Positions 1 through 64,000 of a DNA stretch of 64,000 nucleotides are shown in pieces. A program made the translations under genes and the position numbers. The first letter of the stretch is position 1. The number at the start of each line of letters is the position of its first letter. A model generated the notes under the pieces. It was given only the letters and a program-made list of their open reading frames with translations. It did not search any database and was not told where the DNA came from. The stretch comes from Ferrimonas futtsuensis DSM 18154 (GTDB lineage: Bacteria; Pseudomonadota; Gammaproteobacteria; Enterobacterales; Shewanellaceae). The DNA lies in contig NZ_AUGL01000019.1 of NCBI RefSeq assembly GCF_000422645.1, positions 1 through 64,000 of the forward strand. Direction: 5' to 3'.

Positions 1-8
1 AGAATTAA

Positions 9-84
9 GCGGCACTAGCTCAGCTGGTAGAGCGCAACCTTGCCAAGGTTGAGGTCACGAGTTCGAACCTCGTGTGCCGCTCCA
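9..84 (+). tRNA. tRNA-Gly (anticodon GCC)
   Basis: A 76-nt cloverleaf can be folded: the acceptor GCGGCAC (9-15) pairs with GTGCCGC (74-80), followed by a T discriminator and an encoded CCA. The anticodon stem CAACC/GGTTG encloses loop TTGCCAA with anticodon GCC, and the T loop reads GTTCGAACC. It decodes GGC/GGU. It lies at the window edge, so upstream tRNA genes of the same transcript may exist. It is followed by a terminator and an array of decayed copies of itself. Confidence 0.96.
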
Positions 85-92
85 AATTAGAC

Positions 93-119
93 AAAGCCAT
101 CCTTCGGGGTGGCTTTTTT
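93..119 (+). terminator. Intrinsic terminator of tRNA-Gly
   Basis: Stem AAAGCCATCC, TTCG tetraloop, GGGTGGCTTT and a T run. The hairpin is the core of a 57-bp module that is repeated five more times downstream. Confidence 0.85.
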
Positions 120-194
120 GCGTCTGGGGTTCGGCGCTCCAAATTAGACAAAGCCATGCTTTCGGACGACTTTTTTGCGTCTGGGGTTCGGCGC

Positions 195-274
195 CGCCAG
201 CTGGCAGAGCGCAACCTTGAAGGGTTAAGGCCACACGCTCTGCAAAGCCGCAGGGAACCTCGCGCGGCGCTCCA
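195..274 (+). pseudogene. Decayed tRNA-Gly copy 1
   Basis: It retains CAGCTGGCAGAGCGCAACCT from the D-arm to the anticodon stem and a CTCCA-like 3' end. The 5' half of the D stem is deleted, the anticodon loop reads TTGAAGG instead of TTGCCAA and the T loop GTTCGAACC is lost. It cannot fold as a normal tRNA. Confidence 0.75.
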
Positions 275-327
275 AATTGGACAAAGCCATCCTTTAGGGT
301 GGCTTTTGTGCATCTGGGGTTTAGGAC

Positions 328-407
328 CGTCAGCTGGTAGAGCGCAACCTTGAAGGGCTGAGGTCACACTCTCTGTGAAACCACGGGGAACCTCGTGCGG
401 TGCTCCA
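328..407 (+). pseudogene. Decayed tRNA-Gly copy 2
   Basis: Same defects as copy 1: TTGAAGG in place of the anticodon loop, missing D-stem strand and a T-arm replaced by ACTCTCTGTGAAACCACGGG. Nearly identical to copies 3 and 4, which argues for amplification after decay. Confidence 0.75.
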
Positions 408-460
408 AATTGGACAAAGCCATGCTTTCGGACGGCTTTTTTGCATCTGAGGTTTAGGAC

Positions 461-540
461 CGTCAGCTGGCAGAGCGCAACCTTGAAGGGCTGAGGTCAC
501 ACTCTCTGTGAAACCACGGGGAACCTCGTGCGGCGCTCCA
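461..540 (+). pseudogene. Decayed tRNA-Gly copy 3
   Basis: 133 bp downstream of copy 2 and almost identical to it, differing at a few bases such as GGCAGAG versus GGTAGAG. Confidence 0.75.
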
Positions 541-593
541 AATTAGACAAAGCCATGCTTTCGGATGGCTTTTTTGCGTCTGGGGTTCGGCGC

Positions 594-672
594 CGTCAGC
601 TGGCAGAGCGCAACCTTGAAGGGCGAGGTCACACTCTCTGTGAAACCACGGGGAACCTCGTGCGGTGCTCCA
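594..672 (+). pseudogene. Decayed tRNA-Gly copy 4
   Basis: Last remnant, one or two bases shorter (GGGCGAGG instead of GGGCTGAGG). It is followed by the last hairpin module, which ends near 715. Confidence 0.75.
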
Positions 673-908
673 AATTAGACAAAGCCATCCTTTAGGGAGG
701 CTTTTGTGCGTCTGTGTCGCCAAGGGCTTTGTTGTCTATTCATCCATCGCCTTTGAGGGGGACTTTTTGATGAAATCGGCCCTGTGTGCAGTGAAGTTAA
801 CCGGCTTTCAGGGTATTGCTTTGCCTGCAGCCAGGACAGGGGTCACAGACGCGGGAACGCCGTGTGTGATCCCAGATCACTAAAGGGTGATGGCGTTCAA
901 AATATCTT

Positions 909-939
909 TTGTACAAAGTCACCATAATGAGGCTATACC
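909..939 (+). promoter_or_regulatory. Candidate sigma-70 promoter of the 974 gene
   Basis: TTGTAC (909-914) lies 19 bp upstream of TATACC (934-939), or 17 bp from the overlapping GCTATA. It sits about 35 bp before the start codon. The hexamers are imperfect. Confidence 0.4.
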
Positions 940-973
940 TAAGATCAAACGCTTGAATTTGTGGAGAGATCCT

Positions 974-1429
974 ATGCGCTTTAAACAGATGCGAGAGCTG
1001 CTCGAATACGTGTCACAGTGCCGGGTGGCGATGAGCAAGCTGTATGACCGCCTGGACCATCAGGCAGACTCATCCAGGGTTAAGTTGCTGCTGGAGTATC
1101 TGCGGACCCACCAGCTCGAGGTGGCCGAAAAGATGGACGAGTATATCGAGGAAGCCCCTCACGGCGTGTTGGATACCTGGTTTAAGCGTCTGGATTATGA
1201 CGACATTATCCAGGAGTGTAACGGTGTTGTGCTCGAGGGAGGGGCCGACGAGCATGCGGTGATGAACCTGGCCCTCGAGCTGGACAACAAGGTCCTTGGT
1301 CTGCTGCACTTGGCTCTGGAGCAATCCGAGCATATGGAAACCCAGTCTGCCTTGGAAGCGGTGCTGGCTGCAGAGCGCATTCGTCAGCAGAGATTCGTCC
1401 ACAACACGCTGCGCATGGACGATATTTGA
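974..1429 (+). CDS. Hypothetical helical protein, 151 aa
   Basis: I do not recognise a named family. The ATG at 974 is chosen because GGAGAG lies 6-11 bases upstream; an in-frame upstream extension to 887 lacks a ribosome site. The protein is acidic, has no signal peptide or membrane segment, and looks entirely alpha-helical with Glu/His-rich stretches (for example EYLRTHQLEVAEKMDEYIEE), which would fit a ferritin-like four-helix bundle; that is inference from pattern only. It is monocistronic, between a tRNA array and nnr. Confidence 0.75.
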   Translation: MRFKQMRELLEYVSQCRVAMSKLYDRLDHQADSSRVKLLLEYLRTHQLEVAEKMDEYIEEAPHGVLDTWFKRLDYDDIIQECNGVVLEGGADEHAVMNLALELDNKVLGLLHLALEQSEHMETQSALEAVLAAERIRQQRFVHNTLRMDDI

Positions 1430-1548
1430 CACTGATCAAAGCCGGGTCCGATTAAACTGGAAGCTTGGAGGATGATGGGGTACCTATCATAAACCTTGAG
1501 CGGATACAGATCACAGTCGTGATGGTTTCGGCTAACCAATGACACAAG

Positions 1549-1579
1549 AAACGGTCAGGGAATCCTGACCGTTTTTTTT
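1549..1579 (+). terminator. Intrinsic terminator upstream of nnr
   Basis: AAACGGTCAGG, GAAT loop, CCTGACCG and eight T residues. It ends the transcript of the 974 gene about 120 bp after its stop and insulates nnr. Confidence 0.85.
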
Positions 1580-1604
1580 CCCTTGATGGAGGCAAGACAC
1601 AGCA

Positions 1605-3101
1605 ATGCGTAAGGCAACGGCGGCACTACCCTCAACCCTGTTTTCCGGTGCAACGGTAAGGAAATGGGAGCCCCTTCTGGCCAAACAGCACGGGGTGCTG
1701 ATGTGGTCCTTGATGGAGGAGGCGGGGCTGCGGGCTTGGCAACTGTTCCGTGAGCGTTGGCCTGAGGCCCGTGAGGTTACCGTGGTCTGCGGCCGGGGTA
1801 ACAATGCCGGTGATGCCTATGTCCTGGCCAGAAATGCCCTGGCGGAGGGACTGACGGTTCGTGTTCTGCAGATTCAACCTGAACGCCTGCTCAAGGGGGA
1901 TGCAAAGATTGCCCAACAGCAGTTTATGGATGCTGGTGGCCGGTTCGAGGTTGCGGAAACCTGTCGTCTGGCGGGGGCGGACCATATTGTCGACGGCCTG
2001 CTGGGTACCGGTTTTGAAGGGGATCTTCGTCCGGAGTTTCTGGAGATGATCACCGCCATCAACGACAGCGGGGCCAGCGTACTGGCGCTGGATTTGCCCT
2101 CGGGCCTCAATGGTGACAACGGCTATGTGGCGGAAGCCGTGGTTCAGGCGGATGTCACCCTGACTTTCGTGGGGGTGAAGCAGGGGCTGCTGACCGGTAT
2201 GGCGGTGGGTTGCTGCGGCGACATCGTACTGGCCCCTCTGGCCATTGGTGATGCCATGGCCTCTCAGGTTCGCTGTGACGCCTCCAAGGTAAGTTATGCT
2301 GACTATCTTGATTACCTGGGGCCGAGAAAACCTGACTCCCACAAGGGTGATCACGGGAGAATTGCGGTCATCGGCGGTAACCACGGCATGCCTGGTGCGG
2401 TGCGTCTGGCGTCGGAGGCGGCCCTGCGCAGTGGCGCCGGCCTGGTGAGCATCATCAGCCGCTATGAAAACCTGCCGCTGATTCAGGCAGGGCGTCCCGA
2501 GCTGATGCTCTGGGGCAGTGACATCGCCGATATGGAAGTGTATCAGAGGGTCAGCTGGGGTCAGGTGGTGTTGTGTGGTCCAGGTCTCGGCAGTGGCGAT
2601 TGGGCCTACCACATGTGGCGAGTGGCGCTGAACTCCGAACGCCCCCTGGTGATGGACGCCGACGCCTTGAACCTGCTGGCCAAGAACCCGCTGAAACGGG
2701 ATGACTGGGTGTTGACGCCTCATCCGGGCGAAGCGGCCAGGTTGCTCGGGATCGAGACCGTGGATGTCCAGCGGGATCGCTTCAAGGCGGTGCGCGAGTT
2801 GCAGGAGCGCTACGGTGGTGTGGTGCTGCTGAAAGGGGCCGGCACCCTGATCTATGACGGTGAGTCGATGCTGGTGGCACCGGTGGGTAACCCAGGATTG
2901 GCGACAGGGGGCAGTGGAGACGTTTTGTCTGGTATAATCGCGTCCCTGCTGGCCCAGGGACTGCCACTGCTTGATGCCGCTGCCTGCGGTGTCTGCCTCC
3001 ACGGAGAGGCTGCGGATATGGCGGCGGAAGGGGGCCAGCGAGGTATGCTGGCATCAGATTTGATGCCCTACATCCGACAACTGGTCAACCCGCAAGAGTG
3101 A
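1605..3101 (+). CDS. nnr: Bifunctional NAD(P)HX epimerase / ADP-dependent NAD(P)HX dehydratase
   Basis: Repairs hydrated NADH and NADPH in the cytoplasm: the N-terminal YjeF_N domain (about residues 1-215, with GRGNNAGD at 63-70) epimerises R-NAD(P)HX and the C-terminal ribokinase-like domain (about 230-498) dehydrates the S form using ADP. The dehydratase part shows the conserved blocks MDADALN, LTPHPGEAARLL and the nucleotide-site motif ATGGSGDVLSG. At 498 aa it is close to the E. coli YjeF length. It heads a compact run nnr-tsaE-amiB-mutL-miaA in the order known from enterics and Shewanella, with tsaE starting 5 bases after its stop. Confidence 0.95.
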   Translation: MRKATAALPSTLFSGATVRKWEPLLAKQHGVLMWSLMEEAGLRAWQLFRERWPEAREVTVVCGRGNNAGDAYVLARNALAEGLTVRVLQIQPERLLKGDAKIAQQQFMDAGGRFEVAETCRLAGADHIVDGLLGTGFEGDLRPEFLEMITAINDSGASVLALDLPSGLNGDNGYVAEAVVQADVTLTFVGVKQGLLTGMAVGCCGDIVLAPLAIGDAMASQVRCDASKVSYADYLDYLGPRKPDSHKGDHGRIAVIGGNHGMPGAVRLASEAALRSGAGLVSIISRYENLPLIQAGRPELMLWGSDIADMEVYQRVSWGQVVLCGPGLGSGDWAYHMWRVALNSERPLVMDADALNLLAKNPLKRDDWVLTPHPGEAARLLGIETVDVQRDRFKAVRELQERYGGVVLLKGAGTLIYDGESMLVAPVGNPGLATGGSGDVLSGIIASLLAQGLPLLDAAACGVCLHGEAADMAAEGGQRGMLASDLMPYIRQLVNPQE

Positions 3102-3106
3102 ACTGA

Positions 3107-3562
3107 ATGAGGCAATACACCCGGACCCTGGATAACGATAGTCACACCCTGGCCCTGGGGGCCGAGCTCGCCAAGCTGATCAAGCCGCCCATGGTGATTC
3201 ACCTGGAGGGTGAGCTGGGCGCAGGCAAAACCACCCTGTCCCGGGCATTGATTCAGGGCCTGGGACATCAAGGGCATGTGAAAAGCCCCACCTACACCCT
3301 GGTGGAGCCCTATGAATTGAGCCAGGTCAGTGTCTATCACTTCGACCTTTACCGCCTGGCGGATCCGGAAGAGCTCGAGTTTATGGGGATACGCGACTAT
3401 TTCACCGACCGCTCCCTTTGTCTGGTGGAGTGGCCGAATAGAGGTCAGGGCGTATTGCCCCCGGCGGATCTAACCATTACCCTAAGCTATCAAGGGGATG
3501 GGCGGAGTGCGACACTCAGTAGCCATACCATCAAGGGCGAGGCACTACTGGAACAGCTATAA
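3107..3562 (+). CDS. tsaE: tRNA t6A37 synthesis ATPase TsaE
   Basis: ATPase partner of TsaB and TsaD in forming N6-threonylcarbamoyl-adenosine at position 37 of ANN-decoding tRNAs. The Walker A motif GELGAGKTT is at residues 35-43, followed by [10 protein letters not shown] and HFDLYRL, and LVEWPNRG near the end, all typical of the family. 151 aa matches the usual size. The partner TsaD is encoded at 58,331 in this window. It lies between nnr and amiB with gaps of 5 and 3 bases, so translational coupling is likely. Confidence 0.95.
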
Positions 3563-3565
3563 CCG

Positions 3566-4888
3566 ATGATAAGAGACTGGGGACGTCGGCTGTTGGTCCT
3601 GATTGGACTGACGCTGTGTTTGGGGGTGATTCCCGGCCTGGCATGGGCCAACAACATCGACACCATTCGCATCTGGCCTGACAAGGAGCGGACGCGAGTG
3701 GTATTGGACCTGTCTGCGTCTCCCAGTTACGACAGCTTCCGCCTGGATGGTCCGGAGCGGCTGGTGCTGGATCTCAAAGGCGGTAAGCTGAAAACCAAGC
3801 TCTCCTCGCTGAAGTTTACCTCGGCCCAACTGAAACGCATTCGTCTGAGTAACCCCCCTAAAAGCGACACCTTGCGTCTGGTGCTGGACCTGAAGCAGCC
3901 CGCGTCTCACAAGGTGTTTAAGCTGGGTCCCAAGGGCAACTATGGTCATCGGCTGGTGATCGACTTGCTGGCGGCGCCGGCAGGCAAAGCGGCCTCCGCC
4001 ACTGGCAGCAACCGCACGCCGGCTCGTAATGTGGTGATCGCCATCGATGCGGGCCACGGGGGCAAGGACCCGGGTTCCATCGGGCCATCGGGCACCTATG
4101 AGAAGAATGTGGTGCTGCCTATTGCCCGAAAGCTCAGGGACAAGCTCAACGCCACCCCGGGTTTCGAGGCCTTTATGGTGCGCACCGGAGATTACTTCGT
4201 CTCCCTGGACCGTCGCTCTGAACTGGCGCGGAAGAAGCGGGCCGACCTGCTGCTCTCCATCCATGCGGATGCCTTTACCTCGCCCCAGCCCCAGGGGGCG
4301 TCGGTGTGGGTGCTTTCCAAGCGGCGTGCCAACTCCGAGATGGGTCGCTGGCTGGAAAAAGATGACAAGCTCTCAGAGCTTCGGGGTATCGGAGAGGTGA
4401 TCTCCGCCAGCGGTGGTGCGGACCCACACCTGCAGCGTACCTTCCTGGATCTGGCCCGGGAGAACTCCATGGTGGAGAGCCAGGCGATCGCCGACCAGAT
4501 GCTCAGGCGCATCGGCAGGATCACCAAACTGCACAAGAAGAGCCCACAGCACGCCAGTCTGGCGGTGCTGAAGTCCCCAGATTTTCCCAGCCTGCTGATT
4601 GAAACCGGTTTTATCTCCAATCCCAACGAGGAGAAGAAGCTGCGCAGCAGTGCTTACCAGAACAAGATGGCCGGTGCCATCCACCAGACGGTGAAAACCT
4701 ATTTTACCGACAACCCCCCAAGGGATGCCTTGCTGGCACAGACCCGCACTCACAAGGTGAAGCGTGGCGACTCACTGTCGCGCATTGCTCAGCAGTACCG
4801 GGTCAGCGTGGCGGCGATTCGCAGCGCCAATAAGTTGAAGTCTGACAACATTCAAATTGGCCAGACCCTGACCATTCCCCGTCTCTGA
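3566..4888 (+). CDS. amiB: N-acetylmuramoyl-L-alanine amidase AmiB
   Basis: Periplasmic zinc amidase that cleaves the stem peptide from MurNAc during daughter-cell separation. A signal peptide ends near AWA (residue 28); an AMIN domain follows (about 30-130), then the Amidase_3 domain (about 155-375) with zinc ligands in DAGHGGKDPG, the EKNVVL glutamate and LLSIHADA, and the catalytic glutamate in LIETGFISNP. A single LysM repeat (HKVKRGDSLSRIAQQY onward) closes the protein and should bind glycan. E. coli AmiB also carries one LysM. Overall length 440 aa. Normally activated by EnvC. Confidence 0.95.
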   Translation: MIRDWGRRLLVLIGLTLCLGVIPGLAWANNIDTIRIWPDKERTRVVLDLSASPSYDSFRLDGPERLVLDLKGGKLKTKLSSLKFTSAQLKRIRLSNPPKSDTLRLVLDLKQPASHKVFKLGPKGNYGHRLVIDLLAAPAGKAASATGSNRTPARNVVIAIDAGHGGKDPGSIGPSGTYEKNVVLPIARKLRDKLNATPGFEAFMVRTGDYFVSLDRRSELARKKRADLLLSIHADAFTSPQPQGASVWVLSKRRANSEMGRWLEKDDKLSELRGIGEVISASGGADPHLQRTFLDLARENSMVESQAIADQMLRRIGRITKLHKKSPQHASLAVLKSPDFPSLLIETGFISNPNEEKKLRSSAYQNKMAGAIHQTVKTYFTDNPPRDALLAQTRTHKVKRGDSLSRIAQQYRVSVAAIRSANKLKSDNIQIGQTLTIPRL

Positions 4889-4897
4889 GGACCCCCT

Positions 4898-6757
4898 ATG
4901 CCGATTCAGATACTGCCGCCGCAACTGGCTAACCAGATCGCGGCCGGCGAGGTCGTGGAGCGACCCGCTTCCGTGGTGAAGGAGCTGGTGGAGAACTGCC
5001 TGGATGCCGGCGCCAGCCGCATCGACATAGAGATTGAGCGCGGTGGCAGCAAGGGTATGGTGATCCGAGATAATGGCATCGGCATTGCTGAGCAGGAGCT
5101 GTCCCTGGCGCTCTCCCGCCATGCCACCTCCAAGGTGGCCAGCCTGGAGGACCTGGAGAGCATCCTCAGCTTCGGATTTCGTGGAGAGGCGCTGGCTTCC
5201 ATCAGCTCGGTTTCCCGGCTGACCCTCACCTCAAGAGCCCAGGACCAGGAACAGGGCTGGCAGGCCTATGCGGAGGGCCGCGAGATGGCGGTGAAGCTGC
5301 AGCCTGCAGCCCACCCGGTTGGCACCACGGTCCAGGTGGAGGATCTGTTCTTCAACACCCCCGCACGCAGGCGATTTCTGCGGGCCGACAAGACCGAATT
5401 CAACCATATCGACGAGCAGCTCAGGCGCATCGCCCTGGCCAAGCCCACGGTACACTTCACCCTGAGCCACAATGGTAAGCAGGTGAGACAGTATCGCCCG
5501 GCCCGCACTGAGCGTCAGCATCAGCAGCGGCTCGGGTCGATCTGCGGCCATCGATTTGCCGATGCCGCCCTGGCCATCAGTGCTGGCAACGATCAGCTGC
5601 AGCTCCACGGTTACCTTGGCATAGGCGATGGCCACCAGCAATTCAACGAGGTGCAGTACTTCTACGTCAATGGCCGGGTGGTCAGGGATCGCCTGGTCAA
5701 TCACGCGCTGCGTCAGGCGCTGGAGCTGCATGGTCAGCAGCTGGATGCCGGTTATGTGCTTCACCTGGAGTTGCCTCCGCAGGAGGTGGATGTCAATGTG
5801 CACCCGGCCAAGCATGAGGTGCGTTTCCACCAGGCTCGTTACGTGCACGACTTTATTTTGCAGGGGCTCAGTGATGCGGTGGCGCAGCTGACCCAGGGGG
5901 CGCTCTCCCTGCAGGAAGCGCCAGAGACCTACGTATCATCCAGCCCTTCTTCCGTGACTCAGACCGTCCCTGGTGAGGAAGTGGCTCGGGGAGGCTCCGG
6001 CTATGGGGGGGGATCGTCCAGCTCCCCCTCTGAGTCCGCGCCGTCGGCCCGGAGATACGATGGCTATGCCGGAATTCGGCCCGTTGCCAGGTCCACCCCC
6101 TCCGGGGGGTATACCCCACCGCAATTGCAGCCGGCGCCCAGTCGAAACGCGGTCAGCAACTACGGTGAGCTGATGCGCACCGAGTCGTTGCCCGAGTCCG
6201 AGCCTCAGTCGGGGGCGGAAACCTCGGTGTGGCGCTGGTTGACTCAGCTGGATGAGCGCTTTGCTTTATTTGGGCGGGGGGATCAACTAAGATTGCTGCC
6301 CCTTGGCGCCCTGAGCAGTGCGGTAATGCGGCTGGAGCTGGCGGAGCAACTGCCGCAGGGGTTGGTGGGGCAGCCTCTGCTGTTGCCGGTGTCTGTGCCC
6401 CGAATCGATGCCTGGGATGGGGTGCTGGAGTTGCAGCAGCCCCTGATTAAGCGATTGGGGCTGGAACTGGCTGAGCAGAAACAGCGGCTGATCATCCGCA
6501 AGGTACCGGCCATGCTGCGTCAGGCGAATTTGGCACAGGTGGTGCCGGAGCTGTTGCAGTGGCTGGCTTCCTTCCCCGCCGGTGACAGCCCCAACAGTGA
6601 GGCTCTGGTGGCCTGGCTGGCGGATCAGGCCGAGCCTGAACCCGGGGATCCGCACGTGCAGTGGCACAGGTTGCAGAGCTTGCCCGGCGCCGACATAGAG
6701 AGATTAATGACCAGCCGGGGCCGGGCACTGCCCTGGCGTCCCGAGCTGGAGTCCTGA
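4898..6757 (+). CDS. mutL: DNA mismatch repair protein MutL
   Basis: GHKL ATPase that links MutS mismatch recognition to MutH and UvrD. The N-terminal ATPase shows [19 protein letters not shown] and [10 protein letters not shown] (motifs I-III). A variable Ser/Gly/Pro-rich linker spans about residues 345-435, including a run of glycines coded by a G tract near 6005. The C-terminal dimerisation domain lacks the DQHA-type endonuclease motif, as expected for organisms with a MutH/Dam pathway. 619 aa is normal. It starts 9 bases after amiB. Confidence 0.96.
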
Positions 6758-6758
6758 T

Positions 6759-7685
6759 ATGAGCACCATTTTGCCACCGGCCATCTTCCTGATGGGCCCG
6801 ACTGCGTCGGGAAAGACCGACCTGGCCATAGAGCTGTGTCAACGGTTGCCCTGCGATCTGATCAGCGTCGATTCGGCGATGATCTATCGGGAGATGGACA
6901 TCGGCACCGCCAAGCCCAGTGCAGAAGAGCTGGCGCTGGCCCCCCACAGGCTGATTGATATCCTGGATCCGGCCGAAGCCTACTCTGCGGCAGATTTTCG
7001 CGCCGACGCACTGAGGGAGATGGCCGAGATCACCGCGGCGGGTCGCATCCCTCTGCTGGTGGGGGGCACCATGCTTTATTACAAGGCGTTGCTGGAAGGC
7101 CTGTCTCCTCTGCCCTCTGCGGATGCGTCCATTCGACAGACGATCGAAGAGGAGGCGAAAACCCTCGGTTGGGCCGAATTACACCGGCAGTTGTCAGAGA
7201 TCGACCCGGTCGCCGCTGAGAGAATCCACCCCAACGATCCGCAACGATTGTCGCGGGCTCTGGAAGTCTATAGAATTAGTGGCGAAACTCTGACAGAGCT
7301 GACAAAGCGCAAAAGCGACCCTTTACCGTATCAAGTCAGCCAGTTCGCCATTGCTCCGGAGCAGAGGCAGCGCTTGCATGAGAGAATCGAGCAACGATTC
7401 CACCTGATGCTTGAGGCGGGCTTCGAGCAGGAGGTGCGTCGGTTGTATCAGCGAGGCGATCTGCACCCGGGTCTGCCGTCCATCCGTTGCGTGGGTTATC
7501 GTCAGGTGTGGTCTTTCCTGGCAGGTGAAGATGACTATGAACAGATGACGCAGAAGGGGATAGCTGCTACCAGGCAGCTGGCAAAGAGACAGATAACCTG
7601 GTTGAGGAGCTGGTCCGATCTGCAATGGCTGACGTCAGAGGCTGCAGGCAATGTAGATAAACTGTTACGGGGACTCGCCATCTAA
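6759..7685 (+). CDS. miaA: tRNA dimethylallyltransferase MiaA
   Basis: Transfers the isopentenyl group of DMAPP to A37 of tRNAs that read UNN codons. The P-loop-like [11 protein letters not shown] is near residues 13-23, followed by the family blocks [19 protein letters not shown] and [14 protein letters not shown], and the tRNA-binding segment around RCVGYRQVW. 308 aa is the usual length. It starts one base after the mutL stop, so the two are coupled. Confidence 0.96.
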
Positions 7686-7782
7686 CTTTACATAGGCTAT
7701 AACTACCAACAGCTCAGTTAGATGTTGCTTGCAGAACAGTATTTATTAAAAGCAATTAGAATATTTTAGTTAAGGAATCATT

Positions 7783-8043
7783 ATGGCTAAGGGGCAATCC
7801 TTACAAGACCCGTTTCTGAACGCATTGCGTCGTGAACGGGTACCAGTATCTATTTATCTGGTAAACGGTATTAAGCTGCAGGGACAGATTGAGAGCTTCG
7901 ATCAGTTTGTGATTCTATTGAAGAACACTGTGAGCCAGATGGTATACAAGCATGCCATCTCCACTGTGGTTCCCGGCCGTCCATTTAATATGAACCAGAA
8001 CCAGCAGAGCGGTTACAATCAACAGGATCAAAATCAGGGTTAA
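7783..8043 (+). CDS. hfq: RNA chaperone Hfq
   Basis: Hexameric Sm-like protein that pairs small RNAs with mRNAs. The Sm1 motif ([16 protein letters not shown]) and Sm2 motif ([10 protein letters not shown]) are intact, with [12 protein letters not shown] at the N-terminus forming the proximal RNA-binding face. The C-terminal tail is short and Gln/Asn-rich (86 aa total, against 102 in E. coli). A 97-bp AT-rich gap separates it from miaA, enough for its own promoter, though I could not fix one with confidence. Confidence 0.97.
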
Positions 8044-8060
8044 CAGCCAGGAGAGTCTGC

Positions 8061-9347
8061 TTGTTTGAGCGGTATGAGGCAGGCGAACGCGCTGTACTTG
8101 TTCATCTGAATTTCTCCCGAGAGGGAGAGAGAGAAGATCTGGAAGAGCTGCAATTACTGGTTTCCTCCGCAGGTGTTGACGCCTGCGGAGTGGTTACCGG
8201 GTCTCGCTCCTCCCCCCATCCCAAATACTTCTGTGGCGCCGGTAAGGCAGAAGAGATCGCGGCTCTGGTCCAGGCGGAACAGGCCGATGTGGTGATCTTC
8301 AACCACGCCCTTTCTCCCGCCCAGGAGAGAAACCTCGAAGCCCTGATGAAGTGTCGCGTGCTGGACCGCACCGGCCTGATTCTGGACATCTTTGCCCAGC
8401 GGGCACGAACCCACGAAGGTAAGCTGCAGGTTGAATTGGCACAGTTGCGCCATCTTTCCACCCGCCTGGTGCGTGGTTGGACCCACCTGGAGCGCCAGAA
8501 AGGGGGAATAGGCCTGAGGGGGCCGGGTGAAACTCAGCTTGAAACCGATCGACGTTTGCTGCGAGAACGTATAAAGACCATCCTCCGACGTTTGGAGAAA
8601 GTGGCCAAGCAGCGGGAGCAGGGGCGTCGTTCCAGGGCGCGCCGCGAGATTCCGACGGTGTCCCTGGTGGGGTACACCAACGCAGGTAAATCGACCCTGT
8701 TCAATCTGGTGACCAACTCAGGCGTGTATGCGGCTGATCAGTTATTCGCCACCTTGGATCCCACTTTGCGCAGGATCGAGATAGACCAGGTGGGCCCAGC
8801 GGTGCTGGCAGACACCGTAGGCTTTATCCGGCACCTGCCCCACGACCTTGTGGCGGCCTTTAAGGCGACGCTGCAGGAGACCCGGGAAGCGGATCTGCTT
8901 CTGCACGTGGTGGATGCCCATGACCAGCGAGCCGTCGAGAATATCGAAGAGGTTCATCGGGTTCTTAAGGAGATTGACTCCGATGAGATCCCGCAGTTGC
9001 TGGTTTACAACAAGGTGGACCTTCTGGAGGACGCGGTACCTCGAATCGATCGGGACGATCAGGGCCGACCGGTACGGGTGTGGGTGTCTGCTCAGGCAGA
9101 CCTGGGCCAGGAGTTCCTTTTCGAGGCACTCAGTGACCTTCTCGGACGGCAAATAGTTGAACTATCATTAAAACTACCGCCAGCCGAGCACAAGTGGCTC
9201 AACGTCTTCTTTGAACTTAGCGCGGTTCAAAGCAGTCAATATGATGAGGAGGGGAACTGTCTGGTGGCGATCTCCCTTCCGGAATCGGAGTGGCGTAGAC
9301 AGGTGAAGGCTTCGCAAGGGAAGCTTGAGCACTTTATCATCCAGTAA
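8061..9347 (+). CDS. hflX: Ribosome-associated GTPase HflX
   Basis: GTPase that binds the 50S subunit and rescues stalled ribosomes. A TTG start at 8061 is chosen because CAGGAGAG lies about 7 bases upstream and the N-terminus FERYEAGERAVLVHLNF matches the family. The glycine-rich N-terminal domain is followed by a coiled segment with GGIGLRGPGETQLETDRRLL, then the G domain with GYTNAGKST (G1), DTVGFI (G3) and NKVD (G4). 428 aa. Conserved hfq-hflX-hflK-hflC order. Confidence 0.95.
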   Translation: MFERYEAGERAVLVHLNFSREGEREDLEELQLLVSSAGVDACGVVTGSRSSPHPKYFCGAGKAEEIAALVQAEQADVVIFNHALSPAQERNLEALMKCRVLDRTGLILDIFAQRARTHEGKLQVELAQLRHLSTRLVRGWTHLERQKGGIGLRGPGETQLETDRRLLRERIKTILRRLEKVAKQREQGRRSRARREIPTVSLVGYTNAGKSTLFNLVTNSGVYAADQLFATLDPTLRRIEIDQVGPAVLADTVGFIRHLPHDLVAAFKATLQETREADLLLHVVDAHDQRAVENIEEVHRVLKEIDSDEIPQLLVYNKVDLLEDAVPRIDRDDQGRPVRVWVSAQADLGQEFLFEALSDLLGRQIVELSLKLPPAEHKWLNVFFELSAVQSSQYDEEGNCLVAISLPESEWRRQVKASQGKLEHFIIQ

Positions 9348-9453
9348 TTGCCTGATAAATTAGCGTTAAACCTCTAAGCTATCGGCAGGGGGCGTAATGA
9401 CCGCATACGGCGGCGTTTCCACCTGATTCCGATAAGATATAACGGAGAACTAC

Positions 9454-10581
9454 ATGGCCTGGAATGAGCCTGGAAATAAGGGAAATGACCCCTGGGGGAA
9501 CCGCGGTGGCAATGATCAGGGTCCGCCGGACCTGGATCAGGTGTTCCGCAAGCTGTCTTCTCGCTTTGGCGGTAACCGTGGTGGTGGCATCAGTGCTGCC
9601 GCTGTGGGCATCGCCGCCATTTTGCTTGCCCTGGTATGGGGCCTGTCCGGTTTCTACAAGATTGAGGAAGCGGAGCGCGGCGTGGTGCTGCGTTTCGGCG
9701 AATACTATGAGCTGGTTGAGCCTGGTCTGGGCTGGAAGGCTACCTTCATCGATGAGGTGACTCCGGTGAACGTCAACAACATCCGCGAGCTGCCCGCTTC
9801 CGGCATGATGCTGACCATGGACGAAAACGTGGTGGCGGTGCAGATGAAGGTTCAGTACCGCATCACCGACCCTCGCGCCTACCTGTTCAACGTGACCAAT
9901 CCGGATGAGTCTCTCAACGAGGCGATGGACAGTGCCCTGCGCTACGTTGTGGGCCACACCACCATGGATGACATTCTGACCACAGGTCGTGAGCAGGTGC
10001 GTCAGGATACCCGCGTTGAGCTTGAGGGGATCATTGAGCCCTACGGCCTGGGTCTGACCGTGGTTGACGTCAACTTACTGCCTGCCCGTCCGCCGGAAGA
10101 GGTGAAGGACGCCTTCGATGACGCCATCTCCGCTCAGGAAGATGAGGAGCGGTTCGTGCGAGAGGCGGAAGCCTACGCCCGTGCCGTTGAGCCTGAGGCT
10201 CGTGGTCAGGTTCAGCGTATGGAGCAGGAAGCCACCGCCTATCGTGAGCGTGTCACCCTGGAAGCCGAGGGTGAGGTAACCCGTTTCGTTCAGTTGCTGC
10301 CTCAGTATCAGGCCGCGCCCGAAGTGACCCGTGAGCGTCTCTACCTGGAGACCATGGAGAAGGTATTTGGCAATACCTCCAAGGTGATGGTGGATACCGA
10401 GGGCAACGGCTCCATGTTCTACCTGCCCCTGGACAAGATCATCGAGCGCTCCTCTGGCAAGAGTGCGCCTCGTACCGGGTCCACTCAGGTGAATGACAGC
10501 AGCTCTCTGCCTTCGTCCACTTTTAACAACAACCGCAGCTCCTCCACCCGTGGTGGCAGCGTTCGTCAGGGGAGGAACTAA
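9454..10581 (+). CDS. hflK: FtsH protease modulator HflK
   Basis: Band-7/SPFH membrane protein that with HflC forms the large periplasmic cage around FtsH. A Gly/Asn/Asp-rich cytoplasmic N-terminus (residues 1-45) is followed by one membrane segment (about 50-72) and the SPFH domain beginning KIEEAERGVVLRFGEYYE. A helical region and a Ser/Arg-rich tail follow. Length 375 aa is somewhat shorter than E. coli HflK. hflC starts 3 bases after its stop. Confidence 0.95.
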   Translation: MAWNEPGNKGNDPWGNRGGNDQGPPDLDQVFRKLSSRFGGNRGGGISAAAVGIAAILLALVWGLSGFYKIEEAERGVVLRFGEYYELVEPGLGWKATFIDEVTPVNVNNIRELPASGMMLTMDENVVAVQMKVQYRITDPRAYLFNVTNPDESLNEAMDSALRYVVGHTTMDDILTTGREQVRQDTRVELEGIIEPYGLGLTVVDVNLLPARPPEEVKDAFDDAISAQEDEERFVREAEAYARAVEPEARGQVQRMEQEATAYRERVTLEAEGEVTRFVQLLPQYQAAPEVTRERLYLETMEKVFGNTSKVMVDTEGNGSMFYLPLDKIIERSSGKSAPRTGSTQVNDSSSLPSSTFNNNRSSSTRGGSVRQGRN

Positions 10582-10584
10582 GCC

Positions 10585-11469
10585 ATGAGACCCATAGCTA
10601 TTGTCACCCTGGTCCTGGTATTTTTCCTGGGCCTCTCCAGCCTGTTTGTCGTCAGCGAAGGCGAGCGCGGCATCGTGAAGCGTTTCGGTAAGATCGCCAA
10701 GGACGCCGATGGCGTCACCCTGGTGTATGAACCCGGTTTGCATTTCAAGGTGCCGGTCATCGACTCGGTGATCCGATTGAACGCCCGTATCCTGACTCTG
10801 GATGCCCCGGCTGACCGTTTTGTGACCTCAGAGAAGAAAGATCTGATGGTGGACTCCTACGTGAAGTGGCGCATCATCGACTTTGAACGCTTCTACCTGT
10901 CGACCTCCGGTGGCAACCAGTTGCAGGCGGAAGCGCTGCTGCAGAGTAAGATCAACAACGGCCTGCGTAGCGAATTCGGTTCCCGGACCATCTCCGAGAT
11001 CGTATCCGGCAGCCGTGATGAACTGCAGCAGGAAGCCTTGAAGGCCGCCTCCGACAGTGCCCTGGAGCTGGGCATCAAGGTGGTGGACGTCCGGGTTAAG
11101 CAGATCAACCTGCCCCGCGAAGTGAGTCAGTCCATCTACGATCGTATGCGCGCCGAACGAACTGCCGTGGCCAAGGAGCATCGCTCTCAAGGTCGCGAGA
11201 AGGCAGAGGTGCTTCGCGCCGAGATCGACGCCAAGGTCACCGTAATGCTGGCGGAAGCTGAGAAGAAGGTTCGGACTCTGCGTGGTCAAGGGGAAGCCCA
11301 GGCCGCCAAGATCTACGCCGATGCCTACAATCAGGAGCCGGAATTCTACAGCTTTATGCGCAGCCTGGACGCCTACGCCAAGTCCTTCAACAGCAAGCAG
11401 GACGTGCTGGTGGTGTCTCCCGACTCCGAGTTCTTCCAGTACATGAAGGGCGCCAATAAGGCCAACTGA
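10585..11469 (+). CDS. hflC: FtsH protease modulator HflC
   Basis: Partner of HflK. One N-terminal membrane anchor (about residues 3-22), SPFH domain starting VVSEGERGIVKRFGKI, a long charged helix with EIDAKVTVMLAEAEKKVRTL, and the conserved region YADAYNQEPEFYSFMRSLDAY near the C-terminus. 294 aa. Last gene of the hfq cluster, followed directly by a terminator. Confidence 0.95.
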   Translation: MRPIAIVTLVLVFFLGLSSLFVVSEGERGIVKRFGKIAKDADGVTLVYEPGLHFKVPVIDSVIRLNARILTLDAPADRFVTSEKKDLMVDSYVKWRIIDFERFYLSTSGGNQLQAEALLQSKINNGLRSEFGSRTISEIVSGSRDELQQEALKAASDSALELGIKVVDVRVKQINLPREVSQSIYDRMRAERTAVAKEHRSQGREKAEVLRAEIDAKVTVMLAEAEKKVRTLRGQGEAQAAKIYADAYNQEPEFYSFMRSLDAYAKSFNSKQDVLVVSPDSEFFQYMKGANKAN

Positions 11470-11483
11470 TCCCAATCAGTGTG

Positions 11484-11514
11484 AAAAGCCCGGCTCACTG
11501 CCGGGCTTTTTCTT
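11484..11514 (+). terminator. Terminator after hflC
   Basis: AAAGCCCGGC, TCACT loop, GCCGGGCTTTTT. Ends the hfq-hflC unit. Confidence 0.88.
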
Positions 11515-11546
11515 TAAAGGGAAATGTTCTTCAAGGAGAGTGAGTT

Positions 11547-11732
11547 ATGTCTGATTCCTGGCTTCTGGCCCTGGGTTTGCTGTTGTTGATGGAGGGGATA
11601 GGGCCGGCCTTTTTGCCTCGCCAGTGGCGTGCGGCGGTGTCCGAGATGAGTCGCCAGCCCGACGCCATGTTACGCCGCATCGGCGGCGCCCTGGTGACTG
11701 CGGGTGCGGTAATTCTGTACATTTTTTCTTAA
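11547..11732 (+). CDS. DUF2065 small membrane protein (YjeT-like)
   Basis: 61 aa with two hydrophobic segments (about 4-20 and 44-60) around a basic loop containing RQPDAMLRRIGG, the pattern of the DUF2065/YjeT family. Function unknown. In E. coli and relatives yjeT sits between hflC and purA, exactly as here. AAGGAGAGTGAG lies just before the ATG, giving a strong ribosome site. Confidence 0.88.
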   Translation: MSDSWLLALGLLLLMEGIGPAFLPRQWRAAVSEMSRQPDAMLRRIGGALVTAGAVILYIFS

Positions 11733-11758
11733 TAACGGCTGTTTTGCTCAGGCTGTTT

Positions 11759-13093
<1,335 letters not shown>

Positions 13094-13104
13094 CAGCGAC
13101 AGTG

Positions 13105-13124
13105 ACGGGGCCAACTGGCCCCGT
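13105..13124 (+). terminator. GC hairpin after purA (possible weak terminator)
   Basis: ACGGGGCC, AACT loop, GGCCCCGT. The stem is strong but no T run follows, so termination would be partial or Rho-assisted. Confidence 0.4.
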
Positions 13125-13173
13125 TATGCTATGTTGGACTACAGATTGAACAACCCGGGCCGATAACTCAAGT

Positions 13174-13803
13174 ATGAGACGAATACTGCTGCTGCTCACA
13201 ACCCTGATGATGATGGCTCCTGCCCGTGCGGATCTGCAGGCGGTGGAGCTGTACTCGCAGGATGCGTTGCTGCAGATGATTCGGGACAACACTCACCTGG
13301 CCCAGATGCGTCGGGACGACTGTCAGCTGGTTGAGGATGTCCGGGCCCACGCCAAGGTGCTCAAGGAGCCCGCCTATCAGATGCTGTGGGCTGACATGCT
13401 GATGTACGGTGTCTGTGTGGAAGAGGATGTCCGCGAAGGATTCTACTACTTGGAGACCGCGTCGGAATCCGGTCTGCCCGATGCTCTGGAGCAGTTGGCC
13501 CGCTACTATCGCATAGGCAAGTTCACTCTGGTGAACAACGATTTGTCGGTTCACTACTATAAGCTTGCCTCGGAACAGGGCCACCTGCGTGCCCGGTTCG
13601 ATCTGGTGCGCATGTACATCAAAGGCCACGGCGCCCCGAGGGACTATCCCCAGGCCTACCGCTGGTTGTTTGAAGAGGTGTACCAGCACGAAGAGGACAG
13701 GCAGACCGCCCGCGCATTGCTGGCTCAACTGGAGCCTCTGATCCCGCCCCGCACCGTTGCGGCCATCCGTGCCGATCAGAAATTTCAAGATAAGTATCGT
13801 TGA
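13174..13803 (+). CDS. motX: Sodium-type polar flagellar motor protein MotX
   Basis: Periplasmic component of the T ring that holds the PomA/PomB (or MotAB) stator of sodium-driven polar flagella. An N-terminal signal peptide ends near PARA (residue 19-20). Sel1-like helical repeats follow (for example MLMYGVCVEEDVREGFYYLE, ALEQLARYYRIGKF and ARFDLVRMYIKGHGAP). 209 aa matches Vibrio MotX (about 210 aa), and the purA-motX-rnr order is the one I recall for Vibrio. Genus-level assignment of stator ion use is inference. Confidence 0.85.
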   Translation: MRRILLLLTTLMMMAPARADLQAVELYSQDALLQMIRDNTHLAQMRRDDCQLVEDVRAHAKVLKEPAYQMLWADMLMYGVCVEEDVREGFYYLETASESGLPDALEQLARYYRIGKFTLVNNDLSVHYYKLASEQGHLRARFDLVRMYIKGHGAPRDYPQAYRWLFEEVYQHEEDRQTARALLAQLEPLIPPRTVAAIRADQKFQDKYR

Positions 13804-13855
13804 TTGTCGGTATACTTGAAGCCAAATCCCCCTTTTTTCTACGAGAATTTAACTA

Positions 13856-16306
13856 TTGGATAAAAACGATCCCCATTATCAGCGTGAGGCTGAGAAGTAC
13901 GAAAACCCCATTCCCAGCCGTGAGTACCTGCTGCAGCTGATCGCTGATGGCCGTGGCCTGATTGGTCGCGATGAACTGGCGGCGGAGTTGGGCCTGGAGG
14001 GTGAGCAGTATATCGCCCTGATGCGTCGTCTGCGTGCCATGGAGCGCGATGGACAGCTGGTGTACACCCGCAAAGGACGCTATGGCATTCCGGAAAAGAT
14101 GGACCTGCTCACCGGCAAGGTGATCGGCCACCGGGATGGATTCGGCTTCTTCCGACCCGATGATGGCAGCCAGGACCTCTTCCTGACCGAGCGCACCATG
14201 CACAGTGTGCTTCACGGGGACCGGGTGATGGCTCAGGGAGATCGTCACGATCGCCGTGGTCGCCAGGAGGGACGCATCGTCCGGGTACTGGAACCGAGAA
14301 ACCCGATGATCATCGGCCGCTACTTCACCGAGGACGGTGTCGGCTTCGTGGTGCCCGACGACAGGCGCCTCAGCCAGGATATCCTGATTCATGAGGGTGA
14401 CCGCATGGGGGCTCGCCTTGGCCAGGTGGTGTCCATTGAACTGGTGCAGCGTCCGGGACGACACACTCACGCCAGAGGCAAGGTTGTTGAAGTGCTGGGG
14501 AACGAGATGGATCCCGGCATGGAGATCGACATCGCCCTGCGCAATCACGATCTTCCCCACCAGTGGCCCGAAACCGTGCTCACACAGGTGGAGGGGATTG
14601 ACGACGAGGTCAGCGAAGAGGACAAGCAGGGTCGCATCGACCTTCGCAAGCTGCCCCTGGTGACCATCGATGGCGAAGACGCCCGCGACTTCGACGACGC
14701 GGTCTACTGCGAGAAGAAGAGCGGTGGAGGCTGGCGCCTGTGGGTGGCCATCGCCGATGTCAGCCATTATGTGCGCAGCGGTACGCCCCTGGATGACGAA
14801 GCCACCAAGCGGGGCAACTCAGTGTATTTCCCGGCCCAGGTGATCCCCATGCTGCCGGAGAAGCTCTCCAATGGCCTCTGCTCCCTGAACCCCGGGGTGG
14901 ACCGCCTCTGTATGGTGGCGGAGATGACCGTCTCCAAGGTCGGCAACCTCTCCGGCTTCAAGTTCTACCCCGCAGTGATGCACTCCCATGCCCGCCTAAC
15001 CTACACCAAGGTGGCGGCCATGCTCGATGGCGATGCGCGTTTGCGTGAGCGTTATGCCGAGGTGCTGCCTCATCTGGAGGAGCTGCACAACCTCTATGGT
15101 GCACTGGATCAGGCCCGGGTGAAGCGCGGCGCCCTGGTGCTGGAGACCACAGAGACTCAGTTTATCTTTAACGCCGATCGCCGCATCGAGCAGATCGTGC
15201 CTCGGGAGCGCAACGTCGCTCACAAGATGATCGAGGAGTGCATGATCCTGGCGAATGTGGCCGCTGCCCGGTTCGTCAAGAAACACAAGGGCGAGACGCT
15301 TTACCGGATCCATGAGGGCCCCGGCGAGTCCAAACTTAAGTCTCTGCGCGACTTCCTGGGCCAGCAGGGGCTGCAGCTGGGTGGCGGTGATAAGCCTTCA
15401 CCGACGGATATTGCCAAGCTGCTCTCCTCTCTGGAGGGGCGGGGGGACGCCGAGCTGGTGACCACCATGGTGCTGCGCTCCATGAAGCAGGCGGTATACA
15501 GCCCCGACGATCTGGGTCACTTCGGCCTGGCGCTGCAGGGCTACAGCCACTTTACCTCCCCCATTCGCCGCTACCCGGATCTGATTCTGCATCGGGTGAT
15601 CCGTTCCCTGCTGGTCAAGGACCAGGGGCTGATCAAGAAGGCGATGGACAAGATGAAGGGCCGCAGCCAGGACGGCGCGGCGCTGCACTACGATACCCAG
15701 CAGCTGGTAGAGCTGGGGGATCACTGCTCCCTGACCGAGCGCCGTGCCGACGACGCTACCCGGGATGTGTCCGACTGGCTCAAGTGTGAGTTTATGCAGG
15801 ACCATGTGGGAGACACCTTTGACGCGGTGATCAGCGGCGTAACCAGTTTTGGTCTGTTTGTACGCCTCAACAGTTACCACATCGACGGCCTGGTGCACAT
15901 CTCCAGTTTGGAGAACGATTACTTCCACTTCGATGCGGTGCGCCAGGGGCTCTACGGTGAGCACAGCGGCAAACGCTATCGCCTCGGCGATGAGGTTCGG
16001 GTCAAGGTGTTGTCGGTGAAACTGGACGATCGCCAGATCGACCTGGGCATGGTGGAGGAGAAGGGCGTCGGTAAGAAGATGAAGGCCAAGGCCAAATCCA
16101 GCCGTAAGCAGGCCCAGAAGCAACCTCAAAAGCCCGCGCAGAAGCAATCGAAGAGCCCCTACAAGGCCGGGGACGGTAAGGGCAAGTCCGGCCGTGGAAA
16201 GGACGGCGGTCAATCCAGGTCCGGTGGCCGTGGTAAGGCCCCACAGAAACAGACAGCGGGTCGGGACACTCCGGCCAAGAAGAGTAAGAAGCGGAATAAG
16301 CAGTAA
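13856..16306 (+). CDS. rnr: Ribonuclease R
   Basis: Processive 3'-5' exoribonuclease that degrades structured RNA, including rRNA and tmRNA-tagged messages. A TTG start is chosen because [20 protein letters not shown] aligns with the E. coli N-terminus. Domain order: N-terminal HTH, two cold-shock domains, RNB catalytic domain with [14 protein letters not shown]1 domain (about 645-725), then a long Lys/Gln/Arg/Gly tail of about 85 residues. 816 aa in total. rlmB begins inside its stop (TAATG). Confidence 0.95.
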
Positions 16307-17043
16307 TGAAACAAGAGATGGTGTTTGGCCTCCATGCGGTGGAGGCGCTGTTGCAGTCTGAGCCTGAGCGGGTGAAGTCTATCTGGTTGCTTAAGGGGCG
16401 GGACGATGAGCGCCTGCATAAGATTCTGCAACTGGCCAAGCAGAACGGCATCAGTTGCCAGCCGGCGGCGCGCAAAGCCCTGGATGAGAAAGCGGCGTCA
16501 CCTCAGCATCAGGGTGTGGTGGCGGCTGCCAAGCCTGCCCCGGTGAAGGGGGAGGGGGAACTGGCCGCCCTGCTTGATGGGGTTGAGACACCACTGCTGC
16601 TGATCCTCGACGGAGTGACTGATCCCCACAACCTGGGCGCCTGCCTGCGCAGCGCCGATGCCACCGGGGTCCATGGCGTGATTGTTCCCCGGGATCGCTC
16701 TGCCAGCCTGGGGCCGGTCGTACGCAAGGTGGCGGTGGGCGCTGCCGAGAATATCCCCCTGTTCCAGGTGACCAACCTGGCGCGAACCATGCGCGAGCTG
16801 CAGGAGCGTGGGGTGTGGATTGTGGGCACTGCAGGTGAAGCGGACCACGACCTCTATCAGGCGAAGCTGACCGGTCCTCTGGCGATCACCATGGGGGCCG
16901 AGGGCAAGGGGATGCGTCGCCTGACCCGGGAGCACTGTGATGAACTGATCTCCATCCCCATGGCCGGGGTGGTCACCAGCCTGAACGTGTCTGTGGCGAC
17001 CGGGGTGTGCCTGTTTGAAGCGGTGCGCCAGCGCCGCGGCTAA
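16306..17043 (+). CDS. rlmB: 23S rRNA 2'-O-methyltransferase RlmB
   Basis: SPOUT-class enzyme that methylates Gm2251 of 23S rRNA. The N-terminal substrate-binding domain is followed by the knot motifs [34 protein letters not shown] and [19 protein letters not shown]. 245 aa is normal. The ATG overlaps the rnr stop by one base, so translation is coupled, as in enteric bacteria. Confidence 0.95.
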
Positions 17044-17060
17044 CTCTGATCCACAAATGA

Positions 17061-17086
17061 CAAAGGGCGCCTCGGGGCGCCCTTTG
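17061..17086. terminator. Terminator between convergent rlmB and DUF481 gene
   Basis: CAAAGGGCGCC, TCG, GGCGCCCTTTG. It lies in the gap between convergent genes and can act on both strands, although the T runs are short. Confidence 0.65.
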
Positions 17087-17098
17087 TGATTCTGTGCC

Positions 17099-17845
17099 CT
17101 AAAAGGTATAGAGCAGATTGACCGTGGAGATGATGTCGGTGCGCTCACTGTTCTCTGGCACCCGGTCGGTGAACTTGATGTCGGTGCCGATCTTCAGAGC
17201 CAGGTTCGCCCACAGCTGGTTGCGGATGGAAATCTTCAGGGTGGCAACGGTGTTGCGGTTACCGGTTTCCACGGCCCCTTCCGCATTGAAGGTGGTGTAT
17301 TCATGGAGCCGCTGCTCAAACTTACCGGAGAAACGGGCAATCCCTTCGTCTGTAGAGCTGCTCTGATCCGCGTCGTCATCGGTGAGGTTGGGTTCGTTAA
17401 AACGGTAACCGCCACCCGCCTCCAGTGACAGCTTGGTGTGGCGACGGTCAATTAGAGTGAAACCGTAACCCGCCGAGTAGATCTGCTGGCGGGTGAAGGA
17501 GCCGAACCTGTCCCAGATAAGTTCACTACGGCCATAGAGGTAGCGACTGCCGCTCAGCTTGTAGTCGAGCTGATATTCGACGGTGTACTGCTCTGCGGTG
17601 GCACTCTGGTTGTCTGAGGCGAAGTAGGCCTTGAGTATGGTTTCGTGCTTGGCGGAGTCGCCGTCGTAGACCAGCTTGCCCCGGCTGTTGAAGTTACTGG
17701 ATTCGGTGTTGCCCGAGGTGTATTGCAGACCCAGCTCCACCTCGGCGTTGAGGCGGTCCTCAGGGTCCTTGTACTCCGGCGGCACCAGAGCCAGTGCATT
17801 GGGAGCGATGAGCAGTATGGGCAGCCAATAGGGTGTCTTTAACAC
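17099..17845 (-). CDS. DUF481 (YdiY-like) outer-membrane beta-barrel protein
   Basis: 248 aa with an N-terminal signal peptide (PYWLPILLIAPNALA) and alternating beta-strand pattern ending in the aromatic NLLYTF, as for barrel proteins inserted by BAM. The opening EVELGLQYTSGNTESSN and the strand LIDRRHTKLSLEAGGGYR are typical of DUF481, the salt-induced YdiY family. The start appears to be GTG, without a strong ribosome site. Function unknown; monocistronic. Confidence 0.85.
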   Translation of the reverse strand: MLKTPYWLPILLIAPNALALVPPEYKDPEDRLNAEVELGLQYTSGNTESSNFNSRGKLVYDGDSAKHETILKAYFASDNQSATAEQYTVEYQLDYKLSGSRYLYGRSELIWDRFGSFTRQQIYSAGYGFTLIDRRHTKLSLEAGGGYRFNEPNLTDDDADQSSSTDEGIARFSGKFEQRLHEYTTFNAEGAVETGNRNTVATLKISIRNQLWANLALKIGTDIKFTDRVPENSERTDIISTVNLLYTF

Positions 17846-18003
17846 TGTGTTTGTGCACTCTTGTCATTATGGGATGGGCCCGTTGCGGGCCAGTAGCAGA
17901 GACACAGTGTACTCCGCCCCCGCCATCAGTGGAAGGTGGCGATGAACTGACGTCGCCAAGGGGAATCGGGGGGCAAAAACCTCGGTTTACGCGGTCAAAT
18001 TTC

Positions 18004-18032
18004 TTGCTCGGCATGCCCATTTACTGTAATAT
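18004..18032 (+). promoter_or_regulatory. Promoter of the rpsF-priB-rpsR-rplI operon
   Basis: TTGCTC (18,004-18,009), 17-bp spacer, TAATAT (18,027-18,032). About 80 bases upstream of the rpsF start, leaving room for a structured leader. Confidence 0.72.
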
Positions 18033-18068
18033 GCGCCGGCTAATCAGCCGAAACCCTTTTTGTTCCTT

Positions 18069-18099
18069 GCCTCCAGGTCTGGCTGAGCCTGCAAGAGGC
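18069..18099 (+). promoter_or_regulatory. Leader hairpin of rpsF mRNA (candidate S6:S18 autoregulatory site)
   Basis: GCCTC-CAGG pairs with CCTG-CAA-GAGGC, giving a stem with a 3-nt bulge and 10-nt loop, 22 bases upstream of the rpsF ATG; a CCG triplet follows at 18,107-18,109. S6:S18 leaders are known in this operon in many bacteria; the exact motif match is not established by eye. Confidence 0.42.
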
Positions 18100-18121
18100 T
18101 GAATAACCGTAAGGATCAATA

Positions 18122-18520
18122 ATGCGTCATTACGAAATCGTATTTATGGTTCACCCTGATCAGAGTGAACAGGTTCCTGGCATGATCGAGCGTTACACCG
18201 CTACCCTCGGTAAAGATGGTGGCTCTGTAACCCGTCTGGAAGACTGGGGCCGTCGCCAGTTGGCATACCCAATTGAGAAGCTGCACAAGGCTCACTATGT
18301 TCTGGTTAACGCTGAAGCTACCGCTGAAGCCGTTGAAGAGCTGGAAACTGCTTTCCGCTTCAACGATGCCGTTATCCGCAGCATGGTAATCCGCACCAAA
18401 GGCGCTATCACCGAGCCTTCCGCTATGGCCAAAGCCAAGGAAGAGCGTCGTGAGCGTGAAGAGCGTCGCGAAGCCAAGCCTGCTCCTGCACCTGCTGCTG
18501 AGGAAGCCAAGGCCGAGTAA
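18122..18520 (+). CDS. rpsF: 30S ribosomal protein S6
   Basis: Binds 16S rRNA in the central platform as a dimer with S18. The start [21 protein letters not shown] and the block [15 protein letters not shown] are characteristic. The acidic, Ala/Glu-rich tail (residues 105-132) resembles the glutamate-modified tail of E. coli S6. First gene of the conserved rpsF-priB-rpsR-rplI operon. Confidence 0.97.
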
Positions 18521-18525
18521 TCGTT

Positions 18526-19073
<548 letters not shown>

Positions 19074-19115
19074 GTTCGGCATTAGGTTAACCCTTTAAAA
19101 GTAGAGGAAAAGGTA

Positions 19116-19565
19116 ATGGAAGTTATTCTGCTGGATAAAATTGCCAAGCTGGGCGGTCTGGGTGACAAGGTAACCGTTAAATCCGGTTACGCTCGTAACT
19201 ACCTGCTGCCTCAAGGCAAAGCGGTATTCGCTAACGAAGCCAACATCGCTGAGTTTGAAGCCCGTCGCGCTGATCTGGAAAAGAACATCGCTGACAAGCT
19301 GTCTGCTGCTGAAGCTCGCGCCGAGAAACTGGCTGCTCTGGAAGCCGTTGTTATCGCCTCCAAGGCCGGTGACGAAGGTAAGCTGTTCGGTTCCATCGGT
19401 ACCCGTGACATCGCCGACGCTATCACTGCGGCTGGCGTTGAAGTAGCCAAGTCTGAAGTTCGTCTGCCTGAAGGCGCCCTGCGTCACACTGGCGAATTCG
19501 ACATCGCTATCGCTCTGCACAGCGAAGTTAGCACCGACGTTAAGATCACCGTTGTTGCTGAGTAA
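19116..19565 (+). CDS. rplI: 50S ribosomal protein L9
   Basis: 149 aa with the N-terminal rRNA-binding domain ([32 protein letters not shown]), the long connecting helix and the C-terminal domain. AGAGGAAAAGGT provides the ribosome site. Last gene of the operon, followed by a terminator. Confidence 0.97.
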
Positions 19566-19589
19566 TCTGCCGCATTAGCCGGAAGATTG

Positions 19590-19619
19590 AAAAACACCGC
19601 CTCCGGGCGGTGTTTTTTT
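19590..19619 (+). terminator. Terminator after rplI
   Basis: AAAACACCGCC, TCC, GGGCGGTG and a run of seven T residues. Confidence 0.92.
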
Positions 19620-19713
19620 ATGCCCGACTCTCAGGCGTCGGCCATCAGCTTGAGGGCTGGGACCCGCTGACAAGCAGGGCGCTCATTCCCGTGCAGCGGA
19701 CTGGCCAACAACC

Positions 19714-19740
19714 CAAAAAAAGGCGCACCAGAGTGCGCCA
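19714..19740 (-). terminator. Terminator of the S46 peptidase gene
   Basis: Read on the minus strand: GGCGCAC, TCTG, GTGCGCC and seven T residues, 24 bp downstream of the stop at 19,764. Confidence 0.9.
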
Positions 19741-19763
19741 TTCTTGATTGAGCCTGGAGCAGG

Positions 19764-21968
19764 TTACTCCACCAGGGTCAGCTCACTGAGGAGGTTGTCG
19801 GCACTGTCGACCTGCTCCATCATCCACAGCACGTAACGGAAGTCCACGTGCACTGCTCGGGTGATCGCCGGGTTGAAGTACCAGTCCTTGGTGATGGACT
19901 CATAGGTGGAATCGAAGTTCAGGCCCACCAGGTCGCCGTCGCCATTGAGGATGGGGGAGCCTGAGTTGCCACCTGTGGTGTCGACGCTGGAGAGGAAGTT
20001 CACCGGCACAGAGCCGAAGTGGGCATCACGGGCTTCAGGACAGGAGAAGATGGAACAGTACCAGGCCTGGTTTTGTGCCTTCAGGCTCTGTTGGAAGTAA
20101 CTGCCATAGCGCTTGGCCTTGATCGCCTCAACCACTTTTTCCGGTGCATTGAAGGGGTAGATGCCGGTGTGTTTTTCCACAATCCCTTCCAGCTTGGTGA
20201 AGGGTTGCTTGTAGAGCGCGTCGGCAGACTGGTAGCCATCCACCACGCCATAGCCGATGCGCAGGGTGCCGTTGGCGTCAGGGTAGACAGGCTGATTGCG
20301 GCTGTCGTACCACTCCAGCAGGGCGTCCATCATCGCCGGACGGGCGGCGGTGATCTCACCGGCGAGGGTCTGGCGCTCCTTACGGTTGGCTTCATTGGCA
20401 TCAAACAGGGCCACAGCCATCTGAATAAAGGGATCCTTGCTGGCCTTGAAGGCCTCCACAGGCTGGGTCATCCACTCCAGGCGCCTGGCGCCGTCGTGCA
20501 ACTCGGTGTTGGCGTAGGCCTGATCCAGGTTCAGGGTCTCCAGCACCTTGTCCAGGGCCGCGGTGCGGTTGTCCTGAGTCAGGTAGGCATCGATGTCGGT
20601 CTGCCACAGAGCACGGTCCATGCGGGAATCGTAGCTTCGAGACAGGCGGTTGAGGCGACCCTGGAGCATCTTCATGTCGCGCTCCTGGTATCCCTCTTCA
20701 CGCTCCGCATCCGGTTTCTGACGCTCGTTGGCCAGCTTGTAGAGGCGGTTGGCGGTGCTGAGCATGGCGCTGGACTGGGCGTTCTCGAAGTAGAAGGCAC
20801 GCTGTTTGTACTGACGCTGCTCGGCCAGCTTCTGCTCCAGCTCATCCACCTTGGCCAGCTGGTTGGCGCGGTTGGCATCGGCCTTGAGCCAGTCGATGAA
20901 CGCCTGTTGGCTGCTGCCCTTGATGGCGGGGATGTCGGTTTTGCGGAAACCGTCCAGCAGGCCGTTCAGCTTCTTCATGCGATTGGCCAGGCTGGCCTTG
21001 GTGCCGGCGTAGGCGATCTTGATGACGCCATCGTCCATTCCGTACTGATCGATCAGATCGATATGGTGCTGATAGCGGCTGGCGGCCACCGGGTACTGCC
21101 AATCGGAGGCAAACTCCAGCTCGCTTAGCAGCTTATGACGACTGGTACGGCCCGGGTAACCGGCCACCAGAACTCCGTCTCCCTCGCGAACGCCGCTGGC
21201 GTTGACCTTGAGGAAGCTCTTGGGCTGGTAGGGTACGTTCTCTTCACTGTAGGCAGCGGGGGAGCCGTCCTGAGCCACGTAGGCGCGCAGGAAAGTAAAG
21301 TCACCGCTGTGGCGGGGGTACTCAAAGTTGTCGATGTCGTCGCCGTAGGAGCCGACGCTCTGGGGCGGTGCGTACACCAGGCGCACGTCGCGAATCATCA
21401 GCTGACGCAGCAGGTAGTACTTCTTGCCACCGTGGAAGCTGCGAACGTGACAGCGATAGTTGTCGTTGGACTCACACTCTTTGAGCAGGGCTTTGCGGTT
21501 GCCCTGGATGGTGTGATAACGCTGATAGCCGTCCATTTCGTCGGTGGTGCCTGCGTACACCTTGTCGGTGACATCTTCAATCTTGTCAGTGACGTAGAGG
21601 CGTTCCTGAGGGCCGGCAGAGGGCTCCTTGTCCATGGAGGTGGCCAGGAAGCCATCATCCAGGTAGTTGTGCTCTTCGTTGCTGTTAAACTGAATGCCCC
21701 GGTAGGCGCAATGGTGGTTAGTGACCACCAGGCCTTTGGGAGAGACGAAGGAGGCGGTACAATAGCCGAGCCCCACCACCGCATTCATTGGATACTGGTT
21801 CAGATCGGCCAGCTGATCCGCTGGCAGACGGATGCCGGCTTGTTTCAGCTCATCCGCCAGTTGCGGCATCTGCATTGGCAGCCACTGGCCCTCGTTCGCC
21901 AGGGCGGGCATCGCAAAGGCGAGGCTCAGCGCCAATGCTGATACCGAAGAAGAAACTTTGGTTGGCAT
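19764..21968 (-). CDS. S46 family serine dipeptidyl-peptidase (DPP7/DPP11-like)
   Basis: Secreted, probably periplasmic, exopeptidase that removes dipeptides from peptide N-termini. The start at 21,968 is chosen because it gives a clean signal peptide (ending PALA) and AAAGGGA lies 7 bases upstream; an in-frame extension of 70 codons lacks both. A chymotrypsin-like double barrel is indicated by GLGYCTASFVSPKGLVVTNH (catalytic His85/86 region) and TTGGNSGSPILNGDGDLVGL (nucleophile Ser). 734 aa is the family norm. Divergent from dnaB. The substrate preference (hydrophobic or acidic P1) cannot be read by eye. Confidence 0.92.
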   Translation of the reverse strand: MPTKVSSSVSALALSLAFAMPALANEGQWLPMQMPQLADELKQAGIRLPADQLADLNQYPMNAVVGLGYCTASFVSPKGLVVTNHHCAYRGIQFNSNEEHNYLDDGFLATSMDKEPSAGPQERLYVTDKIEDVTDKVYAGTTDEMDGYQRYHTIQGNRKALLKECESNDNYRCHVRSFHGGKKYYLLRQLMIRDVRLVYAPPQSVGSYGDDIDNFEYPRHSGDFTFLRAYVAQDGSPAAYSEENVPYQPKSFLKVNASGVREGDGVLVAGYPGRTSRHKLLSELEFASDWQYPVAASRYQHHIDLIDQYGMDDGVIKIAYAGTKASLANRMKKLNGLLDGFRKTDIPAIKGSSQQAFIDWLKADANRANQLAKVDELEQKLAEQRQYKQRAFYFENAQSSAMLSTANRLYKLANERQKPDAEREEGYQERDMKMLQGRLNRLSRSYDSRMDRALWQTDIDAYLTQDNRTAALDKVLETLNLDQAYANTELHDGARRLEWMTQPVEAFKASKDPFIQMAVALFDANEANRKERQTLAGEITAARPAMMDALLEWYDSRNQPVYPDANGTLRIGYGVVDGYQSADALYKQPFTKLEGIVEKHTGIYPFNAPEKVVEAIKAKRYGSYFQQSLKAQNQAWYCSIFSCPEARDAHFGSVPVNFLSSVDTTGGNSGSPILNGDGDLVGLNFDSTYESITKDWYFNPAITRAVHVDFRYVLWMMEQVDSADNLLSELTLVE

Positions 21969-22062
21969 GGGAGATCCCTTTATTATTATGAATCCTGTCT
22001 GGGCTGGCGCCCGGAAAGGGGCAATCTTATCAACTAAAAGTTCCGAGTGTAACGGGTTTAAC

Positions 22063-23463
22063 ATGGCAGAAACACGCCAGCGCGAAAGCGGGCACCAGAA
22101 AACGGTCGACCAACTGAAGATACCTCCGCACTCCATTGAGGCGGAGCAGTCGGTCCTGGGCGGCTTGATGCTGAACAACGATGTGTTCGATCAGGTGGCC
22201 GAGCGAGTGGTCAAAGAAGACTTCTACAGCCGCAGCCATCAGTATATCTTCGCTGCCATGTCCCTGTTGCTGGAGGGGGGGCACCCTCTGGATCTGGTGA
22301 CTGTATCCGAAGAGCTGAGCCGTCAGGGTGAGTTGGAAAACGTCGGCGGTATCCCCTACCTGTCTGACATATCTCGTAACACTCCCAGTGTCGCCAACAT
22401 TGTCGCTTACGCCGAAATCGTTCGTGAACGGGCGGTGGTGCGCGAGATGATCAAGGTGGCCAACGACATTGCCGACGCCGGCTTTAATCCGGAGGGCCGG
22501 GATTCCGCCGCCCTGCTGGATCTGGCGGAAACCAAGGTGTTTAAGATTGCCGAAAGCCGGGCCAATGCCAACGAGGGCCCGGAGAACATCAAGAGCATCC
22601 TGGAGAAGACGGTCGATAAGATTGAGCAGCTCTATTCCAACCCCCACAACGGGGTAACCGGGGTCTCCAGTGGCTTCTCTGATCTGGATAAGATGACCGC
22701 CGGTTTCCAGCCGTCGGATCTGATCATTGTGGCGGCCCGTCCCTCCATGGGTAAGACCACCTTCGCCATGAACCTGTGTGAAGCGGCGGCCATGAATGAG
22801 GACCACCCGGTGCTGATCTTCTCTCTGGAGATGCCCTCGGAACAGATCATGATGCGTATGCTCGCCTCTCTGGGCAGGGTGGACCAGACCAAGATCCGGA
22901 CCGGTCAGCTTGACGACGAGGATTGGGCCCGGGTCTCCGGTACCATGGGGCTGATGATGGAGCAGGGCAAGATGTACATCGATGATGCCTCCGGCCTGAC
23001 CCCAACGGAAGTCCGCTCCCGCGCACGGCGCATCGCCCGTGAACACGGAGGCCTCTCGATGATCATGGTCGACTACCTGCAGCTGATGCAGGTGCCGGCC
23101 CTGGCCGATAACCGGACCCTGGAGATTGCCGAGATCTCCCGTTCCCTCAAAGCGTTGGCCAAGGAGCTGAACGTACCGGTGATCGCCCTGTCGCAGCTTA
23201 ACCGCTCTCTGGAACAACGGGCCGACAAGCGCCCGGTGAACTCCGACCTTCGTGAATCCGGCTCCATCGAGCAGGATGCCGACCTGATTATGTTTATCTA
23301 CCGGGATGAGGTGTATCACCCGGATACCGCCGAGAAGGGCACCGCCGAGATCATCATCGGTAAGCAGCGTAACGGCCCCATTGGTAAGGTGCCTCTCACC
23401 TTCCAGGGGATGTTCTCCCGCTTTGACAACTATGCCGGCGGCGGTTTCGAGTACGACGAATAA
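22063..23463 (+). CDS. dnaB: Replicative DNA helicase DnaB
   Basis: Hexameric 5'-3' helicase of the replication fork. The ATG at 22,063 gives 466 aa (E. coli 471) and a normal N-terminal domain IPPHSIEAEQSVLGGLML. The RecA-like domain has the Walker A segment ARPSMGKTTFA, the SLEMP motif, MIMVDYLQLM (Walker B) and ALSQLNRSLEQRADKRP. No intein. The stretch 21,969-22,062 holds the divergent promoters of this gene and the peptidase. alr follows after 9 bases. Confidence 0.97.
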   Translation: MAETRQRESGHQKTVDQLKIPPHSIEAEQSVLGGLMLNNDVFDQVAERVVKEDFYSRSHQYIFAAMSLLLEGGHPLDLVTVSEELSRQGELENVGGIPYLSDISRNTPSVANIVAYAEIVRERAVVREMIKVANDIADAGFNPEGRDSAALLDLAETKVFKIAESRANANEGPENIKSILEKTVDKIEQLYSNPHNGVTGVSSGFSDLDKMTAGFQPSDLIIVAARPSMGKTTFAMNLCEAAAMNEDHPVLIFSLEMPSEQIMMRMLASLGRVDQTKIRTGQLDDEDWARVSGTMGLMMEQGKMYIDDASGLTPTEVRSRARRIAREHGGLSMIMVDYLQLMQVPALADNRTLEIAEISRSLKALAKELNVPVIALSQLNRSLEQRADKRPVNSDLRESGSIEQDADLIMFIYRDEVYHPDTAEKGTAEIIIGKQRNGPIGKVPLTFQGMFSRFDNYAGGGFEYDE

Positions 23464-23472
23464 GGATCTGCA

Positions 23473-24555
23473 GTGCGATTTTCCCCTGTGGCTGAGATCA
23501 GCCGAAGTGCCCTGTTGCACAACCTGGGCCGGCTGCGCCAACTGGCGCCCGGCGCAAAGGTCATGGCGGTGGTGAAAGCCAACGCCTATGGCCATGGCCT
23601 GACCACATTGGCCCGATGGCTGGATGATGCCGGCGTCAATGGGTTTGGCATGGCCAGGCTGGAGGAGGCGCTCTGCTTGCGCCGCGAAGGGATCGGTGCC
23701 CGGATGCTGCTGCTTGAGGGAGTGTTCTCCGAAGAGGATCTGGAGCTGGCGGCCAGCCACGACTTGGAGGTGGCCATCCACGACAGTGAACAGGTGGCGA
23801 TCCTTGAGCGTGCCACCCTCAGCAAGCCGGTGCGCATCTGGCTGAAACTGGACACAGGCATGCACCGCCTGGGGGTTCAGCCCCATCAGTTTGAAGCCCT
23901 GTATCAGCGTTTGCGTGCCCTGGACAACATCCAGGGGGAGATCAACTTTATGACCCACTTCGCCGTGGCCGATGAAGCGGAGAACCCGGAAACCGCCCGG
24001 CAGATCGCCCTGTTCAATCAGCTCACCAAGAGTCTGCCTGGTGAGCGTACCCTGGCCAACTCTGCGGGTACTCTGGCCTGGCCGGCGTCCCATGGCCAGT
24101 GGGTGCGTGCCGGGCTGGCCTTGTACGGTGGCTCGCCGATGATTGCCGGGCGTCCGGAAGATTATGAACTTCAGCCGGTGATGACCATGAAAACCGCGGT
24201 GTTGGCAATACGGGAGCACAAGGCGGGCGATCCTGTGGGCTACGGTCAGAGTTGGCGCGCCAGCCGTGATACCCGTCTGGCGGTGATTGCCATGGGGTAT
24301 GGAGATGGCTATCCCCGTCACGCGGTCAGCGGTACGCCGGTGCTGATCAACGGCAAACGTTATCCCCTTGCTGGTCGTGTCTCCATGGATATGATCACCG
24401 TGGAGATCGGCGATGATCCGATCCAGGTGGGCGATTCTGTGGTGCTGTGGGGTAAGGGGCTGCCGGTGGAGGAGATTGCCGAATGTGCGTCCACCATCCC
24501 GTATGAGCTGCTGTGCAGCACCACTGCCCGGGTTCAATACCGTTACGTGGAGTAG
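23473..24555 (+). CDS. alr: Alanine racemase
   Basis: PLP enzyme that makes D-alanine for peptidoglycan. The PLP lysine is in VVKANAYGHG (residues 36-45), and the catalytic tyrosine region reads VGYGQSWRA. GDGYPR and SMDMITVEIGD complete the family signature. GTG start preceded by AAGGATCT. 360 aa. dnaB-alr linkage is conserved in gammaproteobacteria. Confidence 0.96.
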   Translation: MRFSPVAEISRSALLHNLGRLRQLAPGAKVMAVVKANAYGHGLTTLARWLDDAGVNGFGMARLEEALCLRREGIGARMLLLEGVFSEEDLELAASHDLEVAIHDSEQVAILERATLSKPVRIWLKLDTGMHRLGVQPHQFEALYQRLRALDNIQGEINFMTHFAVADEAENPETARQIALFNQLTKSLPGERTLANSAGTLAWPASHGQWVRAGLALYGGSPMIAGRPEDYELQPVMTMKTAVLAIREHKAGDPVGYGQSWRASRDTRLAVIAMGYGDGYPRHAVSGTPVLINGKRYPLAGRVSMDMITVEIGDDPIQVGDSVVLWGKGLPVEEIAECASTIPYELLCSTTARVQYRYVE

Positions 24556-24672
24556 GGCATCCCTAAGCGCAGCTTATGACGTGCCTCCAAGTTGCTTGCG
24601 TATGCTATTGATCTGCATTCACTTTCTTGAACTTTCTCCTCTAAGCCTTTAGGTTGGGGTCGTTACGGTCAT

Positions 24673-24698
24673 GCCGGGCAATGGATGCCCGGCTTTTT
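24673..24698 (+). terminator. Terminator between alr and the csgD-like gene
   Basis: GCCGGGCA, ATGGA loop, TGCCCGGC and five T residues. It ends only 17 bases before the ATG of the next gene, so either that gene's promoter lies beyond it or the hairpin sits in the leader and acts as an attenuator. Confidence 0.85.
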
Positions 24699-24715
24699 GA
24701 GCGCAAGGAATGCCT

Positions 24716-25351
24716 ATGACCCCCTTTTCAAAAATTCTCTTCTATCAGAGTGGCGAGCTGCCCAGCTCACTGCCCATGTTGTGTGCCACCTTGGGTATTC
24801 CGGTGGAGATGCACACCCTGGAGGACCCCCTCTCGCCCGAGCCTCAGGTCGACCCCCATACTCTGATTCTGGTGCCCTGGCAGGGGGGAATCGGCACCAG
24901 CGGCCTGCCTGACTGGGCCCGCCCCTGGCTGCCTCACAACGCCATGGTGCTGTACGATGTCAGAGAGCCTCAGGTGGACTCGGTGCAACTGTTGACTCTG
25001 GGCCTCAAGGGGCTGCTGTTCCAGGAGGAGCGGGTGGATATGACGCTGTCTGCGCTACGGGCTCTGATGCAGGGGGAGCTGTGGTTTTCCCGGGCGACCC
25101 TGGAAAAGGCGGTGACACGGATGATTGGCAGCCAGGTTCAGCTGCAAAAACGCCAGGAGCAGGAGAAACTGACCAACCGGGAGCAGAGCGTGGTACAGCT
25201 GGTGGCCCTGGGCGCCAGGAACAAGGAGATTGCCCGAGAGCTGTTTATCTCCGAATACACGGTGAAGGCGCATCTGGCCTCCATCTTCCGCAAGACCGAG
25301 ACCCGAAATCGGGTGGAGCTGGTGAGTAAGCTGGGTTTGAAATCAAGGTAG
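24716..25351 (+). CDS. CsgD/VpsT-like LuxR-family transcriptional regulator
   Basis: 211 aa. The start at 24,716 is preferred because AAGGA (24,705-24,709) is then 6 bases away; the ATG at 24,710 would touch it. The N-terminal half resembles a degenerate receiver domain (PHTLILVPWQ, AMVLYDVREP, GLLFQEERVDMTLSALRALM) without clear phosphorylation aspartates, as in CsgD. The C-terminal HTH (LTNREQSVVQLVALGARNKE, then LFISEYTVKAHL) is LuxR type. CsgD controls curli and cellulose, VpsT binds c-di-GMP. It converges on a csgE fragment, supporting a curli-type origin. Confidence 0.8.
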   Translation: MTPFSKILFYQSGELPSSLPMLCATLGIPVEMHTLEDPLSPEPQVDPHTLILVPWQGGIGTSGLPDWARPWLPHNAMVLYDVREPQVDSVQLLTLGLKGLLFQEERVDMTLSALRALMQGELWFSRATLEKAVTRMIGSQVQLQKRQEQEKLTNREQSVVQLVALGARNKEIARELFISEYTVKAHLASIFRKTETRNRVELVSKLGLKSR

Positions 25352-25386
25352 GTTGTTTTCCATAGCATTTATCATTCACCTTGATT
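25341..25386. repeat. Inverted repeat at the luxR/csgE junction
   Basis: AATCAAGGT (25,341-25,349) and ACCTTGATT (25,378-25,386) form a 9-bp inverted repeat with a 28-nt loop. The arms overlap both stop codons. It may be a weak bidirectional terminator or a scar of the deletion that shortened csgE. Confidence 0.5.
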
Positions 25387-25579
25387 ACCCGGTTTCATAA
25401 ACAGTCACGATAAACCCCTGAGTTCCTGGCAAGTTCCGCCAGTAACCGGCGTAGTAGTAGATGAACTCCTTGCCAAATCGCGTCAGGGTGCGGTCGAAGA
25501 GCATGCCGTCCAGTTCGATGTCCTCCCCCGGACTGGGAAGGGGCATCGCCATCAGCAGCATCAAGATCAGTAAGCGCAC
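25385..25579 (-). pseudogene. Truncated csgE (curli secretion specificity factor), 64 aa
   Basis: GTG start with AAGGAG 7 bases upstream, signal peptide of about 18 residues, then IELDGMLFDRTLTRFGKEF and YWRNLPGTQGFIVTVYE. This aligns by eye with the first half of mature CsgE (VEVPGLLTDHTVSSIGHDF ... DKWESDYTGNLTINE). CsgE is normally about 130 aa and works with CsgG to admit curli subunits; the second half is absent, the frame stopping at TAA. No csgF, csgG, csgA or csgB is in the window. The intact ribosome site suggests it is still translated; it could be a short independent homolog. Confidence 0.6.
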
Positions 25580-25777
25580 CGCTCTACTCCTTATTGAGCT
25601 CAGCTCCGGGTGGGGTCGCAGTCAAGGGCCTAACTTAGGGGCTGAGCCTGCATCAGCCCATTACCCGAAAGTGTAGTTTCCTCCCCCGAATGGACTAGCC
25701 CATCGCCCCGGCGGCGCTTGCATCCTGTGGGAGAGGTGCCACTATGCCGTTATCACCACAAAAGCCAGGATGAGCCG

Positions 25778-26188
25778 ATGAAACAGATTGAACTCAGGCT
25801 GGAGCAACGCCCTCGGGGGTTCCACCTGATCACCGAGGAGATCTGCCGGGGATTGCCCCTGGGAGAGATCTCCGCAGGTATGGTGCATCTGCAGTTGCAG
25901 CACACCTCCGCCAGCCTGACGCTGAATGAGAATTGCGATCCCACGGTCAGAGGGGACTTCTCCGCCTTTTTCGACCGTCTGGTGCCCGATGGCACCCGCT
26001 ACTTTCGCCATGACTATGAGGGGGACGACGATATGCCTGCCCACATCAAGAGCAGCCTGCTGGGAACCAGCCTGATGCTTCCTGTCAGAAATGGACGGTT
26101 GGGCCTGGGGCAGTGGCAGGGGATCTATCTGGGCGAGCACAGGGATCATGGGGGAGAGCGTCGCGTCCTGGCGACACTGATGAGTTAG
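25778..26188 (+). CDS. yjbQ: YjbQ / UPF0047 family protein (secondary thiamine-phosphate synthase)
   Basis: 136 aa. The ATG at 25,778 with AGGA 7 bases upstream gives the normal N-terminus [20 protein letters not shown]. Family landmarks are [20 protein letters not shown] and [20 protein letters not shown]. YjbQ homologs have weak thiamine phosphate synthase activity in vitro; the physiological role is unclear. The conserved histidines, including those in HTSAS and GEHRDHG, are present. Confidence 0.9.
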
Positions 26189-26244
26189 GCTGCGCCGCGG
26201 GTTTGCCTGTCTGTACCCCTTATTCCAGAATGGGGCACCCAATC

Positions 26245-26273
26245 AAAAAAGGGGCCAGGCTTGGCCTGGCCCC
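26245..26273 (-). terminator. Strong minus-strand terminator
   Basis: Read on the minus strand: GGGGCCAGGC, short loop, GCCTGGCCCC and six T residues. It is about 110 bp beyond the end of the minus-strand gene at 26,382 and downstream of another smaller hairpin, so it is a second terminator or the end of a short RNA. Confidence 0.75.
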
Positions 26274-26354
26274 GAAGCGGTCCGGCGGCGTATCCGGACA
26301 GTACGACCTACGCGGGGTGAGCCTCAGCAGTTGTTCTTGGCCGACCTAAGCCAG

Positions 26355-26370
26355 AAAACCCCTGCCGGGG
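26355..26370 (-). terminator. Small terminator after the chalcone-isomerase-like gene
   Basis: On the minus strand CCCC-GGCA-GGGG-TTTT, 12 bases past the stop codon. The stem is short, which may be why a stronger terminator follows. Confidence 0.5.
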
Positions 26371-26381
26371 ATGCCCGTTGG

Positions 26382-26942
26382 CTAGAGTCCCAGCATCTCC
26401 TCTTTCAGGTCATCGTCGAGAGGGTCGTCACCCAGCCAGATGCCCAGCAGTACCGAGCGGAACAGCTCACCCTCGACGGCCACCAGCTTGGTACCATTTT
26501 TCAGCAGTTCCACCGGCTGGCCGGGTATGGAGACGATCTGGAAGGTGTCGCCCTCACTGACCGGGGCGCTGAACGCCTGAGTGAATTCGGAGATCTGAGT
26601 TTTCAGCTCGGGAAGGTGTTTCCCGGCAGAACGGGCGAATCCGTCCTCCATGCTGGCGGTCATTTTTTCCGAGGTGATCATCGACGAGATGATGTCCAGT
26701 TGAATGGTGGTGGCGGTGCGTCCCTCCATCAACTCACCGGCGGGCAGACTCTCCTGGTTGTACAGGGAGCTGACATAAAGGTCCATGAAGAACTTGGATC
26801 GGATGCCGGCGCCTCGGTAGGGCATCTCGACACCGTCCAGTTTCAGGTTGTCGGCCAGCTCCACATCGGCCATGGTCACCGACCAGGCGGTGCTACTGAA
26901 GGCCAGGGAGAAGCAGAGGGAAAGCAGGGGCATTTTTTGCAT
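26382..26942 (-). CDS. Chalcone-isomerase-like secreted protein
   Basis: 186 aa with a signal peptide (PLLSLCFSLAFSSTAWS) and the chalcone isomerase-like fold marked by LKLDGVEMPYRGAGIRSKF, DLYVSSLY and the C-terminal GEGEL-like region VAVEGELFRSVLLGIWLGDD. Bacterial members of this family lack known isomerase activity and probably bind a lipid-like ligand in the periplasm. AAGGTGA lies 6 bases before the ATG. It is divergent from the membrane-protein operon at 27,281 and shares regulatory elements with it. A perfect FNR-type site is centred 41.5 bases before the transcription start I infer. Confidence 0.85.
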   Translation of the reverse strand: MQKMPLLSLCFSLAFSSTAWSVTMADVELADNLKLDGVEMPYRGAGIRSKFFMDLYVSSLYNQESLPAGELMEGRTATTIQLDIISSMITSEKMTASMEDGFARSAGKHLPELKTQISEFTQAFSAPVSEGDTFQIVSIPGQPVELLKNGTKLVAVEGELFRSVLLGIWLGDDPLDDDLKEEMLGL

Positions 26943-26975
26943 CTTGGGTCACCTTAATATATGGCCAGAATCCTC

Positions 26976-26995
26976 ATTAGAGTATTTGCTCTAAT
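26976..26995. promoter_or_regulatory. Palindrome ATTAGAG-N6-CTCTAAT (operator copy 1)
   Basis: Perfect 7-bp arms around TATTTG, 33 bases upstream of the 26,942 start. It overlaps a minus-strand -10-like TACTCT (26,979-26,984). The same palindrome recurs at 27,233 in front of the divergent gene. Confidence 0.7.
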
Positions 26996-27005
26996 CTATT
27001 TTTTA

Positions 27006-27019
27006 TTGATTTAAATCAA
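27006..27019. promoter_or_regulatory. Perfect FNR-type site
   Basis: TTGAT-TTAA-ATCAA matches the FNR/EtrA consensus TTGAT-N4-ATCAA exactly. Its centre (27,012.5) is 41.5 bp from a start point of about 26,971 predicted from the minus-strand TACTCT, the class II activation distance. It is 268 bp from the plus-strand gene. Confidence 0.78.
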
Positions 27020-27109
27020 TCTATTTTTCTAAAATGTTCGCTCATGTTAACGAATGGGGTTACCTGTCTGTCGGGGTGGTCAAATTTGGGTAAAAGCTTC
27101 AAATGAGAT

Positions 27110-27122
27110 TGTCAAATTGACA
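27110..27122. promoter_or_regulatory. Palindrome TGTCAA-A-TTGACA
   Basis: A perfect 13-bp palindrome in the middle of the divergent intergenic region. The factor is unknown to me; it could be chance in this AT-rich stretch. Confidence 0.35.
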
Positions 27123-27232
27123 GGCAGCTCTGTTTTGGGGTTAAAGAATCTGGTTCGAACCACATTGATGTTGGTTTAGAAAGTGGGCGGGAAATTTCTT
27201 GATCCTGGTCATGAAAATCGGCCAAACCAATG

Positions 27233-27252
27233 ATTAGAGTAAAAGCTCTAAA
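27233..27252. promoter_or_regulatory. Palindrome TTAGAG-N6-CTCTAA (operator copy 2)
   Basis: ATTAGAG, TAAAAG spacer, CTCTAAA: the same half-sites and spacing as copy 1 apart from the last base, 28 bases before the ATG at 27,281. Confidence 0.7.
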
Positions 27253-27280
27253 GTGAGTCTGGATAAATTCTGAGGTTGGT

Positions 27281-28204
27281 ATGGCTATCCCGATTTCTAC
27301 CTATGTAGTTTCCATGGTGGGCTACATTGTATTTCTGCTAGTTCTCGTCGAAATGATGAGGCGAACACCAAGATTTACCTTTCTGTTCTGGTTGTTGTCT
27401 TTATTAACTGCCCCTCTCTGGGCAGACAATTTGGATGGCTGGTTCCGTTGGGCTAAAACCGTCAGTGTGCTTATTCCAACGGCATTAATTGTTGGTACCG
27501 CACGAATTGCATATCTCTATTATGAAAATCCAAATCGCATACTTAAGTTTTTCCGAAAAGACTGGGTGTTGTGGGTTTTGTACGGCGTTCTTTTCCTCAA
27601 TATCGCTGAGGCAACCGTCAAGGATCTGGTGACAGAAAACTACTTTAACTTCATCGCAGGTTGCGTGCTGCTGGTGACCATGCCCTTCCCCAAGTACAAG
27701 AATGGCAAGCGCCAGTACTGGCTTATCGGCAAGGATGCACCCAATGACCTGCTGTTCTACTCCACAGCGTCCTGGAACTTCCTCTACACCACCTGGAACA
27801 TGGCGTTCGTCTATGGTGAGAACCCCGGGTACTTCGCCAGTTCCTTCTGCATCCTGATGGCCGCAGAGCTCTACCCTGTCTTCAAGAAGCGCCCCGAGCT
27901 CTACATCATTGCCCGGGTCTACACCCTGGCGTTCCACATCCTGGTCCGTGCCATGGGCGACCCCTTCGCCAAGGTGATGGATTCCACCCACTGGGCCAAC
28001 GATCAGGTACTGCTCTACTGGGGCGTAGCCAACGCGGTACTGCACGTTGCTTACCTGTTCTGGTACTTCAAGAAGTTCCGTCAGCCCAATGCGGAGGGTG
28101 GCAATGAACCGCCCTATGGGGACCGGCAACCGCCGCTGGTGGTGGACGCCAGAACCGAGGAGAGCAGCCCGCTGCTTCCAGGGCAAAAACCGGTGACTGC
28201 CTGA
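27281..28204 (+). CDS. Polytopic membrane protein A (DUF5692-like), 307 aa
   Basis: Eight or nine membrane segments are readable, for example YVVSMVGYIVFLLVLVE, FLFWLLSLLTAPLWA, VLWVLYGVLFLNIAEA and LYWGVANAVLHVAYLFWYF. Three motifs are shared with the products at 28,251 and 30,418: W-F-x-W-A-K-x-x-S-V, LNIAEA...D, and WN...FVY. The C-terminal 45 residues are polar and Pro/Glu-rich, probably cytoplasmic. The first third of the gene is more AT-rich than the rest. I think this is the DUF5692 family but cannot verify it; the function is unknown. First gene of the operon. Confidence 0.8.
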   Translation: MAIPISTYVVSMVGYIVFLLVLVEMMRRTPRFTFLFWLLSLLTAPLWADNLDGWFRWAKTVSVLIPTALIVGTARIAYLYYENPNRILKFFRKDWVLWVLYGVLFLNIAEATVKDLVTENYFNFIAGCVLLVTMPFPKYKNGKRQYWLIGKDAPNDLLFYSTASWNFLYTTWNMAFVYGENPGYFASSFCILMAAELYPVFKKRPELYIIARVYTLAFHILVRAMGDPFAKVMDSTHWANDQVLLYWGVANAVLHVAYLFWYFKKFRQPNAEGGNEPPYGDRQPPLVVDARTEESSPLLPGQKPVTA

Positions 28205-28216
28205 GTTTACTGAAAT

Positions 28217-28239
28217 GCGGGGCAGAGCATCTGCCCCGC
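28217..28239 (+). other. Intergenic hairpin between membrane proteins A and B
   Basis: GCGGGGCAGA-GCA-TCTGCCCCGC, 11 bases before the next ATG. There is no T run, so it may be an mRNA stability or processing element rather than a terminator. Confidence 0.6.
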
Positions 28240-28250
28240 GGAGAATCGAA

Positions 28251-29423
28251 ATGAAATCCTTTTTTAAACTAGTTTGCGCCTGGCTGCTGGCCCTGGTGCT
28301 GGCTCCGACCGTGCTGGCCAACGACCTGGATGGAGTGTCCATCGGCGACCAGTTTGCCGGCCAGACATGGCAGGGCACCATGGATGGTGACCCCGGTCAG
28401 GGCAGCATCTTCTTCAGAATGGAGTTTGCCCCTGACCATCAGGTCACCATCACCAAGCAATCCGGCGGTCACAACCAGGTCGAGGTGAAGCAGTGGCAGA
28501 TTGATGGCGACCGCTTGATCGTCACCAGCACTGCCGGCCAGCAGATCGACAACTTCGATGATGCCGAGATGACCGTGGTCTCTGCCGACCGCTTTCACTA
28601 TGCCAAGGAGGGCAAGAAGTTCATCGGCCATAAGTGGATTGAGGCCCGGGCCTATGGCCATGTGCTGCTGGTGCTGATTGGCCTGATGGTGATGAACGAG
28701 ATCTGTCGCCGCTACAAATGGCCCACGGTGATCATCTTCTTCGTTCTGCCCATCGTCTTGATTCCTCTGTGGGCCAGTTATGGCGTCAGCTACTGGTTTA
28801 AGTGGGTCAAACTCTACTCGGTGGTCGGGGCGTGTGTGCTGTTTACCCTAATCCGTTACACCAAGGTTGGGGAGATGAAGTGGGCCAAGTTCTGTGCCGC
28901 CGGTTTCCTGGCACTGAACATCTCAGAGGCGGTATTGCAGGACTTCAGCATGGGCTATACCGCCAATGTGCTGAATGCCATCGGTGGCATCTTCTCCATC
29001 ATTACTCTGACGGGCTGGGCGCAGATTCAGGCGGCCAAAACTAAGGAGAAGGACATGATCTGGCCGGCCATGACCACCTTCTGGATCATCGCCTATGACG
29101 TGTGGAACTTTGCCTTCGTCTACTTGAACTTCCCCGGTTCCGCCACGGCCCAGTTCATGGTGCTGACTGCGGCCACCATTCCGTCTCTGCTGATCACCCG
29201 AGGCACCTGGTTGCAGGCGCGGGCGTTCACCCTGGCCCTCTCCTTTATGTACTACTTCACCAATCCGGCGATGTACGAAAGTAATGTGGTGATGTTGCCA
29301 AGAAACGATGAATTAATGTTGGCGGTTGGACTTTTGAGCTTCGTCCTTAATTCCATCCTCTTCTATCAGGTTTTCGGCGCCAAATGGAGAAATTACCGGT
29401 TGAAACAAGAGATGGCGAGTTAG
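28251..29423 (+). CDS. Membrane protein B: periplasmic domain fused to DUF5692-like membrane domain
   Basis: 390 aa. A signal peptide (LVCAWLLALVLAPTVLA) is followed by a beta-rich soluble domain of about 110 residues (TWQGTMDGDPGQGSIFFRME, KQWQIDGDRLIVTSTAGQQI), lipocalin-like in pattern, then a membrane part homologous to protein A and D with SYWFKWVKLYSVV, LNISEAVLQDF and FWIIAYDVWNFAFVYLN. The start at 28,251 gives the signal peptide; GGAGAATCG precedes it. A fused extracytoplasmic sensor or ligand-binding domain is my inference. The last 150 bases are AT-rich. Confidence 0.8.
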   Translation: MKSFFKLVCAWLLALVLAPTVLANDLDGVSIGDQFAGQTWQGTMDGDPGQGSIFFRMEFAPDHQVTITKQSGGHNQVEVKQWQIDGDRLIVTSTAGQQIDNFDDAEMTVVSADRFHYAKEGKKFIGHKWIEARAYGHVLLVLIGLMVMNEICRRYKWPTVIIFFVLPIVLIPLWASYGVSYWFKWVKLYSVVGACVLFTLIRYTKVGEMKWAKFCAAGFLALNISEAVLQDFSMGYTANVLNAIGGIFSIITLTGWAQIQAAKTKEKDMIWPAMTTFWIIAYDVWNFAFVYLNFPGSATAQFMVLTAATIPSLLITRGTWLQARAFTLALSFMYYFTNPAMYESNVVMLPRNDELMLAVGLLSFVLNSILFYQVFGAKWRNYRLKQEMAS

Positions 29424-29471
29424 TTATTGGTTACGACGCATATAAATAATTAAATGATTCTGGAGTTGATA

Positions 29472-30308
29472 ATGAAAAAGTTCACTGCATTAGCGATGGC
29501 CGCCCTAAGTTTGTCTGCATTTGCTTCTGAAGAAGCGCCTGATATGGGTAATCCAACCGAAGTTTATACCTATTTGGGTGCCTCTTATGGTAGCGAAGGT
29601 GCCAACCTGAAAGGGATGATGGCCCTGAGTGAAGATAAAGGAGAGTTTGATCAGAAGACCGGTATTCTGTTTGAAGTTAAAAACATCTTCAATGAAGGCG
29701 ATAAAACCCCCAAGTTTGGTGGTATTCAATATGGCCAATACCCAGATGGCAGCATTGGTCCCGTGGGCACCAAGACCAAAGGGTATGCCAGCAACCGCTC
29801 CTACCGCCTGCGTTACGGCACCATCAACACCAAGAACGGCCTGGGCTTCTCCGTTGACGCGGTGTTTGCCGACCATCCGTTCTTCGGGTCTACCTCTGTG
29901 ATTCAGGCGGGCCCTGTGGCCACCATTCCCGTTGGGGAAGACATCTTGATCTGGCCCATCCTCTATGTGGGTGCGGTGATCATGGACGACAACATTCAGG
30001 ATCTGAATCCTGAATGGCCCGATTCCAGCTCCAGTGGTGTGGATATCGCCTCCACCATCGGGACCGCCATGGTCTACGCCAAGTGGACCATTTCCGACAA
30101 CTGGTGGACCCTGGCCAGCTACCGCTACACCATGGAGCTGAACGGTAAGTCCTGGGACGACGACGTGATGGATGGCGGTCTGCAGATGGATGCCACCGAG
30201 TTTGAGATCTCCCTGGCCTACCAGCTGACCAAGAAGCAGAACGTCCGCGCCTATTACAGTACCGCCAAGGACGACAGCTACTGGTTGGAATACAACTACG
30301 CCTTCTAA
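29472..30308 (+). CDS. Outer-membrane beta-barrel protein, 278 aa
   Basis: Signal peptide MKKFTALAMAALSLSAFA, then a sequence of alternating strands with aromatic girdle residues and a C-terminal DDSYWLEYNYAF ending in phenylalanine, the BAM insertion signature. I do not recognise the family. TGGAGT lies 5 bases before the ATG at 29,472. It is embedded between genes for two paralogous inner-membrane proteins, suggesting it works with them, perhaps as the outer-membrane partner. A hairpin follows the gene. Confidence 0.8.
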   Translation: MKKFTALAMAALSLSAFASEEAPDMGNPTEVYTYLGASYGSEGANLKGMMALSEDKGEFDQKTGILFEVKNIFNEGDKTPKFGGIQYGQYPDGSIGPVGTKTKGYASNRSYRLRYGTINTKNGLGFSVDAVFADHPFFGSTSVIQAGPVATIPVGEDILIWPILYVGAVIMDDNIQDLNPEWPDSSSSGVDIASTIGTAMVYAKWTISDNWWTLASYRYTMELNGKSWDDDVMDGGLQMDATEFEISLAYQLTKKQNVRAYYSTAKDDSYWLEYNYAF

Positions 30309-30317
30309 CCCGGAAAC

Positions 30318-30352
30318 GCCGGCAGAGCCTCGTCCGTAGCTCTGCCGGCTTT
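30318..30352 (+). terminator. Hairpin between barrel gene and membrane protein D
   Basis: GCCGGCAGAGC, 10-nt loop, GCTCTGCCGGC and TTT. The T run is short, so partial termination or 3'-end protection of the upstream message is likely. Confidence 0.55.
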
Positions 30353-30417
30353 CAGGAGGGGCGGTGTCATCCTCAATCCCCATTCCGCTCCTCCGCCCTA
30401 CCTTGCGAGGTGGAACC

Positions 30418-31335
30418 ATGTCTCTGTTTGAACCCATCCCCCTGCACGCCTGGATCGCCTTCCTCGCCGTTCTCGGTGCCCTGATTCTGCTCAATGAGAT
30501 CTCCCGGCGCAGCATCTGGGCCGGCATCGGCTGTTTCATTGTTCTGCCGCTGATCCTGACCTTTACCGTCTGGCCTCACACCACCACTGCCGAGGGATCC
30601 AGTGTGGGCACCTGGTTCCACTGGGCCAAGGTGTATTCGGTGTTGGCAGGCTGCATCGGTTTTATGGCACTCCGCTATATCCCGGGCGCGGCCCAGAAAA
30701 AGTGGGTGCTGATGTTTCCACCGGCGATTCTGGCCATCAACATCGCCGAGGCGGTGGTGCGCGACTTCCAGTGCTACAGCTTCAACGGCCTGGTGGACGG
30801 GGTGATGATCACCGGAGGCTCCTGGAACATCATGAACGGCATCGCCGGTATCCTGAATATCCTCACCATCTGTGGCTGGGCCGGGATCTTCATCAGCCGG
30901 GACAAGTTCAAGGATATGCTCTGGCCCGACATGCTGTGGTTCTGGATCATCGCCTACGATCTGTGGAATTTCGCCTATGTCTACAACTGCGTCGGTGACC
31001 ACGCCTTCTATGCCGGCGCCGCCCTGCTGCTCTCCTGCACCATCCCGGCGTTTTTCATGCGTCGCGGAGCCTGGCTGCAACACCGGGCCCACACCCTGGC
31101 GTTCTGGATGATGTTTGTCATGTGCTTCCCAAGCTTTGTGGACACCTCCAGGTTCGCGGTGAAGGCGTCCGGTGATCCTGCGGCCCTGTGGCTTGTGTCG
31201 GCCATCGCCCTGGCAGCCAACGTGGCCCTGGCCATCTATCAGGTGCACCGCATTCGCAGCGCTCGTCGCCATCCTCTCAAGGATGAGCTGTATGAGCACC
31301 TTCCCGCCTATCAGCACGTGGCGTCCGCCCGCTGA
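30418..31335 (+). CDS. Polytopic membrane protein D (DUF5692-like), 305 aa
   Basis: Third paralog of the set, with GTWFHWAKVYSVLAGC, LAINIAEAVVRDFQ and FWIIAYDLWNFAYVYN matching proteins A and B; it lacks the soluble N-terminal domain of B. About eight membrane segments. Start at 30,418 chosen from GAGGTGG five bases upstream and from loss of a non-hydrophobic 18-residue extension. It begins 109 bases after the barrel gene, behind a hairpin, and may be expressed at a different level. Function unknown. Confidence 0.8.
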   Translation: MSLFEPIPLHAWIAFLAVLGALILLNEISRRSIWAGIGCFIVLPLILTFTVWPHTTTAEGSSVGTWFHWAKVYSVLAGCIGFMALRYIPGAAQKKWVLMFPPAILAINIAEAVVRDFQCYSFNGLVDGVMITGGSWNIMNGIAGILNILTICGWAGIFISRDKFKDMLWPDMLWFWIIAYDLWNFAYVYNCVGDHAFYAGAALLLSCTIPAFFMRRGAWLQHRAHTLAFWMMFVMCFPSFVDTSRFAVKASGDPAALWLVSAIALAANVALAIYQVHRIRSARRHPLKDELYEHLPAYQHVASAR

Positions 31336-31343
31336 GTCTTTAT

Positions 31344-31371
31344 CTGTGCCGGGGCGCATCACCCGGCACAG
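31344..31371 (+). other. Hairpin just after membrane protein D
   Basis: CTGTGCCGGG, 8-nt loop, CCCGGCACAG; no T run. It is followed 40 bases later by a canonical terminator. Confidence 0.55.
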
Positions 31372-31410
31372 CACGCCAACCCATTGAGAAATGGCCCATC
31401 ACTCCCTTTG

Positions 31411-31441
31411 CCCCGCCGGCGATGTTGGCGGGGTTTTCTTT
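31411..31441 (+). terminator. Terminator of the membrane-protein operon
   Basis: CCCCGCC, 9-nt loop, GGCGGGG and TTTTCTTT. Confidence 0.85.
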
Positions 31442-31455
31442 GAGGGGCGTGGCTT

Positions 31456-31464
31456 TGCTATAAT
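31456..31464 (+). promoter_or_regulatory. Extended -10 promoter of dusA
   Basis: TGCTATAAT is a perfect TGn-extended consensus -10, about 68 bases before the start codon. A hairpin CCGGAG/CTCCGG lies in the leader. Confidence 0.65.
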
Positions 31465-31531
31465 CCCCGGCCCAAAGCCGTCCGGAGTGTCGTCTCCGGC
31501 TGTGTTGAACTGAATCTAGGGTGATCTTTCT

Positions 31532-32527
31532 TTGAGTTACGCCGAGCACAATTGCCGCTTCTCCGTGGCCCCCATGCTGGATTGGACCGACAGGCATTAC
31601 CGCTATTTTGCGCGGTTGCTGTCCCGACATACCCTGCTGTACACCGAGATGGTGACCACTGGGGCGATTATCCACGGTAAGGGGGACTACCTGGGCTACA
31701 ACCAGGAGGAGCACCCTGTGGCCCTGCAACTGGGCGGCAGCAATCCCCAGGAACTGGCCCTGTGCGCCAGGCGGGCCGAGGAGCTGGGCTATGACGAGGT
31801 GAACCTCAACGTGGGGTGCCCCTCCGACCGGGTTCAGAACGGCCGGTTTGGGGCCTGTCTGATGGCCGAGCCGGAGCTGGTGGCCGAAAGCGTGGATGCC
31901 ATGCGCCAGGTGGTGGACATTCCGGTGACGGTCAAGACCCGCATCGGCATCGACGATCAGGACAGCTACGAGTTCCTCACCCGCTTCATCGAGCTGGTGT
32001 CGGCCGCCGGCTGTGAGCAGTTCACCATCCATGCCCGTAAGGCCTGGCTCTCCGGTCTCAGCCCCAAGGAGAACCGGGAGATCCCGCCTCTGGACTATGA
32101 GCGTGCCTATCAGTTGAAGCGCGACTTCCCCCACCTGACCCTGGCGCTCAATGGCGGCATCAAGACGCTTGAGGAGTGCCAGACCCACCTGAAGCAGATG
32201 GATGGCGTCATGGTGGGCCGTGAAGCCTACCAGAACCCCTACCTGCTGGCGGCGGTGGACAGAGAGATCTACGGTTGCGATACCCCAGTGGCGGATCGCC
32301 GCGAGGTGGTGGAGAAGATGGTGCCCTACGTGGAGCGTCACCTGGCCCGGGGTGGCCGGGTCAACCACGTCACCCGCCATATGCTGGGCCTGTTCAATGG
32401 ACTGCCCGGTGCCCGCACCTGGCGCCGTACCCTGTCCGAGCGTGCCCACCTGGCCGATGCCACGCCAGCCTTGCTGCTGGAGGCGATGGCCCAGGTGGGC
32501 GAGCCCCTGGAGCAGGCGCAGGTTTAA
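31532..32527 (+). CDS. dusA: tRNA-dihydrouridine(20/20a) synthase DusA
   Basis: FMN enzyme that reduces U20/U20a in tRNA D loops. TTG start; AGGGTGA about 8 bases upstream. [17 protein letters not shown] (FMN site), [30 protein letters not shown] with the catalytic cysteine, and [14 protein letters not shown] are all DusA type. 331 aa. The 5' end of dusA is a known integration site for some mobile elements; none is seen here. Confidence 0.95.
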
Positions 32528-32545
32528 ACAGCCGTCGAATAGGAC

Positions 32546-32572
32546 AACGCCGCCCCCTGGGCGGCGTTGTTG
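32546..32572. terminator. Terminator shared by dusA and the Crp/Fnr gene
   Basis: AACGCCGCC, CCCT, GGGCGGCGTT followed by GTTGTTT. Lies between convergent genes. Confidence 0.75.
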
Positions 32573-32573
32573 T

Positions 32574-33233
32574 TTACAGATCCAGAAAGGCGGTGAGCTT
32601 CTCCTGGTCTATGATCTCCAGTCGCCCCTCACGTTTCTCCACCAGCCCCAGCTCGGTCAGCTGAGCCACCACCCGCCGATAGACCCGTTCGGAGCAACCG
32701 AAGCGGGCCGCTTCCTGATAAAGCTTGAGGTCTGGCTCGCCGTTGGCACGGCGCTGCATCAGGTCCAGGGCGATGTTGTGGGCCAGGGGGTAGAGGCTCA
32801 GGGTCATGGCCCGCTGCATCTGCCCCTGGTAGTAACCCGCCAGCTGTTGGCTGAGCCACAGGGCGATCTCCGGGTGCTCGGTGAGCAGGCTTTCAAATGT
32901 GTCCCTGGGCAGCTGCCGTACGCTCACCGGCGCCAGAGGCACCACATCAAACTGGCAGGGCTGGCCGGTGAGCAGTTCCACCTCGCCAAACAGTCGCTGA
33001 TCCCCCTGCCAGATCCCCAGGCCAAACTCTTTGCCGTTGGCGGCGGCGTAGTGCAGGGTAAACTCCCCTTGTTCCACCCAGTAGAGGGCGTCGACACGCT
33101 CTCCCTGGCGCAGCAGGGGCTCCCCTTCGGGCAAGAGCCACTGTTTTAATGGCAGGACGTGGATGGCATCCATCAACTGCTGGTGGCCCCTGGCGATGGC
33201 ACCGGTAAGGGGGTGGGACTCTGGTGTGGGCAT
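32574..33233 (-). CDS. Crp/Fnr-family transcriptional regulator
   Basis: 219 aa. The N-terminal cyclic-nucleotide-binding-type beta roll (about 25-140: LLPEGEPLLRQGERVDALYW, LFGEVELLTGQP) is followed by the dimer helix and a C-terminal winged helix (KLYQEAARFGCSERVYRRVV, LVEKREGRLEIID). It lacks the N-terminal cysteine cluster of FNR, and the cAMP-contacting residues of CRP are not clear, so the signal is unknown. It is a candidate, not a proven, partner for the palindromes at 26,976 and 27,233. Divergent from deoD. Confidence 0.85.
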   Translation of the reverse strand: MPTPESHPLTGAIARGHQQLMDAIHVLPLKQWLLPEGEPLLRQGERVDALYWVEQGEFTLHYAAANGKEFGLGIWQGDQRLFGEVELLTGQPCQFDVVPLAPVSVRQLPRDTFESLLTEHPEIALWLSQQLAGYYQGQMQRAMTLSLYPLAHNIALDLMQRRANGEPDLKLYQEAARFGCSERVYRRVVAQLTELGLVEKREGRLEIIDQEKLTAFLDL

Positions 33234-33249
33234 TTGTGGCTCCCCAGGC

Positions 33250-33261
33250 GGACAATTGTCC
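33250..33261. promoter_or_regulatory. Palindrome GGACAATTGTCC
   Basis: A perfect 12-bp palindrome in the 89-bp divergent gap, 16 bases upstream of the Crp/Fnr start. Possible autoregulatory operator. Confidence 0.4.
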
Positions 33262-33322
33262 TCATACTGATCTCAAGCCTCTTTTTACACTGTCCCCGAC
33301 ACTGAAAAAAGAGGAAACCAAG

Positions 33323-34033
33323 ATGACTCCCCATATCAATGCCAAACCTGGCGACTTCGCCGACCTGCTGCTGTTTCCCGGTGATCCCCTGAGGGCCAAG
33401 TACATTGCCGACACCTTTCTCGAGGACGCGGTGGAGGTGACCAATGTGCGTAACATGCTGGGTTTTACCGGCACCTGGCAGGGGCACAGGGTGTCGGTGA
33501 TGGGCCACGGCATGGGCATCCCTTCCATCTCCATCTACGCCGAAGAGCTGATTCGCGACTATGGGGTCAAAACCCTGATCCGCATCGGCAGCTGCGGCGG
33601 GGTGGCCGAGGATCTCAAGCTCAGGGATGTGGTGGTGGCCACCGGAGCGGGTACCGCCTCACTCACCAACCGCACCCGGCTGGCTGGCTACGATTATCCT
33701 GCGGTGCCCGATTTCGGCCTGGCGATGGCCTGCCATCAGCAGGCCAGTCGGCTGGGGATTCCCGCCCGCTTCGGCACCGTGTTCACCAACGATCTCTTCT
33801 ATGGTCGCGATCAGGCGCTGTTGCCCGCCCTGCAGAGAATGAAGGTGCTGGCGGTGGAGATGGAGGCGGCGGCCCTCTATGCCATAGCCGCGGAGCAGGG
33901 GGCCCGGGCCCTGACCATTCTCACCGTGTCGGATCATCTGCTGATGACCGAGGAGACGACCGCCGAGGAGCGTCAGACCAGCTTCAGCGACATGGTTGAG
34001 TTGGCGTTGGCCACCGGCGTGCAACCGGCCTGA
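33323..34033 (+). CDS. deoD: Purine nucleoside phosphorylase DeoD
   Basis: Hexameric trimer-of-dimers phosphorylase that splits purine (deoxy)nucleosides. The N-terminus TPHINAKPGDFADLLLFPGD, MGHGMGIPSISIYAEEL, RIGSCGG and the catalytic region VEMEAAALYA and TVSDHLL are typical. 236 aa; ATG at 33,323 with AGAGGA upstream. No other deo genes adjoin. Confidence 0.95.
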   Translation: MTPHINAKPGDFADLLLFPGDPLRAKYIADTFLEDAVEVTNVRNMLGFTGTWQGHRVSVMGHGMGIPSISIYAEELIRDYGVKTLIRIGSCGGVAEDLKLRDVVVATGAGTASLTNRTRLAGYDYPAVPDFGLAMACHQQASRLGIPARFGTVFTNDLFYGRDQALLPALQRMKVLAVEMEAAALYAIAAEQGARALTILTVSDHLLMTEETTAEERQTSFSDMVELALATGVQPA

Positions 34034-34042
34034 TCCTTGTAG

Positions 34043-34066
34043 GGGGCACTGCGGTGTCCCTTTTTT
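34043..34066 (+). terminator. Terminator after deoD
   Basis: GGGGCAC, TGCG, GTGTCCC (one G-T pair) and six T residues. Confidence 0.82.
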
Positions 34067-34072
34067 AACCAA

Positions 34073-34099
34073 TTTCACCAAGGGTTGGTGAAAATCACC
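34073..34099. promoter_or_regulatory. Candidate enhancer: overlapping palindromes upstream of a sigma-54 promoter
   Basis: Arms TTTCACCAA and TTGGTGAAA flank GGG (34,073-34,093), and GGTGA-AAA-TCACC (34,087-34,099) overlaps it. The site is about 100 bp upstream of the -24 element, the usual distance for an enhancer-binding activator such as PspF. Confidence 0.55.
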
Positions 34100-34182
34100 A
34101 TTTCCCCGGAGATCTCCTTAAATGGGCACTCCACCTCTCCCTCTGCTTTTCTTCTTTTCCTTTAATATCAACGATATAAAAG

Positions 34183-34199
34183 TTGGCACGTTGATTGAA
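34183..34199 (+). promoter_or_regulatory. Sigma-54 (-24/-12) promoter
   Basis: TTGGCACG-N4-TTGAA matches the consensus YTGGCACG-N4-TTGCW except for the C of the -12 GC. It closely resembles the E. coli pspA promoter layout. The start codon of the 34,244 gene is 44 bases downstream. Confidence 0.75.
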
Positions 34200-34243
34200 T
34201 AGTCTTATGTGAATCACACATTCACCCATTTGGAGAAAATCTC

Positions 34244-34534
34244 ATGGACCGTTCAATCAAAGTGAAGTCTCTGGTATCCGTTTCATTGGCCGCAGTGTTG
34301 ATGTTTTCCACCGGTGCCCAGGCGACCCCTCACGGCGAGATTGAGCAGGGAGTCGAGCAGTTTGTGTCTTCCCAGGTAGCCTCAATGCGCCATGCCCTGG
34401 AACGTCAACTGGCCAACGAAGTGCGGCTGGCCGCCCAGATGCTGTTGGTGGGCAAATCCACCGAGCTGGCCGCCAAGCAGCCCAAGCCCAAGTTGACCGC
34501 AGCTGCTCACAAACAGGGAGAGGATGCAGAATGA
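34244..34534 (+). CDS. Small exported or membrane-anchored helical protein, 96 aa
   Basis: An N-terminal hydrophobic segment (VSVSLAAVLMFSTGAQA) that looks like a signal peptide is followed by an amphipathic helical region (EIEQGVEQFVSSQVASMRHA onward) and a Lys/Pro tail. TGGAGA lies 7 bases before the ATG. I do not recognise a family. First gene of an operon with a PspC-domain protein behind a sigma-54 promoter, so a role in membrane-stress response is inferred. Confidence 0.72.
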   Translation: MDRSIKVKSLVSVSLAAVLMFSTGAQATPHGEIEQGVEQFVSSQVASMRHALERQLANEVRLAAQMLLVGKSTELAAKQPKPKLTAAAHKQGEDAE

Positions 34535-34629
34535 TTGTGAACTGGATGCCGGCCATGCTGTGTGTGTTGCCCCTGGCCGGCTGGATGCTGAGTGTCCTGG
34601 GCTACTGGATCTACAACGAAGTGCGCTAG
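34531..34629 (+). CDS. Small membrane protein, 32 aa
   Basis: ATG overlaps the preceding stop (ATGA), implying translational coupling; GGGAGAGG is about 9 bases upstream. The product has one membrane segment (MLCVLPLAGWMLSVLGYWIY) with a short NEVR tail. It is too short for routine gene callers, but the coupling and its position between the 34,244 gene and pspC support it. Confidence 0.6.
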   Translation: MIVNWMPAMLCVLPLAGWMLSVLGYWIYNEVR

Positions 34630-34719
34630 TGCCCAGAAGAATAAACCGGTCGCAGCCTTCACGGGCGATGACCGACGAAAGAGTAAATAGGAAAGAATTG
34701 CAGGACCAGGAGGTAAACC

Positions 34720-34920
34720 ATGGCTAATAAAATCCAACGAGATCCCAGCCGGGGCTGGCTAGCCGGAACCTTTGCCGGCCTCTGCAGCTATCTGGGATTC
34801 AGCCCATTCTGGTGCCGGGCCATCTTTCTGGTTTACCTGATGCTCGAGCCAGTGACCGCGACCCTGGCCTACCTGGTGGCCACCCTGTTGATGCCGAAAC
34901 GTCGATGCCGTTACTGCTAG
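34720..34920 (+). CDS. PspC-domain protein, 66 aa
   Basis: The PspC domain pattern is clear: IQRDPSRGWLAGTFAGLCSY, then LGFSPFWCRAIFLVYLML and a second hydrophobic helix. PspC family proteins are inner-membrane components of the phage-shock envelope response. AGGAGG is 6 bases before the ATG. Much shorter than E. coli PspC (119 aa), having lost the cytoplasmic C-terminal part. No pspA, pspB or pspF is in the window. Confidence 0.82.
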   Translation: MANKIQRDPSRGWLAGTFAGLCSYLGFSPFWCRAIFLVYLMLEPVTATLAYLVATLLMPKRRCRYC

Positions 34921-35063
34921 TCGTATTGCTGCTTTGCCTCAGTCTGGCAACCCTGAGCGATCCCCCGGCACTGGTATGGTGGTGGCAGGATTACGGCAGC
35001 TGGTCCCTGGTGACCCTGGCCTTAGTGGTGATCGCCTGCTGGTACTGGCAGAAGAGCCAGTAG
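34905..35063 (+). CDS. Small two-helix membrane protein, 52 aa
   Basis: Starts at 34,905 inside the end of the pspC-like gene (16-base overlap in another frame), so it is probably translated by coupling; no separate ribosome site is seen. Two hydrophobic helices (LLLVVLLLCLSLATL and SLVTLALVVIACWYW) flank a Trp-rich loop. Fourth gene of the sigma-54 operon. Function unknown. Confidence 0.6.
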   Translation: MPLLLVVLLLCLSLATLSDPPALVWWWQDYGSWSLVTLALVVIACWYWQKSQ

Positions 35064-35113
35064 AACCCAATTTACGCGGGGTCCCCATCGCCCTCTCGGG
35101 GGCCCCGCTTCCC

Positions 35114-35854
35114 TTATCGCTTCAGGCGTGCCTGGATCACCTGGCGGGTTTCATCGCTGCTCAGTCGTTTCCCGAGGGCGGAAAATTCCGCCTGCATCAC
35201 CTGGCCCAGCTGTGGTTGGGACAGCTTCAGCAGTCTCTTCGCCTGTTGCATCGCCTGTGGCGGTCGAGAGGCAAACTTCTGCGCATAACTCATGGCCAGA
35301 TCCATCAGCTCCGCTTCGGTGCAGCTGTGGTTGACCAGCCCAACTTGTTTGGCGCGTTCCACATCGAAGGGCTCTCCCAGCAGCAGCAGTTCTGCCGCCA
35401 GGGGCCCGCCGCACATCTGTGGAATCAGGGTACTGGACCCCGCCTCAGGGACGATCCCCAGGTTGACGAAAGGCAGCATGAAGGTGGCAGTGTCTGCGGC
35501 GATCACCATGTCACAGTGGGGCAGCAGGGTGCAGCCGATGCCCACGGCGTTGCCGCCCACGGCGGCGATCAGCGGTTTGCATAGGGTGGGCAGCAGCTGG
35601 ATGAACCGGGCGGCGGCATTGGATTCGTCGAAGCCGCCATCGGCGAGGAAGTTGCCCAGATCATTGCCGGCGGTAAAGCAGTTGCTCTGCCCCCTGAGAA
35701 GGCAGGCATGGATCTCAGGATCCTTTTCCGCCTGTTGCAGCCCGTCACACAGCTGGTAATACATCTCATGTGTCAATGCGTTACGCTTGTCGGGTCGATT
35801 GATGGTCAGTACCATGACGTTACCGTCACGGGAGATCGCTATGGGATTGGCCAT
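35114..35854 (-). CDS. Enoyl-CoA hydratase/isomerase family protein
   Basis: 246-aa crotonase-fold protein. AAGGAG is 8 bases before the ATG at 35,854. The CoA/oxyanion segments NCFTAGNDLGNF and AAVGGNAVGIGCTLLPHCD are present, and the second acid position reads FVNLGIVPEAGS, where the glutamate-type residue suggests isomerase or hydratase chemistry. It stands alone, convergent with the PspC-type operon and divergent from the copper-chaperone gene; the substrate is unknown. Confidence 0.85.
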   Translation of the reverse strand: MANPIAISRDGNVMVLTINRPDKRNALTHEMYYQLCDGLQQAEKDPEIHACLLRGQSNCFTAGNDLGNFLADGGFDESNAAARFIQLLPTLCKPLIAAVGGNAVGIGCTLLPHCDMVIAADTATFMLPFVNLGIVPEAGSSTLIPQMCGGPLAAELLLLGEPFDVERAKQVGLVNHSCTEAELMDLAMSYAQKFASRPPQAMQQAKRLLKLSQPQLGQVMQAEFSALGKRLSSDETRQVIQARLKR

Positions 35855-35912
35855 AATTGCTCCTTTCCGTGGAGAGATTTTGTACCGAAGGAAAAAGTGT
35901 AAGGGAAGCGCG

Positions 35913-36362
35913 ATGAAATTCAAACAACTGTTTACTTGCTGTGCCCTGTTGGCAGTAGCTCCAGCCATGGCTGCCATTACCCTGAGTGATGCCAAGGTGC
36001 GCGAGATGCCGCCGGGAGTGCCCAATACCGCCGCCTACCTGACCCTTCACAACCATGACGCGGCCACCGCACTGATCGGGGCCAGCTGTGACATCGCCGG
36101 TAAGACCGAGATGCACACCATGCTGACCGAAAACGGCATGATGAAGATGCGCCGCATTGAGCGCATCGAATTGCCTGCGGGTCAGTCGGTAACCCTCGCC
36201 GAAGGGGGGGACCACCTTATGTTGCTGCAGTTGACCCAGCAGCCGCTGGCCGGTCAGCAGGTCAACTGCACCCTGACCTTTGCCAATGGCGACAAGGTCG
36301 ATGTCACCCTGCCGGTGGTGGACATGAAGTCCGCCGGGCATGAGCACCATCATCACCACTAA
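35913..36362 (+). CDS. PCu(A)C-type periplasmic copper chaperone
   Basis: 149 aa with signal peptide (FTCCALLAVAPAMA). The cupredoxin-like domain has the copper-ligand pattern of the family: TEMHTMLTENGMMKMRR and GGDHLMLLQL supply His and Met ligands. The protein ends HEHHHHH, an extra metal-binding tail. PCu(A)C proteins deliver Cu(I) to cytochrome oxidase CuA or CuB. ATG at 35,913 preceded by AAGGGAAG. First of three genes (DUF2333 and an outer-membrane protein follow). Confidence 0.88.
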   Translation: MKFKQLFTCCALLAVAPAMAAITLSDAKVREMPPGVPNTAAYLTLHNHDAATALIGASCDIAGKTEMHTMLTENGMMKMRRIERIELPAGQSVTLAEGGDHLMLLQLTQQPLAGQQVNCTLTFANGDKVDVTLPVVDMKSAGHEHHHHH

Positions 36363-36376
36363 AGAGGAGCCAGTGT

Positions 36377-37345
36377 ATGGCCGCATTGAATAGGAAGTGG
36401 ATTGTGGCAGGCCTGGTGGGTCTGCTGCTGTTGAACTGGCTGGTTGCCGTATGGTGGAGTTTCGAGCCAGACCAGATAGGCAACGACCGTCTGCGCGGGG
36501 AGACGCCGGTGACCGGCTATGCCACCACCTCTGCGGCCATTGAGGTGATGGAAAACCTGCTGGATAAACCAGGGGGCTTTCTCTCCAATGACAAGATGCC
36601 GCCTTCGGTGCTGATGGATAATATGCCTGCTTTCGAGTTTGGTGCCCTGGAGCAGGTGCGGGATCTGACCCTGGTGATGCGCAAGGACCTGGCTCGCTCC
36701 CAATCTCAGTCCGCCGAGGACCCGGATCTGGCCAAGGCTCAGCCCAAATTCAACATTGATCATCGCAGCTGGATGATCCCCAGTGCCGAGTCCGAGTATC
36801 GCGATGGCATTGAGGCGCTCAAGTCCTACCGGATGCGCATCAGTGACCCCACCCAGCCCTCGGCCCAGTTCTACGCTCGAGCCGACAACCTGGTGGCGGT
36901 GCTGGATCAGGTGGAGAAGCGTCTGGGCAGCCTGTCCCAGAGGTTGTCCGCCAGCGTCGGGCAGGCTCGCCTGAATACCGACTTGGCCGGGGACACCTCC
37001 GCCAGTGCGTCCACCATGACGGTGAGCGAGCAGGAGGTGAAAACCAGCTGGTGGAAGATTGACGACGTGTTTCATGAAGCACGAGGCAGCTGTTGGGCAC
37101 TGCTGGCAATCATGAACGCCGTGGAAGCCGATTTTGCTCCTGTGCTGGAGAAGAAGAACGCCACCGTCAGCCTGCAACAGATCATCCGCGAGCTGGAGGC
37201 GACCCAGGAAACGGTCTGGAGCCCGCTGGTGCTCAATGGCAGCGGATTTGGCCTGGTGGCCAACCATTCGCTGGTGATGGCGAATTACATCAGTCGTGCC
37301 AATGCGGCACTGATTGACCTCAAACAACTGCTAACTCAAGGGTAA
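36377..37345 (+). CDS. DUF2333 family membrane-anchored protein
   Basis: 322 aa with a single N-terminal membrane segment (WIVAGLVGLLLLNWLVAVWW) and a large, mainly helical periplasmic domain (FNIDHRSWMIPSAESEYRDG, ADNLVAVLDQVEKRLGSLSQ). These are features of DUF2333, a gammaproteobacterial family of unknown function. AGAGGAG lies 7 bases upstream of its start, 14 bases after the copper chaperone gene. Confidence 0.85.
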   Translation: MAALNRKWIVAGLVGLLLLNWLVAVWWSFEPDQIGNDRLRGETPVTGYATTSAAIEVMENLLDKPGGFLSNDKMPPSVLMDNMPAFEFGALEQVRDLTLVMRKDLARSQSQSAEDPDLAKAQPKFNIDHRSWMIPSAESEYRDGIEALKSYRMRISDPTQPSAQFYARADNLVAVLDQVEKRLGSLSQRLSASVGQARLNTDLAGDTSASASTMTVSEQEVKTSWWKIDDVFHEARGSCWALLAIMNAVEADFAPVLEKKNATVSLQQIIRELEATQETVWSPLVLNGSGFGLVANHSLVMANYISRANAALIDLKQLLTQG

Positions 37346-37351
37346 CTCTTT

Positions 37352-38017
37352 ATGCGTTTGAAACTCTCTGTTGCGGCGGCCTGTCTTGCCACTGCACTGA
37401 CCGGGGCCGCCCAGGCCGATGTACTGGGGGTCAAGCTGGGCCTGGATCTGCAGCAGAACAGCGTCAGCGGCGACCTGCACAGCACAGGCGGCGATTGGGA
37501 CGACAGCTATCAGCCCAGTGGCTATGTTGCCTTTGAGCACTTCATCCCCTTGGTACCCAATGTGATGTTGCGCTACAGCCAGCAGGAGTCCGACGGCCAG
37601 GGTTCGGTGAAGGCGGATCTCTCCAACACCGATCTGGTGGCCTATTATGAACTGCTGGACAACGGTGCCGTAGAATTGGACCTGGGTGCCAGCTATCGAC
37701 TGTACAGCGGCAAGCTCAACGATGGTGCCCTCAATGAGGACAACCTGGATGATGGCATTCTCATGGGCTATGTGCGCGGTCAGGTGAACCTGATCGGCAC
37801 CGGCCTGTTTGTGTTTGCCGACGGGGTGCTGGCCAGCTATGACGATCGCAAGATCAGCGATTACAAGGCGGGCCTGGGCTGGGAGCTGGATATGTTGGCC
37901 CTGGATCTGGCCATCAAGGGGGGCTACCGCCAACACACCTTTGACGTCAGCGACTGGGGCACCCAGGCGGACCTGGAGTTTTCCGGGGCCTTCGTCGGTG
38001 TGGAGCTGAGCTTCTAA
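37352..38017 (+). CDS. Outer-membrane beta-barrel protein (TIGR04219-like)
   Basis: 221 aa, signal peptide (AAACLATALTGAAQA), start of the mature protein DVLGVKLGLDLQQNSVSGD, eight-strand-like pattern and a C-terminal VGVELSF with terminal Phe. The arrangement fits the TIGR04219 outer-membrane family, function unknown. It follows DUF2333 after 6 bases and ends at a strong terminator shared with tolC. Confidence 0.8.
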   Translation: MRLKLSVAAACLATALTGAAQADVLGVKLGLDLQQNSVSGDLHSTGGDWDDSYQPSGYVAFEHFIPLVPNVMLRYSQQESDGQGSVKADLSNTDLVAYYELLDNGAVELDLGASYRLYSGKLNDGALNEDNLDDGILMGYVRGQVNLIGTGLFVFADGVLASYDDRKISDYKAGLGWELDMLALDLAIKGGYRQHTFDVSDWGTQADLEFSGAFVGVELSF

Positions 38018-38031
38018 GCACATCCAGGCAT

Positions 38032-38059
38032 AAAAAAACCGCCCAATGGGCGGTTTTTT
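38032..38059. terminator. Bidirectional terminator between the 37,352 gene and tolC
   Basis: AAAAAAACCGCCC-AAT-GGGCGGTTTTTT, with A and T runs on both sides. Confidence 0.93.
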
Positions 38060-38072
38060 ATTGGCAAGCGCC

Positions 38073-39386
38073 TTACTTCAGACCGTTGTTGATCATCTGT
38101 ACGTCTTCGGCACTCAGGGTTCCGGCGGCCTGCTTCAGCGACAGGACGGCCAGGATGTAGTTGTAACGGGCATCGGCCAACTGCTGCTTGGCGCTGTACA
38201 GCTGACGAGTGGAGTTCAGTACCTCAACAATGGTACGGGTGCCCACTTCGAAACCGGCTTCGGTGGCCTTCAGGGCGCTCTCTGCAGACACCACAGACTG
38301 CTCATAGGCTCTGATGGTGCTGATGGATGCCTTGACGTTGTTCAGGCTGTTGCGCAGGTTACGCACCACGGAGCGGTGAGTTTCCTCAAGGGCCTGAGAG
38401 GAGGCCACGAAGTTGTACTTGGCCTGCTCAACCTGGCTGGTCACGGAGAAGCCGCTGAAGATGGGTACCCTCAGGGTCAGACCGATCTGGCCAGTGGTAT
38501 CGTTGGTGATCTGGTTGGGGCGATCTTCCTGACCATAGTTGGCGGTGATGCCGGCGGCCAGATCCAGGCTTGGCAGGTGACCGGTTTTCGCCAGTTCAAT
38601 CTGCTCTTTGGCAATATCCACACCCAGGCGGCGGCTCAGCAGTTCCAGGCTGCTCTCCTCACCCAGTGCCAGCCAGGCGTCGTGAGTGGCCGGGGCCGGG
38701 GCAGAGGGGCTGAAGCGTTGAGTGTCCAGAACGGACAGTTCGCTGTGCTCCAGGCCGGTGATCTCACGCAGGCCCTCGTAGCTGTTCTCCAGGGTGTTCT
38801 GAGCGTTGATCTCCTCGGCAATGGCCAGGTCATATTGAGCCTGGGCTTCATGCACGTCGGTGATGGCGGTCAGGCCCACGGCGAAACGCTGCTTGGTTTG
38901 TTCCAGCTGGCGCTCGATGGCACGCTTGTTGGCTTGAACGAACTCAAGGGAGTCCTGGGCAGAGAGCACGTCGAAGTAGGCGTTGGACACCCGCACGATC
39001 AGGCTCTGTGCGGCCAGAGAGTAGTTGGCGTCGCTCTGGGCGGCACTCTTCTCACTCAGCGCCAGGTTGACGTAGTTGGCGTGATTGTAGATGCTCTGAC
39101 CCAGCTCGATGCTGCCGGAACCGGAACCACCGCTGTCTGAGGTTTCGCCCAGGTCATCAAACCAGGAGTAACCATAGCCCAGAGAGCCACTGATTTGGGG
39201 CAGCAGAGAGGCACGGCTCTGATCGATCGCTTCGAAGGCGGCGTCACGAGTCGCTTTGGATTGCAGCAGGACCGGATCCTTGGTCAGTGCCTGTTGGTAG
39301 ATCTGATAGAGATCGTCCGCATGAGCTGGCAGGGTTGCACCGGCCAGACCAAGCGCTAGGGTCAATGCACGAAATTTGAGTCGCAT
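38073..39386 (-). CDS. tolC: Outer-membrane efflux channel TolC
   Basis: Trimeric exit duct for tripartite efflux pumps and type I secretion. Signal peptide ending LPAHA, then the two OEP repeats: DLYQIYQQALTKDPVLLQSK, LGYGYSWFD, GLTAITDVHEAQAQYDLA and the second-repeat VGTRTIVEVLNSTRQLY. 437 aa without the long C-terminal tail of E. coli TolC (493 aa). Adjacent to nudF as in enteric genomes. Confidence 0.95.
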   Translation of the reverse strand: MRLKFRALTLALGLAGATLPAHADDLYQIYQQALTKDPVLLQSKATRDAAFEAIDQSRASLLPQISGSLGYGYSWFDDLGETSDSGGSGSGSIELGQSIYNHANYVNLALSEKSAAQSDANYSLAAQSLIVRVSNAYFDVLSAQDSLEFVQANKRAIERQLEQTKQRFAVGLTAITDVHEAQAQYDLAIAEEINAQNTLENSYEGLREITGLEHSELSVLDTQRFSPSAPAPATHDAWLALGEESSLELLSRRLGVDIAKEQIELAKTGHLPSLDLAAGITANYGQEDRPNQITNDTTGQIGLTLRVPIFSGFSVTSQVEQAKYNFVASSQALEETHRSVVRNLRNSLNNVKASISTIRAYEQSVVSAESALKATEAGFEVGTRTIVEVLNSTRQLYSAKQQLADARYNYILAVLSLKQAAGTLSAEDVQMINNGLK

Positions 39387-39493
39387 TTGAAATCCTTAAA
39401 GTAAACACAAAGCTAGCCTGCACCACAGGCAAGCTAAATTTCCGGGCTGGGAAAACCCGTTATTCCCAAGACGACCTTGACTTTGACAGCCTT

Positions 39494-39523
39494 AGTAAAC
39501 TGAATTGCACCCAGGAAAGTCAA
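39494..39523 (-). promoter_or_regulatory. Candidate tolC promoter
   Basis: On the minus strand TTGACT (39,523-39,518), 18-bp spacer, TTTACT (39,499-39,494). The leader would be about 100 nt. Confidence 0.5.
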
Positions 39524-39528
39524 TCATT

Positions 39529-39557
39529 TTGCGTCACCAAGTGTAACAGTTTATAGA
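39529..39557 (+). promoter_or_regulatory. Candidate nudF promoter
   Basis: TTGCGT (39,529-39,534), 17-bp spacer, TATAGA (39,552-39,557), about 37 bases before the start codon. Confidence 0.4.
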
Positions 39558-39599
39558 GTTCATAAGGCTGGAGAAATTCGCCAAACAGAGGGTAGATGG

Positions 39600-40223
39600 A
39601 TGAAAGTACAACTTCCTGGCCAGATGGATCCTGAACGGATCGAGCTTCTGGAGGAAAAAACGCTGTTTCAGGGTTTTTTCAAACTGATTCAGCGAAGACT
39701 GCGCCACCCCCTGTTCGACGGCGGCATGAGCGAGGTGGTGACCCGGGAGATTTTCGAGCGCGGCAATGCGGTGGTGGTGCTGCCTTACGACCCTGTGCGG
39801 GACGAGGTGGTGCTGATTGAGCAGATCCGCATTCCCGCCATCGGCAACAGTGGCAACCCCTGGCTTTATGAGCTGGTGGCCGGGATGATTGACAAGCAGG
39901 AGTCGGTACTGGAGGTCGCCGAACGGGAACTGCAGGAGGAGACAGGACTGAGCAGCAGCAGCCTCACTCCCATTGGCAGCCATCTCTCTTCGCCGGGGGG
40001 CTGTTCCGAGCGTCTCTACATGGTTCTGGCCCTGGTGGATGCCTCGATGGCCCAGGGGATCCATGGCCTGGACCATGAGCATGAGGACATCAGGGTGGTG
40101 GTGGTACCCAGACCCCAGGCCTACCAGATGGTGGAATCTGGAGAAATCGACAATGGAAGCAGCGTGATTGGTCTACAATGGCTGGAATTGAATCACCACA
40201 AGCTCAGGAAGGGTAAGGTCTGA
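39600..40223 (+). CDS. nudF: ADP-ribose diphosphatase NudF
   Basis: Nudix hydrolase that cleaves ADP-ribose to AMP and ribose 5-phosphate. The Nudix box GMIDKQESVLEVAERELQEE followed by TGL has the required RE..EE core. 207 aa. First gene of the conserved nudF-yqiB-cpdA-yqiA-parE run; the next gene's ATG overlaps its TGA. Confidence 0.94.
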   Translation: MKVQLPGQMDPERIELLEEKTLFQGFFKLIQRRLRHPLFDGGMSEVVTREIFERGNAVVVLPYDPVRDEVVLIEQIRIPAIGNSGNPWLYELVAGMIDKQESVLEVAERELQEETGLSSSSLTPIGSHLSSPGGCSERLYMVLALVDASMAQGIHGLDHEHEDIRVVVVPRPQAYQMVESGEIDNGSSVIGLQWLELNHHKLRKGKV

Positions 40224-40657
40224 TGGCCAAACGGCGCGACTCGCTGGCGAGGTTACACGCCCTCTATGGGCGCAACTACCTGCGCCTTTTGCCCCTGATC
40301 CCCGAGGAGGCCAAACCCGGGGAGCGCTGGCATATGCGCCTCTCTTCTCAGATAGAGGTGGGCTTCATCTTGGTGGAGCAAACCCGTTACACCCAGGTTT
40401 TACAGATCCAGCGTTGGGTGCCTGCCAGCTCCTGGCTGACTATCCCCAGCATGTCGGTTAGGTTGTACCACGACGCTCGACTGGCAGAAGTGTTAAGTGG
40501 TCAACAGATCTCCGGCCTCTCGCCGTTGTATGATTGGCAGACTGCCAAATTGTGGCTGGCGCAGGACAGGTTCCAGACCAACCTGTTCCTGGCTGAAATA
40601 TTGGAATGTTTATCGCCCCATAGGTTGAAAGCTATGGTGGCTGAAGTTAGGGAGTAA
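40223..40657 (+). CDS. yqiB: DUF1249 family protein YqiB
   Basis: 144 aa of unknown function, recognised by LHALYGRNYLRLLPLIP, MRLSSQIEVGFILVEQTRYT and MSVRLYHDARLAEVL and by its position between nudF and cpdA. Its start overlaps the nudF stop by one base. Confidence 0.9.
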   Translation: MAKRRDSLARLHALYGRNYLRLLPLIPEEAKPGERWHMRLSSQIEVGFILVEQTRYTQVLQIQRWVPASSWLTIPSMSVRLYHDARLAEVLSGQQISGLSPLYDWQTAKLWLAQDRFQTNLFLAEILECLSPHRLKAMVAEVRE

Positions 40658-40665
40658 ACCAGCCC

Positions 40666-41490
40666 TTGAGTGTTCGAGCCAAGGCACTGTCGTTTCCTGC
40701 GGACAAGCAGTCGATCCGCCTCGCACAGATCTCCGACCCCCATTTGTTTGCCGATAAAGGGGCTGAGTTCCTGGGACTGAATCCCTGGGACAGCTTCTCC
40801 GCGATCCTCTCCGAGCTGCGCTATGAGCCTCTGGATATGGTTATTGGCACCGGGGATCTCAGCCAGGACCACAGCATCGAAGCCTATCGTCACTTTGCCG
40901 ATGGTGTCCGCGGGTTGGGTGTGCCGGTCAGCGCGCTGCCGGGCAACCATGACGCCTTTGATCGCATGGAGATGGGGCTCGAGGGCAGTGGCGTCATGCT
41001 GGACAGGCGCATCATCCTCGGCCGTTGGCAGCTGTTGCAACTGGACAGCACCGTCCTGGGTCTGCCAGGAGGCCACCTGAATCATCACAGGCTGGAGTGG
41101 CTTGAAGCGGTTTTGAATCACTCCAGTGCCTACCACACCCTGATTGCCCTGCATCACCATCCTCTGGATACCGGCTGCGTCTGGCTGGATCAGCACAGGC
41201 TGGACAATGGTCAGGAGTTCAACGACCTGATTCGCCGCTTCGAAACCGTGAAAGGGGTGATCTGGGGCCATGTCCATCAGCAGATGGATGAGCGCCTGGA
41301 TCACATTCGCATGCTGGCGGCGCCGTCCACCTCCATTCAGTTCCGGCCACACTGCCGTGACTTCAGCCTGGACAACCTGCAGCCCGGTTACCGTTTGCTG
41401 ACCCTGAATGCCGATGGTAGCATCGACACCTCCATAAAACGGCTTTCCGGCGACCGCTTCCAGCCCGACAGGACGGCGTCCGGCTACTAG
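40666..41490 (+). CDS. cpdA: 3',5'-cyclic-AMP phosphodiesterase CpdA
   Basis: Metallophosphoesterase that lowers cAMP and so modulates CRP. Metal-binding motifs are in order: AQISDPHLF, GTGDLSQDHS, PGNHDAF, LHHHPL and WGHVHQ. TTG start at 40,666, following GGGAG. 274 aa. Part of the nudF operon. Confidence 0.93.
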   Translation: MSVRAKALSFPADKQSIRLAQISDPHLFADKGAEFLGLNPWDSFSAILSELRYEPLDMVIGTGDLSQDHSIEAYRHFADGVRGLGVPVSALPGNHDAFDRMEMGLEGSGVMLDRRIILGRWQLLQLDSTVLGLPGGHLNHHRLEWLEAVLNHSSAYHTLIALHHHPLDTGCVWLDQHRLDNGQEFNDLIRRFETVKGVIWGHVHQQMDERLDHIRMLAAPSTSIQFRPHCRDFSLDNLQPGYRLLTLNADGSIDTSIKRLSGDRFQPDRTASGY

Positions 41491-41500
41491 GCAAGGAACC

Positions 41501-42076
41501 ATGCTGCTCTACATCCACGGATTCAACAGTTCCCCCGGTTCACAGAAAGCGGAGATGGTCCGTGATTACATGGGGCGGCATCACGCCAGTGAGCCTTTGG
41601 CCATTCCCCGGCTGGCCACCACGCCCCAGGCGGCCATGACACAGCTGGAGGGGATCGTGGAACCGGCCCTGGCGGCGGGCGAGCCGCTGCGACTGATGGG
41701 CAGTTCCCTGGGGGGCTTTTTCTCCAGTTATCTGGCGGAGAAGTATGGGGGCAGGGCGGTTCTGATCAATCCGGCGGTCCGCCCCTTTGAATTGCTGCTG
41801 GACTACCTGGGCCCTCAGGAAAACCCCTACACCGGCGAGTGCTTTGAGGTTACCCAGGCCCATATGGCCCAGCTTCAGGCGCTGGATACTCCGGTGATCC
41901 ACCATCCGGATCGTTTCCTGACTCTGTTACAGAGTGGTGACGAGGTGCTGGATTACCGTCAGGCGGTGGACAAATATCACCATGGCCAAATGGTGATTGA
42001 ACCCGGCGGCGACCACAGTTTTGTCGGCTTCGAGCAGCATCTGCCTGCGGCATGCCGTTTCCTTGGGCTGGCTTGA
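41501..42076 (+). CDS. yqiA: YqiA family alpha/beta-hydrolase (esterase)
   Basis: 191 aa. YIHGFNSSPGSQKAEMV at the start, nucleophile elbow GSSLGGFFSSYLAEKYG (Ser) and PGGDHSFVGFE (His) form the catalytic set. Has esterase activity in E. coli; natural substrate unknown. Located between cpdA and parE as usual. Confidence 0.93.
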   Translation: MLLYIHGFNSSPGSQKAEMVRDYMGRHHASEPLAIPRLATTPQAAMTQLEGIVEPALAAGEPLRLMGSSLGGFFSSYLAEKYGGRAVLINPAVRPFELLLDYLGPQENPYTGECFEVTQAHMAQLQALDTPVIHHPDRFLTLLQSGDEVLDYRQAVDKYHHGQMVIEPGGDHSFVGFEQHLPAACRFLGLA

Positions 42077-42132
42077 AGCCCACTCGATGATGCCGATAAC
42101 ATAACCACAACTAAGCGGACTTGGGACCAGAG

Positions 42133-44025
42133 ATGACCAATCAATACACCTCCGATGCCATTGAGGTACTTAACGGACTGGAGCCGGTAAAGCGGCGCCC
42201 CGGGATGTACACCGACACTGCCCGGCCCAACCACCTGGGTCAGGAAGTGATCGACAACAGCGTCGATGAAGCCCTGGCGGGTCACGCCAGCAGCGTTCAG
42301 GTGATACTCCATAAGGATCAGTCTCTGGAGGTGATCGATGATGGCCGTGGCATGCCGGTGGACATCCACCCGGAAGAGGGGGTGCCCGGCATCGAGCTGA
42401 TCATGTGCAAGCTGCACGCCGGCGGTAAGTTCTCCAACAAGAACTACCAGTTCTCCGGTGGTCTGCACGGTGTGGGGATCTCCGTGGTGAATGCCCTTTC
42501 CACCCGGGTGGAGGTCACCGTTCGCCGCGATGCCCAGGTGTATGAGATCGCCTTTGAAAATGGCGACAAGGTCCAGGACCTGCAGGTGACCGGCACCTGT
42601 GGCCGCCGCAATACCGGCACCAGCGTTCATTTCTGGCCCGATACCAGCTATTTCGATTCCGCCAACTTCTCTGTGGCCCGACTGACTCACCTGCTGCGGG
42701 CCAAGGCGGTACTCTGCCCCGGACTCAAGATCAAATTCGACAACAAGGTGACCGGTGAAGTTACCGAGTGGCACTACGAAGATGGCCTGAAGGATTACCT
42801 GTTCGATACGGTGAAATCCTGGCCCATGTTGCCGGATACCCCCTTTACCGGCGCCTTTGCTGCGAACAATGAAGCGGTGGACTGGGCCCTGGTGTGGCAG
42901 CCGGAAGGGGGCGACTCCGTCGCTGAAAGCTACGTCAACCTGATCCCCACCGCCCAGGGCGGTACCCACGTCAATGGTCTTCGCCAGGGCCTGCTGGAGG
43001 CGCTTCGGGAGTTCTGCGAGTTCCGCAACCTGATGCCCCGTGGCGTCAAGCTGGCCCCGGAAGATATCTGGGACAAGGTGAGCTACATCCTCTCCATCAA
43101 GATGCAGGACCCCCAGTTTGCCGGTCAGACCAAGGAGCGTCTCTCCTCCCGTCAAGCGTCGGCTTTCATCACCGGCGTGGTCCGTGATGCCTTCAGCCTG
43201 TGGCTCAACGAGCACACGGAGCAGGCGGAAGCCCTGGCGGAATTCTGTATTGCCAGTGCTCAGAGTCGGCTGCGCAAGGCCAAGAAGGTCGCCCGTAAGA
43301 AGGTGACCAGCGGTCCTGCCCTGCCCGGGAAGCTCACCGACTGTACCACCACAGAGCCGATGCGCGGCGAGCTGTTCCTGGTGGAGGGGGACTCGGCAGG
43401 CGGCAGCGCCAAACAGGCCCGAGATCGTGACTTTCAGGCGATCATGCCCCTGCGAGGCAAGATCCTGAATACCTGGGAGGTGGACGCCGGTCAGGTGCTG
43501 GCTTCTCAGGAGGTGCACAACATCTCCATCGCCCTGGGGATCGACCCGGATTCGGACGATCTGAGCGGGTTGCGCTACGGTAAGGTGTGCATCCTGGCGG
43601 ATGCGGATTCCGATGGTCTGCACATCGCGACCCTGCTGTGTGCCCTGTTCATGAGGCACTTCCGCTCCCTGGTCGAGCAGGGGCATGTGTATGTGGCCAT
43701 GCCTCCGCTGTTCCGTATTGATGTGGGCAAGGAGGTGTTTTACGCCCTGGATGAGCAGGAGCGCCAGGGGATTCTGGACCGGATCGCCGCCGAGAAACGT
43801 AAGGGCAAGGTTCAGGTCACCCGGTTTAAGGGACTGGGTGAGATGAACCCGGGCCAGCTCAGGGAAACCACCATGGACCCCAATACCCGTCGTCTGGTGC
43901 AGCTGACGGTGGATGATGCCCAGGCCACCGAGGCGTTGATGGACATGTTGTTGGCCAAGAAGCGGGCCGGGGATCGCAAGTCCTGGCTGGAAGCCAAGGG
44001 AGACCTGGCTGCCCTGGATAACTGA
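42133..44025 (+). CDS. parE: DNA topoisomerase IV subunit B
   Basis: ATPase subunit of the decatenase that separates daughter chromosomes. The ATG at 42,133 gives 630 aa, the E. coli length. GHKL motifs VIDNSVDEALAG, DDGRGMPVDIHP and GLHGVGISVVNALS, and TOPRIM motifs VEGDSAGGSAKQ and ADADSDGLHIATL are intact. parC lies 1.9 kb downstream, separated by two unrelated genes. Confidence 0.97.
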   Translation: MTNQYTSDAIEVLNGLEPVKRRPGMYTDTARPNHLGQEVIDNSVDEALAGHASSVQVILHKDQSLEVIDDGRGMPVDIHPEEGVPGIELIMCKLHAGGKFSNKNYQFSGGLHGVGISVVNALSTRVEVTVRRDAQVYEIAFENGDKVQDLQVTGTCGRRNTGTSVHFWPDTSYFDSANFSVARLTHLLRAKAVLCPGLKIKFDNKVTGEVTEWHYEDGLKDYLFDTVKSWPMLPDTPFTGAFAANNEAVDWALVWQPEGGDSVAESYVNLIPTAQGGTHVNGLRQGLLEALREFCEFRNLMPRGVKLAPEDIWDKVSYILSIKMQDPQFAGQTKERLSSRQASAFITGVVRDAFSLWLNEHTEQAEALAEFCIASAQSRLRKAKKVARKKVTSGPALPGKLTDCTTTEPMRGELFLVEGDSAGGSAKQARDRDFQAIMPLRGKILNTWEVDAGQVLASQEVHNISIALGIDPDSDDLSGLRYGKVCILADADSDGLHIATLLCALFMRHFRSLVEQGHVYVAMPPLFRIDVGKEVFYALDEQERQGILDRIAAEKRKGKVQVTRFKGLGEMNPGQLRETTMDPNTRRLVQLTVDDAQATEALMDMLLAKKRAGDRKSWLEAKGDLAALDN

Positions 44026-44030
44026 TAAAG

Positions 44031-44059
44031 AAAAGGCCGCACTCAGTGCGGCCTTTTTC
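44031..44059. terminator. Bidirectional terminator after parE
   Basis: AAAAGGCCGCAC-TCA-GTGCGGCCTTTTT between convergent genes. Confidence 0.9.
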
Positions 44060-44085
44060 TTTGTCTGTCGGTACGAGTGCGGCGC

Positions 44086-44424
44086 TTACCAGCTGGTGCG
44101 ACGCTTACAATCCATGTAGTTCAGGGCGCTGACCACCCCGTTGGACCAGTCTTCTGCCAGCTCGCGCTTTTCGTGGTTTACCTGAACCACGTACTTGCTG
44201 AAGTTGCCACCCAGCTCGCTGCGCAGGGATTTGCCAGTGAAGGACATACGGGCCGCCACCACCTGGTGCAGGGGCATGCGCCAGTGAACCAGAGTGCCAT
44301 CGGGCTCCTGGGTTACGGCGGTGGACTCGGTGACCCAACCGGTGTCGTGCACCAGCTCTTCCAGGGTCGGACGGCGATCAATCGCCAGATTTTGAGTGTC
44401 CTGTGTATTGAATACGCGTTGCAT
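44086..44424 (-). CDS. Hypothetical protein, 112 aa
   Basis: Start at 44,424 is the first methionine giving a soluble product (MQRVFNTQDTQNLAIDRRPT); a 22-residue extension is possible but contains no ribosome-site support. No signal peptide or membrane segment. Mid-protein DGTLVHWRMPLHQVVAARMS and ending MDCKRRTSW. I do not recognise the family. It shares the parE terminator and has a long AT-rich upstream region. Confidence 0.65.
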   Translation of the reverse strand: MQRVFNTQDTQNLAIDRRPTLEELVHDTGWVTESTAVTQEPDGTLVHWRMPLHQVVAARMSFTGKSLRSELGGNFSKYVVQVNHEKRELAEDWSNGVVSALNYMDCKRRTSW

Positions 44425-44575
44425 GATCTTTACCCGCTTAGTTGTGTGCAGGAGTATTAATAGCAGAGAGCAGGATACGGGAATCGTCATCAGTTCACAC
44501 TATTGAAACAGCCTAAAAACTGAGCATCTTTTTCGTGAATGTTGTCACTATGTAAAGGGTGCAACTGGCGTCCAG

Positions 44576-44588
44576 ATCAAATTTTGAT
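44576..44588. promoter_or_regulatory. Palindrome ATCAAA-T-TTTGAT
   Basis: A 13-bp palindrome in the AT-rich 388-bp gap 44,425-44,812. The half-sites are inverted relative to an FNR site. Possibly chance. Apart from this and the next entry I see no gene in this gap. Confidence 0.25.
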
Positions 44589-44769
44589 TAAAAATGAGAG
44601 GTGGTGACAGGGTCAGATAATCACAAATTATTGATGTTATTGCTCTAAATATAATATTTTTTGAAGCTCTGGATTTCGTTTTCTGCAATTCTGGATTGAA
44701 TTTTGGAATTGTTAACAAAGCCAGTGATGGCTAACTGAACATCGTGGCCAAAAGGTGGTCAGATTGAGC

Positions 44770-44785
44770 TTGCATAACTATGCAA
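44770..44785. promoter_or_regulatory. Palindrome TTGCATA-AC-TATGCAA
   Basis: A perfect 16-bp inverted repeat 27 bases upstream of the sugar-dehydrogenase-like ATG; TTGAGC at 44,764 abuts it. Likely operator for that gene. Confidence 0.45.
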
Positions 44786-44812
44786 TCTTAGTCGTGCTGC
44801 CAGGGAGGAAAA

Positions 44813-45913
44813 ATGGGAAGCGTCACACTGTTGATCATCGCCGCGGCAACGGCGGTTTCGTCGGCTCAACTGCCACAAGGGTTTTCATTGACTCAGGTCG
44901 CCGAGGCAGACAACGCCCGGCAGATGGCCTGGGGCAGTAAGGGCACCCTGTTTGTCGGCAGTCGGAAAGCCGGCAAGGTCCATGCTCTGCAGGACCAGGA
45001 TGGCGATGGCGTCTACGAGACCCGGCACACAGTGGCCCAGGGGCTCTACCTTCCCTCCGGCATCGCGTTTCGCGACGATACCCTCTACGTGGCAGCGGTC
45101 AACCGCATCCTGGCTTTTCCCGAGGTGGAAACCAGGCTGGTGGCGCCGAAAATGGAGGTGGTGTACGACGGCCTGCCCAGCGATGCCCACCATGGCTGGA
45201 AGTTCATTCGTTTCGCTCCGGATGGCCGGCTGATCGTGCCGGTGGGCGCACCCTGTAATATCTGCAATCCGGCACTGCCGTATGCCAGCATTCTGGCGCT
45301 GGACCTGGACAAGGGGAGATACGAGGTTCTGGCCAAGGGGGTGCGCAACAGTGTCGGGTTCGATTTCCACCCGGACAGCGGGGAGCTCTACTTCTCCGAT
45401 AATGGCCGCGATATGATGGGGGACGATCTGCCCCCGGATGAGATCAATCGCCTGGTGACGGCGGGCAGCCACTTCGGTTACCCCTTCCTCCACGGTGCCA
45501 AGGTGGCCGATCCCAAATTCAAGGCCAGTGCGGGGCAGATGGCCGGCTTTGAAAAGCCTCTGTGGCAGCTTCAGGCCCACGTGGCGCCTCTGGGGATTCA
45601 TTTCTACCGCGGCGAGGCGTTTCCCCCTGAATACCGGGGGGCCCTGCTTATCGCCGAGCATGGCAGCTGGAATCGCAGCAGCAAGGTGGGCTATCAGGTG
45701 AGCGCCCTGATGCCTCAGGCCGACGGCAGTTGGCAATACCGGGTGATTATTGGCCCCTGGCTTGATGGAGAACAACCTTTGGCCCGTCCTGTGGCATTTC
45801 TTGAGCACCCTGATGGTTCGCTTTTGATTTCGGACGATTATAATGGTGCGGTTTACAAGCTAACTTACAACGGAATGCCGACGCAGACGGCGGATAACGA
45901 AAACAATGAGTGA
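44813..45913 (+). CDS. PQQ-type soluble sugar dehydrogenase-like beta-propeller protein
   Basis: 366 aa with a signal-like N-terminus ([13 protein letters not shown]). The propeller repeats carry [72 protein letters not shown] and [17 protein letters not shown], as in the soluble aldose/sorbosone dehydrogenase (YliI) family. PQQ use is inferred. GGGAGGAA gives a strong ribosome site. Its last 8 bases overlap the start of parC, so parC translation is probably coupled to it, an unusual arrangement for a housekeeping gene. Confidence 0.85.
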
Positions 45914-48161
45914 TGCAACTGAATTGAGCCTTGAGGGAGTGGAGCAGCGGCCGCTGCATGCCTTTACCGAAGAGGCCTACCTGAACTACTCCATGTACGT
46001 CATCATGGACCGGGCACTGCCCCACATCGGTGACGGTCTCAAGCCGGTACAGAGACGTATCATCTACGCCATGAGTGAGCTTGGCCTGTCCGCCTCTGCC
46101 AAGTACAAAAAGTCCGCCCGCACCGTGGGTGACGTGCTGGGTAAGTACCACCCCCATGGTGACAGCGCCTGTTATGAGGCGATGGTACTGATGGCGCAGC
46201 CCTTCACCTATCGCTATCCTCTGGTGGATGGCCAGGGGAACTGGGGGGCGGCGGACGATCCCAAGTCCTTCGCCGCCATGCGTTACACCGAATCCCGCCT
46301 CTCCCGTTTCTCCGAGGTTCTGCTCAGCGAGCTGGGTCAGGGCACCGTGGACTGGGGCGTCAACTTCGATGGCACCCTGAAGGAGCCTAAGAGCCTGCCG
46401 GCCCGACTGCCCCACATCCTGCTGAACGGCATCACCGGCATCGCCGTGGGGATGGCCACCGACATTCCACCCCACAACGTCCGCGAAGTGGCCAACGCCT
46501 GTGCCCATTTGCTGGACAACCCCAGAGCGGAACTGCCGGAGCTGATGACCTTTGTCAAAGGCCCTGACTACCCCACCGGAGCCGAGATCATCACCCCGGC
46601 CAATGAAATTGCCAAGATGTACGAGAGTGGCAAGGGGTCGGTGAAGATGCGGGCGGTCTACACCATAGAGCAGGGCGAGGTGGTGATCAGCGAGCTGCCC
46701 CACCAGGTGTCCGGTGGCAAGATTCTGGAACAGATCGCCGCTCAGATGCAGGCGAAGAAGCTGCCCATGGTCACCGACCTGCGCGATGAGTCTGATCATG
46801 AAAATCCCACCCGTCTGGTGGTGGTGCCCCGCTCCAACCGGGTGGACCTGGACCAGCTGATGGCGCACCTGTTCGCCACCACGGATCTGGAGAAGAGTTA
46901 CCGGGTTAACCTCAACATGCTGGGACTGGATCAGCGTCCGGCGGTGAAGGGGCTGAAAACCATTCTTGGCGAGTGGCTGGAATACCGCATGACGACGGTG
47001 CGCCGCCGGCTGGAGTACCGCCTGGACAAGGTGCTGGCCAGGTTGCACATCCTTGATGGTCTGCTTATCGCCTTCCTCAACATCGACGAAGTGATCGCCA
47101 TCATTCGCAATGAGGATGAACCCAAGCCGGTGCTGATGGCCCATTTTGGCCTGACCGAGACGCAGGCAGAAGCGATCCTCGACCTGAAGCTGCGTCATCT
47201 GGCCAAGCTGGAAGAGATGAAGATCCGCGGTGAACAGGATGAGCTGTCCAAGGAGCGGGACAAGTTGCAGTTGACCCTCTCTTCCGAACGCCGCATGAAA
47301 ACTCTGGTGAAGAAAGAGTTGCTGGCGGATGCCGAGAAGTATGGTGATGATCGCCGCAGCCCGCTTCAGGAGCGGGAGGAGGCCAAGGCCCTGACCGAGA
47401 CCGAGCTGATGCCCACCGAGGCGATCACTGTGGTGATGTCTCAAAAGGCCTGGGCTCGTCAGGCCAAGGGCCATGAGGTGGATCCGGAAACCCTCAACTA
47501 CAAGTCCGGTGATGGCTACCTGTCCCATGCCCGGGGACGCAGCAATCAACCGGTGATCTTCCTGGAGAGCTCGGGCCGAAGCTACACCACAGATGCGCAC
47601 ACTCTGCCGTCGGCCCGCAGTCAGGGGGAGCCGCTGTCCGGCCGCTTCAACCTGGTGGCGGGTGAGATGCTGGAGCACACCCTGATGGGAGACTCGGAAC
47701 AGCTCTACCTGATGGCCACCGATGCCGGATACGGTTTCGTCTGTGCCCTCAAGGAGATGATCAGCCGCAACAAGGCAGGTAAGGCCCTGCTGACCGTGCC
47801 CATCGGCTCCCGGGTGATTGTCCCGACTCCCATTGCTAACCAGGAGAGCGATCGTCTGCTGGCGATCACCACCGAGGGCCGTATGCTGCTGTTCCCCGTG
47901 GCTCAACTGCCGGTCCTGAGTAAGGGTAAGGGCAACAAGATCATCGGCATACCCACCGAGCGGGTGAAGAACCGGGAAGAATATCTGAAACATCTGGTGG
48001 TGGTGCCTGAAACCGCAGCCGTGACCCTGTGGGCGGGCAAACGCAAGCTGACCCTCAAACCCGACGACCTTGCCCACTATCAGGGCGAGCGCGGCCGCCG
48101 GGGCAACAAGTTGCCCCGAGGCCTGCAGCGGGTGGACAAACTGGAGTTAGTCAGCGAATAA
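45906..48161 (+). CDS. parC: DNA topoisomerase IV subunit A
   Basis: Breakage-reunion subunit. [20 protein letters not shown] and [13 protein letters not shown] open the catalytic domain; [16 protein letters not shown] lies in the quinolone-resistance region (with the usual S and E-type positions) and AAMRYTE holds the active tyrosine. 751 aa matches E. coli. Overlaps the preceding gene by 8 bases. Confidence 0.97.
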
Positions 48162-48172
48162 TTGAGTCACAC

Positions 48173-48204
48173 AAAAGCGAAGCCGAATGGCTTCGCTTTT
48201 TTTT
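48173..48204 (+). terminator. Terminator after parC
   Basis: AAAAGCGAAGCC-GAAT-GGCTTCGC followed by eight T residues. Confidence 0.92.
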
Positions 48205-48220
48205 ATCCCCATTGTCGTCG

Positions 48221-48238
48221 CTCTGTTATAAAACAGAG
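48221..48238. promoter_or_regulatory. Palindrome CTCTGTT-ATAA-AACAGAG
   Basis: Perfect 7-bp arms overlapping a TATAAA -10-like sequence, 53 bases before the CAT-like gene. Candidate repressor site. Confidence 0.4.
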
Positions 48239-48291
48239 GTACACTTTCAGCGGGCCACCAAGAGCCCGGTTAGCACAGAATAAAGGACATC

Positions 48292-48930
48292 ATGAAACAC
48301 CTGGATATGGAGCGCTGGCCGCGTCGTCAGCAATTTCAGTTTTTCACTCAGCTGGACCAGCCCTACTTCAGCCTTTGCGCGGACATCACCATCACCGAAC
48401 TTTTCCACCGATGTCAGCGTGACAAGCTCTCCGCCTACCACGCCATCACTCACGCCATCATGACCGTCTGTCATCAGCTGGATTGGACCCGCTGGCGAAT
48501 TCGGGGCGATCAGGTCATCGAGCATGAACGTCTCAGTGCGGGGATCACCACCCTGGGAGAAGACCGCTTGGTCCGTTTTGTTCGGGTGCCCTACTGTGAC
48601 GAGTTTGATGAGTTTTCCCGGCGGATGATGTCCCAGTCTGAGATGGCCTGGCAACGCCCCGGGCTGTTTGATGAGGCGGGCGATGGGGATGATTCCATCT
48701 ATATGTCCTGCCTGCCCTGGGTGCGCTTTACCCAGATGACCAACCCCATGCCCCTGAGTCCGGCGGACTCGGTGCCCAGGATCACCTGGGGAAAGTACGA
48801 TCAGAGCGGTGAAGAGGTGAAGGTGCCGGTGGCAGCACAGATTCATCATGGATTGGCCGATGGGCTGCACCTTGGAGAGTTTTACGAGGCATTACAGCAA
48901 CGTATCAACCAGTGTCGTCATTGGCTTTAG
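48292..48930 (+). CDS. Chloramphenicol acetyltransferase-like (CAT fold) protein
   Basis: 212 aa. The CAT active-site signature HHxxxDG is present as IHHGLADGLHLGEFY near residue 185, and the N-terminus MKHLDMERWPRRQQFQFFTQ matches the family. Substrate unknown: chromosomal CAT-like proteins are not always resistance genes, and the usual chloramphenicol-pocket residues cannot be judged by eye. AAGGA lies about 7 bases upstream. Single gene with a palindrome in its promoter region. Confidence 0.85.
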   Translation: MKHLDMERWPRRQQFQFFTQLDQPYFSLCADITITELFHRCQRDKLSAYHAITHAIMTVCHQLDWTRWRIRGDQVIEHERLSAGITTLGEDRLVRFVRVPYCDEFDEFSRRMMSQSEMAWQRPGLFDEAGDGDDSIYMSCLPWVRFTQMTNPMPLSPADSVPRITWGKYDQSGEEVKVPVAAQIHHGLADGLHLGEFYEALQQRINQCRHWL

Positions 48931-48982
48931 TCGGTGACCAATATGGGTATCAAATTTTGAGCGAACAGTTGTAACGAATTCG

Positions 48983-49011
48983 TTGAGTCGGTCACGGGGT
49001 TTGCCTATACT
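48983..49011 (+). promoter_or_regulatory. Sigma-70 promoter of plsC
   Basis: TTGAGT (48,983-48,988), 17-bp spacer, TATACT (49,006-49,011), 33 bases before the ATG. Confidence 0.72.
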
Positions 49012-49044
49012 GGGCGCCCCTGTTGTGAGGAAAAGACGTCACCG

Positions 49045-49779
49045 ATGCTGTTACTGTTGCGTTCCCTGACTTTGGCTCTGTTGTTGGTCCTGGTCTCCAC
49101 CCTTGGCCTGCTGTTGTGCCTGATTCGCCCCTTTCACCGAAACAATGTCCACTACACCGCCAAGGTGTTTGGTGCCGTGGCACCGATCCTCGGCATCAAG
49201 GTGATCCACCGCGGCGCACGCGGCGATGGTGATCCCGTGGTCTACGTGGGCAACCACCAGAACAACTTCGACCTGTTTACCCACACAGGTTCTGTACCCA
49301 AGGGCACGGTCTCCATGGGTAAGACCAGCCTGAAGTGGATCCCCTTCTTTGGCCAGCTCTACTGGCTGACCGGCAACATCCTGATCGATCGCGGAAACCG
49401 CTCCAAGGCGGTTCGCACCCTGAGGCAGGCGGCGGAGAAGATTCGCGGCAAGTCGCTCTCGGTGTGGATCTTCCCTGAAGGCACCCGTTCTCGTGGCCGG
49501 GGGTTGCTCCCCTTTAAGACCGGGGCTTTCCATACCGCCATCCAGGCCGGGGTCCCCATCGTACCGGTGATCGCCTCAGACCAGCACGGGATCAACATGA
49601 ACCGCCGTAACAACGGCGTGGTGATCGTCGAGACTCTGGAACCCATCTGCACCAAGGGCTACTCCAAGGAACAGGTTCGTGAGCTGGCGGAAGAGGTCTA
49701 CAGCCGAATGAAGCAGCGCCTGGATGAGCTGAACAGCGAGGCGATGCGACTGGCAGGGGCCAAGCCTGCTTTGGCCTGA
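49045..49779 (+). CDS. plsC: 1-acyl-sn-glycerol-3-phosphate acyltransferase
   Basis: Inner-membrane enzyme forming phosphatidic acid. An N-terminal membrane helix (LLLLRSLTLALLLVLVSTLG) precedes the HX4D motif in GNHQNNFDLF and the FPEGTRSRGRG substrate motif. 244 aa. plsC follows parC in many gammaproteobacteria; here a CAT-like gene lies between them. Confidence 0.95.
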   Translation: MLLLLRSLTLALLLVLVSTLGLLLCLIRPFHRNNVHYTAKVFGAVAPILGIKVIHRGARGDGDPVVYVGNHQNNFDLFTHTGSVPKGTVSMGKTSLKWIPFFGQLYWLTGNILIDRGNRSKAVRTLRQAAEKIRGKSLSVWIFPEGTRSRGRGLLPFKTGAFHTAIQAGVPIVPVIASDQHGINMNRRNNGVVIVETLEPICTKGYSKEQVRELAEEVYSRMKQRLDELNSEAMRLAGAKPALA

Positions 49780-49815
49780 TATACTGGCGCCAATCTTACC
49801 CATTTGGAGATGGTC

Positions 49816-50169
49816 ATGACCATTGAACAACTGATCCTCGAGCAGGAGCTGGAGAACCGCGAGATCGTGGACGCCCTGCTGGAGGACGGCTCTCAGCCAG
49901 ACGCCGAGTACGTCATCGAACACCACTTCTCCGGCTCCAACTTTGATAAGCTGGAGAAGGCTGCTGTGGACGCCTTTAAGGCGGGCTTCGAGGTGGAAGA
50001 CGCCGAAGAGCTGGAACTGGATGATGGCGCCGTGGTGTTTGCCTTCGATGCCGTGATTGAGCACAAACTCGAGGTGGAGCGTCTGAATAAGGACACCAAG
50101 ACCATGATCGAGCTGGCTGACAAGCATGGCATCCAATACGATGGCTGGGGCACCTACTTTGTAGAATAA
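49816..50169 (+). CDS. rraB: Ribonuclease E inhibitor RraB
   Basis: 117-aa acidic protein that binds the RNase E scaffold region and alters mRNA decay. TGGAGA is 5 bases before the ATG at 49,816, and [20 protein letters not shown] and [20 protein letters not shown] are typical. Strong acidic bias throughout. TGATATACT, an extended -10-like element, lies at 49,777-49,785. Confidence 0.92.
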
Positions 50170-50212
50170 GCACCCGGGTGTCATTCTCGCTCGCCAGCGA
50201 TGGCGCATGCAT

Positions 50213-50237
50213 AAAGCGCCGTCAGGCGCTTTTTTTG
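50213..50237 (+). terminator. Terminator after rraB
   Basis: AAAGCGCC-GTCA-GGCGC followed by seven T residues. Confidence 0.9.
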
Positions 50238-50398
50238 TATCTAAAAGTGGGGTCGAGCTCAGGGCTATCCCGTGGCGCCCCGATGACGGCCGCCCCGGCG
50301 TGGCTCAGTGATGAGTCTGAGTCTCTGGGCCGTCAGAGCGGTGAATGCACACGGCTGACCGAGTCCAGCCTGACCGGCGAGGTGGTTCGCTTCTGATC

Positions 50399-50427
50399 TT
50401 GAAGGCCGCAGTGGCGGAGACTATAGT
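50399..50427 (+). promoter_or_regulatory. Promoter of the 52-aa Arg-rich gene
   Basis: TTGAAG (50,399-50,404), 17-bp spacer, TATAGT (50,422-50,427), with GACTATAGTC palindromic. Twenty-five bases before the ATG. Confidence 0.68.
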
Positions 50428-50452
50428 CTGTGTCTCATAGGGGGGACAGAGT

Positions 50453-50611
50453 ATGACGGATCAGCAGCCTCATCAGGAGCGTCGTAGCATCAACCGGCGT
50501 CAGAACTCGGATCGTCGTCAATACCTGCGCTGGGAGCCCGGTAAGAAGGAGAGGCGCCGGGGATGGGGGCGTCGCAAGGAGGATGGTCTTCAGGGCTACT
50601 GGCAGGATTGA
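50453..50611 (+). CDS. Arg-rich small protein, 52 aa
   Basis: Preceded by GGGGGGA at a good ribosome-site distance and a convincing promoter. The product is very basic, with repeated Arg pairs (QERRSINRRQNSDRRQYLRW, PGKKERRRGWGRRKEDG) and an acidic C-terminal end. No known function; similar RR-rich small proteins occur in related genera, from memory. Convergent with the diguanylate cyclase gene, ending 11 bases from it. Confidence 0.65.
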   Translation: MTDQQPHQERRSINRRQNSDRRQYLRWEPGKKERRRGWGRRKEDGLQGYWQD

Positions 50612-50621
50612 TCGGCCGCAG

Positions 50622-51572
50622 TCAGCTTGCTTTGGCCAGAATACAGCGGTTGCGGCCCTGGCGCTTGGCCTCATACAGGGCTTTATCTGCCTCTTCAAAC
50701 CACACCTTATTGTTTTCCAGCCCTTGGTGATAAGGGGCATAACCGATGCTGACGGTAAAGCTGGCCGCTCCGGCGTCGGTCTCCACAGTCAATTCAGACA
50801 TGGCGCTGCGAATGCGCTCGGCCAGCATCTGTGCCTGCTCCTGAGTGGTTTCCGGAAGCAGCAGGGTAAACTCTTCACCGCCGTAGCGGGCCGCGACATC
50901 GCTCTTTCTCAACAGCTGGCTTAGCTTCTGACCTACCGCCGCCAACACCAGGTCTCCGGCACTGTGGCCCAGGGTGTCGTTGATCGACTTGAAGTGGTCG
51001 ATGTCCAGCACCATCAGGGTGGAGGGATGGCTGTATCGACGGTTGCGCTCAAACTCCTGATCCAGATGCTGTTGCCACATGCGGCGATTGGCCAGCCCGG
51101 TGAGGGTATCTATCTGACTCATCTTCGACAGCGCCTGACGGTGGTTGGCCTCGACGGTAACGTCGTACACCACCAGGGCCACATTATTCACCTCGGCTAA
51201 TCTGTTGCTCAGAGGCTGAATGGTGAGATTCTGGTACATGTATGGGCTCTGGCCGGTCACGGGGCGCGAGTTGGGAAACTTGAAGATGTAGGGCCGCTGC
51301 TCCCAGGTGGTGAAGGCGCGGTTGTTCAGCAGGAAGGCGGTCTCCAGCTTGCTGGTGAGCCACTCCTCAGGCAACTCGTCGAACAGGTCAAAGACGCGCT
51401 TGCCCCTTACCTGGGAGGCGCGAAGACCACTGTGGTTCTCCATGAAGCTGTTCCACAGATGGATGCGGTACTGACGGTCCAGCACCACCAGGCCCACTTC
51501 AATGGTCTGAACCAGCTGGGTCAGCAGGTGCAGGGCATCGAGTTCGGCGTTATGGGAGTGCTGGTTGGGCAT
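50622..51572 (-). CDS. PAS-GGDEF diguanylate cyclase
   Basis: 316 aa. An N-terminal PAS-like domain (about 20-130: GLVVLDRQYRIHLWNSFMEN) and a GGDEF domain with the active motif RYGGEEF and an allosteric I-site RKSD five residues before it, so product inhibition by c-di-GMP is expected. Begins three bases after the stop of the response-regulator gene and so is cotranscribed with it; the pair forms a two-component c-di-GMP module. Confidence 0.93.
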   Translation of the reverse strand: MPNQHSHNAELDALHLLTQLVQTIEVGLVVLDRQYRIHLWNSFMENHSGLRASQVRGKRVFDLFDELPEEWLTSKLETAFLLNNRAFTTWEQRPYIFKFPNSRPVTGQSPYMYQNLTIQPLSNRLAEVNNVALVVYDVTVEANHRQALSKMSQIDTLTGLANRRMWQQHLDQEFERNRRYSHPSTLMVLDIDHFKSINDTLGHSAGDLVLAAVGQKLSQLLRKSDVAARYGGEEFTLLLPETTQEQAQMLAERIRSAMSELTVETDAGAASFTVSIGYAPYHQGLENNKVWFEEADKALYEAKRQGRNRCILAKAS

Positions 51573-51575
51573 CGA

Positions 51576-52529
51576 TTACACCAGGTCTTTGAGTTGAGTC
51601 TGCAGCAGGGCCCAGCTTGACTGGGGCAGCAGCAGTAACAGGTCGCAATTTAGCTTATGTTGCTCCTGTCGGTAGCTGATTTCAATGGCGTAGACCTCTC
51701 CGCTAAGGCTGTTCACCTCTTTGGAGTGGCGCCAGATGATCGGCGGGCTTTGGCTGAATGTGACATGCAACTGTTCTGACAGGCTGTTTAGGAAAGCACC
51801 GAACAGCAGGTTGGCAGCATCCATCAGGATCTCCTCCTGCTGGGCGGCGGTTTCGCCCTTGAGGCCAAACAGCCGACTGAGATCGGTTTCATTGATGTCG
51901 TGGAACAGCAGCAACGCCTCGCCGGCGATGCCGGCGCCGATGAAGCCCTGGCTGAGGATCTGGGTGTACTGGCCTTGCCGGGCGGAGGTGAGCATCATCT
52001 CCAGGTCGCGGCTGCTCCAGTGGGAGACCTTGGGTACCGGCAGGTGAACAAAGTCATCGATCACCTTGGCCAGCAGCGACGCGGTGCGACCCATGGCGAC
52101 GTTGCAAATCTCGCGCAGGGCGTCCTCCAGGCTGACGCTGCCCGTTTCCACCGAGGCTGTTTCCGTGCCAGTCTCGATCTGCAGCCTGGCCAGTGCCGAG
52201 GCCAGTTCTGCGTTATTAACCGGCTTCTTGATGAAGTCCAGGGCGCCCAGCGCCTTCACCCGAGTCAGCGCCTGGGGTTGGATATCGGCGGAAACCACGA
52301 TAGTCTGAGGCTTAGAGGTCTGACCAGAGAGGGCTTCCAGGACTTGATAGCCATCCAGGCCTGGCATATTGAGATCGAGAAACAGCAGTTCATAGTTGGA
52401 CTGATTCAACATCTCAAGGGCCCGCTCGCCGTTTTCGGCGAAGGCTATGTCACTGCAAAGGCCCGACGGCAAAGTTCTGGCCAGTTGCTTACGGGCCAGC
52501 GCAGAGTCATCGCAAATTAGAACCTTAAT
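51576..52529 (-). CDS. Response regulator with CheC/CheX-like output domain, ATT start
   Basis: 317 aa. The receiver needs the acidic pair in IKVLICDDSALARKQL, which lies upstream of the first TTG (52,472). No ATG, GTG or TTG occurs between the in-frame stop near 52,565 and that segment, but GGGAGG followed by 7 bases precedes ATT at 52,529-52,527, so ATT is the likely start codon. The receiver (to about residue 120) has LLFLDLNMPGLDGY with the phosphoacceptor. The C-terminal part has LREICNVAMGRTASLLAKVI (E-X2-N) and a second MDAANLLFGAFLNSL, as in the CheC/CheX phosphatases. Upstream of the diguanylate cyclase. Confidence 0.8.
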   Translation of the reverse strand: MKVLICDDSALARKQLARTLPSGLCSDIAFAENGERALEMLNQSNYELLFLDLNMPGLDGYQVLEALSGQTSKPQTIVVSADIQPQALTRVKALGALDFIKKPVNNAELASALARLQIETGTETASVETGSVSLEDALREICNVAMGRTASLLAKVIDDFVHLPVPKVSHWSSRDLEMMLTSARQGQYTQILSQGFIGAGIAGEALLLFHDINETDLSRLFGLKGETAAQQEEILMDAANLLFGAFLNSLSEQLHVTFSQSPPIIWRHSKEVNSLSGEVYAIEISYRQEQHKLNCDLLLLLPQSSWALLQTQLKDLV

Positions 52530-52588
52530 GGTGGTGCCTCCCTGCCCAGGGTCTAAATGACCTTTTTATCGAAACTTGTAAAAAGAGC

Positions 52589-52617
52589 ATTCTATTGAAT
52601 TAATTTATAAATGTCAT
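52589..52617 (-). promoter_or_regulatory. Promoter of the response regulator-cyclase operon
   Basis: Minus strand: ATGACA (52,617-52,612), 17-bp spacer, TAGAAT (52,594-52,589). The start point would be near 52,582, leaving a 53-nt leader that has no in-frame ATG/GTG/TTG, which supports the ATT start. Confidence 0.62.
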
Positions 52618-52658
52618 GATCTTGACGGTGATGAATTTCTGACAACTAAGGAGTGGTT

Positions 52659-53447
52659 ATGTCGGAAAAAGTAATTTTAAGTGTTGAGGACGGCATCGCC
52701 CTGGTGGAGATGAATCGTCCGGATAAGTGTAATGCCCTGGACTATGACCTGTTCAAGGCCTTGGTAGCTGTACAAAAACGCATCGCGGGCATGAGAGAGG
52801 TCCGTGCCGTTATCCTGACCGGGCGAGGTAAGGATTTCTGCTCAGGCATAGACATAAAGTCCATGTTTACCTCCCCTTCAATCGCGATGAAGTTGCTGTT
52901 TAAACTCTGGCCCTGGCAGGCGAATCGTGCCCAGAGAGTCAGCACCGGCTGGCGAGAGTTGCCGGTGCCGGTCATCGCCTCCATCCATGGACGCTGCTGG
53001 GGCGGGGGGATGCAGATTGCCCTGGGGGCGGACTTCCGTATTGCCGAGTCTGACGCCACTCTGGCGGTGATGGAGGGACGCTGGGGGTTGATCCCCGATA
53101 TGGGCGGGACCCTGGCGCTGCGGGAGCAGATGCCTCAGGACCAGGCCTTGATGCTCTCCATGCTGGCGGAGCAGGTCAGCGCCGACGAGGCGCTCAGGTT
53201 GAATCTGGTCACCGAAGTGGTGGAGGACGCCATGGCCCGCAGTCAGGCGCTGGCCAAGGCGCTGGCACAGCGTTCGCCCAATGCCCTGGCGGAGGTCAAG
53301 AGGCTGTACAAGACCCGGGGATTCGGTTCCAATGGCTCGGTTCTTTTGGGTGAGACTCTGGGTCAGATAAAAGCAATGTTTTCGAAAAACCAGAGAATTG
53401 CTGTGGCCAGACAACAGGGAAAAGAGCGGAATTATCTGCCGCGATAA
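52659..53447 (+). CDS. Crotonase/enoyl-CoA hydratase family protein
   Basis: 262 aa. AAGGAG is 5 bases before the ATG at 52,659. The fold markers are GRGKDFCSGIDIKSM and SIHGRCWGGGMQIALGADFR, with EGRWGLIPDMGG at the position of the second catalytic region. Aspartate rather than glutamate there suggests isomerase-type or other chemistry. Second crotonase in the window; no beta-oxidation partner adjoins either. Substrate unknown. Confidence 0.85.
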   Translation: MSEKVILSVEDGIALVEMNRPDKCNALDYDLFKALVAVQKRIAGMREVRAVILTGRGKDFCSGIDIKSMFTSPSIAMKLLFKLWPWQANRAQRVSTGWRELPVPVIASIHGRCWGGGMQIALGADFRIAESDATLAVMEGRWGLIPDMGGTLALREQMPQDQALMLSMLAEQVSADEALRLNLVTEVVEDAMARSQALAKALAQRSPNALAEVKRLYKTRGFGSNGSVLLGETLGQIKAMFSKNQRIAVARQQGKERNYLPR

Positions 53448-53558
53448 AACCCTGACGATGTCATTTTTATCTGCCAGAAGTTTGCTGGAAATGGCGAATG
53501 CAGGTCAGGGCAAAAAATACTGACTGAATGAGCGGATGTTTAGCGCAACTGGCATAAA

Positions 53559-53592
53559 AAAAACGCCCCGCATTGGCGGGGCGTTTTCTTTT
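53559..53592. terminator. Bidirectional terminator between the 52,659 gene and rpoD
   Basis: AAAACGCCCCGC-ATT-GGCGGGGCGTTTT, with A run on one side and T-rich tail on the other. Confidence 0.92.
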
Positions 53593-53598
53593 TCTGAA

Positions 53599-55431
53599 TT
53601 ACTCGTCGAGGAAACTCTTGAGAATTTCAGAGCGGGAGGGGTGGCGCAGCTTACGCAGCGCTTTGGCTTCAATCTGACGAATACGCTCACGGGTTACGTC
53701 AAACTGCTTACCCACCTCTTCCAGGGTGTGATCGGTGTTCATGTCGATACCGAAGCGCATCCGCAGCACTTTGGCTTCGCGAGCGGTCAGCCCTTCCAGC
53801 ACCTCATTGGTGGCCACTTTCAGGCTTTCGCTGGTGGCGGCATCGATGGGCTGGGCCAGGGTGGTATCCTCGATGAAGTCACCCAGGTGGGAATCTTCAT
53901 CATCACCAATGGGGGTCTCCATGGAGATGGGTTCCTTGGCGATTTTCAGGACCTTGCGAATCTTGTCTTCCGGCATCAGCATCCGTTCGGCCAGCTCTTC
54001 CGGCGTGGCTTCACGGCCCATCTCCTGAAGCATCTGACGGGAGATGCGGTTCAGTTTGTTGATGGTCTCGATCATATGCACCGGAATACGGATGGTACGG
54101 GCCTGGTCAGCAATGGAGCGGGTGATCGCCTGACGGATCCACCAGGTGGCGTAGGTGGAGAACTTGTAGCCTCGACGGTACTCGAACTTGTCCACCGCCT
54201 TCATCAGGCCGATGTTACCTTCCTGAATCAGGTCCAGGAACTGCAGACCACGGTTGGTGTACTTCTTGGCGATGGAGATTACCAGACGCAGGTTGGCTTC
54301 CACCATCTCTTTCTTGGCTCGGCGGGCCTTGGCTTCACCGATGGACATACGGCGGTTGATGTCCTTGATGCGACCGATGGTCAGGCGGGTTTCCACCTCA
54401 ACCTGGCCCAGCTTGGCCTGGCAGCGGGATACTTCGTCCTGCACCTTGGTCAGGGCATCGCTGTAGCTCTTGCCGGCGGACACTTCGGTCTGCAGCCAGC
54501 TGTCGTCGGTTTCGCTGCCGGCGAAGGCTTTCATGAAGTTCTTCTTGGGCATCTTGGCCTGTTCGACACAGAGCTTCATGATCAGGCGTTCCTGGATGCG
54601 CACGCGATCCATCATGGTACGCATGTTGCCAACCAGGTGGTCGAACTGCTTGGGCACCAGGCGGAACTGCTTAAACAGTTCGGACAGGCGAGTCACTACC
54701 ATGGCCACTTCGACGGAGTCATGACCGTGATCGGCGATCGCCTGCTGGGCCAACTCATAGTGGCGGCGCAGTTCACCAAACTTCTCACGGGCCTCTTCCG
54801 GATCCGGACCGGAGGAGGTCTCCTCTTCGTCGTCCTCATCCTCGTCGTCTTCGTCGTCCAGATCTTCCTGGGACAGCTCGGAGCCAACGTGGGTGGCGGT
54901 CGGGGCAACGTTGTTCTGATCTTCATCTTCGGAAACGAAGCCGGAGATGATCTCAGACAGGCGGATCTCATCCGCCTCGAAACGATCCCACTGATCCAGC
55001 AGGAAGGAGATCGCTTCCGGGTACTCGGCGACAGAGCACTGTACCTGGTTGATACCATCCTCGATGCGCTTGGCGATCAGAATTTCGCCTTCGCGGGTCA
55101 GCAGCTCAACTGTACCCATTTCACGCATGTACATGCGTACGGGGTCAGTGGTGCGGCCCAGCTCGCCCTCTACGCTGGCCAGCACCTGAGCGGCGGCTTC
55201 GGCAGCGTCTTCATCCGTGGCGTCTTCCGACATCATCAGGTCATCGCTGTCCGGGGCGGACTCGAAAACCTGAATACCCATGTCGTTTATCATCTGGATA
55301 ATATCTTCGATCTGATCGGAATCGATCATATCCGCCGGAAGGTGGTCGTTCACCTCGGCGTAGGTCAAGTAGCCCTGCTCTTTGCCCTTGGCTACCAGAA
55401 GCTTGAGTTGTGACTGCGGAGTTTGATCCAT
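53599..55431 (-). CDS. rpoD: RNA polymerase sigma factor RpoD (sigma-70)
   Basis: The housekeeping sigma factor. The start at 55,431 ([20 protein letters not shown]) matches the family; three residues more are possible from 55,440. Region 1.1, the non-conserved acidic insert ([16 protein letters not shown]), region 2 ([20 protein letters not shown]), region 3 and region 4 ([20 protein letters not shown]) are complete. About 610 aa, the E. coli length. Last gene of rpsU-yqeY-dnaG-rpoD. Confidence 0.97.
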
Positions 55432-55510
55432 AGATATCATCCACTTACTTATGCGAACAGAGTGTTTGAGCGACAGCCGCGCAAATAGCCAATTATAGCG
55501 TTTCGGCGGT

Positions 55511-57274
55511 TCAATCGCTAGCCTTTGCCGGGGCCTTAAGCCCCTGTAATAACAGATTCATCTCTTGCAATTGACGTAGCTCATCGGTGGATATTGAACC
55601 ATCACGCGCTTTACGTTGCAGTTGCTCTGACATCTGTTCAAAAAAACGTTGGTTTAACCATAATAAACAGTCGGTAAACTCCTGGCGGAAAGCGGACTCA
55701 TCACTGAGCTCCAGTTTCCAGTTCAGCAGCTTACTCAAGGTGCCGTGTTCAGGACGGCCCCTGAACCGCTCCATCAGCTGACCTGTGGTCAGTGGTTCGG
55801 GGCGGCAGATCTCCAGCATCTCCCGAAGCAGCGGCAAACCCGCCATCTCCAGGTGCTGTAACTCCTCCTGCACCGGCATATTGTGGCCCAGTGAAGGTTG
55901 TTGCTGCAGAAGGGCGATGGCCCGGCGAACCGGCGTTCCACGCCCCTGTGCCCCGGTGGGTTGAACCACCTGGGGAGCACTGCGTTGTCGCAGCGAGTCG
56001 GCTCCCCAGCCCAGTTCGGTGCGCAACCGGGCAAACAGACTCTCCTTCAGCAGACCGTCGGGCACCTTGTTAAGGAGTGGCTCCATGGTGCTGGCCAGTT
56101 GGGCCTTGCCCTCCTGGCTGGAGAGGTCTGCGTCGGACAGCAGGGTATCAAACAGGTAATCGGAGAGAGGCATCGCCTTCTCCACCAAGGCTTCAAACGC
56201 CTCCTTGCCCTGTTTACGAACCAGGCTGTCCGGATCCTCCCCATCGGGAAGGAACATGAATTTCAGCTGGATACCGTCCCGCAGATAGGGCAGGGCGGTT
56301 TCCATGGCGCGCCAGGCCGCTTCCCGGCCGGCATTATCGCCGTCGTAACAGCAGATTACCTGCTTGCTGGTGCGGACCAGCAGCTGCATCTGGTCGGCGG
56401 TGGTGGAGGTGCCCAGCGAGGCCACCGCATAAGGAACCCCATGTTGGGCCAGGGCCACCACATCCATATAGCCTTCGACCACCAGAATTCTGGTGGGGTT
56501 CCTGTCGTGCTGTTTCAGCTCATACAGGCCATAGAGCTCGCGCCCCTTGTGGAAGATGGGGGTTTCTGGCGAGTTCAGGTATTTCGGGGTGCCGTCACCC
56601 AATACCCGGCCCCCGAAGGCCACCACCCGGCCTCGGCGGTCACGGATGGGAAACATCAGCCGGTCGCGGAAGCGGTCGTAGCTTCGGCCTCCCCCCTCCT
56701 TAGCGATCAGCATGCCACACTCGGTCAGCACGCTCAGGCCGGTAGGGTTCTGCTTGTGTTGTGACTGCAGGTTGTCCCAGCCATCCGGGGCGAAGCCGAT
56801 GCCAAATTTCTTTACGGTATCGCCGTCCAGGCCTCGGGCCCGAATGTAGTCGATCACCTTCTGGCGCTGGGCGTGTTTGCGCAACTGCAGTTGGAAAAAG
56901 CGGGCGGCCCAGTCCATCAGCTCGTAGTGGCTGGTGAGTTTGGGGGCCTGTTGCTGGCGGGCGCTCAGGCCCTGTTCCCTGGGGACCTCTAGGCCCACAG
57001 TGGACGACAGCTCCTCGATGGCGTCGAGAAACTCCAGCCGGTCATACTCCATCACAAAGTCCAGGGCATTGCCGTGGGCGCCACAGCCAAAACAGTGATA
57101 GAACTGCTTATCCTGGCTGACGGTGAAGGAGGGGGATTTTTCGTTGTGGAATGGGCAACAGGCGCTGTGATTCTTGCCTGCTTTCTTAAGTTTTACGCGT
57201 GCGTCGATCAGATCGACAATGTCGACTCGGGCCAGTAGCTGGTCAATAAAATCTCTGGGGATACGCCCTGCCAC
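55511..57274 (-). CDS. dnaG: DNA primase DnaG
   Basis: Synthesises RNA primers at the fork. GTG start ([20 protein letters not shown]). Zinc finger [12 protein letters not shown]...YHCFGCG, RNA polymerase core with the TOPRIM motifs [13 protein letters not shown] and [11 protein letters not shown], and a C-terminal DnaB-binding domain. 587 aa is normal. The gap to rpoD (55,432-55,510) is short. Confidence 0.96.
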
Positions 57275-57312
57275 TTACTTATGAGTCTCCGCGGTGCTAT
57301 CAATTAGAGACG

Positions 57313-57339
57313 AACAAGCCGTGCAGGGCACGGCTTGTT
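57313..57339 (-). terminator. Attenuating hairpin between yqeY and dnaG
   Basis: AACAAGCCGTGC, a 3-nt loop and GCACGGCTTGTT without a long T run. E. coli has a partial terminator and processing site between rpsU and dnaG; this hairpin is in the equivalent place and would lower dnaG expression relative to rpsU. Confidence 0.65.
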
Positions 57340-57359
57340 TCACGCTAAGGCAAGATGGC

Positions 57360-57803
57360 TCAGCTCAGACGGGCCTTAATCAGACCACTGACCGCGCCCA
57401 TGTCGGCACGACCCTGAACCTGAGGCTTCAGAAGCCCCATCACCTTGCCCATATCCTGCATTGAGCTGGCACCGGAATCCGCCAGTGCCTTGTCTACCAG
57501 AGCGTTCAGCTCCTCCTCGGTCAAAGGCTGAGGGAGAAACTCCTGCAGCACCACAACTTCGGCGGCTTCCACGTCGGCCAAATCCTGACGGCCTGCGGCC
57601 TCAAACTGACTGATGGAGTCGCGACGCTGTTTGACCATCTTGGTCAGAACCACGGTGACTTCATCGTCGGTCAGGGTTTTCTGGCCGTCCACCTCTTGCT
57701 GCTTAACCGCAGCCAGAGCCAGGCGGATGGTGCCCAGGCGTGCCTTATCTTTAGCACGCATGGCAGTTTTCTGCTCGTCTTTAAGACGCTCAACTACGGA
57801 CAT
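57360..57803 (-). CDS. yqeY: GatB/YqeY domain-containing protein
   Basis: 147 aa with the YqeY pattern RLKDEQKTAMRAKDKARLGT at the start and MQDMGKVMGLLKPQVQGRAD near the end. It resembles the tail domain of GatB/aspartyl-tRNA amidotransferase; the function of the free form is uncertain. Located between rpsU and dnaG, as in many proteobacteria outside the enterics. Confidence 0.93.
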   Translation of the reverse strand: MSVVERLKDEQKTAMRAKDKARLGTIRLALAAVKQQEVDGQKTLTDDEVTVVLTKMVKQRRDSISQFEAAGRQDLADVEAAEVVVLQEFLPQPLTEEELNALVDKALADSGASSMQDMGKVMGLLKPQVQGRADMGAVSGLIKARLS

Positions 57804-57815
57804 CGTAAACTCTGC

Positions 57816-58043
<228 letters not shown>

Positions 58044-58103
58044 TCAATAAATTGGGTTTGAGCTGGTCATCTTTTGACCGGCGTAAGTTCAAAATGGTGC
58101 GAA

Positions 58104-58133
58104 ATTCTACTCTGAACCGCACTGCCTTGTAAA
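58104..58133 (-). promoter_or_regulatory. Promoter of rpsU-yqeY-dnaG-rpoD
   Basis: Minus strand: TTTACA (58,133-58,128), 18-bp spacer, TAGAAT (58,109-58,104), about 73 bases before the rpsU ATG. Confidence 0.7.
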
Positions 58134-58267
58134 GGGCCATTCAACGGTCTTGAGGAACTTGGGTAACAACCAAAACAAAACCGCCTCTCAACCCATTAAG
58201 GTGAAAGGAAATTTTCGGTTGCGCCCGGTGAGTTTCCCCGGGTTAACGGCGGTTGTGCCGGCTGGGA

Positions 58268-58297
58268 TTGGTATCCTGGCCAAGGCGCAGGTAGAAT
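58268..58297 (+). promoter_or_regulatory. Candidate tsaD promoter
   Basis: TTGGTA (58,268-58,273), 18-bp spacer, TAGAAT (58,292-58,297), 33 bases before the ATG. Divergent from the rpsU promoter. Confidence 0.5.
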
Positions 58298-58330
58298 TGC
58301 CGCCTTCAACTATTAATGTGAGAGTCTAGC

Positions 58331-59353
58331 ATGCGGCTGTTGGGAATCGAAACTTCCTGTGATGAAACTGGAATCGCCATCTACGACGATGAGCGTGGGC
58401 TGTTATCACACGCCCTCTACAGTCAGGTAAAACTGCATGCAGATTATGGCGGTGTTGTGCCGGAACTGGCCTCCCGGGACCATGTGCGCAAGATTGTGCC
58501 GCTGGTCAAGGAGGCGGTGGCCAATGCCGGCCTGACCCCGGACGAGATTGACGGCATCGCCTATACCGCAGGCCCCGGCCTGGTTGGCGCCCTGCTGGTG
58601 GGTGCCTGTGTCGGTCGCAGTCTGGCCCTGGCCTGGAACATTCCCGCGGTGGCGGTACACCATATGGAGGGTCATCTGCTGGCGCCCATGCTGGAAGAGA
58701 CACCGCCAGAGTTCCCCTTTGTGGCCCTGCTGGTCTCTGGAGGCCACACCATGCTGGTTCGTGTGGATGGCATCGGCCAGTACCAGGCACTGGGGGAGTC
58801 CATCGATGATGCGGCCGGTGAGGCGTTTGACAAGACCGCCAAGCTGATGGGGCTGGATTACCCGGGGGGGCCGCTGTTGGCTAAGCTGGCGGAGAAGGGC
58901 ACCCCGGGACGCTTTACCTTCCCCCGTCCCATGTGTGACCGACCAGGCCTGGATTTCAGTTTCTCAGGCCTCAAGACCTTCGCTGCCAACACCATCGCCG
59001 CCGAAGGGGATGATGAGCAGACCCGGGCCGACATTGCCCGCGCGTTCGAAGACGCCGTGGTGGACACCCTGGCGATCAAATGCCGGCGTGCCCTGAAGGA
59101 GACCGGGTTGAATCGTCTGGTAATCGCCGGGGGGGTGAGTGCCAACAAACATCTGCGAGCCCAGTTGGCGGCGATGATGGCCAAGCAGAAGGGTGAGGTG
59201 TATTACCCCAGAAATGAGTTCTGTACCGACAATGGCGCGATGATCGCTTACGCGGGTCTGCAGCGGCTCAAGGCCGGAGAAACTCAGCCCCTGTCGGTGA
59301 AGTGTCAGCCGCGCTGGCCTCTGGATACCCTCAAGGCGCCGGGGGTTGCTTAG
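58331..59353 (+). CDS. tsaD: tRNA N6-adenosine threonylcarbamoyltransferase TsaD
   Basis: Catalytic subunit of t6A37 synthesis with TsaB and TsaE. Metal site HMEGH in [25 protein letters not shown] at the start and [10 protein letters not shown] are diagnostic. 340 aa. TsaE is encoded at 3,107. The 3' end overlaps the convergent plsY gene by 23 bases. Confidence 0.96.
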
Positions 59354-59948
59354 CCTTCGCCTTCAGGCGTTCCGACACCTTAGGCTCCTTGCCTTGCCAC
59401 AGGCGCACCAGATTCGGCTGGTGCCGCCAGATGATCAACAGACACAGCAGCACCACCGACAGGGTGTACTGGGGTTTGATCAGGTAGGTGTACAGGGGAG
59501 CCAGCATTGAGGTGATCACCGCACCCAGGGAGGCGTATTGTGTCACCCAGACGATCACCAGCCAGGTGGCGATGATCAGCAGTCCCATCCAGTCACTGAT
59601 GGGCGCCAGCGCGCCCAGCGCGGTGGCGACCCCCTTGCCGCCGCGAAAGCCGAAAAACACCGGGTAGATGTGGCCCAGGCAGGCGGCGATGCCGATAAAG
59701 GCCAGGGACAGGGGGTCAATGCCCAGGTGGTAGCTGGTCCACACCGGAATGGTGCCCTTGAGCACGTCGAACAGCAGCACCATTACCGCCGCGCTCTTTC
59801 CTCCCAGCCTGAGTACATTGGTGGCGCCCGGGTTGTTGGAGCCGCTGGTTCTTGGATCGGGTAACCCTTTGAGCTTGCACACCAATACCGCACTGGATAC
59901 GGAACCCAGCAGGTAGGCAAACAGGATCATCATCAGGGTCATCGACAC
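59331..59948 (-). CDS. plsY: Acyl-phosphate glycerol-3-phosphate acyltransferase
   Basis: Membrane enzyme that starts phospholipid synthesis from acyl phosphate. Five hydrophobic segments, with [33 protein letters not shown] and a final basic tail. 205 aa. tsaD-plsY adjacency is common. Its last 23 bases lie antisense to the end of tsaD. Confidence 0.94.
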
Positions 59949-59996
59949 GGCGCGTCCTTTTCTGCGTAAATGGCCACCGACGGTGGTGGTTGCGGT

Positions 59997-60026
59997 TTGC
60001 CGCGATGGGGTAAAAGGCTTTATGAT
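59997..60026 (+). promoter_or_regulatory. Candidate promoter of folB-folK-uppP
   Basis: TTGCCG (59,997-60,002), 18-bp spacer, TATGAT (60,021-60,026), 62 bases before the start codon. Confidence 0.55.
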
Positions 60027-60088
60027 TCCGCCACACCCGCCTACGGACAGGATATTAGGGTATCTAACCTTTGATTGGAGTACCAGAG

Positions 60089-60457
60089 TTGCAAACAGAT
60101 ACGGTTTTCGTCGACCAGCTGAAATGTGAAGCGGTCATCGGGGTTTTCGACTGGGAGAAGACGATCACCCAGACCCTGTTTATTGACCTGGAGATGAGTT
60201 GGGATAACCGGCCGGCCGCCGCCTCGGACGACTACCGTCATGCCCTGTGTTACGACACCGTGTCCACGGCCGTGACCGAGCTGGTGGAGGGGACGCCCCA
60301 CGAGCTGGTGGAAACCGTGGCTGAAAAAGTGGCCGAGCTGATTCGCAGCCGCTTCGGCGTGCACTGGGTCAAGGTGACGGTCAACAAACCCGGTGCGGTG
60401 AGCAATGCCACCAACCTCGGGGTGCGTATTGAGCGGGGCAGCAGGACCAACCCGTGA
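60089..60457 (+). CDS. folB: Dihydroneopterin aldolase FolB
   Basis: Folate pathway enzyme converting dihydroneopterin to 6-hydroxymethyl-dihydropterin. TTG start at 60,089 with TTGGAGT 8 bases upstream gives 122 aa beginning [20 protein letters not shown]. The family motifs [21 protein letters not shown] and [11 protein letters not shown] are present. Overlaps folK by 4 bases. Confidence 0.93.
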
Positions 60458-60960
60458 CCCGCATCTACATCAGTGTCGGCAGCAACATCTGTCCCAGAGA
60501 GAACATTCCTCCCGCCCTGGATGACCTGTTTCGTCACTTTGGCCCCCTGACTCTGTCCAGGGTGTTTGAAAGTGAAGCGGTGGGTTTTGACGGGGATAAC
60601 TTCCTGAACTTTGTTGTGGCCTGCGACTCCAAGCTCCCTCTGGCGGCTACCGCAGCGGCGCTGCGTCAGATAGAGCTTAAACACGGCCGCGCCCCGGATG
60701 CCCAGAAGTTTTCCAGTCGCACTGTCGATCTGGATCTGCTGCTGTTCGGAGAGACTCAGTGCCAGCAGCCCCTGGTGTTGCCCAGGCCAGAGATTCGTTT
60801 TAACGCCTTTGTGTTGTGGCCCCTGGCCGAACTGGCTCCCGATCTGGTGATGCCCGGCGATGATGCTCCCCTGTCGCAGCGATGGCGGGACTTTGATAAG
60901 ACTCAACAGAAACTGTGGCCAGTGGCTTTCCACTGGTTACCCTCCGGAGACATGCAGTAA
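60454..60960 (+). CDS. folK: 6-hydroxymethyl-dihydropterin pyrophosphokinase FolK
   Basis: Next step of the folate pathway. GTG start overlapping the folB stop. SVGSNICPRENI replaces the usual IGSNL..P, and FSSRTVDLDLLLFGE contains the DxDxL metal motif. 168 aa. uppP starts directly after its stop codon. Confidence 0.93.
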   Translation: MTRIYISVGSNICPRENIPPALDDLFRHFGPLTLSRVFESEAVGFDGDNFLNFVVACDSKLPLAATAAALRQIELKHGRAPDAQKFSSRTVDLDLLLFGETQCQQPLVLPRPEIRFNAFVLWPLAELAPDLVMPGDDAPLSQRWRDFDKTQQKLWPVAFHWLPSGDMQ

Positions 60961-61755
60961 ATGGATCTGATACAAGCCTTCTGGCTCGCCCTGATTCAGG
61001 GGATCACCGAATTTCTACCCATCTCCAGCTCGGCGCATCTGATCTTGCCGTCGCAGCTGCTGGGCTGGCCGGATCAGGGGCTGGCCTTTGATGCCATCGT
61101 CAACCTGGGTACCCTGGCGGCGGTGGTGATCTATTTCCGCCAGGATGTGGTTTCCCTGCTGGCCGCCTGGTTGCGCTCGCTTACCGGACGTCACTGTGAT
61201 CAGAGCAAACTCGCCTGGCTCATCATATTGGGCACCATTCCCGTCGGGCTCTCCGGCCTGCTGTTCAACGATTTCATCGGCACCCATTTCCGCAGCACCC
61301 TGGTGGTGGCCAGCTCCACCCTGATCTTCGGTCTGCTGCTGTGGTGGGCAGACGCCAAGCCCAGTGAGAAGCGGGGCATTGAGGATCTGACCTGGCAGCT
61401 GGTGCTGTTTATCGGTATCGCCCAGGCGATGGCATTGATTCCCGGAACCTCCCGTTCCGGTGTCACCATCACTGCGGCCCTGTTGGTGGGGCTGAACCGG
61501 GTCGCCGCCGCTCGGTTCTCCTTCCTGTTGGCGATCCCGGTGGGGGCGCTGGCCGGTGGTTACGAGGCTCTGGGCCTGATTGGCAACCCGGAACCGGTGA
61601 ATTGGGCGCCTTTGGGTGTGTCCCTGGTGGTGGCCTTTGTGTCCGCCTACCTGTGTATCCACTACTTCCTTAAGATGATCAGCAATATGGGTATGCTGCC
61701 CTTCGTCATCTACCGCCTGGTTCTGGCGGGCCTGCTGTTTGCCTTCTTCGTGTAG
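60961..61755 (+). CDS. uppP: Undecaprenyl-diphosphate phosphatase UppP (BacA)
   Basis: Integral membrane enzyme that recycles the cell-wall lipid carrier. The two active-site repeats GITEFLPISSSAHL and IPGTSRSGVTITAALLVGL are intact. 264 aa, about eight membrane helices. Zero-base spacing from folK. Confidence 0.95.
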   Translation: MDLIQAFWLALIQGITEFLPISSSAHLILPSQLLGWPDQGLAFDAIVNLGTLAAVVIYFRQDVVSLLAAWLRSLTGRHCDQSKLAWLIILGTIPVGLSGLLFNDFIGTHFRSTLVVASSTLIFGLLLWWADAKPSEKRGIEDLTWQLVLFIGIAQAMALIPGTSRSGVTITAALLVGLNRVAAARFSFLLAIPVGALAGGYEALGLIGNPEPVNWAPLGVSLVVAFVSAYLCIHYFLKMISNMGMLPFVIYRLVLAGLLFAFFV

Positions 61756-61770
61756 CGGTATCGGCATGAG

Positions 61771-61796
61771 AAAAGCGGCCATCGGGCCGCTTTTTT
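61771..61796 (+). terminator. Terminator after uppP
   Basis: AAAAGCGGCC-ATC-GGGCCGC followed by six T residues. Confidence 0.92.
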
Positions 61797-61845
61797 GTAC
61801 CCGGCTGTCACAGACACGCCGCCTTCTAGAATCCAGGGGAGGGTG

Positions 61846-62736
61846 CTAGCCGCCACCCGCACAGGGGCAGTCCGGTGGCAGCACCAGGTTGACGGCGCCG
61901 GGATGGACCTGGAAGCGGATCCGGGAGGCGTGGATCGGTTCGCCATCCAGGTTCATTGGCATCGGATCGTCGGCCTGGTACTCGGCCCAGGGCAGTTGCA
62001 TCCAGGTGACAAAGTGGTTGTCCGGCGCCGGCGACTCCAGCTCCTTCAGAACCTGGGGCAGGTCCTGGGGAGTAAAGGCGGAGAGGCCGACGAAGTCCAG
62101 CAGGCCGTCGTCGATGCATGCCATAGGGGCCAGCGGCTGACCGCCTCCGGCCTGACGGCCGTTGCACACCGCCCCGACCAGGATGCGGTTCTCCAGCGGG
62201 CCGTTGGGGGTGAGTAACTGCCCCTCGTAGGGTTCGAACTTCAACGCCTGCAGCAGGCCATTAAGGGTGTAGGCGCCTCCGCCGAGGAAGTTCTTCAGGG
62301 CCACCGGAGTGGTGGCGGTGACCCGGGCGCCAAAACCGCCGCTGGCGACGTTGATGAAGTAACGCTCGTTGGCACTGGCCACGTCCACCGGCCTAGATTG
62401 CCCATCGCGAGCCAGGGCCAGTGCCGCTTCCACCTCCGTGGGAATGGCGCAGGCAGTGGCAAAGTCGTTGGCGGTGCCCAGGGGCAGGATCGCCAGCTGT
62501 GGTCTTCGCTCTCTGGGGTGGGCCATCAGCGCCGATACCAGCTCGTTGACCGTACCGTCACCTCCCCCAGCCACCAGCCGGGGGCATCCCTCCTGGATCG
62601 CTTCTGCCACCAGCCTGGCGACGTCGTCCCCCTCCCAGGTGACTCGCACTTCGATGGGGCCGTGGTGGCGCTGGACCAGGATCCCCTGGCGAACCGGATC
62701 CTGGTTTGCTTTTTTGCCATTGAGGATAAGACGCAT
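61846..62736 (-). CDS. yegS: Lipid kinase YegS
   Basis: Diacylglycerol-kinase-family enzyme (phosphatidylglycerol kinase activity in E. coli). RLVAGGGDGTVNELVSALM holds the GGDGT nucleotide motif; ILPLGTANDFATACAIP, CNGRQAGGGQPLAPMA and MNLDGEPI are conserved. The start at 62,736 has GGGAG 7 bases upstream, while 62,754 does not. 296 aa (E. coli 299). Confidence 0.93.
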   Translation of the reverse strand: MRLILNGKKANQDPVRQGILVQRHHGPIEVRVTWEGDDVARLVAEAIQEGCPRLVAGGGDGTVNELVSALMAHPRERRPQLAILPLGTANDFATACAIPTEVEAALALARDGQSRPVDVASANERYFINVASGGFGARVTATTPVALKNFLGGGAYTLNGLLQALKFEPYEGQLLTPNGPLENRILVGAVCNGRQAGGGQPLAPMACIDDGLLDFVGLSAFTPQDLPQVLKELESPAPDNHFVTWMQLPWAEYQADDPMPMNLDGEPIHASRIRFQVHPGAVNLVLPPDCPCAGGG

Positions 62737-62870
62737 CAGACACTCCCTGATCATGTCGATGAGTTAACCCTAATGGATGAGGAGGAGTTTGGCGACGTGA
62801 ACAACTGCAAAAGGACGGGGCCGAGTCACTTGGAGAGGGGGTTGGAGGCCAGGCGGCCTCCCGAATGCGG

Positions 62871-64000
62871 TCAGAACTGATAGTCCAGCTTGGCCCACAG
62901 GGTACGCCCCGGCTCATTCACCTGGCGGGTACGCTCTTCCGGCGGAAGCAGGTCGTTGCCGGCACCGCTTTTGCTGATGTGCTCGGCGTAGGCCTTATCC
63001 AGCAGGTTGTCGATGCCCATGCTCAGGGTGAAGTCGTCGGCGAAGCGCCAGGCGCCATTGAGGGAGACCACCCCAAAGCCCGCAGTTTCCCCCAGATCCT
63101 GGCCAACGATGTTGCCCTGGCCGACGGCCACTCTGTCCTGCTCGGCCACCAGTCGCCACAGGGCGCCGAAACTCCAGCCGTCCCGTTCATAGTTCAGTGC
63201 CAGCTTGGCCTCCAGGGGGGAGATCTGGCCCAGGGGGCGGTCCTCACTGTCGTTCTCCCCTCGGCTGTACGCCAGGGTGGTGACCCACTGCCAATGGTCG
63301 GCGAAGGCCCAGGTCAGGCCGGCCTCGCCGCCCCACAGGGTGGCGTCGATGTTGCGGGCGGAGGGCATGCTGTTGTTGTCGATCAGGATGTAATCGCTCA
63401 GTTCGGCGTAGAACAGCGACAGGGACAGTTCCACCGGGCCCTGATGGATCCAACCCAGATCCAGCTGATCGGTGGTTTCGGGATCCAGGGTGAGATGGGT
63501 ACCCGCCTTCATCACCTCCCAGTAGTCGGCGATGCGTTCGGCGTGGCCGAAGCCGGCATACCATTGATGCTGACCCCGGGTCAGTTCATAACGAGCAAAG
63601 CCGGAGAACAGGGTGTCATCCCGGCTGTTGTCCTTGTTGTCGCCCGCCCAGCTGCCGCGCAACTCGGTGGCCCACCGATCCAGACGGACACCGGCCTTGA
63701 CCGTCCCCTGGCTCAGCTGATAGTCCGATTCGATGAACAGGCCAACACTCTGCTGGTTGAACACCTCCTTGAAGGGGGCCGCTTCCAGCTGATCCAGGCT
63801 CTTACCGCCGCGCATATCCTGGGTGCTGTCCAGGGCATCCAGCCCCAGGGTCAGCTGCCACCGCTGGTCCGGTGCCAGATCCAGCCAGAGGTGGCCGCCA
63901 TAGGTGGTGCGCCTGGGGTTCATCCCCACGGGCAGGTTGTCCGGATCGCTGATGGGGCGATCGAACTGATCCATGATGTGATCGTTTTGATTGGCGTAGA
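62871..64000 (-). CDS. TonB-dependent copper-type receptor (partial, 5' end outside window)
   Basis: Outer-membrane receptor; the reading frame runs open to the window edge, so the plug domain and signal peptide are missing. The barrel ends LWAKLDYQF. FGHAERIADYWEVMKAG, ISPLEAKLALNYERDGWS and GNIVGQDLGETAGFGVVSLN are features I associate with the OprC/NosA copper receptor family. Consistent with copper handling by the PCu(A)C protein at 35,913, but not linked to it. Confidence 0.85.
   Translation of the reverse strand, partial: YANQNDHIMDQFDRPISDPDNLPVGMNPRRTTYGGHLWLDLAPDQRWQLTLGLDALDSTQDMRGGKSLDQLEAAPFKEVFNQQSVGLFIESDYQLSQGTVKAGVRLDRWATELRGSWAGDNKDNSRDDTLFSGFARYELTRGQHQWYAGFGHAERIADYWEVMKAGTHLTLDPETTDQLDLGWIHQGPVELSLSLFYAELSDYILIDNNSMPSARNIDATLWGGEAGLTWAFADHWQWVTTLAYSRGENDSEDRPLGQISPLEAKLALNYERDGWSFGALWRLVAEQDRVAVGQGNIVGQDLGETAGFGVVSLNGAWRFADDFTLSMGIDNLLDKAYAEHISKSGAGNDLLPPEERTRQVNEPGRTLWAKLDYQF

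Follow-up and report, generated by a model that had tools for sequence, protein, structure and literature searches.

A DUF5692-type envelope gene set in Ferrimonas futtsuensis and its relatives shares a candidate operator with genes for oily-molecule transport and processing

Long-chain olefins are made by the OleABCD pathway, and proteins of the GOST/Wntless type are lipid carriers. Lipocalin-like periplasmic domains occur in ToxS, NlpE and TP0435, while the chalcone isomerase (CHI) fold is found in fatty-acid-binding proteins such as AtFAP1 and 4DOO. The membrane protein family DUF5692 (PF18948) was found by name in a single source, the consulted part of which mentions it as a gene neighbour (PMC10134865). 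In Acetobacterium wieringae the isr locus encodes IsrA-HypA-HypB, a putative isoprene reductase, and the same part of that paper reports that DUF5692 often adjoins IsrA homologues (PMC10134865). Hydrogenation by DUF5692 is not on record.

A stretch of 64,000 nucleotides of Ferrimonas futtsuensis DSM 18154 (the window) was found to carry three genes for polytopic membrane proteins (A, B and D), a barrel gene and a CHI-like gene (Table 1). The gene positions of the initial annotation were confirmed, as were its shared motifs: the patterns WF[HRK]W[AV]K, [LI]NI[AS]EA...D and WN[FM]A[FY]VY were each found in A, B and D. The gap between the barrel gene and D (30300-30425, 126 nt) folds at -54.3 kcal/mol (z -4.13), and the pattern scan for terminator-like sites returned 8 in the region against 5.3 expected from shuffles. 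The A-B-barrel-CHI (+D) genes are supported as an undescribed conserved set across the inner membrane, the periplasm and, probably, the outer membrane, as had been proposed.

Table 1. Features of the locus, in coordinates of the window
Feature	Position	Strand or place	Basis
Terminator-like hairpin and T run, 3' of CHI-like gene	26251-26273	-	Pattern scan: 10-pair stem, TTTTTT
CHI-like gene (Chalcone_3, signal-peptide-like start, 186 aa)	26382-26942	-	PF16036, 152 bits; hydrophobic start aa 4-24
Operator copy 1, TTAGAGTATTTGCTCTAA	26977-26994	34 bp before CHI start	Conserved in relatives
FNR-type box, TTGATTTAAATCAA	27006-27019		Exact match
Operator copy 2, TTAGAGTAAAAGCTCTAA	27234-27251	29 bp before A start	Conserved in relatives
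A, divergent DUF5692-type polytopic membrane protein, 307 aa	27281-28204	+	No Pfam match; profile homology to D, E 7.4e-18
B, signal-peptide-like start, lipocalin-like domain and DUF5692 membrane domain, 390 aa	28251-29423	+	PF18948, 191 bits
Barrel, probable outer-membrane beta-barrel, 278 aa	29472-30308	+	Sub-threshold PF13505; contiguity with A-B in 16/16 genomes
Strong hairpin between barrel and D, possible attenuator	30313-30353	+	Folding energy of surrounding 126 nt
D, canonical DUF5692 protein, 305 aa, nine predicted long helices	30418-31335	+	PF18948, 465 bits; AlphaFold2
Terminator-like hairpin and T run, 3' of D	31410-31434	+	Pattern scan

D over its full length (465.1 bits) and the membrane domain of B (residues 135-374, 191.5 bits) are members of PF18948, both scoring over the Pfam cut-off of 27. 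The Pfam profile search gave no family for A of the window at E<=1; A2, on contig C10, reached 46 bits against PF18948. Alignment of profiles with hhalign joined the D family to the B family (100%, E 4.8e-59) and to the A family (99.0%, E 7.4e-18), which bears out the suggestion that the three proteins are paralogous. By profile comparison, A, B and D are homologous and A is a divergent DUF5692 relative missed by Pfam. The operon differs from plain DUF5692 in the fusion of B to a lipocalin-like domain and in its additional barrel and CHI-like genes.

The beta-rich periplasmic domain noticed earlier on one of the membrane proteins belongs to B, and its N-terminus (about residues 28-130) was modelled, by structure prediction and fold comparison, as an eight-stranded lipocalin-like barrel. 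Designed barrels scored as well as natural ones among the fold matches, and a search against PDB sequences gave no match at E<=10. The lipocalin-like domains of ToxS, NlpE and TP0435 share 10-13% sequence identity with it; unlike these, B joins the domain to a multi-pass DUF5692 domain. The barrel gene product is probably an outer-membrane beta-barrel, as suggested by a start that resembles a signal sequence and a terminal ...YNYAF (both by eye) and by 16.3 bits against PF13505 (below the cut-off of 28.7); counting against this, a hydropathy scan left the start unflagged and flagged one internal stretch (residues 149-170). FadL/OMPP1 (PF03349) was absent among its Pfam families at E<=1, so that the barrel gives no match to the profile of those porins. 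The CHI-like protein scored 152.4 bits against PF16036 (cut-off 27), consistent with the secreted chalcone-isomerase-like protein first described. The nearest PDB sequence to its family profile was 4doo (E 5e-4), which places it in the fold family of the fatty-acid-binding proteins, although unlike AtFAP1 it is bacterial, has a signal-peptide-like start and is encoded in an envelope operon, its ligand class being putative. CHI-fold proteins, yeast relatives included, can bind haem, according to the part of the source consulted (PMC9996372).

A, B and the barrel gene were contiguous in all 16 inspected genomes with A-B, including Ferrimonas, Shewanella and Moritella, and the CHI gene adjoined them in 14. 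The outcomes that would have refuted the initial annotation, absence of homology and absence of conserved adjacency, thus did not appear for A, B, the barrel and CHI. This survey drew evenly on 394 genomes of one GTDB order, and the spread observed is a lower bound. The divergent orientation ascribed to the CHI gene applies to the window; outside Ferrimonas, where it was adjacent in 7 of 9 genomes, it is the last gene of the operon, on the same strand. Likewise, the proposed operon of three membrane proteins and a barrel holds for A, B and the barrel, whereas the place of D is not conserved outside Ferrimonas. Of the 7 Ferrimonas genomes that have A-B, 5 include D in the operon, and D is a Ferrimonas addition to it; elsewhere D is usually alone, with no A, barrel or CHI gene at 77 of 79 D loci (some of them short), and it stands alone in Gram-positive genomes. 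A histidine kinase, two peptidases and an aconitase found beside D elsewhere appear to be unrelated neighbours. The LuxR-type gene at 24710-25351 recurs close to this operon in L017 and L145, on a side that varies.

The new result is, at the level of sequence, an 18-bp palindrome, TTAGAGYWWWWRCTCTAA, present in one copy before A and one before CHI and common to genes of oily-molecule transport and processing. At <=1 mismatch it has three matches in 64 kb against 0.06 expected, a number reached in none of 100 shuffles; the third match, at 9360, is unrelated. Its position before both CHI and A supports the common control suggested for the CHI gene and the operon. Of 35 genes of A/B/D type examined in these gammaproteobacteria, 27 have the palindrome before them at <=2 mismatches (scrambled-palindrome control, mean 0.14 of 31). 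Such counts include related, hence non-independent, genomes, and the search pattern, with its YWWWWR core, had been broadened once relatives were seen. Elsewhere, a site at <=2 mismatches was found at only 1 of 77 D loci, so the palindrome does not mark DUF5692 genes in general; of another 4 stand-alone D genes from the same genera, 1 had such a site. Judged by these matches, the operator belongs to the A/B modules (and to D2) of these gammaproteobacteria. A perfect FNR-type box is expected 0.03 times and was present in 3 of 100 shuffles; the exact box was found in 2 of 31 promoters checked (the window and L018) and is not conserved, so anaerobic control was rejected as the main signal. Two candidate regulators were also set aside: a search of 22 genomes found a Moritella TetR with an operator-like site in 7, which belong to a single genus, and the TetR of an SDR locus (L249) has relatives in 26 of 27 genomes but sites are nearly absent at its loci (of 30, which stop short of the SDR promoter, none at <=1 mismatch and one with 2). 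TTAGAG does not occur in the consulted part of PMC5343134, nor is Moritella mentioned in that of PMC6463001.

The operator also precedes alpha/beta-hydrolases, FadL porins (7 of 51 operator-preceded regions), OEP-HlyD-ABC2 pumps (OEP efflux genes, 10 of 51) and hypB-isrA, isrA being a putative ene-reductase. A target family was matched in 35 of the 51 regions and none in 16, where the families were chosen after the regions had been seen, orthologous regions of related genomes were counted separately, and the reference genes account for 15 of the 35 matches, leaving 20 of the 51 regions with other matches. As at the isr locus, where DUF5692 neighbours IsrA homologues, there is a link to this reductase: three Moritella-type genomes have the operator before hypB, and F. 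aestuarii has it there at 2 mismatches. In L141 the operator stands before an A2-B2-oleABCD cluster, A2-B2 lying directly before the ole genes; in L143 B2 directly precedes them, with only a fragment of A2, and the operator is exact in both. OleC of L141 scored 959.9 bits against an NCBIfam cut-off of 850, whereas no OleC above the cut-off and no PfaA was found in 14 Ferrimonas genomes, that of the window included, so that polyunsaturated fatty acid or olefin synthesis was rejected as the function in Ferrimonas itself. PfaA is encoded by G132 and by every one of the 7 module-bearing Moritella-type genomes, but not by G111 or G294. Unlike the isr locus, the genome of the window has no full-length IsrA (its closest match spans residues 354-830 of 896 at 36% identity); among the 14 Ferrimonas genomes a full-length IsrA occurs in G001 only, and IsrA was absent at 74 of the 79 D loci (some short). 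Since OleC above the cut-off, PfaA and full-length IsrA are lacking in the organism's own genome, the link to unsaturated hydrocarbons comes from relatives. The sharing of the operator with hydrophobic-compound genes makes a hydrophobic ligand well supported for the A-B module at sequence level; the earlier idea of anaerobic handling of such a ligand therefore stands in its hydrophobic part, while its anaerobic part is weakly supported.

The reading that we prefer, to which we give slightly less than an even chance, is that A-B-barrel-CHI (+D) represents the Ferrimonas form of an envelope module handling a long-chain, probably unsaturated hydrophobic compound, which may be an acyl chain, an ester or a hydrocarbon. 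A and B (with D in Ferrimonas) would be nine-helix inner-membrane proteins in which an invariant polar, charged and tryptophan core (D numbering: E27, R30, K71, N108, E111, N137, N140, W176, Y180, W183, N184 and R223) holds the ligand. In whichever direction it may move, the ligand would be passed between the membranes by the lipocalin-like barrel of B and the soluble CHI-like protein, and would cross the outer membrane through the beta-barrel. One regulator reading the TTAGAG-N6-CTCTAA operator, whatever its identity, would control the module together with FadL porins, the OEP-HlyD-ABC2 pump, alpha/beta-hydrolases and a chemoreceptor; some relatives would place oleABCD olefin synthesis and the HypB/IsrA reductase under it as well. 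Several results weigh against this reading: the rarity of the operator at D loci elsewhere, the lack of OleC above the cut-off, PfaA and full-length IsrA in this genome, the 16 regions that match no target family, the many D loci without IsrA or the other genes of the module, haem binding by CHI-fold proteins, the designed barrels that match the B domain as well as natural ones do, and the sub-threshold score of the barrel.

An unlikely alternative is that DUF5692 proteins are not carriers but membrane-embedded enzymes altering unsaturated lipids or hydrocarbons (of the isomerase, hydratase, reductase or hydrolase type), with the barrel and the CHI-like protein supplying substrate. Its appeal lies in conservation and genetic context: the 79 best D loci show 62-87% identity to D across several phyla; 27 positions, many polar or aromatic, are invariant in an alignment of 53 D-type, 3 B and 3 A rows (59 in all); in many genomes, among them those of one-membrane bacteria, D lies near genes that look TetR-, LysR- or MarR-like by eye; and there are the links to synthesis (ole cluster) and reduction (HypB-IsrA). 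Against it, no invariant His or Cys was found over the 59 rows, so that a metal, haem or Fe-S site is not apparent. The A/B/D profile had no match to PDB sequences at E<=10, the nine long helices predicted for D (AlphaFold2 pLDDT 90.3, pTM 0.88) gave no strong PDB match as a fold, and no enzyme family was prominent among the 50 fold-comparison rows listed.

An improbable reading, that of a unit for general envelope stress or for tolerance of solvents or bile, which moves no specific ligand, would account for co-regulation with efflux and porin genes and for the ToxS/NlpE-like domain in B, but leaves both the ole-cluster and HypB-IsrA links and the stand-alone D of Gram-positive genomes unexplained. 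The least probable is that A, B and D are signal receptors, in which a seven-helix receptor-like core with an extracytoplasmic ligand-binding barrel would sense a lipid and report to a partner. The likeness to GOST-type proteins is tied with that to many 7TM proteins.

A wider form of the carrier reading, which we regard as doubtful, is that DUF5692 founds a new class of membrane carrier or receptor for unsaturated long-chain lipids. The receptor-like helical core would act alone in many one-membrane bacteria; in marine gammaproteobacteria it would have been duplicated and fused to a lipocalin-like periplasmic domain, giving a complete inner-membrane-to-surface lipid route (A-B-CHI-barrel). 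A single operator would govern this route along with efflux, FadL uptake and chemotaxis, and in relatives also the synthesis of olefins and the reduction of C=C bonds. With the operator, the A-B branch acquires a regulon, from which a testable ligand class follows, and is connected to IsrA reductases, themselves unexplained, and to the biosynthesis of olefins. DUF5692 is widespread, six short patterns from D having recovered 511 stretches of the species collection that encode a relative. Together with the gene set the operator predicts a four-gene envelope route, and DUF5692, strongly conserved between phyla but with no function on record, would thereby gain its first testable role.

The genome of this strain (4.3 Mb, 39 contigs) carries the operon on contig C16, and the five genes proposed in the initial annotation were all confirmed in position, namely three DUF5692-type membrane proteins (A, B and D), a probable outer-membrane beta-barrel and a chalcone-isomerase-like (CHI) protein. 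The proposed paralogy of the membrane proteins held on profile comparison (A/D, 99.0%, E 7.4e-18; B/D, E 4.8e-59). Terminator-like patterns numbered 8 compared with 5.3 expected. The gap between barrel and D (30300-30425) contains very stable RNA hairpins (z -4.13) with no clear T run, so D may be expressed separately from the rest of the operon.

Features of the operon and its flanks in the window
Feature	Position	Description	Basis
A	27281-28204	no Pfam match; homologous to the other membrane proteins	profile comparison
B	28251-29423	membrane half is DUF5692	Pfam profile
D	30418-31335	full-length DUF5692 protein	Pfam profile
CHI-like gene		PF16036	Pfam profile
Barrel		sub-threshold match only	barrel profile
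Terminator-like hairpin	26273-26251	3' of CHI	pattern scan
Terminator-like hairpin	31410-31434	3' of D	pattern scan

DUF5692 was detected in seven of 14 Ferrimonas genomes, and the same seven possess the barrel and a second CHI copy adjoining A, one CHI copy being common to all 14. Across the order, the A-family profile matched 12/394 genomes (5/115 genera). In all 16 genomes with an A-B pair of the window type (seven Ferrimonas, one Shewanella, seven Moritella and G111) the barrel is contiguous with A-B. CHI lies beside the module in 14 of the 16 (the exceptions being the Moritella-type genomes G040 and G182, loci L137 and L139), but the divergent layout is confined to Ferrimonas among the genomes compared; elsewhere CHI, where adjacent (7/9 genomes), is the final gene on the same strand. 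D lies inside the operon in five of the seven Ferrimonas genomes, and only two of 79 D loci in a species collection, both Ferrimonas, have A, barrel and CHI nearby. One relative (G294) has A, D, barrel and an alpha/beta-hydrolase, with no B seen.

The CHI-A intergenic region contains two copies of an 18-bp palindrome, TTAGAG-N6-CTCTAA (the operator), one ahead of each start, which is consistent with the common control proposed for the two genes. The same palindrome stands ahead of the A operon in Ferrimonas, Shewanella, Moritella and G111, as well as further copies elsewhere (A2-B2, an A2-B2-ole cluster, B3 and D2). Of 31 stretches of 420 bp upstream of A, A2, B2, B3, D, D2 and D3 genes, 10 contain it exactly, 18 with at most one mismatch and 26 with at most two; when the arms of the palindrome were scrambled, the mean at up to two mismatches was 0.14 of 31 (largest 5), and Markov shuffles gave 0. 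The regions lacking it at this threshold belong to both L144 genes, A2 of L148, and D3 of L163 and L166. Four more stand-alone D genes of the same genera (L167, L171, L172, L173) yielded one site, with two mismatches, giving 27/35 overall compared with 1/77 (L020) for D loci of other organisms. The operator is therefore a mark of A/B modules and of D2 in these gammaproteobacteria, and is ruled out as one of DUF5692 genes in general.

A scan of 24 genomes (at most one mismatch) gave 113 sites in sum, compared with 14 for a reversed control pattern. The five in the genome of the window precede CHI, A, an A2-B2 pair (contig C10) and two alpha/beta-hydrolase genes. Among 51 regions around further sites (18 + 20 + 13, a subset of those listed), 35 have the site within 500 bp upstream of a target-family gene, these families having been chosen after inspection and 15 of the 35 being the reference genes themselves (20 independent). 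The targets are 10 genes for alpha/beta-hydrolases, 10 for OEP outer-membrane efflux proteins, seven for FadL, three for HypB, and one each for CHI, MCP, DUF1302, SDR and TetR, with Pfam identities established for ten reference or target genes. Where read through, OEP genes are followed by HlyD- and ABC2-like genes (HlyD profile-scanned in L205 only). Ferrimonas genomes that lack DUF5692 have sites too (L207-L209, L218, L252), which makes the regulon independent of the module. A search for the regulator among TetR-type candidates did not find it; these were traced across the relatives' genomes.

No target-family gene lies within 500 bp downstream in 16/51 regions, three of which have a polA-like neighbour (named by eye). 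There a near-operator, TTAGAGYAAATACTTTAA or similar, recurs (Ferrimonas L210:4148, L211:3900, L219:4022), and similar strings occur in Shewanella genomes. This may be another element, that of the Spot 42 region, rather than a regulon member.

Several further loci were noted. In Shewanella/Moritella the operon is followed by an MCP gene whose N-terminal region is hydrophobic (L133:11332-12855), and one Ferrimonas genome has an MCP gene with its own operator-like site away from the operon (L233:1341-2813). Named by eye, an SDR - SRPBCC-like - TetR locus of several Ferrimonas genomes (L249:3182-6001, L263-L275) adjoins hydrolase- and wax-ester-synthase-like genes, with an operator-like site at the SDR in one (L249). 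A Moritella-type TetR gene preceded by an operator-like site lies just 3' of an alr-like gene (L242:3143-3868); the window has an alr-like gene (23473-24555) 2.7 kb from the module.

The case for the anaerobic role initially suggested is weak; it comprises an FNR-type box, exact in 2/31 promoters, and a link to the putative isoprene reductase IsrA. Operators lie upstream of hypB-isrA-hypA with one mismatch in L261:4252-11025 (with a second isrA-like gene) and two in L260:6930-10705; F. aestuarii is a genome with this gene order and a two-mismatch site ahead of hypB. IsrA and HypB occur in 5/79 D loci (flanks up to 10 kb), four Chloroflexi and one Moritella. PMC10134865 gives a DUF5692 co-occurrence of 0.4 near 988 IsrA homologues, which is an independent link to IsrA, and places oleate hydratase in two Acetobacterium neighbourhoods. 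A full-text search by name met DUF5692 in this one paper, solely as a neighbour gene in the portions available. Operator, B fusion and operon were not met in the literature found, as far as its text was accessible; this is not proof of their absence from print.

In the Moritella-type locus L141 (2048-9376) A2-B2 lies directly upstream of, and co-directional with, an ole (long-chain olefin synthesis) cluster encoding OleC (959.9 bits, cut-off 850), OleD (612.9, cut-off 580), an OleA-like 3-oxoacyl synthase (502.9, cut-off 285) and, at the OleB place, a hydrolase over no cut-off. B2 holds the same position in L143:8740-15071, also Moritella-type, with A2 a fragment only; both clusters have an exact operator copy upstream. 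A third B type is solitary in L168 and L174.

The membrane paralogues, the lipocalin-like domain, the probable barrel and the CHI fold, whose nearest solved relative is the fatty-acid-binding AtFAP1, together with co-regulation with FadL, hydrolases and efflux and, in relatives, with olefin synthesis and a putative ene-reductase, suggest that the module handles a long-chain hydrophobic compound. The main rival is that its proteins act as an enzyme; we favour a carrier, which would move such a compound, its ligand and direction being what we infer. A2-B2 ahead of an oleABCD-type cluster is a candidate for an overlooked component of the pathway by which bacteria make long-chain olefins.
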